Source of the DNA: Trichobilharzia regenti
Taxonomy: Eukaryota > Platyhelminthes > Trematoda > Strigeidida > Schistosomatidae
Reading direction: 5' to 3'
DNA: 64,000 bases
Assembly (NCBI GenBank): GCA_944472135.2
Contig: OX235265.1
Coordinates: 90,180,984-90,244,983, forward strand
The notes beneath the pieces were generated by a model. That model saw nothing but the letters and a program-made list of their open reading frames with translations. It made no database searches and was not told where the DNA came from. Position numbers and translations under genes: made by a program. Every line of letters begins with the position of its first letter. Position 1 is the first letter of the stretch. Positions 1-64,000 of this stretch are shown here, one piece after another.

Positions 1-620
1 GCGGAACAAGTGAAATAATACCAGGGATAATTCAAAATGTGAATAGTAATAGCAACAATTGACGTAATAAAGGAAGAGAATACAGATTGAATAGACAAAA
101 CGAAAAATAGGTATAGCCAAAATGTAATTAAGGATTACCATACTTTAGGAAAGAGGGATTAAAACCATGAAAGTTGGAGGGGTTGATCAAACTTTTACTG
201 AGATCTACTTTTTGTTTCGATAGCCAGAGTTTCAGCAATACAGATGAGTCGGGTACGTAGGGATTTGGGCAAATTACTCTTTGCCTTGTAGATGACTTTA
301 AAGGCAGAGGCTGTAGACATAGGATGATCAGTATAGAGCAGATGTTCAATGATTGAGCTTCTTATTGCTCCACTTTCACCTCTTCGTAACCATGCAGGAT
401 AGTGTTCTTGCACCCTCTTGGGAAAAACTCGAGTCGAACGGCTGATAGACCTAGCTCCACACGAGAAGATGAATTGATAAACGCGCAGAGAGTTGAACAA
501 TTGCGAGATCTTGTCCTTCAAGTTATTGAACAGTAATGATTAACTGGAAAACGCTATAAACTCAACGATGAAGCAGAGAATTTCCCTTACAGGGACTATG
601 AGATCTTTCTTTTAATGATG
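1..620 (-). mobile_element. Penelope-like element 3' part with GIY-YIG remnant
   Basis: On the minus strand 521-195 reads a GIY-YIG endonuclease remnant (SCGARSISRSTRVFPKRVQE then HYPAWL), followed by the C-terminal block [20 protein letters not shown]. The YIG tripeptide has become SIS. Positions 1-128 match, in reverse, the 3' tail of the copy at 35130-35290, so the window starts inside the PLE 3' UTR. Frameshifts show it is dead. Confidence 0.85.
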
Positions 621-749
621 GATGATATCGGAAGCTGCTAAGTCACATTTGAATTACAAGCTCATGTACAGATTTAACTTTATCTTGACTGTGGAGGCAT
701 TGGGTGTTTAGGCAGAGATCTTCAAAGGATATGCATTGAAGGAAATTGT

Positions 750-954
750 ATTATTTATTTACTTTTATTTTTATTTTCGATTACAGCTTGATTCCACACT
801 GTATTTTGGTATAAGTGTGGAATTTTCAGCGTGGATATCGGTAGCCCAAAATTCGCAGGCCGACCATAGATATCAGGTGTGCGTCGGCGTGGGCTCGAAC
901 CCCGGACCATGTGCATGGTCGGCGAGAGTCATAACCACTGTGCCACCGACTCAC
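750..954 (-). mobile_element. SINE, family B (tRNA-like head, AT-rich tail)
   Basis: Minus-strand copy: tRNA-like head with A-box region and B-box (GGTTCGAGCC type) about 880-954, then a body ending in CAAGCTGTAATCGAAAAT and an A-rich tail. Same body as the copies at 20020, 58518 and 62401. Confidence 0.8.
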
Positions 955-1479
955 ACTTGCAGCTTCTTATACCTCGATTTGATTGAAGATCTTTGTAAAT
1001 CAACAGCATCTGTGAGTGTGGTATGGGATCCACATTGTAAAATAGCAGCATGAGTATTTTTAAGAGGTTGAATTTGAATCTACATTCGGAGGTGAATTTA
1101 CGTTTGTCAATAGTTATCCAAGTGTTAGTAAAATAATTATTGAATAAAGCATAGGTGTATATATCAAACACCAGTGCTGCATATTCCAACAGAAATGACA
1201 CAATTAAAAGGCAGACATGGTTGAAACACATGGATTGCGTGATGCATAATTTTGGAAAAATGAAGAGTAATTAAAGAAGAACCGTGTACACAGGTTGATT
1301 ACGTAACAGATTGTTAAGGGAAAATAAAACGACTTGGACATTGATAACTTGTAACTAAGGCTCAAGTAGTCATAAGAATAAAATAATTTTACCAAGGATA
1401 AGATGCAATTAAAGATGAAGTAGTCAGAAAAAAGTAGAAAATAATTTTGTCCGGTTTACAAATTCATGTAGCGACAGCA

Positions 1480-3890
1480 AAGATAAGGAAAGTGACTGTA
1501 CAAATTTCTTCTAAACACACAGATTTGGCTTGTTCTTCAGGTGGATTCCTATTGCTTCAACTGTAGGTATATGTAGAAGACGAACTCGTTAAGCAAAATT
1601 AAGATTAGTAGGAATGCGATAAATAATTTTAAATGCTTTATTAATGTCAACCTTATGCTCATTATCTTCAAGGTGTGCTAAAATAGAGATACGAATAGAT
1701 CTTGTTTGTGCCTTGTTTAACCATGCTGCAGGATGATGTTCGAAAATGCAATGATGAACCTGAACAAAGCAAAAACTACAGGTTTTTTTCCTTTGTTCAA
1801 ATTCATTAAGGGGAATAAATGTATGAAATGATGAACCTGCCTAATTGTACGCTCCACAGCTGCAGTCAGACTGGTAGATACACATAGAGGAGGCAAATTA
1901 AGGTAGTTTATACTTATTTCCCGAAAGTAGGATAGGGGTGGTTGTGAAGAGACAACGTACCTCTGCTGTTTTAACTTCATTCTTCAGGCGCTGTGTTATT
2001 ATTTCACTGATGTCGTCACCGAGGAACTGCAATTTTATGAACATTGGTTTTTTCGGAAATGTAGGCATAGTGACACTTCTAGGTGCAGAATTCATATTTT
2101 TCTCAATGAACTTATCTGGATAACCATTTTTTCTGAGTAATTCTCTAATAATCTTAAGCTCCTCATTGACAGTCGTCTGAACAGATTAACCTAGCTATAT
2201 GAACCAGACACTTTACAAAGTTACGTACTAAAAAAATGAGAGTACTGACCTGCTCTTGTAGGTTTCCTATAAACACTGCTTCTTAATGTGCCATCTTCTT
2301 TCCTTGCCATGAAAACGTCTAGGAATGAGATGATGTCATTGCTTCCTTTCTCTTTGGTTAAGTTTATTGCTGAATAGGCATCATTAAACAAGGATGTTCA
2401 TTGCATCATTCTCGTTTTTTATAACCAAAAATGTATTATCCATATATTGACAGTAGATATCCAAGTCATTCACTGCTCCTTTCAGTAGTCCATCGTCGAA
2501 CTTAGCGGGGGAAAAATCAGCTACGATTGGTCCTAATGGGGAACCCATAGCTACACCATCAATTTGTCTGTAATAATAAATAATTTTTCCTTCACGTTCC
2601 CAGTGGAACATAGGGCTCCAAGCTAGTGGCTTGAAGTTTATGTAGCAGTGTTTAATTTTTACAGGATGGGGTTGCTAGCCTCATGCCCAATCTTTCCTCT
2701 TTACCAGCATTATTTCTGGCTCGGTGAGGTAAAGGAGTGCACCGGTCGGGGATCGAACCCCGGACCATATGCATGGTCGGCGAGCGTCCTAACCGCCATA
2801 CCACCGACGCTCAATTTGTCTGTAATATTCCTTATTGAATTAGAAATGAACATTCATTGTACATTTTAAAATAAGTTCCTTCAAGGAAGATACAGAAATG
2901 CCATTGTTTATGTTTCACGTAGTAAACTCATCACATATAAAATCCACTGTCTCCATTAACGGTACATTAGCGAACAAGGAGGATACATCAAAAGACATCA
3001 TAAACTTGTCATTCATATTAAGATCTTTTATTTATTTATTTGACGAATTCAAAACTATCGTTTACACCATGGTTTACTAATTCATTATGCAAAGGTTTCA
3101 GGAGCTTCACTAACCATTTTGCTGTTGCGTGATATGGGGAATGACACATATTCAAAAATAGTCGAAGTGGCAAACCATTTTTATGCACTTTTGGTAATCA
3201 ATATAATCTTGGTGTAATCGTGCCAGTAGGTTTTTGGAGATTAATATAAACTCTCTATGATGCTACTTTGTTGTTTAAGTCATCTTAGTGACTCAATTAA
3301 TTGTTTCTCAACCTATTCTGTCGGATCAATAGAAGATGAAATTTTTGGTGATCACTGAGTATTTCATTCATCTTATGTATGTATTCTGTTTTATTCATTA
3401 TTATCACTCAAGAGCCTTTATCAGGTTTCGAAATTATTATATTCTCATTGTTTCGCAACATATCCACGGCTTCCCTGTGTTTCTTGGTCAATAAGCGAAT
3501 TTAGTTTGGCGCGTTTCTTTTCATTTTTCTTGCCAAAAACCTCATTCACGTAATCCAGTAACGGTTTCTTCAAGCGCTCTCCGGTGGCTCATCCACAGCA
3601 TAGGACATTTCGGTGACGTTCTTGACAATTCCGTGATACATGATTCAAATGAGTCAATTTGGTTCAATGTGTGGCACTTGAGTGTCTTACTATTCGGGCG
3701 AACTGCGCTACGTCGTAAAGACTTTCAAAAGGACCTGGGATACTGGTTTCTCCCTATGCCTTCGAGAAACAAGTACCAAAAAATTCTCGCTTCACTGAGC
3801 CTTGTGCTGTACTTCAGATGCTCACTGAGCACTTTCAACGCAAATTGTTGCGAATTTTCCCATTTCATGAATTTGCATCTACAAACTTTT
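1480..3890 (-). mobile_element. Penelope-like element, RT plus GIY-YIG, decayed
   Basis: Read on the minus strand in several frames: N-terminal block near 3880-3700, RT motifs MMSFDVSSLFANVPL about 3000, QIDGVAMGSPLGP about 2560 and a degenerate YMDNTF (the YVDDTF catalytic box) about 2440, then linker (PMFIKLQFLGDDISEII) about 2010 and a GIY-YIG domain starting MCIYQSDCSCGA about 1890, ending about 1500. PLE reverse transcriptase copies the element at a nick made by the GIY-YIG nuclease. Stops and frameshifts throughout; a SINE is inserted at 2576-2810. 960-1480 is probably its 3' UTR. Confidence 0.85.
2576..2810 (-). mobile_element. SINE, family A, inserted in PLE RT
   Basis: Full minus-strand copy with tRNA-like head (about 2740-2810) and family A body (TCCACTGGGAACGTGAAGG end). 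Flanked by an exact 17-bp duplication TCAATTTGTCTGTAATA at 2559-2575 and 2811-2827. Removing one repeat restores the PLE frame through EYYRQIDGVAMG. Confidence 0.93.
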
Positions 3891-3960
3891 AACTGATAAC
3901 ATTATGCTGATATAGCTAACGCGTAGTGAACATACCGGGATTTAAAACAACTGCAAATTG

Positions 3961-3962
<2 letters not shown>

Positions 3963-4007
<45 letters not shown>
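3963..4007. repeat. (TA)n microsatellite
   Basis: About 45 bp of uninterrupted AT dinucleotides just beyond the 5' end of the PLE. Confidence 0.95.
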
Positions 4008-4013
<6 letters not shown>

Positions 4014-4319
4014 GCTACTCAGGTAGCTATTTTTGATTTTCAAAAAGGACCAATGATGAAATCCCATCATGAATTGACTTCAAATAATTAATTCGGTCTT
4101 AAGGTACAGTAAATATCTGCGGGAAGCCTTTGTTCAGATATATTGTGGTAAGAACTGCCTGCAAGTAAAAATTGTTGATAACAATTTGCGTCATTATCAA
4201 CATCCCGAGTCAGGGTCATGAAAATAAAAACAATAGCAATACTTAATCTTGAGAAAATCACCAGCCTATCACAGCGGTCATGACGTGTGGAAACATGATT
4301 TGCGGATATATGACTTAAC

Positions 4320-4530
4320 TTTCTGAGAAACGGTCACAAAGTGATAACAGAATAACCTTCAGGAAGAAAAACAACCAATCAGGAGACGTTGCTTCTCCAC
4401 TGACAATAATGTACGTAAAAATCTGTAGATACATCTTGATTTTCTGAATGAACAACCTGTTCCCTGCCTCTTGGTCTTCTGTCGTTACAATATAATTCCA
4501 CCTCAAACTGTGTTATGAATGGTTTCATTT
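4320..4530. repeat. Unclassified dispersed repeat, copy 1
   Basis: Shares blocks such as ACAACCAATCAG, AAAATCTGTA, CTTCTGTNGTTACAAT, in the same order and strand, with 30530-30720. No coding similarity recognised. Confidence 0.55.
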
Positions 4531-4914
4531 TCTGAATCAAAGTGTAACCGAGATTGAAATTAGCGAATATTGAAATACGCTGTACAGCTGAGGACACCAA
4601 CAGCGTATACAAACATTAATTCTCAATATATATATATGCCACATTACTATTTAAATTATTGCCGAAACTCAGACACCACTATTTAGCTATGCAAATTCTG
4701 CTTCCTCAATCCACGTTATTCACAGTAGAATGGGTTTAAATTCTCAAGTATTTACACTTTCTTATTAATAGTGAATCTTGGCAGCATCATTCAATGAAGT
4801 GAGTAGGAGGCTTAAAGATCAATAAATTTCAACGGAGTATTGTAAGACTAAAAGAGACTTCATGAGTGTCATGTTGTACCCACGTATGTACGTACTGATC
4901 TTAAGCGGGAACTC

Positions 4915-5235
4915 TGGTAACGAACCTATCACACAACAAATATGGAGATAGATAGATTGGACACACACACACTGAGAAGACCGTTGTCAAATAACGTCAT
5001 CATCCACCAGGCAATCCATCGAGTGAAATACCGATGGGGAAGGAGTTGGACTTCAATACAGGATTGACATAGAGGAGATCATGCATGTGGAAAAGAAATC
5101 AAAGTTTATGGTCAATCGTGCAGCAACCGGTTACAAAAATGAACTAAGGCGAACAAGATGAAATGGAGATATCCTACATAAACCCTCATCTTCCACCCAG
5201 AACCCAAGGGAATAGGAAATAATGCTGAAGTCTTC
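4915..5235 (+). mobile_element. RTE retrotransposon 3' end (WIGHTLRK family), decayed
   Basis: Translates in pieces as GH.H.LRRPLSNNV and HQAIHRVKYRWGRSW, then HRGDHACGKEIK, the C-terminal RTE block seen better at 16935-17165 and 32560-32750. Ends at CCCAAGGGAATAGGAAATAAT, the usual family 3' end. Confidence 0.65.
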
Positions 5236-5385
5236 GCTTCCAGTGGCTGAATGGTCTACGAGCTTGCCTTATAATCAAAACGTCCTGGGTTCATACTCCA
5301 ATGCGTGCATACTTCCGATGAGTCCCAAACTAGGATGAAACAGTTGTCCAGTACTCCCTATTTTCCGAACCCTGCAAACCAACAC
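5236..5385 (+). mobile_element. Hammerhead-type SINE (family C)
   Basis: tRNA-like head (CAGTGGCTGAATGGTC, then CGTCCTGGGTTC), followed by a hammerhead-like core: CCGATGA, helix II GTCCC/GGAT, GAAAC at about 5317-5340. The core has one change from CUGANGA. Tail GTCCAGTACTCCC. Its head lies 332 bp upstream of the next copy at 5570, giving a tandem arrangement. Confidence 0.75.
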
Positions 5386-5569
5386 TTAAAGTATCAATCT
5401 GATGACCACTAGCGACTGGCTCTATTCAGGTAGGTTATAGTGAGAAGACGTGACCAGTGACATCCATCCGGTCAGGTTTGAGGACAAATGTACTCGCCAC
5501 GAATGATGAAATTGGCTAGCAGTAACGCTCTATATTGCGAATTGGTAGAAGTTGAAATTCACCAACTAG

Positions 5570-6025
5570 TTTCCAGTGGCTTAATGGTTACGAGCTCGCT
5601 GGCCTTGTGTACCCCGTAACCTGAACGTCCTGGGTTCGAACCGTGTCGGTGGGTGGGTGCTGATATTATTTCCTTTAACTCCTCGCGGAACACAGAGCTT
5701 CAGCTGCGTGTCTCCATTGTGTTCAGTTCTCTACTAGAGTTTTCACCTGGCTCTAAGTCTGCCCACACATCTCCTCTTCACATACATGACCTCCTCCAAG
5801 TCACCCTTGCATTGACGACCAACTCTCCGCTTCCTTTTCAGCCAGGTTCCACTCGAGTAATGGTTTGGCGTGTGATGTCACTCACTTGATGGTTTCCTCA
5901 GACTATGGCAAGGGGGCTGTTAATGAGTTCGTTCATAAAACTAGCGAGACGAAACAGTTATACACAGTTTTCTCAGGCGGTTTCCCAATGATTCTCTAAC
6001 CGATGTCGGCCTATGATAATTAATT
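5570..6025 (+). mobile_element. Hammerhead-type SINE (family C) split by an RTE insertion
   Basis: Head at 5570-5654 (CAGTGGCTTAATGGTTACG, GTCCTGGGTTCGAACC) breaks off inside the hammerhead core (GTGCTGAT), and the core resumes near 5938-5965 (AATGAG...AAACTAGCGAGACGAAACAG), followed by the tail GGTTTCCCAATGATTCTC. The gap is an antisense RTE 3' end. Confidence 0.7.
5655..5915 (-). mobile_element. RTE 3' end (WIGHTLRK family) nested in a SINE
   Basis: Reverse complement of the RTE C-terminal and 3' region: TGACATCACACGCCAAACCA, then GTGGAACCTGGCTGAAAAGG, ending with ...TTAAAGGAAATAATA at 5655. 5'-truncated, as usual for target-primed insertions. Confidence 0.8.
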
Positions 6026-7263
6026 TAATTAGTAGTCAACAAATATTACAATATTATTAGAACTACTAATGCAACGGAAATCGACTGCATTTTTGTTAAA
6101 GATAGGAAAAAGATAATGAATGCTAAAAGTGTTTAATTTACAGGGAAAAAAGAAAAGGAGTTAATCCCCCTTTTATGTATTGTATAAAAATGTTAACCTT
6201 GGTTGTAAACACGCACGCACGCACACACACAGGTATACACAACAAAACATACAATAATCATAATAATAACAATAATCATAAGTAACTCTTCAATAAACAA
6301 GAACTAGGATAACATTTTACATTAAATAAAGAGATTTGTAACTTATCACTATAATAAAAAAAATGATGACTGTACAGAAGTGACAAGGTTGTCATTAATG
6401 TTGTTGTTGTCGTCGTCGTCGGCGTAGTAGTAGTATGAGTAATATCAGCAATGTCTACCCCTAACTAATTCTCTGCTGTATATATGAAGACCTCAGATTA
6501 CCATCAGTCAAGTGGAGCAGAGCAGAGGAGTGAAGAGTAAAAAGAAAGGTCAATGTATGCAGCAACATGAGAAAGGTGAGAGATATATATACCAAGGGAT
6601 GATAACAGCACCACTCCTATAGTAGCAGTGTAATAAATAGGGTGGATAAATGACACCATGGAAAGCATGCGTTGAATAAAGGATGCAAGAGAGAGAGACG
6701 GAATGACAGGTAAGATCAGTTAATTAATGAATTATTTAATAACAAAGATAGGTAGATGGGTAATGGAGAAAAAAAACAATAAAAACATACAAAACATAAT
6801 TGTCATTAATTATCATATCAACAACTTCTATAGACATATACAGAAAATGTTGTGGTTGTCATACAAAAAGAGAGATAAATAGTCTAAAAGGTGAAACTAA
6901 ATATCTTGATTCAATTATACTTCATTTTTTGTTCTTATTTTGCTGTGTTGTGTATACAGATATATATATATGTAAAGTAACAACACGTGGATATATAGAC
7001 AGTTCTTTAAGGAATACATTAATATGCACAAACAGAGAGTGTCAAAAGAGATTCGGTGAGACGTCAACCATAAAAGGAGCATATATAATAACGATAATAA
7101 CTATTATTATTACTATATATATATATAATATGTATATTTATGTATAACAGCTGCGCGCATGAGTACAGGAGAGGAGAGGAAAGGAGAAAACTCCGTTTTT
7201 GCACAGGGAAAAAATTAATTCATTCGCCCAATGGTTGATTGGTTGGTTGGTCTAGTTTGTTTT
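6026..7263. other. 3' flank of MORC2-like gene, no gene seen
   Basis: AT-rich sequence with simple repeats: (ACGC)/(AC) at 6210-6232, GTT/GTC trinucleotides at 6400-6420, short TA runs near 6960 and 7115. The longest open frame (6800-7147) is low-complexity and not recognised. Confidence 0.6.
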
Positions 7264-7278
7264 TTTATTTTTTTTATT
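7264..7278 (-). terminator. Poly(A) signals of the MORC2-like gene
   Basis: Two AATAAA hexamers on the minus strand (7278-7273 and 7269-7264) start 18 and 27 bases after the stop codon. This implies a very short 3' UTR if used; a site further downstream cannot be excluded. Confidence 0.5.
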
Positions 7279-7296
7279 AGTGATGACCGGAGGAAT

Positions 7297-7368
7297 TCAA
7301 CTTTTTGCAAGGAAATTTTTCAAATAATTATCCACTTCTTCTATATTGGTTAAGGGTCCTTTGAAGTC
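7297..7368 (-). CDS. MORC2: MORC2-like exon 21: terminal exon
   Basis: Encodes [23 protein letters not shown] and TGA (7299-7297). It resembles the acidic amphipathic end of MORC2. Acceptor TTGTGTAG; phase 0 fits exon 20. Confidence 0.88.
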   Translation of the reverse strand, partial: DFKGPLTNIEEVDNYLKNFLAKS

Positions 7369-8047
7369 CTACACAATAAAAAAAGGATAGAGAAAAGAAC
7401 ATTATTTTTTGGAAATTGATGATCAAATAAATAAAATTGCACACCAGTTGGTAACCAGTGTGTGTGTGTGTCAGTGGTATCGAGTTCTTGTTCTCTTGGT
7501 GGAGAGATTGAATTATGTCAGGTCAGTCAAGACAGTCACCACCATGCTAGGTGACTTATCATTGCAGTGTAATTGTAGGCAACCGGCAGGAAGCCCTGGA
7601 CGTAGATTTTGCACTTGTCATCCAGAAACTCCAAGCCTCCAGCTTGAAGCCCTATGTTCCACTGAGGACGTGATGGAATTATATAATAATATAATGCTGA
7701 CTGTGAGATCAATTATATGGGTCAAACTAGTAGATCAGAGTCAATTCGATTAGTGGAATGCAAAAATTTAACTAGCTAGCTAGCTAGACCTAGAATGATT
7801 GACCATGTTAAGTTAAATAATCTAGAAAAAGGCTCGGTCATTACAATGCATTGTATTCACTTGTATGTAATCTCACCCAATAAAGTGGGTGGGACAGGGT
7901 GAGAGAACTAAAAAGTGATACAGTTAGGTGGAAAGAGAGAAAGGCTATTAACTGAAGATTCGCTAATCAATCCAACATCACACACGTGCAATGGAAATGA
8001 CACAACGCCCATATACTAACGACATGAAAAGTGATCACAAACAAAAG

Positions 8048-8084
<37 letters not shown>

Positions 8085-11000
8085 AAATCATGAAGCCGTG
8101 TGAGTAAACTGACATGATTATAAACAATAAATTGTGCTCGAAACGTTATCCAGTTGTTAATACTACTCAACTGTGTGATAGTTGAAAGAACCTTTATCCA
8201 ATGTGGAATTATATATCCCACCATAGTGCCCCAGTTCTACACACTCACATTAAAGTTGCATACACTTCATTATTTCTGATACGAAAATTAGAGAAATTGT
8301 AACTTGGCAGACTAAGTTCCTAGGACTCAGTAGGTTGGAAGCGAACTTTCATATACCAGTACAAGACAACCCGCCAGTTCCCGACCCAAAGCTGCTACCT
8401 TGACGTGGTGGTCGGGCTTGAACACCGCAATGACCTAATCAAGCTATACTGGCTGAGACTTATGTCTCTTGAGGTTCTACCATGCCAGGCAGGTTGTTTG
8501 GATAGCGGTTAAACAAAAAGCAGCTACCCAATCCAATACCATGTCCAATACAAATTCACAAAATTTCATGCCGGATCGGCCGTGGCCCGGATTAACAACG
8601 ACCGCGCTTCCTGCTGCCGTGTCACAGGGCGGGAGTGATAAGTATGCTACTGAGGCACACCAAACAAAAAAGAACGAACAAAAACAGGCCGCGTGTGACC
8701 GGCCTCAAGCAGTTGTCCCCTGGGCTCTGCGGTCACGCAACCAACTTCCACGGTGTGGGCAGCCGGGAAGTAACAATCGCCCTCACAATCCGAAATGCAC
8801 ACAAAACCTCTCTAATCCTCACTTATCTTTGTCTTCATCTCCATTACCTTGCCTTCCTCCCACTGATGCAACTCCTCTACTTGATGGCTCCTCACTCCCT
8901 CTTCACTCTGTGTCCACTAAAAACGACGAAAGCCAAAAAACCACCACGGATAGTCTCCTAAAGCCACGCCACCAATTTCATATAGGAGCATTTAATGTTA
9001 GGACACTTTGCCAAATAGGACAACAAGCATCACTAGCTAAGACCCTGGCATCTCGAGCCATTGATGTATGTTGTGTTTCAGAAACACGCATACAAGACCC
9101 AAGTGTGGTTATTCACCTAACCCCACCTGGCCAACAGGATGAATCTTCAAAATTCACCTTGAGGGTGTCAGGAGATGCCACAGCTAGTTCACGAGGATTA
9201 GCTGGCGTAGGGATAGCTCTGAGTACTAGGGCAGAAAAGACATTGCTTGACTGGATCCCAGTAGATAGCCGAATGTGTGCTGTCCGTCTGAACGGATCAG
9301 TAAGAAGGAGAAAGGACTGCACTACTCGCCGATGCCTTTTCGTAATCTCCGCCTACGCCCCCACTGACTGCAGTTCGGATGAAACGAAGGATGAGTTCTA
9401 CCAAAAGCTGTCTAGTTTGGTGAGAAAGGCTAAACGCTCAGATATAGTCGTTCTAGCTGGTGACTTTAACGCTCAAGTAGGGAAATTGTGTCAATCTGAG
9501 AAGGATGTCGGTGGCACCTATGGAGTTCCGTGCCAGCGAACCGACAACGGTGACCGTCTCCTACAGTTCTGTTCAGATAATCATTTGTTTCTTGTAAGCA
9601 CTAACTTTAAACACAAGGAGAGACACTGTTTAACCTGGCGACCCCCATCATCAAACCAACGCTGGACACAAATAGACCACATAGCAATAAGCTATCGTTG
9701 GCGTGGGTCGGTAGGAGATTGTCGCTCCTTCTGGAACACGTGTGTAGATACCGATCACGCACTGGTCCGGGCTCGTGTGTGCTTACGACTGAACGGACGT
9801 AGGAAACAGCTGGCGGTAAAACCATCACGTCCCCAGCTCGATCAGGAAACTAAATCCCTATTTGAGGAAGAACTAGCTAAACGCATATCTGAATTCGACA
9901 GCTGTGCTCACCCTGGAGAAGCCTGGAAGAATATTCAGTCAGCTATAGATACAGCTGTAAAAGCTGTGAATAAGGCAAATCCAAAGGTGAGTAAAAACCA
10001 CTGGATTTCGACTGCCTCATCCGAACTGATAGATGCTAGAAGACTTATTCCGGCGAGCTCCGAATTCAATGAGGAGCGAAAGCTGCACAAAAGGAAACTT
10101 ACTAAAAGTCTCCGCAAGGACCGTGAACAGTGGTGGGTGACAAAGGCGAAAGAGATGGAAAAAGCATTGGCGATAGGCAACACTAGGCAACTCTTTAGAC
10201 TCATCACAGAATCGGGTGGGAGAAGGCAATTCATAAGTGAGACTATTTCTGAGAAAAATGGCTCCTTAATTAGCTCTCAGGATAGACGCCTTGAACGCTG
10301 GAAAGAACACTTTGAGGAACAATTTAACTTGCCTACAGCCACACTGAACCTCCCCGCCATCCACCACGTACCCGAATGGGATATAGACACTGGTCCGCCG
10401 TCTGTAGGTGAGGTTACAAAAGCTATCAGTAATTTGAAACGAGGCAAAGCGGCAGGACCCGACGGAATTATTCCGGAGGTGTTTAAATATGGGGGTGACA
10501 TACTAGTTTGTAGATTAACTGAGGTACTAGGCAAAGTCTGGGAATCAGAGACAGTACCATCAGACTGGGGTAAGTCACTTATTATACCGATATTCAAGAA
10601 GGGAAACAAGTCCTCGTGTGATAATCATAGGGGGATCAGCCTAACGAACATAGTCTCTAAAATCCTAGGCTCAGTAATCATGCATAGACTAAGCAGAACT
10701 CGGGAGGAACAGACAAGGGAAAATCAAGCAGGCTTTAGACCAGGTAGAGGGTGCATAGATCATATCTTCACTCTTCGACAGATTCTAGAACATAGACACA
10801 CTTTTCGGCGTCCAACAATTGTCATATTTCTTGACTTGAAGGCGGCCTTCGACTCCGTGGATCGAAAGGTACTATGGCAATGTCTGACTGTGAAGGGAGT
10901 GCCAAGAAAGTACATTGCACTAATCAAGGCACTCTATTCAAACTCACGTAGTCGTGTAAGGGCTTATGGGGAATTGTCATCTGAATTAGTAACAACCAGT

Positions 11001-14000
11001 GGTGTCCGACAGGGATGTCCACTTTCCCCATTTCTGTTTAACTTCATCATAGATATGCTAATGGAAGTATCCTTAACTGAACGTAGTGACTTAGGAATCG
11101 ACTTGTTACCAGGGAATAATCTTATGGACTTAGAATATGCAGATGACATAGTCCTGTTAGGGGAGGATGCTGACAAAATGCAGAGTCTTCTGAACACCTT
11201 GAGCAGCAATCTTCGTATGTTTGGCATGCGATTCGCCCCTGCAAAATGTAAGATGCTGCTACAGGACTGGACGACGTCAACCCCTAACTTAGTGATAGGG
11301 AGTGAAGTGATAGAACATGTTGACCACTTCACCTACTTGGGAAGTTGTATTAGCACCAACGGACTGATTGGCGATGAAATCTCAGCACGGATCCGAAAAG
11401 CTCGAGCTGCTTTCGCTGACTTACACCATCTCTGGCGTAGGCGTGACATCCGGTTATCAACCAAGGGACGTGTGTACTGCTCATCAGTTCGCTCCGTCCT
11501 TCTCTATGGCTCTGAAACATGGCCAATACGCGTTGAAGACATGAAAAGGTTGACTGCTTTCGATCATAGATGTCTGCGATCTCTGTCTCACGTTAGGTGG
11601 TTTCACAAGGTAAGTAATGTTGACGTTAGGCGTAGAGTGTTGGGCAAAGAGGGAAAATCAATCGACGAGGCTATAAAGTTACATAGACTAAGATGGCTAG
11701 GTCACGTGCTGCGCATGCCTAACCACCGCCTCCCCCGACGGGCATTGCTAGCTGATATAGGTTCAGGTTGGAAAAGAGCCAGTGGTGGCCAAACAAAAAC
11801 ATGGCATCAATCCATGAAATCCTTGACAGTTAAACTGAGTCAGGTAGGGAGATGCAGACTCCCGGGTTGGGGCCCTCGGGACTCTAGGAATCAATGGCTG
11901 GAGACAATAGGTGACATGGCTCAAAATCGTTGTCAATGGCGCAGATGTATTCAGTCTCTGTAATCTTTCATATTCCTTTCTACCATTACCCATTCTGTTT
12001 CACTCTTATACTTGTCAAACTCTATTGATTCTCTTCACTCATCTTCTTGTCTACCTCTGTGTGCTATTTGGAACGTGGCAACTCGAACTGCTGCACTTCG
12101 GTGCCAAGTTCTATGTTGAATCCAGACAGACAGACAGACCCGCCAGTTAACCACAGTCTGGCAGGCAAGTCAAGCACCTATGGACTGGTTACAATACAAA
12201 AACGAAGAATAAATTGTTTCCGGTTGTCTGATTGTGACTGACGAATCAGTCAACCCAGAACTTTGGACTCAGAAGGAAGTGTAACAGTGAAGCCTACCAA
12301 GAGTAGATAAAAGAGAAGAGAATAGAAGTGTAGTGATACTAGAGGAAACAATTTTTAAGTATTGGTTTTGTAGGGTTATTTGTTTGATTGCATGAAGGAC
12401 TTCATCATGAGCTGACATCAGCTATAGAACCATTGGAAAACCTGAGAGTACCGGATAGTCAGCTGCTTCGTCTTAGTTTCGGACTCATTAGCAGTACGCA
12501 CCCATCGGGATTTGAGCTCGGGACCATTTAGTTATAAGGCAAGCTTGTACACCATTGAGCCACTGGGACCCAAGCCAATGATCCTTCAATTCTAACTTCT
12601 GCGAATTCACGACATAGCGCGACCATTTCGCAATGTCTTCTTCGATGAGTTACTGCCTCAGCAGGTCCTGGGTTCGAACCCCGCCGGATGCGTACTGCTG
12701 AAGAGTCCCAAACGAAGACGGAACAGTTGTCAAGTATTCCGAGGTTTCCCAGTGGTTCTCTAGCTGATATCAGTTCATGATGAAATCCTCCGTGGAAACA
12801 GAATTGTTTAGGAAAGAGAATAAATTCATGAACACACCGGTTACAGTAAAGAATGGGCATCAAAGCCAAATGACCTTGAAACAACCAATCAGATACCTCA
12901 GCACAGTACAAATAGATGCGCTGTTCGTAATCTTTGTCTCAAATTCCACCTTGATTTGGTCTTTGACTACTATGTGTAGAAAATGGGTTGATAAGAAGGA
13001 CTAAAACATAAACGTGTGGAGGAATAATGACACTGCAGAAATATTGCCGTGTTATTGATAGCTATGCATTCAGGTTTCATATCAGGAAGTTTGTAACAGT
13101 CGGTAAGTTGTACATTATGGTGAGTTTTTAGTTTGTTTCTTCACTACACAGAAACTCCGTCTTAACAAAACATTGTGTATGTGGCCACAATCGGCTACTG
13201 AGACGACCAGTATCTGCTACACAGCTGGAGAAACAGAGAAGATCAAAATCTCAACAGTGCATTGGTACCAACACTGTCGAGGTACTGGCTCACAAAAGAT
13301 CGATGGAATAGAATAACTTCTATACTTGGAGGAATTGATGTTGTCGTTAATATTGACGGAACAGTGCTTATTAAACGTAAACTGAATCCCTGCGGTAGGA
13401 GGAGATAAGCGAACTGTTGGGACTGTGCGATACAAATTTTAAATAAGGGTTAGTAGAACCCATCCCAAACAGCAGTGCCGATGTGTTTTGATACCAAGAA
13501 TACAGCGACTAGTCTTCCCAGGCATTACCAATCATACAGACAAGTGGAGAGGTTATTTGCAACAACCATCATTAGGCTATAATTCTACATAAAGTCATTC
13601 TTCTGAACTGTTGACCATAGTAAGTGGAACACGTACAAATTCTATTAACGGGTCCATCTAAAAAACATATTAGAGTGGTATATGGTTCCCGATAAGATAT
13701 GATATGTAGTCACTTATATGAATGTTTTTTATTGACGTTAGTTTGATATGTCTGTAGAGACACTCTCCTCTATGAGAAACCAGGACCGGATTTTGCAGCA
13801 TATTACAGATACATACCGTTGTTTGTGGTCACAGAGTGAAGATGACTCACTAGCCTGCAGAATAGTACTAACTGTAGTAGAGAAGCAAAATGAGGAAGGT
13901 GATGTGAGTAAAGGAGAATGATGCTCAGGAAGGCTTCGTGTGCTTTTGGAAGTGTGTGGGCGGTTGTTACTTCACAGCTGCCCACACCGTGTAAGTTGAT

Positions 14001-17000
14001 TGATTCTTCAGGTACCTGAAACAGAAGGAGGGTTAGTGTCGCGTGACCGCAGAGCCCAGGGAACAACTGCTTGAGGCCGGTCACACACAGCCTGTATGAA
14101 CTGGTTTCTGGGATTGGTTCCGTATTAGTAAACTTACCTCCGGTTACGGACCACCGTAGGGTAAGTCAGGATGTACAATTTTTGGGGTCGACCTTTTCTA
14201 ACTCCCCCTCCACTCTGTAGAGAGACAGCATAGCCGGCTGGCATGCTGGTCATCTGAGGGAAACACCTCACTGCTGTTACACCCCTGTTCCCCAGCATAG
14301 TGTAAAAAAATTCTTACACTATGTCGGTGACTGCTTTTAGTCTAATCGCTATCTTAAAAACCTTCCTGGCATGATAGAACCTGCAAAAACATTGATTCCA
14401 GCCAGTGCAGCTTGTTGGGTCATTGCGATGTGCAAGCCCGATCACCACGTCAAGGTAGCAGCTATCGGTCTGGACATACCCTGTATAATTCACTTTTATT
14501 ACATATATGCCTTTTAATACACATTTTTATACAATTAAGGCCACTTTCCACACATGGATGAATCTAGATGGTTGATTCAAGGTCATTTGACTGCAGTGTT
14601 TATTATTTACTGTTGCCAGCATTACTTAAAAGAATAAAGAATCGCAATGAATGACTACAGGCCATGTTTTGTGGTGTGTGTGGTTTAGGAATTTTACAAT
14701 AACATAACAATAAATTATAAGAAGAAAAGGTAATTAAAATCAATGATTATTTAAACACTTACAGGATCATATTTCTTCAGTAATTCACAAACATTGGACC
14801 GTAGTTCTGTTAATTGATCTGTGACTACTGCAGTTTCCTGTTGGAAGGAGGTTAACAGCTATTCCACAGGGGTAAAAACAAAAAGTGAACAAAAATAAAC
14901 AGTCATATAAAGCATAAGATGCTGCTACTCTACTCTACGCATAATGCATAAAAGTACTCTCATATACGATGTAAATTACATAATCGTTACTATCTGAAGG
15001 TGAAGTTTGAAAAAAAAACAGACAATCAATATGCAGAAAACTTACATTTCGAAGACCTTGTTCATATCTATCAAAGAAATCTTCTAAAGGGAAGCTTGCA
15101 AGATCTGATTCTGTTAGTGTATGGATTCTATCCTTTTCCACTGACCATGACGGTGGTAAGAAATATCGTAAACAAACCCTTGAACGAATGAATGAATAAT
15201 GAGGGGAAAATGAATATAAAGCATATTATCTAATTATTTAATGTTTAAATCTACATTGAAAACACAATCAGCAAAATAAAACCTGAGAAATTCCAATGTA
15301 AAATGTATGAATCATAAGAATAAAAGTCCTTTCATAAATGATCTGGTATGACTGACGATGGGGATAGACTTCAGTCATCTTGTCGAGATGCCTACACGGT
15401 GGTGGTAGTGGTGCATTTCACAGCTTCTGCCCAGAAAGTTCTATCCACCACAGTTTTTATGCACCAATGGGTCATAACCACTTTTCAGCCAACACCGTGA
15501 TATCTGGAGTCCTCTCCCTGCCACTCAAACACAGATCACATGGCTATCACATCCTACCGATGGTGCGGAAGCATAGAGGACTGTCGTACTTTCTGGAACA
15601 CTTATTGAATCTGGTCATGACTCAGTAAGTGCCCAGTTTATACAGCTCTTTGGTGATGATAATGGCCATGAACAGTGTCTTCCACAGGTTGAATCAAGTA
15701 AACTGGTAGGAACTGTTACCTCTGCAAAGTACCGAACGGAGCTAGAGTTGAGACTGGCTATTAATCCCTACGAGAGTATTGACGAACACTGGTTGTACAT
15801 ATCAGATGCCAAGAAAATTGCTAGTAAATCTATTTACGGCGTAAAATAACATTCCGCTAAAATGATTGGGTTTTTGCGAGCTTCTTCCAACGTCTTGAAA
15901 CATGTCAGGTTACTTCTCCGTATAACAACATACATACAAAAGATCATACTGCTTGGTAAGGACCATGAAGACTGGTGGACAGAACGTGCGTGTGATGTGG
16001 ATCTAGCTTATCCTAGATAGTCAGTGATGCAGATGGTACACCAAGTGACAACCCCTAAAGAGAAACCTATTACGCTGTTTAGAGTCCATTGAAATGCTGT
16101 TTTGCTGGTTCATGATGCCGTTATCTAACATCACCACCAATTGCTGTGCTCCTAACCTCAAAACGAAAAGCGAAGATCCGAAAGAAAAGCCTAGCATTCA
16201 TCAATGGGCAATGGCATCAAGCCCAGAAAATTTACTCCTGGATCTTCTTAAAGATGTTGGAAAATGAATAGATTGTTCATTAAACTATAGGAAAGTGACA
16301 ACGTTTCAAACCCATGTGATCGGTACGTAAAGATTTCCTGGGTGGGTTTCGGAGATAATGTAGATTACTGGCTCGAGACTTTATTACCAATAATCAAGGT
16401 CTAAAATATTGCGTTTTTCCCTTGTTCTTTTCTCTATCTCTCTCCCCCTATCTGAAAGTAACCTCCATCGTCTGAATACTTTTGATAAGTATGCTTACTT
16501 GTTTTCGTGCATTACACTGTGTACAGCTGGTTCAAAAAAGTAAAACGTTCACCAGCCATGAACGAGACCCCAGTTCGACTCACGGTCGACTGACTTACTC
16601 CTAAACCCCACGTAACCTGTAGTAAGCCCAGTAAAAAGAGGGAACATTGAGTGTGAAGCTGGCAGCAACCCCAACCCCGTAAGATGAAGAGGACAACAGA
16701 AAATACAACAACGTGGAGATGTGTCGTTGAATCTCTACGTCCCACTCGGAATATCAAGGGACGATAATGCTACTGAAACAGAAAAACTCAATCCTGAATT
16801 CTATGTTCCACTCGAAGTATTATTATTTCCTTTAATTCCTAGAGGAACATAGGGCTTCAGCCAAACGTCTCCATTGTCCTCGGTTCTCTTCTAGAGTTTT
16901 CACCTGACTCCAAGTCTGCCCACACATCTCCTCTTCACATGCATGACCTCCTCCAAGTCACCCTTGCACTGACGACCAACTCCCCGCTTCCCTTTCGGCC

Positions 17001-20000
17001 TGGTTCCACTCGAGCGATGGCTTGGCGTGTGATGTCACTTGATGGTTTCCTCAGAGCATGGATAATCCACCTGCATTTCTTTCTGCCCATTTCTTGCACA
17101 ATTGGTTCCTGCTGGGTTGGTTTACTCCCAGAGATCCCTGTTGCTGATCTTTCCTGGCGGGTCATCTGATTTTGAGTACTGAGTTAAGACAACTGGTAAT
17201 GAAGGTCTGAAGTTTGTTTGAGATGCTCTTTACGACGCGCCAAATTTATGATTCCTATAGTGAGTAGCACTGACTAACTTCACATTGGAGTTGAAAATCT
17301 GGATTAGCTGTTGACTTCCACACAGACTTGAGAGTAATGAAAGCTTATCTTGCTTTACCGATCCTTGCTTTGATAAGCTCGTCAGTTCCGTTGGCCTGTA
17401 GTTGAAACGATGCTTCCCAGGTAGGTGAAGGAGGTTGTTTCTTTCAGGTTTCTGCCATTTATGCTGATTGTGGTCTGTTGTTGTTGTTGCTGTTGGTGGT
17501 TTTGGCCAGGAAACTTCGTTACCTCTGTTTTCTCTATGTTCAACCTGAAGTCCTATCTTTGATGCTTTCACTTGGAGTGCGAACGAATAAAAATGCAAAA
17601 CGGTACTACTACTACTACTGCTCAAGTACCAAAACGTTGTCGGTAGATGTACTATGAAACACAATCTCAGTCAACTCTGAAGGAACTTAGTAGATGAAAT
17701 TTTCACCAGTTAATGTGAGTCAGGCTGGTTAGTTAAGGTCCTCAGGATTCTAAGAACCAATAGCCGAAAATAGAACTGCTAGTGATATGCCTCGAAATCG
17801 TTCTGAAAGGTGTAGATATCTTCGCTCTTTAGTGATATATCATATCCATTAAACTCTATTGTTTTCCTACGTTACTGTTCTTCCTACCTCATTTTTCTGC
17901 TTGTTAATGTCTTTTTTTTCGAATTTCCCTTAGCTTCTGTCTTTCTCTGTGTGCTATACACGGAGTGTGGTAACTAGAACTGTTGCACAGAAGCACAACA
18001 CACACACACACAGGTGAAAATATAGGGAAATGTAAAAAAAAGAAAATATTGAAAAAGTTGCTTACTTGAATTTCTCTTGGATTTTTCTGTTCATTGAAAT
18101 ATTCTATAAGTAGTAAGCAAACAAAAAAAGAAAATTGTCAAAAATAAATAAATGAATTTATATGTGAAAAGAATACAACAATAAATGTCTTATTATAACT
18201 AAAAACAGAACCTTAAACACCACGTATTCCTCTTTTTTTGAATATGAAGCAAGCAAGAACACGTACCAGGAAGACTACATCTCACGGGAGTATATAACAC
18301 TACTGAATAGTAAGTACCGTTGTCAGGCATTTTCTTGATATCAGTTCGTGATTACGCCTTAGACAACTACTGACTACATTTCAACCTTACACTTTAAATC
18401 ACCGTTAATTCTATTGAGTGTTGGTGCATAGTTATTCATTCAATAAAAAATCTCACTCGTTGTCAATTTTTTTTAAACCTCGTCGAACTAAGTTATGATA
18501 GAGAAGGACAGAATGATTTTTACATTACCCGGCATAGCATTAATTTTATAAATTTCATATCAGTGGAGACTAAGATCAGATCACGACATTACATGTTAAA
18601 TAAGTCAAAACAGAAAAGTATGAATTCAATACTGTACAGTGAAATTAAAATGTGCCTTGTATGATGTCTGGTATTCTCACTTTTTGTATATTTATCAGTC
18701 AACCTTGATGAAAGTAAAGCTCACTATTTCAATACGTGATTCGATAGGTTACCGCTTTTACTGAGAGGTATTTTCATGCATTTATTATTCTTTAGGCGTT
18801 TGAATAAGGCAAGAACAAATAGTGGTTTGTGCTTTTCATCAGCTGTCTACAGCCTGAAGACATTATTAAGTTTATGTACAGAACAACATTAACATACTTG
18901 CATATGTCACATAATGTCAGTTGGTTGGGAGACTACAGACTTGATTAACAGTACTCAGAAAATTACAATTATATACTTTATACTCAGAAAGATGGAATAA
19001 AGATATCTAGTTACCAGTGCAACGAAAGACTGATAATTCCCTTTCTCTGAATAAATTATTCGACTTTCAAATGATTTTAATTGTAAACGGTTTTGCAATG
19101 TCCACCTCATGACTCGTATCAAGCAGATGTCTACCAACAGAACTATTGAAAACGCTCACTCCCTTGAGACGTAGGCTTTTCAGTAACATGATCAGCAAAT
19201 TGGAGGCAATTAGATTGGGAGAAAAGACAGTAAGGAGCACCTCCTGGGTTCGTTGAAAATGTGCCGAAAAGCCTATGTCTCAGAAAAAAAAAACGCTTAC
19301 AATAGTGTCATTGTCAGGGATCTCCTTGATACGGGGTATTAGTTGGACACTGCTAAACCCATTAAGGTTGTCAGTAAACAAAATAATTCATTCCTTGTCA
19401 AAAGTCTGCTAAAGCCATCTCTATCAAACACCTAAAACCCAGTGTATGTGTGTGTGTGTTTGTTCAGAAAGAAGGAATTGGCAGTCTTTCCGTGCCCATC
19501 TGGTAACTGCATATCTTTGATTTGATTACGTAATCTTCGGCTTCAGCCTCTTATCCCTATTACACAACTCCTTTCATTCATGAATACATTGATTTTTAGT
19601 TTAAACTTCAACTCTCTGTCAACTGAAATCATGTGAAAATCGCAGGTAGGTTGAAGTTGTTCTGTAGGTTAGTAAACCTATCAAATTTTTAGGGTGTAAG
19701 GAGATGATGAGAAGCCAACAAAGTGAAAATGATGTCACCATCCTATTCCGCACAAACCACGGTTGTTGTTGCTTTATTCAAAACAAGAACACACTAGACG
19801 TAATGTAATGGTAAAGAAACATTTAATGAAAAAATCTTTGAGAAAAGTACTCAGAAATTACATAACAATAATAATAATAATAATTAGCTGCCAGCTAATT
19901 AGAAGTGCTGATTCAGAAGTCAGTCATTTCGTTAAAATTAGAAATATGCATTGTTGTTGTTACAACTATAAAGCAGCTTCAACAACATTATGCAGTGCAT

Positions 20001-23000
20001 CATTCAGTAGCCACATAATTTATTGTTTTTTATTTTTATTTTTGATTACAGCTTGATGCACACCGTATTTTTTGGTACATGTATGGAATTTTCAGCATGT
20101 GATATTGGTCGGCCCAAATTCTGCAGGCCGACCATAGATATCGGGTGTGCGTCGGCAGGGGATCGAACCCCATAACCTAACCGCTGTGTCACCGACGCAC
20201 AATAGGCCTTTGACAGCCTGGAAAAATTGCATCTGACGACAATATTTCACGCCATCAGTGCGAGGTACTGGGAGTAGGTTTCAACCAGTAATAACCGCGC
20301 CTCAGATAAAACTTCATTGGCTACGGTACCGCCACTGCGTAAAGCCACATGTCATGTGATTCACACCAGGAAACTCAGCAGAGCTATTGAAGTGAAAACG
20401 AAAGTAAGACAAAACTATTGTCTGCTATCACTTATGGCATTCTTAGTTGTGGTGTTAACAGGTTCATATATAAAAATCGACTGTGTACAGCGAAAAGACA
20501 GGCATACGTTGGATCGATAACAAGACCTTAGAAGATCTCGATCTGGCGGATGATTTATATGTAGAGTCATACAAACTCGAAGATGCTAAAAGCAAATAAC
20601 AACAAGTTGGTAGAAAAGGCAGGAGGAGAAGACAGGACTGCAAGTGAACATAGAGAAGACAGAAAGATGAAGAGAATCAACTAATAATAATGATCATAAT
20701 AATCAGCACCTATAATAAGCAACGGGAGAAATCCAGAAGTTATCTCGTTCACTTGTCTACACAGAATCATTTTACCCACAGGTGGCACAAATAAGAATGT
20801 CAAAGCAAGACAGGATTGGTAAACAAGAAAGACGTCAAAATCAGTGTGCAAATCTACTGCACCTAGAATCAGGGACAGGATGCCGATCTTTAAACTCCAC
20901 AGACTTGGCGCACATCTGACCAAAAGCATTGCCGATAGGCTACTGGAGATTTTCAGTAACAGTGGTTTTCGCTGGCTCCATACAGAAGGCAAGATGACCG
21001 ACTAGACAAGATAAGCAACAAGGAAGGAAACAGAAACAGACTGAATGCACGTTGGAAAGGCTGTTGAGTGAAATCATACGTCAAGACTTCTCCTATCGGA
21101 CACGGATGCGAAGTGACATGGAGCTCAGGCGAGAAAATGAAAAACTGTAGCCATCTGAAAGCCACGTCAGAGGATTGAAAGAAAATGAGATATGTCACTA
21201 GGGCCAAATATACAAAAAACACCAGTCTTACCATTTCTGAGGGTAAAGAGGTTACTACTGTTGAAGAGGAATTCACCTCCGTTGTTTTTTCTGCAACCGA
21301 ATTCTGATTTACCACGGGATCTCTGCATATTAAAAAGAAACAAAAGTAAAACCATTCATAAAAACTAGTTTAATTAGCGAAATAAGTATTAAAAAAATAC
21401 TAGCAAATAATTTAATTCAATACATAAACCGGCTACTCAATTAGTAGTTAGATTGGTTGGAGGACTTCACCATGAGCTGACATCAGTTAAAGAACCATTG
21501 GAAAACCACTTGAGAGTTCTGGAGATTCAGCTGTTACGTCCTCATTTGGAACGCCTCATCGCAACGCACCCACCGGGGTTTGAACCCAGGACCTTCTAGT
21601 TACAAGGCGAGCTCGTAGACTGTTGAGCCACTGACACCCGATCCGATGGCCCATAAATTCTAATTTACTCATCTGTTCAATTGACGGTGTAACCTATTTG
21701 AGATAGTCTCTTGATTCGATAGACTGTTAATCATGTAATGTTGGATGATAGGAGACGAAGAGAGACTTTATGCAAAGCGATCGGAGTCGAACCAGTCACC
21801 TCCGAAATAACTAATGCGGTGGTTGTCGACTAGATAGATGAGCAACGAGATATTTAACTGCCTTACAGGTTAGCATTTCACCACAACTCCACCATGCGTA
21901 GTGGTCAGCTGTGTCATATGAGTGCATGATGTGACTGTCCGTTTATTCCCACAGTGAAGCGACTAGTAAGTATAAACCCAATGGCTTGGCATAAGTGAAA
22001 TTGATTCGAACCCACACAAATTCCATAATCTAGATATCAATAGGTTACACTTGGACTTCTAAAAGTAAACATCAAGTAACGAGACTACACAGAAGCAACC
22101 ATGTCAGACAACCCATCCGTATCAAATCAATCCATAATTCCGAACGCCAGTCAGAGCAACAATCAGAATATCGCTGTGGACCAACGACATTATCGTTTCG
22201 TTGACCTTCACGTTCTTCTTATTCTGAGATGATTCCACTCCCTCTCACCACTAACAGCAAATTCGTTTAACTCGTGTTATGTCCGGAACACTGCATGTGA
22301 TCAGTGCCATTAAATCAGGATTTCCTACCACAGGCTGTAAGCGATCAGTATAGTCGAAATAAATAAAATAAATCACATCCGGAGTTAACAGAATGAGGTG
22401 AGAAAATAAAGGGGGGGTGGAAATGATAGTAGGTAAAATGAACCTTGTTACTAAAATTGGATTACCAAGACAGAATCAGGGGCGATGATAAAAAAAATTT
22501 CAACACATAAAACAAGATATTCACTTGAACAGGACAATATCTAAATCACCATAGTTTCGTGTCTACTTCAGTATAAAAAGGCGTTAGATAACTATCAAGT
22601 TTAGGTTTGCAGGGATTTGACTGATCACAATGTCTAATCACGAGGTGATATCAGTTCGACAGACATTGGAAAACCAGCGGCGAGTACTGGACAGTTATTT
22701 AGTACTAGTTTGGGACACCTCACAACTACGCACCTATTGGGACTCGAATTCAGTGGAACAAATTTGAAGAAGTTGGAATTCATGGGTCAGTTAGTCGGGG
22801 CCCATTGGCTGAAATGTCTTCGGGTTCGCCTTGTAACCGTAAGGTCCTAAAGTTGAACCGGAGTGGGTACGTAGTCCGAAAGAGTCCCAAACCAGTTGCC
22901 TGATACTCTCATCTTAGATAACTGCTTGTTCGTATGCATGCAACATACGTACAGAGGAGAACAACACGAAACCTCACTAAAATATTATTAGATAGTAGCT

Positions 23001-26000
23001 AGCCCCCTGAAACTCACTATGAGCTACAGAAGCGTCGGACTAAGAACCCCACTATTCCAGTCTGCTCCCAAGATTCATAGCGGCACTCAGTAGAAATTAC
23101 CATAGAGGTAGATTCATTTTCATAGAGAGATTAATAGTGTTCTAAAAGCACGCGAAATATCTCAGTGATAGTGTCACATCCTACGCTGTTCACCAACTCA
23201 CATACATGCGCGGTCACAAGTACGTGAAAAAGACTCAATAATCTCTGCAGGTCAAAACTACAGAACACATTCCTAAGTGGTTAGCTAGAAGTTGGAATTA
23301 ATAAGCAACTGAATCGGGCCCCAGTGGCTTAATGATCTAAAAGCTTGCTAGCCTAACCGGTAGGTCCTGGGTTCGAACCTAGTCAGTGAGTGCCATTCAT
23401 TATTCACAAACAAGTGGGACGAAACAGCTGTCCAGGTGGTTTTCCAATGGTTCTCTAACCGATGTCACCCTGGATTTTTTCTTACCTCATCCCCCTACCC
23501 CTAGTGTGTGATCATGACCTGTAAACATTTTGACCTATATAGATAAGAATTGTAATGCTTTGTATTCTATTGTCGTACAGATATAAATATGCATGACCAG
23601 TACGTGTGTGGCCAAAATGTCATAAATCTGTTGGGTGAATACTATCCGATACATTATATCTCCGGGTTGATCTTTTCGAAAAAAATGAAGACGATTGATA
23701 TATGTGTGTAAAACATTGTTTTTTCCTAATGGTCGTACAGGTATTAGTATAATTTTCCAGACATCTGCCTAGACAGGCGCTGAATCATTGCTATTACACG
23801 TATTTGCAATTGATTCGATTAACAAAGCTTCCGTTATCCAATCGCTGTCTCCACCCTGTGCCATCAGATTTTAAAACTGTCATCTTATCCCATCCTATTG
23901 TATGGTTGTGTGTAATTGCATGTAGTGAGTGCTGTTCTACAATAGTGGGACAGTCAGACTAGCCGAACATAAAAACCTATCAAAATCTAGATTATTCATA
24001 ATAGAATATTAGGATTAATCGCCGCCATTGTGTCCCGTTTTACAATATTTTGTAATCGATTTCAGCCTAGCACATTTGTCACAAAAATCTAGATTAGTTG
24101 ACCCGAATAAGATAAGAAATCTAGAGAATAGTTCAGCCGTAGATAGCACTCACTACATGCTATTACACACAAGCGTACAATAGGATGACGGGCTAAGATG
24201 ACAGTTTTAGAATATAATGTCACAGGGTGGAGAGAGAGATTGATGACAGAAGCTTTATTTATCGAATCAACTGAGAGAGAATACGTGTAATAGGAATGAT
24301 TCAGCACTTGTCCAGGCAGATATCTGGAAAATTCTACTATCCCAACGACGACAAATAGGAGAGGACAAAGAAAACTATAAAAATCAAGTTTCGAAGTCGT
24401 GTGATTATCACGGATATGATTATGAACCACAATAAATTGTGTTCGAAACCCTGTCATCCAGTGAATAATACACTGTTTCACTCACTGTGTGATACATCTA
24501 ATAAACAAACTAATATGGAATGAAGACGTTTGTCGACAACTAATTAAATCAAGACAAATTTTATTATAATAAAATGAACCACAGTGACACGGTGGCCACC
24601 ACTTAAACCAATCAATGGATCCTAATATATATACAGATTAGGATGGAATGCAGTAGCCTGGAAAACGCTAAGTGATGCTGAATATATAAGTTTAGCGTAT
24701 GATATCTGTGGCGATTATAGGGGATTCTGTCATTGCTCTTCACCCAATACGAGAAAGCTTATGATGAGAAGTTTATTTTGACCCGGAAAGCCTCTGAAAA
24801 GAGAATAGACGTCACTACCTATTTCTTTGTTGCATTACTGTTTAGTGCATTATGTTAGCATGTCTATGTCATGTCTGCCTATCTCGTAAGGTACGTGTGT
24901 ATTTGTACTATGGAATGATAACATATTTCATAAATTCTCAACGTTATTTATTATTGGTCAGCGCATAAATTACAGGTCACAAGTAATTAATTCCTGTCGT
25001 GGTTACCAATTTTAGCCTTTTGTGAGTAGTGTTAATCATATGATAGGTAGAGTGTGATATTTTTCAAGGTGAAAACAGTCCATCACAATAACAGTTGCAC
25101 TTCTTTCGTTCAGCTCAACTACTTAGAGCAAAGTGACAAATGCGTAACTTGTAATCTGTCAGTGTTTTCACTCGTGATTGCATACTAGATAAGGTTAGTT
25201 GCAACATCACACAGAATGCAGATGAGACTGTTAATCATAACTGGATTACATTTCAAGCATAAATTATTGCTTAAAATCACATCAAACCGCCTATTGTTCT
25301 ACGATAACTCTAAAGATAAACTATCACATTTAACATAATCTCATTTGGCTACGAAAAGGTAACAGTGAATCAGTGCTATAATTGAACATATATTCAACGA
25401 TGGTCACTCAATATAAGTAAGAATTCATTCAAAGTCATCTACAAAGTCAAAACAAACCTCCCGAAAACGGTCCACTTTCGTGTACTTTGCACTGCCGAGG
25501 AGGCGATCCGGATAGAAAAACCTGATTTGGGCATACAGATGAAACTTATCGCCCCCTCCTTCTATCATAGGGTATAATTCTAAGTTCTACTGCTTTCTTT
25601 GAATTTTTGTATGACAGCTTAGTAACATCTTCTTAACCAACCACCCATCTACTCTTTCAGCCTATTAAATAATTTATTTTAGACACGTGTCTCCATTAAC
25701 ACCCTATTTCATGTCACATAACCCTTGAGTGAATGTTGTTAATGAGTCCCAAACTAATAGGACTGAGGTGGTTTTTCAATGGTTCTCTAACCGATATCAG
25801 ATGATAATGAAATCCTGTAACCAACTAAATTAAAACCCTGCAAACTAACACTTGAAATTCATTATGTTTCTTTTTGTTTTCTACCTCTTTCTGTCTTTCT
25901 AAAAGGGTGAGAGCTTGAACTGTTTTACTTTTGCACGAAGTTTGATGTTTCTCGACCGATAGCTGCTACCTTGATGTGGTGGTCCCGCTTGCACATCGCA

Positions 26001-28895
26001 ATGACCCAACAATCTACATTGGCTGGAACCAATGTTCCTGTAGGTCCTACCATGCCAGGAAGATTATTAGGATAGCGATTAGACTAAAAGCAGTCACCGA
26101 CATAGTGTAAGAATTTTTTTACACTATGCTGGGGAACAGGGGTGTAACAGCAGTGAGGTGTTTCCCTCAGATGACCAGCATGCCAGCCAGCTATGCTCTC
26201 TCTCTCCAGAGTGGAGGGGGAGTTAGAAAAGGTCGACTCCAAAAATTGTACATCCTGACTTACCCTACGGTGGTCCGTAACCGGCGGTAAGTTTACTAAT
26301 ACGGAACCAATCCCAGAAACCAGTTCATACAGGCTGTGTGTGACCGGCCTCAAGCAGTTGTTCCCTGGGCTCTGCGGTCACGCGACACTAACCCTCCCTC
26401 TGTTTCAGGTACCCGAAGAATCAATCAACTTACACGGTGTGGGCAGCTGTGAAGTAACAACCTCCCACACACTTTCAAAAGCACACGAAGCAGACAAAAT
26501 CGAGTTTAATTCAGTTCGGATTCGTTATGGGAGGAGAAAACTCGTAGAGGTGTTTAGACCCGAATATATCGATCAGTTTTTGTTACATCCAATGATTAGG
26601 AGAAATAAATCCTTTTGAGGAAATTAGTCTGAGGAAATTATTTTCTTTACTGGCTATTTTGACAGATACATCTTGGAGTATACCAATAAAGTGAGCGCGC
26701 AAGGCAAGCTCAAACAACTCCATCACCAGCACCAGATTTACACAGATACGAGAATGAAAGGCTGTATAACAGCTACGCAGAACCCAACACAATTACTGAT
26801 CGTAACGAAAACTGCGATCACACAGCCAAGTTTCAACTACGAGTTTTTTTTTAAACCAAAACAACGTCAGTATATGACTTTGAGAGTCAGGGGTTAATGC
26901 GGTTGTTGGCATCACACGTACTCCTGAATGGGTCCTCATCAGAGGATTTGAACTACATTCCATTGGATTACGGAGGCTCAGTTGAATTCCGTATTCGTCA
27001 CTGCCTCTCCTCATGACGAGAGTGGAAAATTTACGTGCTTCGATGTGGTAGTCATATCTCTGGCCCCCTCTCCTGATTCGAACTCTGATTCACCGTTAAT
27101 ACCATGGTAGGCAGATCACCTACCGACAAGTTGCTAAGGCAGACATTTGAAAGATCCATTACCAACACAAGGCCAACTGAGGTCATTAATGTTATTCAAA
27201 ATTATCAGCTCTATAATCACTGCAGTTATCTATGAAATACATATAATCTAAGGAGCCACAGATGATTCAATTAGCCATTCACAGTTATACCATTCAAGGG
27301 TATGTACTTAGACATGCATGGCTTAAAATCCCTGTGACAACCATATGATTACTGGCAGGATTAACCAGCTGACTCACACAATGATACATCCATTGGACCA
27401 GGTAATTATAATACATTAATTTTCAGGAGAACAGAACACACTCATTACAGCCTCTTGAGGGACCATAACGATACTGCTGTAGCACAAGCCCTTGAGAACC
27501 CTCATAATTAGCACATTTTTCAATGTATATATAAGCATAGTTACTCCTATCAATGATCACATCAATCAGTTGAAATAAAATGGATCTGTTTCGTCCTATT
27601 CGATAGGGTGGTGGCTGTGGCTAATTGATCTAGACACTTGACTTTCTAACTGGTGAGTTACGCATCCGAGCGCCATTCCAACTACCGAAGTTCGGGTAGC
27701 CATGTAGTACTGTGTCGTGTGTGACGGACGAGATTTATAAGTAGTAGACACAGAAACAGATTGACAGCAAGCGGCCAAAATTGGAACCAACATTTTAAAT
27801 TGATGGATGCAGAGGTAGAGTCGTTTACTCCTCAAATCTGGGTCTAGTTACGTTGTGGACATGAAGTAATCTCACTGGACAACTTATCGTCTCATTGTTT
27901 AACCTCGGGCTAACGGCCAACCAGTCAGAACAATTTAATTATCCGCTGACCTAACTGAATGTGATTGTTTTGCATATAATAGTGTTCTATGAGCTGGTTG
28001 GTTTAGTTGCGGAGCTTTCGTCGTCTTTCTGGACGACATCTTCAGCGCAGTATTTAGCATGATGTCAAATGATTTAAAATCTCCATGAATGATGATACAA
28101 TTGCGTCTCCTGGTGACCAACCATCTTCACATATGTAATGACCGTTTTCTATTGATTGGGATTTTAAACTTTCTGGTCACCTGATTTGCTTTTTATTAGT
28201 TCAAATATTTCATCTATATTAACGTGTTTATTAATGGCATTTTCGTTTGAGTACCAGGCTTCTAGGAATTCCCTGGCACATTTGGTGTTTCCTCTGTTTA
28301 AGATTTTGATATTATCCCAATGAATATTAATGTTGTTAAAAATGTAGAGAAAATGTGATGTATTTTCTTTATTTAAAGTCCCTTATCAACTCTCTTTTAT
28401 ATTCTGCCATGACAGTAAGTATATCACTAGTTTCAACAAAACCGATGTGACCCATTTCCGACTGCATGGAATTGCAAGTGGTTGTTTTTGAGTAACACCA
28501 TACCGATTCCGATTCTTACTCCACAAGCTGCTGTTTCATTCAACAAATATAATAAAGCATAATTCACAAGTAGAGGCACATTTTAAAGATTGGGAAAAAA
28601 TATATACACAAAAATCATATTCACTATTTTTGCTCTCTCTTTTATAATTTACCTATTTGTTGGGATCGACGTTACCTCGCCGTTATTATCACGATCCGTT
28701 GAATTCCTATTTCGATGGTGCATTGTAATTACATCGTGTACAGGACTCTTTTCCATATTAATATTCTTCTTTCCATTTACTTCATCAATGCTTTTCGACG
28801 TAGTTTTTTCATGAGATTGAGAAGTGCTCGCTACTGTCTGAGTGGATGGCACGAAAGAATTAGTAGACAGTAATATATTATTGATAGTAATGTGT

Positions 28896-28942
<47 letters not shown>

Positions 28943-31900
28943 TTAATCAAAAGATAATATCTATAAACATGAATTAAACGATAAACTGCACACTAAACTA
29001 CATACAGACAATAATACTACTACAGAAAACCAGTACATAAAAATAATGCTAAATTCTGATGATATTAGATGATGGTTGGAGGAAATCGGCCGGAAACCTT
29101 GCTTGACCTAGGTTTCGTGCCAGTTGGCACTCGTCACCAAGGCATAGCTGGAACCTTGAAGAAACTCATGTCCCTTCTGAGTTCCGGACCGGCGTCACCC
29201 AGTGATGCAGTCAGCAAGGCGTATCTGGAACCGTGAGTTCAGTCCGCACCAAAGAAAAGACTAGACGCATCACATTGTTTACTAGTGTCCAATCAAAGTA
29301 TCCAATGAAGTCCTACAAGAAGTCAATCGAGAGCCACAACAGCTCAGTGATACGTTTCTGACTGCAGTTTTCACTGGATGACGCGGGTTCGAATCTCAAA
29401 AGGGACATGGGTTCCTTTAAGGTTGCAGATATGCCTTGCTGACTGGTGAGTGACAACTAGCACCAAACCTACGTTCAAGGCTTCGTCTCAACGGCCTCCA
29501 ACCATCTAATATTATCAAATCAATGTGCGCTGTGATGGCAAGCTACCTAGAATAGTGGTCATATTGCAAACCTGACTGATAGAATTCAGTTTGTACCAAA
29601 GGACAGTAGTTACTAGTGTCCAATCAAGATGCCAAATTTTGTTAAAAGTGATAACAAAAGGCGGTCTGCTTAAATCATTGGGCTACCAGAGTTGCTTTCC
29701 ACCAAAATGCTTTATTTCATCTGGATTTAGCATTATTTTATTCGTCCAGTCATATCAAATGACCTCCTATACATGAACTTGTGAACTGATTTAACTTGCT
29801 TCCATGTAAACGCTGTACAATTCTTCAATGAAATAAAGATATACTTCAGATTATTACTTTATATATTAATCATGTATGAAGAAAAAAGTATTCTGGAAGT
29901 GAATACGCTGAAAATATTTGTACCATACGTCCTCATATTGTCTGAAATAAAGTGATTCAAGGGCAGAATTTGCTTGCCAGCCAAACACGGGTGGTTAAAG
30001 TTTGATTCTGACCCGACAGTAATCCAGAATCACGTCTGAAACCCTCCTATGTTCCAAAAGTATAAATGAGAATCAGGGTCCTACAATGATCTGTTAGTTT
30101 TTCCCTCTAAATTACCACAACAACCGACAAGAGAAGTTTCTTTCATCAGCGCCTAAATACTACTGGCCGTAATCATCAACACAAGTACGGCAGGTAGAGT
30201 GAGAAGTAGACATTTGTAAAAAACTATATTTGTAAAATCCCAGCGAGATTGAAATGAGTAATTCCAACGCCCGAGATCAAATTTTGACCACAGCTCATAC
30301 TTTATTATACTTGTTGATACTTGTTTTATGACTCACGATTGGACAAAGTTCTTAAAAACAAAAGATGTTGTGGTGAGAGCTGGCTGTTAGTCAAGATTGA
30401 TGGACAGTAATTTACGTCAATGTTTATGTCCTCAATATTGGTCGTGAGAAAAATAAGAACAAAGGCATTGCGTAGGCGGATACAGTTAACATGTGGATGA
30501 TCTGACATTCAAGAAACAGTCACAAAGAAATGCAAGGTTAACTTTCTGTGAGACACAACCAATCAGAAGACTGTTTTTCTGCTAACAATCATCTATAATA
30601 TGTACATGAAAATCTGTAAATATGTGTTGATTTCCTTAATAAACGATCTGTTGCCTGGCCCTTGCCTTCTGTTGTTACAATGTTCCTTTTATATATAAAC
30701 TTCTGTTATTGATGTGGTCACTTCAAATTGAAGTATACGCTGAGGATGTCATCTAGTAGGGCGATGAAAACTTCGCAAATTAACTATACAGCTGTTCAGA
30801 GAACACAACTTCATCCACCTGAGCAACAAATCTTCTCTATCATATTTAAACTAGTGTTATGTTAATTTCAATTAATTTCCTGAAGAAGTTCGGACTAGGT
30901 TGCCGAACGAAACATTGGAATTACTCATTTCAATCTCGATGAAATTTCACAAATGTCTATAAGCACGGGAGTATTAATTCCAGTGGAATCACACGATTCA
31001 GCTAGCTTATCAAGTGGTAATAATATTGCATAACTGCATGAATGATATTTGCGTGCTATTTTAAAAGACAAATCAGCTAAATAATTTCACAATATAGTTT
31101 ATAGGATATAAAACAAATATCACTTTATTCTTTCACCTTCCCAGTAGAATGTAGGGTGGCTTAAAGCTAGAGGCTTGAGGTTTCAATAGCCGTGATGATT
31201 ATTGTTAAGGGATGGGGTTTCTAGCCTCATGCTCAACCTTTCCTCTTTTTATTAGTCTTATCACTGGCCCAGCAAACGAGGTAAAAGAGTGCGTCGGTGG
31301 TTGGGGATCGAACCCGCGATCACATGCGTAATTGGCGAGCATTCCCACCGCTGTGCCAACAACGCACTATAGGAAATAAAACAATCTAGATTTGAAATTC
31401 AGCATTCATATTTAGGAATCCTAGAAATTGAGATAAACACTGTATTATGAGAATGTGAATATAAATGCAGTTGACATATTTAAATGAACCGAAGACTAAG
31501 CAATGAATACACCTTTAATTAATGTAATTACATCCTTTGACCGGTTGAAAAGTTCACAACATTAAAGAATATTCTTTACTTAGCTGAATGACTAAATTGT
31601 GGTGGATGAAAACTAGTGTTTGACTAATATTATGCATCTTTATGATTTCGGGGGGAACACACGGCTTTCGAAGTACATTCGATATTTCACAGTGTACTTT
31701 ACGGTCATTTTTAGCCTGTTCCATGACTGACCATAAGCTTTTCACGAACGATCCTCCTCTTCATGTGACCCTCGGAAGTATGCCCAACTTGTCACTGCCC
31801 CTTCGGGTCACACTCGACGATCTGTCTGGCGTATGATGTCATTCAAATAAATATCACCAGTTTCTCCTGTATAGTTGATGGGAAAGAGGTTCTTGGTTGG

Positions 31901-34900
31901 TTGGCTACAGAATTCCTTGTTGCTTATTCTTTCCCCAGACTGACGTGAAGAACCTAGAAGACCTGGATTTTGCGCGTGGATGATTTATGTTTGATGTCAC
32001 ACAAAATCGAAGACTTACAAGCGAAAACCGACAAACTGGTCGAAGAAGCAGTCGGCGAAGACAGGACTCCGAGTGAACATAGACAAGACGAAGGTTATGA
32101 AAATAACCAACCAACAACAACAACAGCAACATCCAGCGCTAATCACCATCAACGGGAGGGATTTGAAACAGGTTACTTCATTCACTCACTTATCTAGCAT
32201 TGAGCATTGTCTCAACTACAGGAGGGACGGACGAGGATATCAAATCGAGCGGGAATCGGGAAGGCGAGCGAGAAACACATTCATCAACCTGAAACCAATC
32301 TGGATAGCCAATCTTCGTCACTCAGCATCAACAACAAAATTCTGTCGGATTTTCAACACAAACGTCAAGTCAGTCAGTTCTTCTATAAGGATCAGACACT
32401 TGGCGGGCGGGTCACAAAGAATATTTCCACCAACAGCCTGTTACAGACATTTATCAATCAACAACTGTCTTCGCTGGATCTATACTCAAGATCAGATGGA
32501 CTGGCCGGAAAGAATCACCAACAAGGAACTATGGGAACAAACACACAAAACGAGAACCAATCGCCCAACAAATATGCAGAAGAAAATGGAGATGGATCGG
32601 ACACTGGCTGAGGAGACCGCTGGGTGACATCGCACGCGCATCAGGCCATTTCTCGAGTGGAACCAGGCCGAAAGGGAAGCGGTGAGTTGGTCGTCAGTGC
32701 AAGGGTGATATGGAGGAGATCGTGTGAAGAGAAGTTGAAACAGTATGGACTAACATGGATGGATGCAGGTGAAAAGTACAGAAGAAGACAGAAGCAAGTG
32801 GAGTTGTGCAGCTGAAGCCCTATGTTGCACTAGGAACCCAAGGGAGCAATAATAATAATGAATAATATTTTTTCCTGGTAGGCCACCTGATGATCTCTAC
32901 AGTATCTGGCCAGTGAAATCTACGGAAACCTGTTTTCGTGATCATATGTAATGGATATGCATAAGGTCAATCATGAGTTGACTAATTCCACACAGTTTAC
33001 TTAGTGACCTTTATTTTTGAAATGCATATTAAACAGACGTTAACAAACAAACAAAAACGCAAGAGAAATTAGATTAGCTGGAACAGAGTTAAGCTCAGTT
33101 GAAATAAAGATTAAAACGGGTAAAAGATTTCCATAGAATAACTTGAAATTCGTCGTTCATTCTTCCGCGTAAATTACAGGATAGAAAAATACAGGGTATG
33201 CGGAGAATAGAGGGATTGGTTACCAAAAAGAAGCTTAAAAGTGATGTGTACAGGACAAGTAATGTGAGTTTATCACTTCGCATTTTGTCAGTAGTTGACT
33301 GACTGACTGACTGACTGGTTCAGTAACCACGTATGACAACCACCACTATACTCCTCTGTATGGCACACAAAGGTAGGGAAAGGGTAAATAAAAAAAGAGA
33401 TTCAAAAGAACTATTATGATCAGAAATGTTCGGGAGAAAGAATAGTTACGTGGAGAGGAAACAATGAGGGTTCAATGTGTGTATGTCGGTGGTCACAATC
33501 AGTAAATGCATCTACGCCATTGAGAACGACACTTTGAGTTATCATAGCATCAATAACCTTCAAACATTGGGTTCTTATGTATCCTGAGGAACCCAATCAG
33601 GCAGTCGCATATGCCAGTTTACGCCGTCTCAAGCGTAGACGTAGTATCCGGCTAGCTGGCTGTCGACCAAGGGGTGTGTACTGCTCATCAGTCCACTTCG
33701 TCCCCCATTATGGCTGGGAGTGAGGCATGGCCATTGACAGTAGAGGATATGAAAAGACTAGCTGTCTTTGATCATAAGTGCCTGCGTTCTATCTTCCATG
33801 TTAAGTGGTATAATAGGGTAAGCAATACTGAGGTTAGGCGTCGGTTGAGTGCTAGGTAATGAGGGAAAATCTATAGAGGAGGCTGTGAAGCTACATCGAC
33901 TGAGATGGTTAGGACATGTGTTACGCATACCTAGTCATCGCCTTTCGCGACAGGCAAAGGTTAGCTGACTGAAAGACGATCAGGTTCAAAAAGAGTCAGA
34001 GGTGGTCAAATCAAAACATGGCTTCATCGGTCAATGAAATCCACAACAATTAGTTGAAGCCGGTCACACAGAGGGTTGTAGACAAGCTTCCTGGTTTGGG
34101 TCCTCAGGACGGCAAAAACCAATGAACACTGGAGACAATAGGTGATATGTCTCAAAATCATCATCAGTGGCGCAGATGCATCCACTCCTTGTGACTTATA
34201 ATACCTAATAAAACTATATTGTTCTACGATATTAGTGCTCATTTTGCCTCTATTTTGCGTTTATTTTTACTTTTTTCTTCTACTTTTCTGGCTTTGTGGG
34301 CTGAGTGAAGTGAAGTGACTCGAACTGATGCACATCGGTACCACTTTGTATGTAGAAACCAATCAGTCAGTCTACGCCTTCCTAGGGAATGGCCAAAACA
34401 AACTGTCAAAAAACCATCATGGAGACTGATGGCAGTTTTTTTTGTTTTGACCACTACTCATAACTCTTTTGGAGCAAACATAATTCTATCTCAGCTAAAA
34501 CACTCTCTGTTGGTGAAAGCGATGGCTTTGCATGGGGACACAACACGTGTTTATAATTGGCTACCACTGATAAAAATCGCCTTTTGAATTAGGGAAAAAC
34601 TGAAAAATGGTATAAAATCACTTACTGAGCTACTACTCGTTGAAGGAACAACAGAATTATTTACTTTTGATGGAGGAGTAATTTGTTTGTTACGATTAGT
34701 TTTCGGAGTAGTCGTCTGCTTACTGCTAACTTCTTCCTTTTCCTTTCGCTTCTCTTCCTCGTCATCTTCCTCTTCATCACTAGTCTCTTCATTGCTGCTT
34801 TCATCTTCCGCTGTTGTAACTCTGCGTACCTACAAAAATAAAGTTATGAATATATATGGTTACAAAGAGGTGGAAGTGGAGCAATAAGAAGAGGGATCAT

Positions 34901-37900
34901 TGAACATCTGGTCGATAGATAATGATCACCCAGTTGTCTCTATAGCCTCCGCCTTTATAGTCATCTACAAGGCAGAGTAATTTGCCCAAATCACTACGTA
35001 CCCGACTTATCTGTATTGCTGAAACTTGGACTATCGAAACAGAAAAGTTAGAGCTCTGTATACAGAAAAAATGTTCGTTCAACCCGCCCAACTATCATGG
35101 TCTTAATCCCTTTATGCTAAAGTATGGTGATCCCCAATCACATTTTAGCTCTACCAATTTTTCATTTTTTTTCATTTTGTCTATTCAATTTGTATTCTCC
35201 TTTATTACGTCAACTGTCACTACTATTACTATTCTCACTTTGAACTGTCCCCGGTATTATTTCACTTGTTCCACTTGTCATTCTAAATCAATTCTTTTTT
35301 ACAACGATAAATTCTATACTATTAAATTTCACACAATATTACGTAACGCTTTTGTTTTATTCGATTTGTCTAGTAATCCTATAATTGCACACCCTTTTTC
35401 AAGTTCTATCCATCCTATGAATTATTCTATACATGATATTAATTTGTTTTTTGCCACTTGACATATAACTATGGTTATAATCACAAACATTTTAGTTCTT
35501 ACTTGCATTTCATATTATTATTATTTTATGCATTCACACCTATGATACAATTCTCTCTTTGCTGAATCATCACTTGTTTTGATTTTCTTTATGAATATAT
35601 ATTGTTATTATAACAACATTGGTAGATTTTATATGCCAAGAGGCAAGTCACATAAAATCTCATAGTTTGTGCGAGAACTGGAATATTGTGTCCGGACACC
35701 TAAACCGAAATGGGTGGTTGCCATAAGAGGGCACTCTGTAAACCTCCTTTGACTTGAAACCTGATGCACAAGACAGTGAGGCAGTGTTCACAAGGGTTTC
35801 CCCAACGGCCAAAATAGTGTATGTACAAAATCATGGCAACACGACACCATTTGGAGAGGAAGATCGAATTCCTCAACCTCACCAGGTCATGAACAGTAAA
35901 TATTTTTATTCTGTTTACTCTGAAGAGTATCTCTTCACATCAACCTCATCCAAAACCCAATGTTGGGTTAGGTGGCGAATGTATTACCGTTTAGCCACTG
36001 AGCGGGAATTCAATTACAGACTGGTTCTAAGGTAAATTTTCAGATAGTCTGTCAAGAAATTTATACCATTGGTGTTCACCACGAAGTCATATATATATAT
36101 ATATATACGCCGAAATTGGTTAAGGGTTGGCAATACTGTATTGTCGCTTGAGTCTTTCTGATAAAAAAGCTGAATTACTGAGACATCCACCGAGTCCCAC
36201 AGATTCATATCAGTACACAAATGACAAAATTGAATAAAAAAACGGTGACACAATCGGTTGTCGATCACAGTTGTCGCTAAACACTTTGTCAGTGAGTTAC
36301 ATAATCCTATGATTACACACTCCAATAGTTGTGACACACTAACACTTGCTGTCTCGCCAAAGTTATCTTTTATCCTTACTACACTATACACTGCTTGCTT
36401 CTGTCTCTTGCAATCAATTTCAGGGATACCAAAAAAGAGAACAGTAAAGAAGACATTGAGACAGTATATTCAACCCATGGTCAACTAGTTGAAGTTAGTG
36501 TTTCAAACTGACATCACTTATTCGAAGAATATCGACTTAAGCTACTTTTTTTTGTTTTCCTTCACGTTCCCAGTGGAACATAGAGCTTCAAACTAGTGGC
36601 TTGAAGTTTATGTAGCAGTGGTGTTTATTTTTACAGGATGGGGTTACTAGCGAGCCTCATGCCCAAGCTTTCCTCTTTACCAGGATTATTTCTGGCTTAG
36701 CGAGCGAGGTAGGGGAGTGCCTCGTCGGTGGCCGGGGATCGAACCCCGGACCATGTGCATGGTCGGTGAGAGTCCTAACCGCTGTGCCACCGACGCACCA
36801 TATTTACACATAAATGAAATGATTACTTGTACCCCTTCCCTCCTTTCACCAAATATGAAATGCATTTTAAATGAAGCAACGAAAATCAATTTCTCAAATG
36901 GAAATAAACATGGCATATTTTTATTGACTTACTTTAGGGGTAATTGAATTACGCTGTGGTATTTTGGGGACTAATCCACCAGGACGTGGTTGTCGTTGAT
37001 TAATTGTTGGTAACGGTAAACCAGTACGCTTTTCAGCTGTTGTAGATGAAGGACCATTGGATGAGGCTAATCCAGCAGCTTGACGTTTCTTATCAGCAAC
37101 TGTCATAGCGCGAGGCGGAGGAGGAGGTGGAGTAGGAGTAGATTTTTTGTTAGGAAGATTTGAAGTAGGTTGAGGTGGTGGAGGAGGCCGCTTACGTGGA
37201 GATTTACCATTGGTAGGTCCACTTAACCGACTACTACTACGGCTAGAAGTGGCACTGGAATCATCAGTTTTTTCATCATCAGGATCTTGAATTAGTTCAA
37301 GTTCCTCCTAGATAATAATAGAGATTTCAACAACAACGAAATATTCATTAGTTAAAGCCACGTTCAGAAATGAGGATGGTGAACACATGGTGAGTGGATA
37401 TAACTTCATTTCAAAACATGTTAAAAACCTCAATTGGTTAACCATATGAAAACTATTCATACACGGATAGGCAACATCTTTTTCTCTTTTAAAACACAAA
37501 ATATTAGCTCTCTCACACACACACAAAAAGAGAACAAATAAACCATTGAAACAACAATGCTTACTTGTTTTTTACGGATTTGTTTTTCAAGTTCTGCTTG
37601 TCTTTGTTCTTTCGTTTTAATTTTTCGCTTAAGAACACCCATTGGTGGGCTCATATCTTCTTCGGGATCTTCACATCTTAAGAGTTTATGCCAAAGAATG
37701 AAAAAATAAACTTTTAAAAACTTCTCGGGGGAGGAAAATTTCCTCAAAACGATAAAATACTGAAATCAGTTATCTTGAAAACATATTAGTATGTATATCA
37801 CTTTAATCTGCTAAACCTTTAATGACAAAACTGTGAAAGTATTGTGCTTGAAATTCAGTCATGCTCCAGCTATATATACTTTTCATCAATGTAATACAAT

Positions 37901-39753
37901 TAGGAATCTATTACACAGAATAGTGATACGTCGAAAGTATAGGAAGACAAATTACAATACTAACCAATCAATAGAGAAAAGTATGAACACAAAGATGACA
38001 TCGCAGCGGAAATTCTCAGAAACCGCCTTTCAAAAAGTCTGAAGAAGACATTCCCAACAGCCACTCTACGTATAACATTTTCCTCCAGACAGTTAATCCA
38101 GTCTAACGTTAAAGACAACATACCGCTTTTGGCCACTTCAATGTGTATTTATCAATTAACTTGCTCGTGTGGAGCCGTACGCAACGTCAAGTCCACAAAC
38201 GTATCCTGCCCAGCTTGGTTAGCCGGTCAGAAGAGAAAAGAAGAATAGCAACAGCTCGATCCTTGAACACCTTGTCATCTCCGGACATCTACCACCCCCC
38301 CCCACAGTGGTACACAGAGTCCCTCAATATCGTACAAAAGGACTTCGGATACGATATCTGTACATAGCTGAAGCATTAGCTATTCGAGACCTGAAACTGG
38401 ACCTGTGCATACAAAAACGATACATACATTCTCTGGCCCTACCATGGCCAGAGTAAAGAGTACAATTTTGCTTCTTTCCTTTATTATGTAAGCTCACTAT
38501 TATTATTATTAATACTTTTATTATTATCACTATTCCTATCATCCACACTTTACTACCACTCTATTACTGTTTATTAATAACTGCTTTTTCACACAGATCT
38601 TATACCAAACTACTTCATAGCCTTTCCACTAGTTCCTGTCCATTCTACACCAGCTTACTGATTAGTCATTATCTCACACTTATCGGGTCATGCCAACTTC
38701 TGTCTCCTTTCTAACTTACAATTAGTCATCCCTTCTTACACCTTACATTATGTGGTACAATTTTCAAGGACAACGTTTACCGGTATCTGATTGGTCTAAA
38801 GATTTCTGTGTTAATTATAATTACTATTGTACAGCTCATGAAAATGAATCATCGAAAAGAAAATTTTCTTCGCCGTTTGTGCCCTTTTCTTACAATGACA
38901 GGTGAAACTACAACCGAATTTCCACAAATTCATTATTACTACTTTTATTAGTATTCATCGTTTGACTTGCGGCTAAAACAAAGGGTTTTAACAGACATTT
39001 CACTATGTCCTCTGAAGTCTTTTCTAACTGAGTCCACGATTACCCCCTAAGCTTTTACCCTTCCTTCTTTAGGTCACACACACTTTGACCCACTCTCGGG
39101 TTCCATAACATTACCTTAGAAGAATAAGTCTTTCATCCAGACCAACAACTGACGTCGGCATATGGATCGTTAGCTTAAGGACTTAAGACTTTCCAGTGGT
39201 GAGCCCAGGGCTTGAATTCTACTATCTTGCTTCCAGCTTGCGCAATTGAAGAGCATCATCAGCCTCACACACAATAAATTTACCTCATAATCTGTTACAT
39301 AAAAACTACTGTGTTCCACATATAACTCAGAGATCTAACAAACATCAATGTCATATACAGTTGGATACACGCTGAGCAGACCGTCGCGCGCCAGACTATC
39401 GCTCGAATGGAATCCGAATGGGAAAAGACAAGTGTGGTGTCCGAGGTGGACATGTAGGAGATTGTGTGAGGAATAGATGAAATCTCATAGGCAATTCTGA
39501 GGCCAGACAGGAAGAGAGAGCACTGCAGAGAACAGGATGAAACGGAGAAGTGTTGTTGAAACCTTACGCTCAACTCGGAACTCAAGGGAATAATAATGGA
39601 AATAATATATAATAATAATTTAGAAGAATGAATGAATATCCTTAAGACAAAAAAACTTGATGAAAAATGAGGAAACTCTTACATCAACAAACGTGTACCT
39701 TGGTATTTAATCATCTTAAAATTAAAAAGCATGCAACTAGCGGTTCAGTAACG

Positions 39754-39784
<31 letters not shown>

Positions 39785-42765
39785 CAAAGACAATGTATAC
39801 TATTTGAGACATGAATTCGACTAGAAAGAAATGCGATATAATACAAGTGTGCAAACTCAATCACCCAGAACGTGCGTCGGTGGCACAGCGGTTAGGATGC
39901 TCGCCGACCATGCACATGGTCCGGGGTTCGATCCCCGGCCACCGACGAGGCACTCCCTACCTCGCTCGCTAAGCCAGAAATAATCCTGGTAAAGAGGAAA
40001 GCTTGGGCATGAGGCTCGCTAGTAACCCCATCCTGTAAAAATAAACACCACTGCTACATAAACTTCAAGCCACTAGTTTGAAGCTCTATGTTCCACTGAG
40101 GGACGTGAAGGGAAAAAAAATCACCTAGAACAGATCTTTTACACACAAGGCTAACAACTACACCTATCATTTGACGGCTAATGATAATACCCAGTGGCCC
40201 AGACTGAAGTAAATAGAAGAGGACCACCCTACCCTATGACCAGTTGGCTGTTAACCAAGCTGTTAAAGTAAATGAATGAGTCACATTCCAATGTGTCAGA
40301 GAAAACCAATAGAGAATGCTGAAGATTTCACACTGCAATTGTCAGACGGTTAAATTAATTCGGTCTGCAACTGACTGCTAGATTAAGTAATAAATAAGCA
40401 CGTGGCCCATGATAGCGCGCTAAGATAGGAAACACGCATCAGATCTCGAGCATAGATGCTAACTGAAATCAATTAAAACTGTTAGATTTCGTCAGGAAGT
40501 AACATTCGTTAGAGAGATCACTGAAATAGAGCAATGAACAGCTGTTTCATTCTAGTTTAGCAATTCTGTTCAGCAATGTGCACCGACAACCCTAACAGGA
40601 ATCGAGCCCATTAGAGCTTTAGGAGGTTACCAAAACAACACTCCTTGACTAGAGTATTTAGTCACATGGTTCGCTAAATCAATGACCCATAAATTCTAAC
40701 AATTGAAATGATTCCGAATCCTCATAAATCCCATAATCTGAAATCTATTAGCTGAATATCATTGCAAAATTTCTCTCCACATGATTGTCTACATTTTTAT
40801 ACATCTGGGTCTGATGAAAATCGTGTGCTTGGAGTGACAGTACAGGTGTTTAAGACAAAAAAGATGCAAGTGTTGGTTTGTAGGGATTTGACTGGTTACA
40901 AGATTTCATCATGAGCTGACATTAGTTAGAGAATCACTGGAAGAGCTGGGGGTACTGGACAGCTGTTTCATCCTATTTTGGGACTCTTCATCTGTACGTA
41001 TCCACCGGGGTTCGAGCCTAGGACCTTCTGGTTACAAAGCTAGTAACTCTATTGTTGGAAAACCGGCTGTCCAGTACTCTCATAGGTTCTTCAATGGTTC
41101 TCTAACTCGATGTCAGCCCATAACCCATCAAATCCTGGCGCACGACCACTTGATAATAAATGAATTTAATCAGGTAAAATGCGCACAGAAATAATAGTAA
41201 TAATAATAAAAGCTACAAACTTTTTATGCTTATGATCCGTATTATCTCGACATTGCCAGTTGTCTGGGACATCTCGTCCGACAAGACTTTGTGAGAACGG
41301 AAGTATTCTCCATTTTAGACATTTATCTGGAAATTAAAAAGACAAACAAACAACGAGATGCTTACAAGGATTACGACACTAATACGAATAGACAAAAGTA
41401 ATAAATAAAGTATTATGGCGTAAAGGGATATATCTGTCTGGATTCAGTATAGAACTTGGCACCGAAGTGCACCAGTTCGAGTTGCCACGTTCCAAATAGC
41501 ACACAAAGGTAGACAAGAAGATGAGTGAAGAGAATCAATAGAGTTTGACAAGTATAAGAGTGAAACAGAATGAGTAATGGTAGAAAGGAATATGAAAGAT
41601 TACAGAGACTGAATACATCTGCGCCAGCCATTGACAACGATTTTGAGCCATGTCACCTATTGTCTCCAGCCATTGATTCCTAGAGTCCCGAGGGCCCCAA
41701 CCCGGAAGTCTGCATCTCCCTACCTGACTCAGTTTAACTGTCAAGGATGTCATGGATTGATGAGGCCATGCTTTTGTTTGGCCACCACTTACTCTTTTCC
41801 AACCTGCACCTATATCAGCTAGTAATTCCCGTCGGAGGAGGCGATGGTTAGGCATGCGCAGCACGTCACCTAGCCATCCCAATCTATGTAACTTTATTAT
41901 TATTATTATTGTATCCTTTAGTTCCTAGAGGAACATAGGGCTTCACTGCGCACCTCCATTGCCTTTGTTTTCTGACAACTTTTTCACCCCACTCCAGGTC
42001 TGTCCACATGCTTTCATCTCCTCCTCGCCTCTTCGATTGATTTTCCCTCTTTGCCCAACACCCTACGTCTAACGTCAACATTACTTACCTTATTAGACCA
42101 CCTGACGTGAGAAAGAGATCGCAGACATCTATGATCGAAAACAGTCAACCTTTTCATGTCTTCAACGCGTATTGGCCATGTTTCAGAGCCTTAGAGAAGG
42201 ACGGAGCGAACTCCTGAGCAGTACACGCGTCCCTTGGTTGATAGTCGGATGTCACGCCTACGCCAGAGGTGGTGTAAGTCAGCGAAAGCAGCTCGAGCTT
42301 TTTGGATCCTTGCTGAGATTTCGTCGCCAATCAGCCCGTTGGTGCCAATACAACTTCCCAAATAGGTGAAGTGGTCAACATGTTCTATCACTTCACTCCC
42401 TATCACTAAGCTAGGAGTTGACGTAGTCCAGTCCTGTAGCAGCATCTTACATTTTGTAGGGGCGAATCGCATGCCAAACATACAAAGATTGCTGCTCAAG
42501 GTGTTCGGAAGACTCTGCATTTTGTCACATCCTCCCCTAACAGGACTATGTCATCTGCATATTTTAAGTCCATAAGACTATTTCCCTGGTAACAGGTCGA
42601 TTCCTAAGTCGTTAAGTTCAGTTAAGGATACTTCCATTAGCATATCTATGATGAAGTTAAACAGAAATGGGGAAAGTGGACATCCCTGTCGGACACCACT
42701 GGTTGTTATCAATTCAGATGACAATTCAAAGATATATCCAATAGGTTCGACTAAGATGTTAAACT

Positions 42766-42810
<45 letters not shown>

Positions 42811-45800
42811 TGGATTCAAATTCGTGTCGATTGATTCTACTATCTTCAGGGATTTTAATGATTTCAAGATTGGTCACGAACTGATGCCAGTTAGAGAACT
42901 ACTTAATGAAAACCAGGGGATATTACTAGACAGTTGTTTCATAACTGTTAAGGGACTATTATCTGTCGAGACCGATTTTGAACTCAATTAAATCCCTGAA
43001 AGTTAATCTAGTACTCACACTAGGATGAAGTCACCCGAAATTCTGCTAAGTGATGAATAGAGTGCGGTGTGTCAAGCTAATGTCAAGGTCAATACTCGTC
43101 AGTGACACTGGCTAGTGGTCGAGTTTTATATCACGAATTGGCAGAAGTTAGAATTAATGGTCCATTGGATTCCGTCCCAGTGGCCTAATAATATACGTGT
43201 AACTTAAAGTTGCTGCGTTCGATCTAGACAGGTCATGGGTGTTCACTGCCGAAGTCCCAAACAAACAAGGAGGAAATGGTTGTGTCCAATACTCCCTGTT
43301 TTACAATGGTTCTTTCTCTCTCTAATTGAAGTCAGTTTGTAATCAATCTTACAGTCGGACATTCTGACTTTGCAACCAAGCTAACACACGCATTAGATGA
43401 TTAGAAGACAAATAAGATGAAAAAGAAATGTGATATCCTTGAATTTCCCATTTTCAATAGTCATACATATATTAGTTGTACCATAAGGATAACGCAGAGA
43501 ACAGTTTCGAAGTAGACTCACAGTATGATGACATATATACTTCGCCATTGTCAGAGATGGTATAGACTAACATAAAATGAACATTTAGAAGAGAAAACGA
43601 TCTAGCGAAATATTTACTTTACAATTGGATCCTCGTCTATAGCTCTACTCTAATATGTGTATAGCAACTCTTGGTAGGTCCTGGGTTCGAACCCCAGTGG
43701 GTGCGTAGTGATGAAGAGTCCCAGACTAGGACTAGAGAAACAGCTGTCCAGTACTCTCTACAGGTCTTCCAGTGGTTCTCTAAGTGATGTCAGCCCATGA
43801 TGAAATCCTCCATCCAAACAAATATTAACCAATATAGCCGTGATAAGACCAATAACATAAATTAGCTGTCAAACGACATGCATCCAGAATAACTGATAAA
43901 GTCAATCATTGGTTTAAAAATATGGGATAACTATAGAATGTTTACATCATTTTATCAGAGAAATACTCAGTCAAATAATGGTAAATTCATTGATATAAAA
44001 ATTTGAATTTCGTGTCAAACAAGTAGTATGACAACAGTCTCATAGGAGCCCTTATTCATACAACTGGTGATAATATCAATTGAAATAATAACACATCGGC
44101 TACAGAATGCATTTAACGCCGCAAAGGTACACTATCCCTCTTCTTCCAACCACATCAATTTTACTTTCAGGAATTAAGAATAAACTACCTACTTCGACTC
44201 ATCTATGTGTATGTATTGGTTTGACTGCTAGTTACCAAGGATGTATACTAAGGTGTATGTCTGTCTGTTTTCGACATAGACCTTTGCATATATGTGCACC
44301 AGTTCAAGTTGCCACACTCTATGTAGCACACAAAGCAAGAGAAGAAAGTAGAAGAAATGCATAGTAGAGACAGTAAACAGAGGTGTGAGACAAAGGAATA
44401 GCAAATAACAAAGAACAATATAGTTTCATTGGAAATCACAAGGAGTGGATGCATATACACTGTCATTGAGAACGATTTTGAGCAATATCACCAATTGTTT
44501 CTAACCAATGGTTTTTACCGTCCTGAGGACCCCAACCAGGAAGTCTACACCTTCCTACGTGGCTTAGACTAACTAATGTAGGTTTCATTGGCTGGTGCCA
44601 TGTTTTGGTTTGACCACCGCTAGGTTTTTCCAGCCTGACCTATATCCGCTAACATTGCTCGTCGACGAAGGCGATGACTTGGCATACGTAACACATGTCC
44701 TAACCATCTTAGTCTAAGGTGTATTCATCTTCGGATATCTGACATCATACTGCATGATTATGCACATGGTCCAGGGTTCGATCCCCGGACACCGACGAGG
44801 CACTCCTTTACCTCGCTCGCTAGGCCAGAAAGAATGTTGGTAAAGAAGAAGAAAGCTTGGGCATGAGGCAGGTTAGCAACCCCGTCCTGTAAAAATAAAC
44901 ACCACTGCTACAGAAACTTCAAGCCACTAGGTTGAAGCCCTGTGTTCCACTGGGGTACGTGAAAGGAAAAAAAAACTGCACGATTAAGCAAGGAATGAAA
45001 AAGGTCTGTTCGTAGCTTTAGCACACATTGTAGATAGTGAGCGCATACAAAACTGGTCGAAGAAGCAGCCAAAGACAGGAATCCAGGTGAACACAGACAG
45101 GACAACATCCAGCGCTAATCACCATCAACGGGGGATTTGGAAGAGGTTAATTCATTCACTCACTTATCTAGCATTGAGCATTGTCTCAACTACAGGATGA
45201 ACGGACGAGGATATCAAATCGAGCGAGAAACACATTCATCAACCTGAAACCAATCTGGATAGCCAATCTTCGTCACTCAGCATCAACAACAAAATTCTGT
45301 CGGATTTTCAACACAAACGTCAAGTCAGTCAGTTCTTCTATAAGGATCAGAAACTTGTTGGCGGGCGGGTCACAAACAATATTTTCAACAGCTGTTACAG
45401 ACATTTATCAACCAACAACTGTCTTCGCTGGATCTATACTCAAGATCAGATGAACTGGCCGGAAAGAATCACCAACAAGGAACTATGGGAACAAACACAC
45501 AAAACGAGAACCAATCGCCCAACAAATATGCAGAAGAAAGTGAGATGGATCGGACACTGGCTGAGGAGACCGCTGGGTGACATCGCGCGCGCATTAGGCC
45601 ATTTCTCGAGTGGAACCAGGCCGAAAGGGAAGCGGTGAGTTGGTCGTCAGTGCAAGGGTGATATGGAGGAGATCGTGTGAAGAGAAGTTGAAACAGTATG
45701 GACTAACATGGATGGATGCAGGTGAAAAGTACAGTAGAAGACAGAAGCAAGTGGAGACGTGCAGTTGAAGCTCTATGCTCCACTAGGAACCCAAGGGAGC

Positions 45801-48800
45801 AATAATAATAAATTATAATAATTATCATCACCCCTCAATTGATATGATGACAAAAACGGAATCATTAAAATGACAAGGTAGCTTTATTAATTACTTACCA
45901 CATTGGACACAAATAGAAACGGAACAACAACGACGACGGGCATATTTATCCTCTATACTGGGTGGATCCCGCCAACGTGCTGACAAATATCCAAAACTTT
46001 TCCAAAATCGTATTAAACTATCTGATTCCTTATCGATGCCAAGATCATCCCAATACTGCATTAAATGATCTGCCATTGCACGCATTAATTGACGATATTC
46101 TTTAGCATCTGCAAAATCTTGTTTATTATGTGTAGGCTCTGGAATGAGAAAACAAAAATTTAAGATAAGGTTATATTAGATTGTATCAACATTTAAATAT
46201 ACAAACTGCAAGTTATTAAACTTTTTTATTAATTGACAATTGTAGTGTATAATTTGGAGTTGTGGCTTACTGGCCTAGACGCCTGACTCCCAACCAATTC
46301 GTCATAGGTTCGACTTTTATTTCACCTGCCGAGGTTAGGGTAGGTTTTGGCCAGTATCACCACTATGCTCCCCCTACGGTACAATATATGCGGTTCATTG
46401 CCGACACACGGTGAAACAGTATTACTGTTTATTGGATGACACAGTTTCGAACAAAATTTATCGTGGTTCATAATCATATTTATGATAATCACAATTCCGA
46501 AACGTGAGTTTTATAGTTTTCTTTGTCCTCTCCAATTTGTCGTCTTTGGGGTAGTAGAATTTTCTGGATGTCTGGGAGAGGTGTTGAATCATTCCTGTTA
46601 AATGTATTTGCAGTTGATTCACTATTGTTTACAGGAAACCCACACATTTATTCAAACAGATATTTGGACTTCCGTTCATCCCATCGTATGTCAGTAAAAA
46701 TAGGATTGGTGAAATGTTTAAGTGACAGAGCACAAAAACTAAGTAATACCAAGGAAAATCTAAGACAGGAAGTGATACACATAAAAGAAGCCTTGAAACC
46801 TAATAATTACCCTGATAAATCATTCAGAAAGTATGTAGAGAAATGTAAAAATAAAAATGAAATAATGATAGTAGTGATAGTGATGATAATAATATTAAGG
46901 ACGACATGCATGTCAAATATGCGCAAGATAATGACGACATCAACAATAAGGAATCTAAATCATCAGTAGTGATTCCATACAAGGAAGGAACCTCGGATAC
47001 CACCTTATGCAGAATTCTTAACAAGGCAGGAATAAAAGTGTCTGGTATTCAAACCACCCACAAACTCAATTAGACACCAGCTTTGTCGGTTAAAGCATCA
47101 ATCCTGTGGAGCCTTTAAAACAAAACAATTTAGTTTATCTAATACCCTGACTGCAATGACTGTCAGGTAAAATACATACGTCAAACTATTAAAACAGGAG
47201 CAGTCAGACCAGACGAGCATAAAAACTTAACAAAATCTAGATTAGCTGACTCAAATAAGATAGGAAATCTACAGAATAGTTCAGCAATAGGTAGCACTCA
47301 CTACATGCAGTTACACACAACCACACAATAGGATGACGTTTTTAAAATCCAATGTCATAGCAGGGTGGCGGGAGAGAATGATAACAGAAGCTTTGTTTAT
47401 CGAATCAACTGCAAATACATTTAACAGGAACGATTCAACACCTCTCCCAGATATCCGGAAAATTCTACTACCCCTACGACAAATTGGAGAGGACAAAGAA
47501 AACTATAAAACTCAAGTTTCAAAGTCGTGTGATTACAATTGATATGATTATGAACAGTAATAAATTGTGTTCGAAACTGTGTCATCCAGTAAATAATACT
47601 GTTTTACTGTGTGATACATCTAATAAGCAAACTAATATGGAATTACTTACTACTATAGTGCTCAAGTTTTATACATATATTAATATGGTTAAGTAACACC
47701 TCACTTCATAACATGCAACATTTTGTTGGAAACCATATATAATTTATGTACAGTGCATTATATTATCGACAGAGGAAATGTTACAAAATAAGTGGATGAT
47801 GATTGTTAAATAACTTGTGAAATCAGCTTGACTAACTAACAATCAATTCACTGTTTTTACGCCACCATAAACAACCTGGTACAGTTGAGACGGTGAGAAG
47901 ACTTCAGGTTTACCTCTCAAAATGCTCACTAATGGTCACGCGTTCATAGCCTCCCCTCTCTCATGTAAGTCCTGTACCGTGCCTTCACGCATGCACAGAT
48001 GTTGCTCACAAAAGGTAAAAGGCGAATTCAAACGTCTGAAGCTTACAAGGGGAGTGGTAGACATGCTAGTCTCCTCAGAGGTGATTGAGAAAGATGACTC
48101 CAAACCCAAGGTGTGAATGACCTCTAGAATTAGAACGGATAGAATAGCTCACACACCTGATTAGTCAGTGAAAATCATGGGAATGCAGCTCCAGGCGTTG
48201 ATTCACTGCCTTGTGGATCAGAATTCAAATCAAAGTCTCCAAAGGTGATCCTAGAGACAAACCCCTTGCTTTGATCTGGGTGCCCGGTCAGCAACCCAGC
48301 CCTATCACAAACTATGAGATTTTGTGTGGCGCATCTCTTGGTGGCCATGATGTACCATGTTTGTGTTTTAGTAAAAATAACAGTATTTCCCTTTCCTTGT
48401 TGAGTACTTTTTAAATGTGCCACAAATATGCTTGGTCCTGATTGGTCTATCCTTTTACCAGTATGTCACATGATTGTGGGTAGAAAAATAACTAGCTAGC
48501 CAAGCGAGAAATGGCCAGCCAGTGTGAAGTAAACTGTGCGGTGATACAGAGTGATTATTTGTGACAACGGTAATGAGCCCAAATCTACTGCTGCAAACAT
48601 TTAACTGTAGCCATCTAGCAATAAAATTCACCCTTGAAATCGAAAATGAATCAAACATTCCCATCCCTTGATGTGGAACTAACAAGAAGAACTGATCGGA
48701 CCTTAAGAAGACCGATCCATAGAAAAGCTACTTGGAATGGTCAACTAACAAACTTCTATAGCTGGGGATCCATTCTAATTAAATCCCTTGACACCTGCAT

Positions 48801-51800
48801 CCAACGCATCTGTAGTCCCGATGTTCTAGAAACAGAATTAGATCTTTTGAAAGAAATCACCCAAAATGGATACCCACCAAGATTCATTGACAAAAATATC
48901 AAACCAAGAATTCGAAGAAATGAAACTTCACTTGCGCCTAAAAAGAAACTCTACATGAACTTGGATTTGAATGGAGATTTAACAAGCGATATTCTCAAGA
49001 GAAGGATCGCAACCCTAAGAATAGTGCTCTCGAGTCCCCCACTGATATACAGAAGCCTTAAGGACAAGATCTCGCATCCGACCACTTATCTGTGCATATA
49101 TCAGTTTACCTGCTGTTGTGGAGCCAGGTACATCGACCGTTCAACGCACAACCTGTCAAAGAGGATTCAAGAACACTATCCAACATGGTTGCGAAAAGGC
49201 AATACTGATGCGATAAGGAGTGCGACAATTGAATACCTGGTTAACACCGATCATTCCATTTTAACAAACGCCTCCTTCAAATTGATCTACAGAGTCAACA
49301 ATAACCTACCAAAGGCAATACGGTTTCGTCTTCTTTGTATTGCTGAAGCACTTGTCATTGACACAGAAAAACCGAAGCTGTGCATACAAAAGGAAATTAC
49401 TCAACCATTTCTACTATCATGGCAATAAATGTTTGCTTGTTTCTTTAAATGCTAATAATTCCTGAATACATTTAGAACTCTTATGTAATTTCGTATTCTC
49501 CACTTTGTTTCTATGTGCACTCTGAGTACAACTCAATCATCAAATTATTCGTATTATTACGTAACTCCTTTTTAACACTTGTTTGTGACAACTCATCACC
49601 TCTGTTACTACCGTAGTTTCATTAACACCCAATTTTCTTGACCAATTTTATAATACGTAACTCCACCCTAAACTTACTTATTCTCACGTGTTTTTAGTTT
49701 AAAATAACCAAAACCATTTGTACGTATTTCTGTTTGACAAACTTAATGTACACATATATATACAGCTAAGAAAATGAATTCGCCGAAAAAAGAAACTGCG
49801 CTGAACTACATGTTTTGTTTCCATTAATGCCTGGATGGGGATTATTCATGAATTGATTGATAAGTGGATAAAACTGAAATCACTGTTCCAAGTTAATAGC
49901 TAGAGAGGTAGAGGTATTTATTTTTCAAATCTGGACAGCTAGCTGGTTTAACCTTGGGTCAATAGCCACCCAATTAGAGCAATTTATTCTCCTCTGACCT
50001 AGACAACCTTCAATGTGTTTAGGAATGTAAAAATATTTTTCCTTTATAAGGATCCATTACCAAGTCTATTACCTTCTCCTCCCGTTACAACACTTATACC
50101 TGTGTGAAACACACTGTATTTTCAGTTAAAAAAAACCCTTATAATAAATGTACGTCGAATTATGTATGTATATATAACTCACCAAGGACCATATAGGGTA
50201 CATCAACAATTCCAACTACACCACGGCACATCATACTAGAATCTTGTTGTGGCCCAATCCGTTGGTACATTTTGATTAAACGAGAACAATTATAGACAAA
50301 CATACCATCACAAGCACGATTCATAACATTTACACCGAAATAAAATGTAAGCGTCTTAGGATCCTTGATTGATTTTGATTTTCTTGCAACAATATTTTGT
50401 TTCATTTCCACAGCTGAACGTAGCTCAGCAGCAGCATTTCGAAGACGACGTATTTGACGCTGAAAGGAAATAACGTGAGAAAAATAATGACGATGATCAT
50501 ATTTCATAGTTGAAGTCTACAAACTTTTAAAAAAAAGAAAATTTAGCCGGCAGACACATTTACGTAGTTAACACAATCACTAGTTCTGAAAAAACTTTAA
50601 CCAATACACTACAATCATCAGGAAGCCTTGGATCGACCTAGGTTTCGTGAATCGCGAATTCAGCATCTTGTGGGAATGGTGCAGATGGAAATTCAGTCAG
50701 ATATTTCGAAATCAACAGAAAGATTAACCAGCAAACAAAGTGCTTCCAAATCGAAAAACGAAGACAATTCTTCGTTGACAGGGTTACCTGGATTGCTTTA
50801 CATAGGCAAAATGGGTAGATTAAGTCTGCGTCAGATCACAGTGTTTATTGAGGATTTATGCTGTGAAGAAGCGCGTTGGTGTCTAAGCGTAATAACTTGT
50901 GGTGGTGTAGAAAGGCGAAGAAGAATACACTTATCTTATGCTTCAATTGTATTAGCTATGTTTTATTTGTCTAATTCAGGCAGTCTGTCTACAGTTCAGT
51001 TATTTGAGGCTTAATACCATTGTAATACTCTCTGACGCAGTGGAATCCCTCGGTATGATTTATGACTTATATGGCGGGCGTTTCAACTGTTGCTCTTTAC
51101 AATCTTTCAAATCGTTTCTCTTGCAACAACTGAACTGCAATAGAGTGGTTACAAACTATACACTTAATGTCTGACAATTCTCATAGTGTAGCTTTAAAAA
51201 CTCATCAACTGAACTTACCCATCTTGCCTTGTGTTGTGAAGCTACACTATGAGAATTGTCAGACATTAAGTGTATAGTTTGTAACCACTCTATTGCAGTT
51301 CAGTTGTTGCAAGAGAAACGATTTGAAAGATTGTAAAGAGCAACAGTTGAAACGCCCGCCATATAAGTCATAAATCATACCGAGGGATTCCACTGCGTCA
51401 GAGAGTATTACAATGGTATTAAGCCTCAAATAACTGAACTGTAGACAGACTGCCTGAATTAGACAAATAAAACATAGCTAATACAACTGAAGCATAAGAT
51501 AAGTGTATTCTTCTTCGCCTTTCTACACCACCACAAGTTATTACGCTTAGACACCAACGCGCTTCTTCACAGCATAAATCCTCAATAAACACTGTGATCT
51601 GACGCAGACTTAATCTACCCATTTTGCCTATGTAAAGCAATCCAGGTAACCCTGTCAACGAAGAATTGTCTTCGTTTTTCGATTTGGAAGCACTTTGTTT
51701 GCTGGTTAATCTTTCTGTTGATTTCGAAATATCTGACTGAATTTCCATCTGCACCATTCCACAAGATGCTGAATTCGCGATTCACGAAACCTAGGTCGAT

Positions 51801-51896
51801 CCAAGGCTTCCTGATGATTGTAGTGTATTGGTTAAATTTTTTTCAGAACTAGTGATTGTGTTAACTAACCTTAGCTGGTATACAACCAAATGCAAA

Positions 51897-51937
<41 letters not shown>

Positions 51938-54900
51938 CATGATGACAAAATAACCCACCAAATGTTCAGGGTCTTCGGAGCCTTGGTAGCGAAGTTCACA
52001 ATCGCGAGCCTTGCTTTCTGCCTCTTGAGCACGAAGCTCAGCTTAAAATAAGAGTAAAAACAATAATCAATGATCATCATATCAAGGATATATACTAATA
52101 AATAAAAAAGTGTCCTGAGGACCACTATAATTAGTGAACCTACTCATTTTAGTGTAGGTGGATTAAACTTTGGCAAAATTTATTTGTAAGGTTATCACCC
52201 TACTCATGATACATAACAAATAATGCAATTTACTATAATTCTGGTAAGATAACTACTGAACTTACTGGTAAATCAATACTTTTACGTATATCCAAACAGA
52301 TGATTAGTTCAGAAGCATCGAAACAACCATTGTAATAATGGAGTACGCTCACTGGTCGCACCAATAAACTTTCAACCAATAGGTTTCACTTCACCTTAGT
52401 TGACTTTAGCCTAGGCAACTTGGTTATTATCACACAATAAGTGTGGCTCATAGACTGGCATATGAAAAATCTGATCAGAGTAACTAAGTTCCAAATGGAT
52501 GCATACACTTTTGAAGCCCATCTAACATACTGAGGCTTCAGCCAATTGGCATCATCATATCTCAAGCAATTTTTGTATATTACTGCTGAAGATGGTTTTA
52601 CCCGGGAAGCTCCCACAGCTATTTGCTGAAGCAACATCACAGGTACTGAATAAAAACTATCTTGGTAATTCAGAAAAATTGTACGCTGGCGGTTTAGTGG
52701 TATAATACTTGCAAACTAGGTACGTGATTCGTAGTTCGATCCCTAGTCCATGCACTCTTCAACCTCGTGTAGTCGGCAGTAGGCTCGGTAAAGAAGGAAG
52801 ATTGGGCGTTAGGATAAACGCTAGTGCTACTGGAACTTTGATCTCAAGCTTGAAGCCCTATGTTCCACTGGAAACGCGAGGGAATATAAAACCAGCCCTT
52901 AAAATATAAGTATGGCTTTAGCTTGATGCATAATCTGTTTCGGGTAACTGAGCTTAGAATGAATTAAACAATAGTATCCTGAATAGGCATTTTGTCAAAA
53001 GGCAATAATAGAGTAATTTTGGAGTATATTTGAAGCAAAAGATAACACTTACCTATTCTCACATCATTTTTAGCTTTAGCTAAATCTGCTTCAGCTCTGG
53101 TACGAAAGGTCTTACTGGCAAAATTGTATTTTCGAGTACTATGCAGCGTTGCAAGTAATCTTTTGGTTTGTACTTTCCGACCTTGTAAATACACCTTCAT
53201 ACGAGGGTCAGAATAGAGGATTGATACATATGCCCGAAGACTGCGCCTTTCAGGAGGGAGCCTAAAAATGATGAAAAAGCGGAATATTCTCCACAAATTG
53301 TAGGGTAACTGTTCGTCAGTTAATTTTCGAATCACATTGTTAAAATAAGAGTGAATTCAATAAAAAAAACCAATGCAAAAGAGAGGTGCACATCATTGTA
53401 AATAAACTAATTACTCAATCAAAAGTGACTAGTAAGCGGAGGAATAGCGCAGCACAAACGTAGTGTGTAAAGTTTGATAATCAATGTTAGGATTAGCACG
53501 TTGTTGATTAGTTCAGTATATATATCAGGATAGCTATGTTCAAAACTTTGCAAACTGACAAAAACACTCAGCAGAAGGGTTACAATTAACGCAGAAATTG
53601 GTTCTAAAAATGGCTGTTCAATTTCTATTGCTATGATCATCATTATGTGCGAAACTTTGTCATGAACCATTCTGAACACAATCCCATAGCTGAATATTCC
53701 AGTAAGAAGTTAACTACACCCTCCTTATGTTGCTGGTGTTAGGTTACCGGAAACAACCAGCGGGGAACCACATAATCTGGCCAGTCTTCGTTCTTATTGG
53801 CGTTTAACAGAAAAGCCAATAAGGTTATAGTCGTGAATTAAAAGTTTCTATGCTGTCAGAAGGACTGGCAAATATCAACCATATAAATGCAAACATAACC
53901 AGTAAAATATTCTAGTCAACAGTACACCATCTTAAGCTTCACATCAAAGTGATCAGTCCGATAGACAATGAAAGTCATACAAACAAGTGTGGACTGGTGT
54001 GCTCAACCTAGTCAACGATTCTCCAGAATCTTATAGACTATTTTTAATGAGTTAAATACATAGCATTCTTTCGCACTCCGAGTGGAACATACAGTTTCAA
54101 GCTCAAAGCTTCAGAGTCTTATTAACCGTGAACTTAGGGGGTAGAGTTAGTAGCCTCACCGCCAACCTCTCCTTTTATCCGAACTTACTATCGGCTAATA
54201 AACTAAGTGGGACTTAATTGTGCATCGGCCGGGAGTCGAACCCGGACGAGCTTTCTACCTCTGAACCATAGACGAGTTAAATAAAGTAACTGTTATTAAT
54301 TCTAAAACTAAGTAAACAAAAACACAACAACCCGAACAGACTCTACACATTAAAGAAATCTCTTAAACCTGAAAGGGAATATGAAGTTTTGGAGAAAAAC
54401 ATAGTAAAGAGAAACTAATTTCCAATCCAACCTAATAAAACTGAGCAGGGAAAACGCATAGTTTAGCACAATGTGAATTTTTGGGAACCCTTCGGTTGAC
54501 AGCTGATAGTCGTTTCTCTGGTCAATACCTTCCTTAGAGATTATCCATCTCCGTTGGTAAAAGGGTATACTACGAACAGATGTTTTGGGAATATAATGGA
54601 TGTTTTTCTAATTTGTATTCACACCGTTTCTACGTTGACTGATACCCTTTTCTACATTCCCGAACCTCTATTATTGTGTTTAGGATAACAATAATGACAG
54701 GGGTAGGAATATTACCACTTGACATCAATTATAGTAATATTTCTCCCTAAGTGAACTAATTAAAGATATGTTGAGGTAATGAGTATGTATCAGCTTACAT
54801 TCCGAAAAAGAAAACTAGGATGAATAATAAAGAATGAACTGTGACAGCACAGGGGGTTAACAGAGAAGTAGATTGTGGTATGCTGTAAAGCTGAGTAAGG

Positions 54901-57405
54901 GGAAATACTCCACTGTAATGGACTTCCAACAAAATCATTGCCAGTTTTCGTTGCAGTTCAGCATTGAGCCTTGCTCAGCAGGCATTCAGTTAGAACCGAA
55001 TAGAAAGTTGGACAGAAATCGCAAATGATGCTGAACAGAAGTTAGTATGAATGCTTAGATTTTGTTCATACTGGTTACCGTCTTTAACGGTGGAAAGGAA
55101 CACAAATATTTACAATACGCTCAGTTTTAAAAAGGTATCATTGAGATTTCTTAAAGGCGATACTGATTACAACCTCACTGTTCAATTACAGGTGTATCTG
55201 AGACCATACTATGCACTCATGAAACATCAACCAACTAAAACTAAGGGTTACTTATCGGTGTGGATAATTATTTGCCTTAGTCTCGTTCCATTTACATAAT
55301 ATCATTAGTATGACAAAAATGCACCCCTATCGAGAAGTACTGATGTAAAAATTTACACAACAAATAGATGAACTGCAGTAGGGGAAAAGCTAAACATTTA
55401 CCGTGATTTGAAAGAAAAAAAAGTAAAATGTGCCCAAAGCGTACCAAACAGAAGACTTACCCTCTGAGAATACAAAAAGAGGTGAGGTAAATTCAGAAAA
55501 ATTATCACTTTTAGTCTGTCTAAACTAATTCAATAGAATAACGCTATTAACGATGGATATATGTTAAGATCTTGGTCACTTGGAGTAAGAAACAGGGGTA
55601 AATTCTCGAATTATTCGATCAGTACCAAATGATAAAATTACAACTACTACTTGTTCATCGGATAAATCGAGCTCAAAAGAAATATTTATTTAGCCCTTGA
55701 TCTTTAGAAATTCGTACAGTTTTATAACACTGACCTCTATCGCTTCGGCTTAGAGAAACTGAGTAGGTTAGTTGAACGTAATATAAATAAGGCTTTTAGT
55801 TAAGCAAATGACAATAATCTTAACCAATAAACCACAATAACTACATCCTTCACATTGAATTATATCAGTTTAGTCTAATATAGTCTGGAGCACAACCACC
55901 AGTTTGAACCCCACCCCACTCAAGTAGTACCACTGGTCTTTACACAATAGGTGTAGCATATTATCAACTGCATGGAATTTCAGTTAGGCAGTTTACAAGT
56001 GAAAGCTAAGTACGTTTGAGAGACAAATCAATTGAGACAAATTCTGTGTTTAGCAATTTATGAGTTTTACCTAGTCAAAGTCCCTCCAATGATTTTAGTT
56101 CACATTAACCGTCAAAGCTAATCACTTACCATCCCCTACGTTGAAGGTACTATCTTTTGAATAAACGATGATATAGCTGATCAAAAGGAAGCAACCTGAT
56201 GAGAATCGAGAACTCTTCCTAGTACGAGTTTGTAACTGTGACTACAGAATGTAGTCACCCGTTATGACGTTTTATTCCTAACCAACGCCAGACTCAAACA
56301 AGTCTTTCCGTCTAGTCAAATAATTGACAGGTGATTAGTTGTCCAATTCTAATCCTCAAAAATGAGTGAGCCATATAATGACACCAAGATACTAAAAATA
56401 TCAATGCTTGGGGTAATTCTGACTAGGGATTCCAGATTAAAAACAGAAATTTATTTCACTTACATAACTTCTGCATCCGGTTCAACGGTCTCTTCTTGTT
56501 CTGAACCAGGGCTAAGAAGTATATCTCTGGTATTTGTAGTTACATCCAACTCAGGTCCTCCGTGATCGAGAAGTTTCATATTGTAAATAATCACTACGGT
56601 CCCTGAATTCTCTTTAAGTTTATCAAATTGTGCGAAGAAATCCTTCATGCAGCGGAATGGCGAATACTTCAGAATTATAAACATTTCGAGTTCATGCTAC
56701 AAGACTATGAAGCGCAAAGCAAACTTACTTTCTTCTTCTCTTCAGGAGTCTCCGCAATAGGAGTTTTCTCTGTGCCTTTAAACGAGGGCATAGGAACAAC
56801 TACCTTAAAAGAGAAATGCGTATTAGAATAATTCGAGTTGCACCTCATCAAGTTTCTCCTCTTCATGAAAAGTCCTTGAAAGAAATAAACATGTGTATAT
56901 TCCATCCTTTTTGGTGAACAAAATCAAGTCCTTTCCAATTCGCATAGAACCACTTTAAAGACAGTAGATAACTAGTAATACAAAACCTACGATTTTAAGC
57001 CATTCCCATACATACCTATGGCGGCACTGTCCTCACACTTCTTTAGTGACTTCCCGAATATTATGACATTTTTTACCTCATCTTAACATAAACCAGTATA
57101 CAGTGACACTAACCTGTTGTCATGCCGCAACCATTGTCCGCAAAACAAAGTAGGAAATTCCCACGTACGGAACTGTCCTTAACTGCAAGCATGTTACGAG
57201 AAAGCAGTCAAGACTAACTTGTATATATGTCCAGCTCTGTCGCACCAGCATCACGAGCATTATCAATAAGTTCCGCGATTGCACCAAACAGAAACTCATG
57301 GGTGGTCCTAAAATAAAACTTAAAAATTACGAAATGAAATTACGAGTTGGTGTGAAGATAGTCGTAACTAAGCTGCGCACGATTAAGCTGTGAGTATAAT
57401 TCCAT
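7297..57405 (-). CDS. MORC2: MORC2-like GHKL ATPase with CW zinc finger, 21 coding exons
   Basis: MORC proteins are nuclear ATP-dependent chromatin compactors; animal MORC2 acts in heterochromatin silencing. Coding exons: 57405-57344, 57307-57219, 57182-57114, 57081-56991, 56952-56844, 56803-56729, 56696-56464, 53261-53053, 52041-51959, 50459-50183, 46138-45899, 41326-41221, 37676-37565, 37307-36933, 34829-34626, 28837-28653, 21322-21232, 18103-18066, 15178-15046, 14837-14763, 7368-7297. They sum to 2928 bp (975 residues plus stop), all GT/AG, all phases consistent. The ATG follows an in-frame TAA (57430-57432) and gives the expected MORC2 start ([14 protein letters not shown]). GHKL motifs: ELIDNARDA (catalytic E33, Mg-binding N37), ADNGCGM (D66), [13 protein letters not shown]. 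Transducer about 140-240, coiled coil about 290-365, CW domain about 508-550 (CVQCDKC, KWR, NWQC, final C), proline runs about 626-651, acidic stretch about 719-742, C-terminal helices 883-975. Slightly shorter than vertebrate MORC2 (about 1030); I see no clear chromo-like domain. Exons 15-18 are the least conserved part and least certain. Confidence 0.94.
7600..7690 (+). mobile_element. SINE family A, 3' end fragment
   Basis: Contains AGCTTGAAGCCCTATGTTCC and CACTGAGGACGTG, the 3' end of family A, without a recognisable tRNA-like head. Confidence 0.55.
8051..8080. repeat. (TA)n microsatellite
   Basis: 30 bp of AT dinucleotides, about 290 bp upstream of the RTE target-site duplication. Confidence 0.95.
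8380..12137 (+). mobile_element. Full-length RTE-clade non-LTR retrotransposon (SR2-like)
   Basis: A 3758-bp element flanked by the 11-bp duplication ACCCGCCAGTT (8369-8379 and 12138-12148). It has a 161-bp leader, one long frame with endonuclease and reverse transcriptase, a 174-bp 3' UTR and a short (CAGA)n tail instead of poly(A), all typical of RTE. It lies in the last intron of the MORC2-like gene in antisense orientation. Exact duplication and an unbroken frame point to a recent insertion. Confidence 0.95.
8541..11963 (+). CDS. RTE polyprotein: APE endonuclease and reverse transcriptase
   Basis: 1140 residues from the first in-frame ATG; the frame is open from about 8469 but has no earlier ATG. 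N-terminal about 130 residues are polar and Pro/Ser-rich. APE-type endonuclease about 150-410: [29 protein letters not shown] and the catalytic DTDHALV. RT about 625-890: [39 protein letters not shown] and the catalytic YADDIVLL. C-terminal RTE block: [22 protein letters not shown] and NRCQWR. All catalytic motifs look intact and there is no internal stop, so it may be active. Target-primed reverse transcription is the known mechanism of the clade. Confidence 0.95.
12387..12575 (-). mobile_element. Hammerhead-type SINE (family C), minus copy
   Basis: Reverse complement shows the tRNA-like head (CAGTGGCTCAATGGTGTACA), a core reading CTAATGA, helix II, GAAG (changed from CUGANGA/GAAA), and the tail TCATGATGAAGTCC. 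It faces the plus-strand copy at 12655, with about 80 bp between. Confidence 0.75.
12655..12795 (+). mobile_element. Hammerhead-type SINE (family C), plus copy
   Basis: Starts at CAGCAGGTCCTGGGTTCGAA (B-box region), then core CTGAAGA, GTCCC/GGAC-like helix II with changes and GGAAC in place of GAAAC, and the usual tail TGATGAAATCCTCC. The head A-box is missing or replaced. Confidence 0.72.
13800..14480 (-). mobile_element. RTE 5' leader and N-terminal fragment
   Basis: Reverse complement begins GACCGATAGCTGCTACCTTG, the RTE 5' end, and runs through CGGTCACGCGACACTAACCC and the HGVGSCEVT segment also present near the start of the 8380 element. It stops before the endonuclease: RT and 3' end are absent. 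Nearly the same fragment occurs at 25955-26490. Confidence 0.78.
14763..14837 (-). CDS. MORC2: MORC2-like exon 20: C-terminal coiled coil
   Basis: 25 codons, phase 0 to 0: [20 protein letters not shown] then KKYDP. Matches the terminal leucine-rich helix of MORC2. Acceptor CCAACAG, donor GTAAGT. Followed by the largest intron (7394 bp), which holds the full-length RTE element. Confidence 0.92.
15046..15178 (-). CDS. MORC2: MORC2-like exon 19: conserved C-terminal block
   Basis: Encodes [11 protein letters not shown], then [20 protein letters not shown] and GLRN. The LRYFLPP and FPL..YF..YE motifs are the recognised C-terminal signature of MORC2 proteins. Phase 2 in, 0 out, donor GTAAGT; the next intron is 208 bp. 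Confidence 0.93.
15360..16130 (+). mobile_element. Old RTE endonuclease-to-linker remnant
   Basis: Frame-shifted pieces match the RTE protein at 8541: [20 protein letters not shown] (endonuclease), a stretch near 15700-15830, then [20 protein letters not shown], corresponding to the element's [20 protein letters not shown]. Heavily diverged. The conservation of order suggests one ancient insertion. Confidence 0.6.
16806..17690 (-). mobile_element. RTE 3' fragment (WIGHTLRK family)
   Basis: Minus strand: about 17690-17230 gives RT palm-thumb remnants ([21 protein letters not shown]), and 17165-16935 gives [20 protein letters not shown] then [10 protein letters not shown] with [10 protein letters not shown]. 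Ends in CTAGGAATTAAAGGAAATAA at 16806. Broken by frameshifts. Confidence 0.8.
17695..17995 (+). mobile_element. RTE 3' end (8380 family), decayed
   Basis: Matches the last 250 bases of the 8380 element in order: GGTCCTCAGGATTCTAAGAA, AGGTGTAGATATCTTCGCTC, TCTCTGTGTGCTATACACGG, and the final AACTGTTGCAC. It abuts the oppositely oriented RTE fragment at 16806-17690. Confidence 0.7.
18066..18103 (-). CDS. MORC2: MORC2-like micro-exon 18
   Basis: A 38-bp exon encoding [12 protein letters not shown] plus two bases of a lysine codon. Acceptor ACTTATAG, donor GTAAGC; phase 0 in, 2 out. With exon 19 it gives a helix running into VCLRYFLPP, as expected upstream of the conserved C-terminal block. Confidence 0.75.
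18110..20015. other. Intron sequence without recognised genes
   Basis: AT-rich intron of the MORC2-like gene. The only structure I see is an inverted repeat at 19165-19282 (listed separately) and an (AAT)-rich patch near 19868. Confidence 0.5.
19165..19282. repeat. Short inverted repeat, 17-bp arms
   Basis: TGAGACGTAGGCTTTTC (19165-19181) pairs with GAAAAGCCTATGTCTCA (19266-19282) with one mismatch; the loop is 84 bp. Function unknown. Confidence 0.75.
20020..20200 (-). mobile_element. SINE, family B
   Basis: Minus-strand copy: head with B-box (GGTTCGATCC) about 20158 and partly deleted anticodon arm, the GGTCGGCCTGC body, and AAGCTGTAATCAAAAATAAA tail. Confidence 0.8.
20515..20990 (+). mobile_element. 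RTE RT remnant (WIGHTLRK family)
   Basis: Frame-shifted translation gives [14 protein letters not shown] (the RT ADD catalytic box) and KLEDAKSK, then a block with [13 protein letters not shown] corresponding to the family's [10 protein letters not shown]. Parallel to 31930-32250. Confidence 0.65.
21232..21322 (-). CDS. MORC2: Probable MORC2-like exon 17: polar linker
   Basis: 91 bp, acceptor ATATGCAG, donor GTAAGA, phase 2 in, 0 out. Encodes [20 protein letters not shown] and [10 protein letters not shown]. Consistent phase on both sides; low complexity, so confidence rests on splice signals. Confidence 0.7.
21453..21655 (-). mobile_element. Hammerhead-type SINE (family C)
   Basis: Full-length minus copy: head GTGGCTCAACAGTCTACGAG, B-box GGTCCTGGGTTCAAACC, core CGATGA with altered helix II and GTAAC, tail GTTTTCCAATGGTTC. 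Hammerhead function looks lost. Confidence 0.75.
21660..22625. other. Intron sequence, possible unassigned repeat
   Basis: No gene. 21770-21860 has a tRNA-like B-box on the minus strand (GGTTCGACTCC) that could be the head of another SINE, but I found no second copy. Confidence 0.35.
22630..22750 (-). mobile_element. Hammerhead-type SINE (family C), 3' half
   Basis: Reverse complement shows GTCCCAAACTAGTAC helix II region with TAAAT in place of GAAAC, then CTGTCCAGTACTCGCCGCTG and GGTTTTCCAATG. Head is reduced to CCAATAGGTGCGTAG. Confidence 0.68.
22795..22925 (+). mobile_element. Hammerhead-type SINE (family C), decayed
   Basis: Head GGCCCATTGGCTGAAATGTC, damaged B-box, core CCGAAAGAGTCCCAAACC without the second half of helix II. 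Preceded by the family leader motif GAAGTTGGAATTCATGGGTC. Inverted partner of the copy at 22630. Confidence 0.68.
23315..23475 (+). mobile_element. Hammerhead-type SINE (family C)
   Basis: Head GCCCCAGTGGCTTAATGATC, B-box GGTCCTGGGTTCGAACC, then a core that keeps GGGACGAAACAGCTGTCC but has lost the CUGANGA half (TTATTCACAAACAAG). Confidence 0.75.
23752..24490 (+). mobile_element. PLE fragment with inverted head copy
   Basis: 24070-24490 is a plus-strand GIY-YIG C-terminal remnant: [23 protein letters not shown] reading, then [14 protein letters not shown] and the tail AATAAATTGTGTTCGAAAC. 23752-23935 is the same sequence inverted, and 23940-23990 holds GTCAGACTAGCCGAACATAA in plus orientation. 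Same family and same layout as 46425-47640. Confidence 0.7.
24500..25394. other. Intron sequence without recognised features
   Basis: AT-rich; no long open frame and no match to the repeat families seen elsewhere in the window. Confidence 0.5.
25395..25580 (+). mobile_element. PLE GIY-YIG C-terminal fragment
   Basis: Translates [20 protein letters not shown] then [20 protein letters not shown], parallel to the [20 protein letters not shown] block of the copy at 48640. Isolated fragment. Confidence 0.72.
25730..25850 (+). mobile_element. Hammerhead-type SINE (family C), 3' half
   Basis: Starts at GTTAATGAGTCCCAAACTAA with TAGGACTGAG in place of GGACGAAAC, then the tail TTCTCTAACCGATATCAG and AATGAAATCCTG. 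No head. Confidence 0.65.
25880..26490 (+). mobile_element. RTE head-to-tail junction: 3' end then 5' leader
   Basis: 25880-25955 matches the last 75 bases of the 8380 family (CTACCTCT...AGCTTGAACTG...GCACGAAGTTTGATG). It runs straight into CTCGACCGATAGCTGCTACC, the family 5' end, and on through the leader and HGVGSCEVT segment. RT is absent. 26097-26480 is almost the same as the minus-strand fragment at 13800-14340. Confidence 0.75.
26500..27600. other. Intron sequence, no gene recognised
   Basis: Contains moderate open frames on both strands near 26580-27010, none with recognisable motifs. 26900-27010 has a Cys/Arg-poor polar frame on minus that I do not trust as coding. Confidence 0.4.
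27605..27720 (+). mobile_element. tRNA-headed repeat (family D), copy 1
   Basis: TGTGGCTAATTGATCTAGAC with CTTGACTTTCTAAC and CCGAAGTTCGGGTAG matches the copy at 46255 (TGTGGCTTACTGGCCTAGAC, CCTGACTCCCAAC, CCGAGGTTAGGGTAG). Looks like a SINE head; no tail defined. Confidence 0.5.
27820..27970. repeat. Unclassified dispersed repeat, copy 1
   Basis: Shares AGGTAGAG..., TTTAACCT.GG, CAATTTA and TCTGACCTA-like blocks in order with 49895-50020. It lies next to the PLE 3' region at 27975 and could be part of that element. Confidence 0.5.
27975..28470 (-). mobile_element. PLE 3' end, third family, with hammerhead-like motif
   Basis: Minus strand reads [23 protein letters not shown], then [40 protein letters not shown], which is the C-terminal part of a GIY-YIG endonuclease (IL..E...R..EAW). 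The 3' region has CTGAAGA (28045-28039), a 6-bp helix GTCGTC/GACGAC and GAAA (28019-28016). Confidence 0.7.
28653..28837 (-). CDS. MORC2: Probable MORC2-like exon 16: Ser/Asn-rich linker
   Basis: 185 bp, acceptor CCACTCAG, donor GTAAAT, phase 0 in and 2 out. Encodes [31 protein letters not shown] and a polar tail. Its phase fits exons 15 and 17 exactly. Composition matches the linker but there is no family motif, so RNA evidence would decide. Confidence 0.68.
28899..28938. repeat. (TA)n microsatellite
   Basis: About 40 bp of TA dinucleotides, 60 bp upstream (gene sense) of exon 16. Confidence 0.95.
29057..29515. repeat. Foldback repeat with about 120-bp inverted arms
   Basis: 29057-29176 (GATATTAGATGATGGTTGGA... 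to CTCATGTCCCTT) pairs with 29397-29515 at roughly three quarters identity. The centre holds CCAATCAAAGTATCCAATGA and a tRNA-like B-box (GCGGGTTCGAATC). The arms share GACCTAGGTTTCGTG with the palindrome at 50568. Confidence 0.78.
30225..30957. repeat. Inverted repeat ends with hammerhead-like motif
   Basis: The 30245-30270 segment GAGATTGAAATGAGTAATTC returns inverted at 30918-30944 (GAATTACTCATTTCAATCTC). Just before the right arm, 30880-30913 reads CTGAAGA, a perfect 6-bp helix GTTCGG/CCGAAC, and GAAAC. Contains the second copy of the 4320 repeat (30530-30720). Possibly the terminal region of a PLE. Confidence 0.6.
31133..31368 (-). mobile_element. SINE, family A
   Basis: Minus copy with head (GTGCGTTGTTGGCACAGCGG, B-box GGTTCGATCCCC) and the family A body through CTTAAAGCTAGAGGCTTGAG reversed. 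Diverged but full length. Confidence 0.8.
31645..31915 (-). mobile_element. RTE 3' end (WIGHTLRK family), diverged
   Basis: Reverse complement carries TGACATCATACGCCAGACAG and the GAGTGTGACCCGAAGGGGCA block, equivalent to the family's CGAGTGGAACCAGGCCGAAA. It abuts the plus-strand RTE at 31920. Confidence 0.55.
31920..32866 (+). mobile_element. RTE 3' third (WIGHTLRK family)
   Basis: 5'-truncated copy: [12 protein letters not shown] (degenerate ADD box), [56 protein letters not shown], then [16 protein letters not shown] and [12 protein letters not shown] across frameshifts, ending CCCAAGGGAGCAATAATAAT. Very close in sequence to 45040-45812. Interrupted by frameshifts. Confidence 0.88.
33297..33319. 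repeat. (GACT)n microsatellite
   Basis: Five to six GACT units. Confidence 0.9.
33470..33605 (-). mobile_element. RTE 3' fragment (8380 family), inverted
   Basis: Reverse complement matches the end of the RTE frame (GAACCCAAT...CAAAGTGTCGTTCTCAATGG CGTAGATGCAT region). It is joined head-to-head with the plus-strand copy that follows. Confidence 0.6.
33606..34375 (+). mobile_element. RTE 3' end (8380 family)
   Basis: Corresponds to the 8380 element from about 11415 to its end: [58 protein letters not shown] block, then the 3' UTR and an (AGTC)n-like tail (CAATCAGTCAGTC). Frameshifts present. Confidence 0.88.
34626..34829 (-). CDS. MORC2: MORC2-like exon 15: acidic and Ser/Thr-rich linker
   Basis: 68 codons, phase 0 to 0, acceptor TTTTTGTAG and donor GTAAGTG. 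Encodes an acidic block ([13 protein letters not shown]) followed by KRKEKEE and a Ser/Thr/Lys tail. Disordered linker; placed by splice sites, open frame and phase rather than by strong family similarity. Confidence 0.82.
34865..35600 (+). mobile_element. PLE 3' end
   Basis: Starts with [17 protein letters not shown] reading, then [20 protein letters not shown] and [20 protein letters not shown], the PLE C-terminus, followed by the AT-rich 3' UTR that matches positions 1-128 in reverse. Confidence 0.8.
35601..36545. other. Intron sequence, no gene
   Basis: Short TA repeat at 36088-36106. 35950-36010 on the minus strand looks like a decayed tRNA-like SINE head (CAGTGGCTAAACGGTAATAC), not confirmed by a second copy. 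Confidence 0.4.
36550..36798 (-). mobile_element. SINE, family A, intact copy
   Basis: Minus copy with an almost intact tRNA-like head: GTGCGTCGGTGGCACAGCGG, B-box GGTTCGATCCCC. Body nearly identical to the copy at 39872. Lies 135 bp downstream (gene sense) of exon 14. Confidence 0.93.
36933..37307 (-). CDS. MORC2: MORC2-like exon 14: low-complexity proline-rich linker
   Basis: 125 codons, phase 0 to 0, acceptor TATCTAG and donor GTAAGT. Acidic start ([12 protein letters not shown]), serine/arginine stretch, a basic SPRKRP motif that could be a nuclear localisation signal, two proline runs, then a Gly/Pro/Gln/Arg segment ending RNSITPK. Likely disordered. Confidence 0.9.
37565..37676 (-). 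CDS. MORC2: MORC2-like exon 13: end of CW domain and basic helix
   Basis: Starts with the last zinc-binding Cys ([13 protein letters not shown]), then a lysine/arginine/glutamine-rich helix ([20 protein letters not shown]) like the second coiled coil of MORC2. Phase 2 in, 0 out; the next intron is only 257 bp. Confidence 0.93.
37980..38900 (+). mobile_element. PLE GIY-YIG region and 3' UTR
   Basis: Translates [43 protein letters not shown], then a frame-shifted tail and [14 protein letters not shown]. The GIY half is clear; the YIG half is replaced (AVRNVKST). Confidence 0.78.
39345..39600 (+). mobile_element. RTE 3' end (WIGHTLRK family)
   Basis: AGCAGACCGTCGCGCGCCAG and CTATCGCTCGAATGGAATCC, then GAGGTGGACATGTAGGAGAT and ACGCTCAACTCGGAACTCAA GGGAATAATAATGG region. 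5'-truncated terminal piece. Confidence 0.7.
39752..39780. repeat. (AC)n microsatellite
   Basis: About 28 bp of CA/AC dinucleotides. Confidence 0.95.
39872..40120 (+). mobile_element. SINE, family A, intact copy with target duplication
   Basis: Head GTGCGTCGGTGGCACAGCGG, B-box GGTTCGATCCCC, family A body and GGGAAAAAAAA tail. Flanked by TCACCCAGAAC (39861-39871) and TCACCTAGAAC (40121-40131), a one-mismatch target duplication. Confidence 0.93.
40140..40879. other. Intron sequence without recognised features
   Basis: No gene. 40560-40700 may be a very old family C SINE (AACCCTAACAGGAATCGAGC), too diverged to call. Confidence 0.4.
40880..41150 (-). mobile_element. Hammerhead-type SINE pair (family C), inverted
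   Basis: 40895-41050 is a minus copy: B-box GGTCCTAGGCTCGAACCCC, core GATGAAGAGTCCC with AGGATGAAACAGCTGTCC, tail CATGATGAAATC. 41055-41150 is a plus 3' half (GGCTGTCCAGTACTCTCATA, GATGTCAGCCCATAACCC). The minus core keeps GAAAC and helix II but has an extra A after GATGA. Confidence 0.72.
41221..41326 (-). CDS. MORC2: MORC2-like exon 12: core of CW zinc finger
   Basis: Encodes [14 protein letters not shown] and [15 protein letters not shown]. With exon 11 (VQC) and exon 13 (C of CEDPEE) it completes a CW domain: CxxC, first Trp in KWR, second Trp in NWQC, final Cys. Phase 1 in and 2 out, matching its neighbours. Found by searching the 8.2-kb gap for the missing domain. Confidence 0.92.
41436..42724 (-). 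mobile_element. RTE 3' half (8380 family) with nested RTE
   Basis: Reverse complement follows the 8380 element from about 10978 to its end: [70 protein letters not shown]. The YADD box is damaged by a deletion near 42540-42590. Split by another RTE tail at 41888-42064. Tail CAGACAGATATA at the 3' end. Confidence 0.9.
41888..42064 (-). mobile_element. RTE 3' tail (WIGHTLRK family) nested in RTE
   Basis: Reverse complement starts GAGGAGGAGATGAAAGCATG and ends CTAGGAACTAAAGGATACAA with an (AAT)n tail. It sits between the host RTE's GAAGAGGC and AAGTTACATAG, where the uninterrupted element reads GACGAGGCTATAAAGTTACA. Confidence 0.9.
42768..42809. repeat. (AAT)n microsatellite
   Basis: 14 uninterrupted AAT units right at the 5' break of the RTE copy; probably grown from an RTE tail. 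Confidence 0.95.
42850..42995 (-). mobile_element. Hammerhead-type SINE (family C), decayed
   Basis: Minus copy with GTCCC-like helix II replaced by GTCCCTTAACAGTTATGAAA and CAACTGTCTAGTAATATCCC; only the 3' half is clear. Confidence 0.62.
43125..43370 (+). mobile_element. Hammerhead-type SINE (family C) with leader
   Basis: Leader CTAGTGGTCGAGTTTTATAT and GCAGAAGTTAGAATTAATGG, head GTCCCAGTGGCCTAATAATA, core GCCGAAGTCCCAAACAAACA AGGAGGAAAT region, tail CAATACTCCCTG. The same leader precedes the copies at 5570, 22795 and 23315, so it belongs to the unit. Confidence 0.7.
43670..43818 (+). mobile_element. Hammerhead-type SINE (family C)
   Basis: B-box GGTCCTGGGTTCGAACCCC, core GTGATGAAGAGTCCC, loop AGACTA, GGACTAGAGAAAC (four extra bases between helix II and GAAAC), tail CTGTCCAGTACTCTC and CATGATGAAATCCTCC. 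Best-preserved tail in the window. Confidence 0.75.
44250..44715 (-). mobile_element. RTE 3' end (8380 family)
   Basis: Reverse complement: AGACTAAGATGGTTAGGACA, GTCAAACCAAAACATGGCAC, GGTTGGGGTCCTCAGGACGG, AATCGTTCTCAATGACAGTG, and the 3' UTR ending in a (CAGA)n tail at 44262. Confidence 0.82.
44761..44974 (+). mobile_element. SINE, family A, 5'-truncated, with target duplication
   Basis: Starts inside the head (TGCACATGGTCCAGGGTTCG) and runs to GTGAAAGGAAAAAAA. Flanked by ACTGCATGATTA (44749-44760) and ACTGCACGATTA (44975-44986). Confidence 0.88.
45040..45812 (+). mobile_element. RTE 3' third (WIGHTLRK family)
   Basis: Sister of the copy at 31920: same KLVEEA start, [32 protein letters not shown], and GTRPKGKR end. 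It lacks about 16 bp after ATCGAGCG relative to its sister. Ends CCCAAGGGAGCAATAATAAA. Confidence 0.87.
45899..46138 (-). CDS. MORC2: MORC2-like exon 11: pre-CW helices, first CW cysteines
   Basis: Encodes [20 protein letters not shown], then [29 protein letters not shown] and the start of the CW zinc finger (SICVQC). The glycine/aspartate codon after VQC is split with exon 12. Typical MORC2 spacing between the [12 protein letters not shown] block and the CW domain. Confidence 0.95.
46255..46420 (+). mobile_element. tRNA-headed repeat (family D), copy 2
   Basis: TGTGGCTTACTGGCCTAGAC head and CATAGGTTCGACTT B-box; matches 27605-27720. It directly precedes the PLE at 46425. Confidence 0.5.
46425..47640 (+). 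mobile_element. PLE 3' half with inverted head fragment
   Basis: 46623-46970 reads the RT thumb ([40 protein letters not shown]). Then [29 protein letters not shown], the [20 protein letters not shown] block of GIY-YIG and [20 protein letters not shown]. The first 200 bp (46425-46622) is an inverted copy of 47386-47582. Frames shift several times. Confidence 0.82.
47700..48600. other. Intron sequence without recognised gene
   Basis: Between two PLE copies. Short open frames at 47922-48116 and 48175-48423 show no motif I know. It may include 5' sequence of the PLE at 48640. Confidence 0.4.
48640..49840 (+). mobile_element. PLE 3' half with intact GIY-YIG frame
   Basis: A 260-codon open frame (first ATG 48646, end 49428): RT end ([20 protein letters not shown]), linker with [14 protein letters not shown] sequence, [26 protein letters not shown] domain [20 protein letters not shown] with [11 protein letters not shown], and [20 protein letters not shown]. 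5'-truncated, missing the catalytic RT. The YIG glycine is aspartate (YID). 49429-49840 is 3' UTR-like. Confidence 0.87.
49895..50020. repeat. Unclassified dispersed repeat, copy 2
   Basis: Resembles 27820-27970, including AGGTAGAGGTATTTATTTTT CAAATCTGG and CAATAGCCACCCAATTAGAG-like blocks. It follows a PLE here as well. Confidence 0.5.
50183..50459 (-). CDS. MORC2: MORC2-like exon 10: coiled coil and second transducer part
   Basis: Encodes [20 protein letters not shown], then [34 protein letters not shown] and [13 protein letters not shown]. These blocks are strongly conserved among MORC proteins, where they form the strands after the coiled-coil arm. Phase 0 in, phase 1 out, donor GTGAGT. 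Confidence 0.95.
50676..51014 (+). CDS. Unrecognised 112-codon frame, left palindrome arm
   Basis: ATG-started frame, [20 protein letters not shown] start, polar Ser/Lys/Asn part, then [20 protein letters not shown], a Cys-containing stretch ([19 protein letters not shown]), [12 protein letters not shown] and a hydrophobic end. The open frame extends 16 codons upstream without ATG. I do not recognise the family. Conservation between arms may only reflect sequence identity of the arms. Confidence 0.35.
   Translation: MVQMEIQSDISKSTERLTSKQSASKSKNEDNSSLTGLPGLLYIGKMGRLSLRQITVFIEDLCCEEARWCLSVITCGGVERRRRIHLSYASIVLAMFYLSNSGSLSTVQLFEA
51419..51757 (-). CDS. Unrecognised 112-codon frame, right palindrome arm
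   Basis: Mirror copy of the frame at 50676-51014; the only residue difference I see is Val for Ile in [14 protein letters not shown] 1-bp deletion just upstream (GTGGAATGG against GTGGGAATGG) shifts the sequence before the ATG. Confidence 0.35.
   Translation of the reverse strand: MVQMEIQSDISKSTERLTSKQSASKSKNEDNSSLTGLPGLLYIGKMGRLSLRQITVFIEDLCCEEARWCLSVITCGGVERRRRIHLSYASVVLAMFYLSNSGSLSTVQLFEA
51901..51935. repeat. (TA)n microsatellite
   Basis: About 35 bp of TA between the palindrome and exon 9. Confidence 0.95.
51959..52041 (-). CDS. MORC2: MORC2-like exon 9: coiled-coil helix
   Basis: Encodes [20 protein letters not shown], a helical segment that continues the coiled coil from exon 8. Acceptor TTTTAAG, donor GTGGGT, phase 1 in and 0 out. 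Just downstream, in intron 9, lie a TA repeat and the large palindrome. Confidence 0.9.
52686..52890 (+). mobile_element. SINE, family A-like, diverged
   Basis: tRNA-like head CTGGCGGTTTAGTGGTATAA with B-box AGTTCGATCCC, then GGCTCGGTAAAGAAGGAAGA TTGGGCGTTAGG and CTTGAAGCCCTATGTTCCAC. The head resembles a different tRNA than the other A copies. Confidence 0.72.
53053..53261 (-). CDS. MORC2: MORC2-like exon 8: transducer, start of coiled coil
   Basis: Encodes [21 protein letters not shown] and [10 protein letters not shown], the transducer strands shared by MORC2 proteins, then a charged helix ([17 protein letters not shown]) that opens the coiled coil. Enters at phase 2 and leaves at phase 1 with donor GTAAGT. 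The intron before it is 3202 bp, the first large one. Confidence 0.94.
54072..54285 (-). mobile_element. SINE, family A-like, diverged
   Basis: Reverse complement: B-box GGGTTCGACTCCC, GATAAAAGGAGAGGTTGGCG, TGAAACTGTATGTTCCACTC. Old copy in intron 7. Confidence 0.68.
54300..56460. other. Intron 7 sequence without recognised features
   Basis: AT-rich intron. An open frame at 55051-55299 (plus) has no motif I recognise. Near 55800-55960 there are phrases like TTAACCAATAAACCACAATA that recall the palindrome arm start (TTAACCAATACACTACAATC), too short to assign. Confidence 0.45.
56464..57405 (-). CDS. MORC2: MORC2-like exons 1-7: GHKL ATPase and start of transducer
   Basis: Seven exons separated by introns of only 36, 36, 32, 38, 40 and 32 bp encode residues 1-243. 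Exon 1 starts at ATG 57405-57403. Exon 2 carries the N-box [19 protein letters not shown], exon 3 the FADNGCGM motif, exon 4 the FGKS and GNGLKS lid, exon 5 [12 protein letters not shown] and the SRTFHEEE strand, exon 6 VVVPMPS, exon 7 ILKYSPF and IIYNMKLL followed by GGPELDV. The codon for S104 is split across the exon 4/5 junction and reads correctly only when the intron 56990-56953 is removed. Confidence 0.95.
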
Positions 57406-57409
57406 GAGA

Positions 57410-58515
57410 CAATCAGAAAAAGTGGTGAATTAAGTCCCAGGGGATTCACAAATAACACGCAAACTGGTTAATGTGCGGAACACACCGCAAATAGGAATAT
57501 CTGGTAAGCGCGCTATTTTCGCGATGCCCAACTTAAACAAAAACCTTGACCAATGGATTACTTGGACTTTGTAGACAATAGATTAGTACCTATATGAGTT
57601 CATCGAATCCGGAAAGAATGATTTACTGTATCTGGGTTAGTAAGATGCAATGATAACCTAAGAATTTATAGGCAACAGTTGCTAATTTGCTGTTATCATT
57701 TATATTTGTATTTAGAATATTTAGCAGCCTTTATCCTTGACGAATAATTTCCAACTCCGTAGATATATTATTGTACAGTATAGGCACTAACACCATAAAT
57801 GTTATAATCTAGATATTCTGTCGTAACCCCTTTGTCCAGTCTTAGGTGTTGCTGTAATTTCACTAACGTGCGCGCAGAAGGCAAATTTGGTTTGATATGG
57901 GCTTCCTGAGTAAAAGATTTCTCTTTGTCATCATATCCTGTTTGTTCTACGTTAAAGCCAATGTCTGCTTATTTACACCTTTTACGAATACAGTTTCTAA
58001 CGTAGTTAGCGTGTAAATATAAGTTTTTGAAAATATTGCATCCCTTTCCGCTGTCCTGCAGAACTTCTGCTAATTTACCACATTTTGGAAACTTCCTTAT
58101 TCTAAAAAACGCCACTGTTTAATTCAATCGATGGGTTAGTGACGAATTATTGTCTCTGTAGTTAGTCAGTGAGTTATACATCCTAACTAAACTTTGTCTT
58201 CAGGTTGCCACTTGTGACAATAAACTTTGATACGCTGTGATTGTAATCTGTTGTTCACAAACCCCCTTTGGTAATTATACCCCGATACATTTCTGCAGAC
58301 CTAGCCTTGATATTATCTTCTGTGCTTATCACTTGATCCACGAGGGGAATCATTTCACTTGTATGGCAGAAAATTGTGGTAGTTGACAGTTTCTATCTCT
58401 GTATTGTTTAAATACTTGCTGTTGTTTGCTAATCTATTTACTATATGAATTAAAATAATTCCGCCAAATACAAACTCCTTAGCCCATCCCTCTCTGTGTT
58501 GTTGGTTGAATTCTT
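57410..58515. other. 5' flank of MORC2-like gene
   Basis: Presumed promoter and 5' UTR region. In-frame TAA at 57430-57432 sets the start. No TATA box or trans-splice acceptor is clear. 58210-58240 holds GACAATAAACTTTGATACGC, which could be the polyadenylation region of a retroelement LTR. Confidence 0.4.
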
Positions 58516-58517
58516 TA

Positions 58518-58708
58518 TGTGTCGGTGGCATAGTGGTTAGGACTCTCGCCGACCATGCACACGGTCCGAGGTTCGATCCCCTGCCGACGCACACCTGATA
58601 TCTATGGTCGGCCTGCAAAACTTGGGCTACCGACATCCATGCTGAAAATTCCACACTTGTACCAATAATACAGTGTGGAATCAAGCTGTAATCAAAAATA
58701 ATAAATAC
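58518..58708 (+). mobile_element. SINE, family B
   Basis: Head GTCGGTGGCATAGTGGTTAG, B-box GGTTCGATCCCC, body GGTCGGCCTGCAAAACTTGG, tail CAAGCTGTAATCAAAAATAA. Lies 40 bp before the gag remnant. Confidence 0.88.
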
Positions 58709-58750
58709 GACTACTACCATTACAGGTAATCATAACAGTTTGGCGTCTCT

Positions 58751-59516
58751 ATGGAATTAAATAATCTTCGAAAGTTTCCTATGAATGGTTCGCCGCGGGA
58801 AATCGCCGATTATCTTGAATGCTTAGACGCATGGTGCACGTCGAAGAATGCTCGTGATGACGAAATTTTAGGTCATTTTATTACTGCTGTTGGGTCGAAT
58901 GCGTATAGCCTAGTTAAAACTTTGTAATTTCCAGATAAACAAATTTCTCTGTCCTATGGTATACTCCGTGAACTTCTCACAAATTACTTCCACATAACAA
59001 CTTTCGAAACATGAGAGTGGGACCAGCTCAGCAAACTTGCTCTTGCTCCCAACCAGAAGATTAGAGGCTTTATTCTCCACCTTTAGATACAAGCTTCAAA
59101 GTGCAACTTTGTAGGTCAGCTCCATACTCAATTACGTAATCGTCTAATTACTGGAATCAATATTCCTAGTTTAGAGAAAGAGTTGATTCAGTTTCCCTCA
59201 TGCACCCTTCCAACTGCCAAGGATTTATGTATTACATATGAAGATGTCAACAGTAAATGCCCAGCTCCCATTACGTAAGTATCTTGTCATGCTATCCAAA
59301 GTTAATGATACAAGTAGTCATAGAAAGAAATCCAAACTTTCATCTAGATGTAACAGAATGCATAAAGAAAGGGAAAACGTCAAACGCGTTTTTCCTGTGG
59401 AAAGATTCATCTACGAATCACTTGCCGTTTTTGGGGTGCTAAGTGCCATAAATGTGATAAAATTGGGCAAATAAAGTCTGTTTGCAGAAGTTCAAATACT
59501 TATGCTACTCAAGTAA
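58751..59516 (+). pseudogene. Ty3/gypsy-type gag remnant
   Basis: Starts MELNNLRKFPMNGSPREIAD then YLECLDAWCTSKNARDDEIL, HFITAVGSNAYSLVKTL, stop, then DKQISLSYGILRELLTNYF, the typical gag core of schistosome Ty3/gypsy (Boudicca-like) elements. Further on, HLRITCRFWGAKCHKC and DKIGQIKSVC is a CCHC zinc knuckle with His changed to Gln. Stops and frameshifts throughout; no pol found downstream and LTRs not delimited. Confidence 0.75.
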
Positions 59517-59989
59517 AATGGTATTCGTAGATTCGACAATGGAAAGCAAGCTAATTTATAAGATGCCCCATAAATCTGTGCGGAGCCCACGTGGTCGCAT
59601 CTCAACAATAGGCCGAGCAAATGGTATATGTTTAAAGGCAGAAGTATGATCCGTCTAGACATTCATTATTATCTTTTTCAACATAACGATCTAAGCCCTC
59701 ATAAAAATCATGAAAATCTCGATCTGTCAAATTGAATATTACTGTTGCTGCGGGATGGCGCGATTCACCTCAGTGACTGCCACTATATCTACTGATCAGC
59801 TGGCGCCACCCCCCTTCTTCACTACAAGTTCTGACTGACACTAAATGACATTAGTGTCACTAGGTACTTCAATTCTTGCAGGTGCCTGGCTAAAGTTATC
59901 CAGTCTGACGCTGAACATCCTCTTCATTTTCAACTTTCGCCTTGTATATCTTTGGGCGAAAGAGGAAGAAACTTCTTAAGAATGTATAT

Positions 59990-60235
59990 TATTATTTTAT
60001 CCTTTAGTTCCTAGAGGAACATAGGGTTTCAGCTGCGCACCTCCATTGCCTTCTGTTTTCTGACAAATTTTTCACCCCACTCCAAGCCTGCCCACATGCT
60101 TTCATCTCCTCCTCGCATGACCTCCTCCAAGTCACCGTTGCACTGACGACCGACTCGCCGCTTCCTTTTCGGGCTCCACTCGAGCAATGGCTTGTCTAGT
60201 GATGTCACTTGATGGTTTCCTCAGGGCGCTTTTCG
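59990..60235 (-). mobile_element. RTE 3' end (WIGHTLRK family)
   Basis: Reverse complement: AAGTGACATCACTAGACAAG, CCATTGCTCGAGTGGAGCCC, GGAGGAGGTCATGCGAGGAG, GTGCGCAGCTGAAACCCTAT and CTAGGAACTAAAGGATAAAA. Same 3' end as the nested copy at 41888. Confidence 0.82.
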
Positions 60236-60839
60236 ATCAGTGCGTTACTTTTCGCTGTAACATATAAAACTCTCATTTCTTTGCTATTGCTCGCCACGAA
60301 GTTCTTAAGAATGTACGCTCGTACAACTAAATATAATTACTGTCATACCATATTTAGCGCGAATTTTGTGTGAAGAATCAGATATTTGAAAAGAACTTAT
60401 AAACTTTTTAAATCAGTAACTGTACTGCAAAGAATGAAAAAATTATCATTACATGCATTATCAATGATACTATTTACTTATACTTCGTTATTCAATAACT
60501 TGTTTGTTGAATATATCACACAGTGAAACAGGGGCGTTGATAAGGCATATCCCCTATTTGAAGTGGCGCCTTTGGCTTAACCTTGACGGCATTTGCGCGG
60601 TTTCGTTGATTCGAGTTGGAGCTAGTCGTCCAGCAAACGCAGTAGACGCGATTTCGGTGCTTATTTTGCTCTTGTTGGATAAATTTATATGAAAATTATT
60701 GTTCGATATTGTTCTCGAGCATTTACTTATTCCTTGTGTGACAGGACGCTTAAATACATGGTTCATGCAGTGATTTTTGGCATGCCGAGTAAGCTTCGCG
60801 TACATTTCAACGACTGTCATTCGATAAATTTCTTTGCAG

Positions 60840-61119
60840 ATTGGCGGAAACTTGTACTCGGTCTCAAATTTCCTTATCAGCATTTGTGCAGTACCTTTTA
60901 CTGCTGCAGGAACCAAGGAATATGGTTGATATCAAATTTAGCATCCTTCCGCACTTTTGTGTGGTATTGGTAGCTGAAAGTCAATGGAATGCATATATAC
61001 AAGCGAAAGTCATTGTTCACAAATGGGAAGAACCTGTAATATGTTTTACGATCACTTACAACATTCAGTGTTTTCTGCCAAAATTTTTAAATGATTTAAA
61101 TGCACACGGAAACATTTGA
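60840..61119 (+). other. Possible exon, unrecognised
   Basis: A strong acceptor (TTTCTTTGCAG, ending 60839) is followed by a frame open for about 90 codons: LAETCTRSQISLSAFVQYLL, then KFSILPHFCVVLVAESQWNA and KVIVHKWEEPVICFTI, to a stop at 61119. An overlapping minus-strand frame (60916-60554) is also long. Could be part of a gene divergent from MORC2, or chance. Confidence 0.22.
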
Positions 61120-61139
61120 GTAATTTGGTGGATTTCAAT

Positions 61140-62400
61140 ACCATCCTCGTGATCAGGTGCGTAAAGACATCAGTGGTGTGCGTCACTTTGTCCTATTAGT
61201 GAGTTTGGTTTCATAAACTTCCGATTTTTGTTATTGTCCTGACGCCACATTATTCGCGCTTGTTCGAAGTTAATTCACAAAATTATTTTAAAACCACGTA
61301 GAAGTAGTGTCCGACATCTCTTAAAGCTATGGACGTAAGGTTTAGAAGTGGTTGCTGTATCCATTTAGGGAAGGCTCATCGACTTCTGCAAGTAAGGGCT
61401 ACGCATCATATTCCTAAATGCCTCCAGAAGCAACAGAATCTTCAGAAGTTATTAATGGGGTCCCAGCTCCTCTATTTCGAAACATATTATAGGGACAGGA
61501 CATAAAACTGACGTTTGCACATTTTTTAAACCTATCTGTAAAACGTGTTTGGATTGCATCCTAAAGTTTGTGGAAGCCGAAGTTTGATTAGGAAGTTTAA
61601 ACCACTTTTGTGAATTCCAAGACTATTCGTCATCACACGAAACCTTCTTTGTTAAACTTCGTTTTGATACTATTCAGGGTAGATGTACTAGTACCTCTGA
61701 TATTTGGTTTAGTGATCTTCATTGTTATTTTGACCTCCAATATGTGGTTTTAATTCCACCTAAATTTATTTTCTAGACTTTTAACTGTATTAATCTCATA
61801 TGTATTCCTATAACAAGTCCATGCGTGACCACATTGTCCAAAATGTGTTGCACAAATACAACACTACACGACTCAGACAAATTACGTCTTCTTATTACTT
61901 CGTCTAAATATTCACTTGTGTCAAAAATAGTGACTGATGTAATTGCACATCGATATAAACTTTCATTAATTCTTACTGTGCTATCTCGTTAATATTATAT
62001 TGGTAGTCATATTCATGTATACATCCTGTGAACCCTTGTTTTCTTTTTTAGATAATCTGTAGTCCCAGTGACCTCGTGGGATTCGTTGCTGAAGAGAGTG
62101 GTTTCCAGTACCGTTGATTTTGTATTTTGTGTCGAATCACTAATAAATGTGTTCTCTACATCTCAAATAGACATTCTACTTGTTAATAGTCACTACTAAC
62201 TTTATAGAATGTTGTGAGCTACAGAGTTATGGGGTTAGGGCCATGTGTTGTATTGAGTAGCGCGTTTAGAAGATACGTCCGCCCCTGAGGAATATTGTCG
62301 TCAATATGGAGTACATTCTCGGGGTAAATCTGTTAGCAGTAATTATTATCAGTACCTATATTTCGTATGGATGGTATATAACGAAATGTACTAATTCAGT
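61140..62400. other. Intergenic sequence, no gene recognised
   Basis: AT-rich, no long frames. 62060-62160 (GTAGTCCCAGTGACCTCGTG to AATAAATGTGTTC) has the look of an LTR or 3' UTR but I found no partner copy. Confidence 0.4.
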
Positions 62401-62578
62401 AGTGCGTCGGTGCACAGTGGTTAAGACTCTCGCCGACATGCACATGGTCTGGGGTTCGAGCCCACGCCGACGCATACCTGATATCTATGGTCGGCCTGTG
62501 AAATTTGGGTACCGATATCCATGCTGAAAATTCCATGCTTGTACCAAAAATACGGTGTGGAATCAAGCTGCAATCAAA

Positions 62579-62614
<36 letters not shown>

Positions 62615-62619
62615 AAAAG
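62401..62619 (+). mobile_element. SINE, family B, with poly(A) tail
   Basis: Head AGTGCGTCGGTGCACAGTGG, B-box GGTTCGAGCCC, body CTGATATCTATGGTCGGCCT, CAAGCTGCAATC and a nearly pure A tract of about 40 bp (62577-62619). The long A tail suggests a young insertion. Confidence 0.9.
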
Positions 62620-63340
62620 GTTAGAAATATCCGTTAAAATTGAAACAGGTGCTCATGTAAGGGGAAACTGATTAATCGAAATTTGAAACATCACGTAAGT
62701 GATAAAGTTTATAGCATCGTTTACATGCGAATAGTTAAGCTTATTTATTTAGAAATGATGGTAACTAGTTGATGGTTTAAGAGATGTTATGTTTGATAGA
62801 AAATGGATGGGACATTGTAACTGAAAAACAGTGTAAGTGGGTAAGCAACATCAGCTGGCCAGTATACACATATTTTGAAGTAAAACACGATCGGGTAAAG
62901 TATTTCGAAGACAGGAGTAGAGCAGTCTTCTGGAACTATTAATTTAGTGAGCAATTAAATTTGTCTTTGAATTAAGACTGAAAGTAAGCGGCATATTGGT
63001 AAGCTAAACGATTACCATTATTCGGTTTCGTTAGAATAAGTATCCGAGTACTGTTTCACTCATCATTCTATATTCTGAATAACTTAGTAACATGGCGTTT
63101 ACTTTCGGATCCAAATTACTAAGTAAAGGTTAATATCCCTAGGATTAAATTGTCGCCAAAGCAAGTAAATATGTTCATTTCTAGAAAATACTAAGGTTTG
63201 GAGTTGTTTTTTTACTACCACAACACCAGGTGACTCACCAATTAGTCACAAAGTAAAACTAGATCTGTCAAAGAGAGTCCGCTCCTGACTTCTAGGTTTC
63301 GTGAAGGTAGAACTATATACATAGGTTAATAGGATTAGAC
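62620..63340. other. Intergenic sequence, nothing recognised
   Basis: AT-rich with no long frame or known repeat. Confidence 0.5.
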
Positions 63341-63346
63341 GCATGA

Positions 63347-63950
63347 TGTCAATTCGAAACTAGGTAATTACGTTTCGCAGCTACAGAAAACACCACGTTA
63401 CAATCCATTCCTTTAATCTTGTCAATCAATGTGACATCAATTAAGACAAGAGAAGGAACACCACTGGTTTTCACAAAATCCATTTGTGTTCCCTAATATA
63501 ATGTACATTCCGTAATTATAGGCAAACTAGGAAACGCACCAAGTCATCACATATACGAACAATAATTAATTTAAAGGAATGCCTACTCGATATGGTTCAG
63601 AGTTCATGTGAAGTGACACATGCCTACATCTGAAAGTGCGTGTGTAAGGTTTCGCATCTCGTCAGCCTTTCGTCTAAGTGACTCAATGGGTCGCCTCCAT
63701 ATTTAACAAATGCTCAGTCCATGAATTCTACTTGTACCTGTAAAACACAAACAATACCCTGCTGGGATATGGTGCTGTGTTACACCAGAGTCCCTCAGTT
63801 TACAGGTAAATCACACTTAATATCAGTTGTCAATGGAGTTGAAGATTGAACGATCAATTCTTGGTTGTTTGCTCAAAATCAACTTCCCCAATTTTCGCGG
63901 AGGCATCAATACGACAGTCATCGTCTCATCGGTCGCTGTTCAGAAAGAAG
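63347..63950 (-). other. Possible exons at window end, unrecognised
   Basis: Two minus-strand segments each have a good acceptor and an open frame to a stop: 63950-63831 (after TTCTGAACAG; ETMTVVLMPPRKLGKLILSK) and 63497-63347 (after ATATTAG; MDFVKTSGVPSLVLIDVTLI). They cannot both be terminal exons of one transcript. Either may be the end of a gene lying beyond the window. Confidence 0.2.
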
Positions 63951-64000
63951 AGTGAAACATCGTCAGAAGTAATCTTATGATTTATTATTGTAATATTTGT

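What the first reader, a model, noticed from the sequence alone, without database searches (positions are those of the whole stretch)
50568..51864. 1.3-kb near-perfect palindrome with TTAA ends inside intron 9 of the MORC2-like gene
Two arms of about 627 bp, separated by 44 bp, differ at only a handful of positions, and each carries the same 112-codon open frame. TTAA plus CACAATC at both termini fits a piggyBac-type terminal repeat and target, but the whole element being one hairpin is unusual. Arms this alike are either very young or kept alike by gene conversion. Transcribed with the gene, the intron would fold into a long dsRNA hairpin, a possible source of siRNA or an editing target. The protein family is not one I know.
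Basis: partly seen in the sequence, partly recalled or inferred. Interest (0 to 1): 0.86.

Follow-up and report, generated by a model that had tools for sequence, protein, structure and literature searches.

The report
Single-copy palindrome in fluke MORC intron
A flatworm gene carries in one intron a 1.3-kb, almost perfect mirror-image (hairpin-forming) DNA segment that a search found nowhere else in its genome assembly, most likely a recent local inverted duplication rather than a piggyBac transposon.

Summary
The palindrome is real: arms 50565-51194 and 51239-51867 (630 and 629 bp, 3 differences) around a 44-bp loop, filling 1.3 kb of a 1.5-kb intron of a MORC-family gene. The piggyBac reading is not supported. 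In the 954-Mb own genome the arm DNA matches only itself; the same search with a real long-TIR repeat gave 4512 candidates. No other place matches the 24-base terminus with fewer than two mismatches, and the best outside match reads TCAA instead of TTAA. Arm identity runs 3 bp past TTAA. In 200 kb of sampled genome I found another long inverted duplication of single-copy DNA (L012) and a probable in-place template-switch product (L023), so such local events may not be rare here. I favour a young in-place inverted duplication (0.5) over a last surviving foldback/TA-target transposon (0.33), which two weak terminus matches keep alive. The 112-codon frame is intact in both arms but has no detected homologue and only weak coding character. 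RNA would form a nearly fully paired hairpin; with no matching target found, a trans-acting siRNA role is unlikely. No reads, relatives or empty site could be examined.

The parts
50565..51194 (+). left arm of the palindrome
51195..51238. 44-bp loop (34 bp if the imperfect inner ends are counted as arm, as)
51239..51867 (-). right arm of the palindrome, inverted copy of the left arm
50568..50571 (.). TTAA near the left edge; arm identity extends 3 bp further out
51861..51864 (.). TTAA near the right edge; arm identity extends 3 bp further out
50601..51014 (+). 137-codon stop-to-stop frame in the left arm (112 codons from the ATG at 50676); no homologue found; weak coding character
51419..51781 (-). 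same frame in the right arm, 120 codons stop to stop, 112 from ATG; the one-base difference shifts the frame only upstream of the ATG
50611..50643 (+). about 30 bp resembling the edge of a dispersed repeat seen in L013 and L015; weaker or unaligned matches at window 29084-29119 and L034
50460..51958 (-). host intron of the MORC-like gene; edges read by eye from splice consensus and reading frame

Best explanation
A young local inverted duplication of single-copy intronic DNA. During replication or break repair the new strand folded back or switched template, copied about 630 bp backwards, then resumed, leaving arm, loop and inverted arm in the MORC intron. Shown: the palindrome, no other copy in the assembly under the searches used, its intronic place, and one other long inverted duplication of single-copy DNA elsewhere in this genome. 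Inferred: the copying mechanism, which arm is original, and youth rather than homogenisation by gene conversion. When the gene is transcribed, the intron should form a dsRNA hairpin of about 630 bp that acts, if at all, only in cis (splicing, A-to-I editing, siRNA from the intron itself).
For: Arm DNA finds only its two own copies in 954 Mb (1 candidate in the first look), while a real long-TIR repeat arm gives 4512 candidates (40 scored). The protein search gives 5 matches at E up to 10: three are the arms, two are marginal. In 308 kb examined, 27 of 30 inverted pairs have other copies in that sample and 3 do not: this one, L012:2404-4841 and L023:8065-8316. L012's 780-bp, 98% identical arms are the only two matches genome-wide, with no target duplication that I could see by eye at their edges. 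L023 repeats its own left flank once inverted and once more direct, as an in-place template switch would; its copy number was tested only in the sample. Short-range template switching is reported as widespread in great apes (PMC7954356, abstract and outline seen).
Against: Both edges show TA and TTAA, as a target duplication would. Flanks and palindrome share no word of 9 bp or more, and I saw no microhomology at the junctions. L031 shares 27 bp with two mismatches starting exactly at the arm edge. Two 22-base matches with three mismatches each lie 3.6 kb apart in inverted order at L037. Both hint at a recurring terminus. The edges are sharper than those of L012. Long-TIR repeats of transposon type are far commoner here than single-copy pairs (27 of 30).
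Confidence: 0.5

Rival explanations
1. A single surviving non-autonomous foldback (long terminal inverted repeat) DNA transposon, inserted at a TA dinucleotide (edge TA|GTTAACACAATC) or, less likely, at TTAA, moved by a transposase whose source is lost or not recognised.
For: TA and TTAA at both edges; joining the flanks gives a plausible 10-bp palindromic empty site TAGTTAACTA; L031 matches 27 bp from the exact edge, by my hand estimate about 0.002 expected by chance, the length being chosen after the fact; the L037 inverted pair 3.6 kb apart, about 0.0005 by hand, also after the fact.
Against: 24-base terminus with up to 3 mismatches: 4 places, two of them the element itself, the others L031 (2 mismatches) and L032 (3), reversed-pattern control 1. 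22-base pattern, up to 3 mismatches: 23 places, two of them the element, control 14. 27-base degenerate pattern made with L031 and L037 in view: 4 places, namely the element's two ends, L031 and L037-left, control 0. L031 showed no inverted partner in the 20 kb around it and its motif lies in no repeat seen in the sample. L037 has no frame longer than 93 codons. No further match within 6 mismatches occurs in the 308-kb sample beyond loci fetched for their match. A young element should have left relatives.
Confidence: 0.33
2. A captured gene fragment or alternative terminal exon turned into a hairpin: the open frame is a real last exon, and the hairpin could make siRNA against its parent or against MORC transcripts.
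For: 137-codon frame, a length reached in 0.3% and 1.2% of 3000 simulations under two Markov models; the frame scores best of six for codon use, though a stop-free frame is favoured by that measure; a possible splice acceptor precedes it (by eye); the 112-codon frame is intact in both arms.
Against: No parent found in the genome; no Pfam match; no protein match, although that search sees only proteins of similar length; codon score ranks the two frames 29th and 31st of 66 long frames, or 29th and 36th with MORC exons added to the training; the frame leading from the possible acceptor is shifted in the arm that is sense to the gene.
Confidence: 0.1
3. Assembly or library artefact (fold-back chimera).
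For: Such chimeras make perfect inverted repeats (general knowledge).
Against: Unique flanks on both sides keep the gene's exon order, the arms differ at three places, the loop is asymmetric, and the contig is 108 Mb long.
Confidence: 0.05

Closest known systems
Local inverted duplication by template switching or fold-back priming
   Same: Inverted copy beside the original, single-copy arms, short loop; in-genome parallels L012 and L023.
   Different: Long arms for a short-range event (recalled); no microhomology seen; edges carry TA/TTAA.
Foldback transposons such as Tetris of Drosophila virilis (PMC4079207, abstract and outline seen)
   Same: Inverted repeats make up nearly the whole unit, no transposase gene recognised.
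   Different: Tetris is a family that shares its terminal ends with another element, DAIBAM; here no other copy was found and terminus relatives are doubtful.
piggyBac-type elements (TTAA target; recalled)
   Same: TTAA close to both edges.
   Different: No recognised transposase in the unit, no family found, repeat runs past TTAA, nearest outside terminus lacks TTAA.
Mu killer of maize (PMC3440606, abstract and outline seen)
   Same: An inverted duplication read through from a flanking gene could form a long hairpin RNA.
   Different: Mu killer has a target (mudrA); no matching target of these arms was found in this genome.

Membership tests
piggyBac-type transposon | TTAA target duplication exactly at the ends | tested here: inconclusive
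   TTAA present at both ends, but arm identity extends 3 bp beyond; no empty site available
piggyBac-type transposon | relatives sharing the termini | tested here: not met
   only L031 (TCAA, not TTAA), L032 and L037 as weak matches
piggyBac-type transposon | a transposase of that family in the unit or genome | not tested
   the frame has no Pfam match; the genome search for the family did not complete
foldback / TA-target DNA transposon | long inverted repeats making up most of the unit | tested here: met
foldback / TA-target DNA transposon | dispersed copies or shared termini | tested here: inconclusive
   no other copy of the arm; weak terminus matches L031 and L037
local inverted duplication | inverted arms of otherwise single-copy DNA | tested here: met
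   against the repeat control
local inverted duplication | one arm ancestral at the locus | not testable with these tools
   the genome has no relatives in the tool (stated)
hairpin-RNA (hpRNA) locus | foldable transcript | tested here: met
   predicted fold only; transcription not tested
hairpin-RNA (hpRNA) locus | complementary target elsewhere | tested here: not met
   short partial targets were not sought
hairpin-RNA (hpRNA) locus | siRNA reads | not testable with these tools
   no read data

The most novel reading that the evidence does not exclude
The intron carries a self-acting dsRNA switch: a hairpin kept near-perfect by gene conversion inside a MORC gene, a family with silencing roles (recalled), that is diced or edited in the germline and feeds back on the host gene's own splicing or level.
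Probability: 0.05. Interest if true: 0.75.

Novelty: new member of a known kind. Interest (0 to 1): 0.3.

Why it matters
Palindromes with arms of hundreds of bases and short loops are unstable in many organisms (recalled). If this schistosomatid-like genome holds many single-copy inverted duplications (in 200 kb sampled, one confirmed single-copy genome-wide and one likely), it would be a good place to study how long palindromes form and persist and how introns tolerate long dsRNA. As a single locus it is mainly a curiosity.

Tried and rejected
Kleisin (cohesin-type) C-terminus for the open frame: an idea from a recalled pattern only; no Pfam match up to E 10 and no kleisin among the 21 hits. 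That call's best rows (E 4e-7, designed armadillo repeat proteins) are sums of repeated 4-6 bit matches, none passing alone; I took them as chance. AlphaFold on the single sequence gave mean pLDDT 41, so no fold search was run. Viral contigs: 11 stretches matched a pattern, none encoded a relative. The four Rfam microRNA rows lie below the gathering scores and reflect the perfect hairpin and the AT repeat. L006 and L007 (E 0.04 and 3.1) judged chance; tblastn did not recover them. The search with window:51012-51233 did not complete, nor was pattern AATCACTAGTTCTGAAA or family PF13843. In one search the training frame was wrong; one search replaces it.

Full report
Observation. The palindrome is present as described. 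Arm identity starts at 50565 and ends at 51867; arms of 630 and 629 bp surround a 44-bp loop and differ at three places. The minus-strand RNA folds into one hairpin. It lies between exons with Morc6_S5 matches; I read by eye exon edges at about 51959 and 50459, compatible with one phase-0 intron, so the palindrome makes up about 1.3 of 1.5 kb.

Organism. The reverse-transcriptase frame elsewhere in the window is 70% identical to a Schistosoma protein over 85% of its length, so the genome is schistosomatid-like; the species is not known. The same call shows that the protein collection holds fluke proteins. That search considers only proteins of 0.55 to 1.75 times the query length, so a long protein with this frame as its last exon is not excluded.

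Copy number. The left arm as DNA finds only the two arms in 954 Mb (1 candidate in the first look). As protein it gives 5 matches at E up to 10: three in the arms and two marginal ones at E 0.04 and 3.1. The same DNA search with a known repeat arm (L022) gave 4512 candidates, of which 40 were scored. The tool warns that very common words are skipped and that no match does not prove rarity. Terminal patterns gave few matches. With 24 bases and up to 3 mismatches there were 4 places: the element's two ends, L031 (2 mismatches) and L032 (3), control 1. With 22 bases and up to 3 mismatches there were 23 places, two of them the element, control 14. With 27 degenerate bases and up to 3 mismatches there were 4 places: the two ends, L031 and L037-left, control 0, the pattern having been made with L031 and L037 in view. 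In the 308-kb sample the matches within 6 mismatches are the two ends and four places in loci that I had fetched for their matches; shuffled patterns averaged 0.9.

Base rate. One search listed 30 inverted pairs (span of match at least 101 bp, E up to 1e-15, gap under 2500 bp) in 308 kb: 200 kb on a fixed grid of 20 stretches, the window, and 44 kb fetched because of pattern hits. Of these, 27 have other copies in the same sample and 3 do not: this palindrome, L012:2404-4841 and L023:8065-8316. L012 is single-copy genome-wide. L023 was tested only within the sample; its left flank occurs twice forward and once reversed, which an in-place template switch explains well. So unique-sequence inverted duplications may not be rare here, but two cases give no precise rate.

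Transposon or local duplication. TA and TTAA at the edges, the edge-exact 27-bp match at L031 and the inverted pair at L037 favour a transposon. The lack of any clear family, the internal stretch resembling a dispersed repeat edge, and the two parallels favour local duplication. My chance estimates for L031 (about 0.002) and the L037 pair (about 0.0005) were worked by hand and after the fact. They keep the transposon reading alive but do not carry it. If L031 is a relative, it speaks for a TA edge and against TTAA, because it reads TCAA there. Whether piggyBac transposases exist in the genome was not tested: searches did not complete.

Open frame. The 112-codon frame is intact in both arms. 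The 137-codon stop-to-stop length is reached in 0.3% and 1.2% of 3000 simulations under two Markov models, and in 33 of 317 window tiles, 16 of which overlap the reverse-transcriptase frame and 2 the arm itself. Codon scores favour its frame over the other five, but rank the right-arm and left-arm frames 29th and 31st of 66 long frames (29th and 36th with MORC exons added). It may be chance or an old coding remnant.

Function. Most likely none beyond a hairpin in the intron RNA. With no matching target found, trans silencing is unlikely; effects on the host transcript are possible and untested. Three differences in about 630 bp mean youth or gene conversion; these cannot be separated here.

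Literature. Seen: search listings with abstract beginnings and abstracts with outlines of PMC3440606, PMC7954356 and PMC4079207. I noticed no report of this locus in those listings and make no wider claim of absence from print.

Noticed in passing
L012:2404-4841 (G000 C1:40002404-40004841): 780-bp arms, 98% identical, 879-bp loop, no other match genome-wide; differences seem denser near the outer edge, as gene conversion of the middle might leave.
   Followed up: partly
L023:8041-8316: Compact structure in which the left flank is repeated inverted and then direct around a short spacer, as an in-place template switch would leave.
   Followed up: partly
   Followed up: no
window 8457-11960 (+): 1168-codon uninterrupted endonuclease-reverse transcriptase frame, 70% identical to a Schistosoma protein: a possibly young non-LTR element.
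   Followed up: partly
window 51900-51935: (AT)18 repeat 32 bp from the right edge of the palindrome; such tracts can be fragile (recalled).
   Followed up: no
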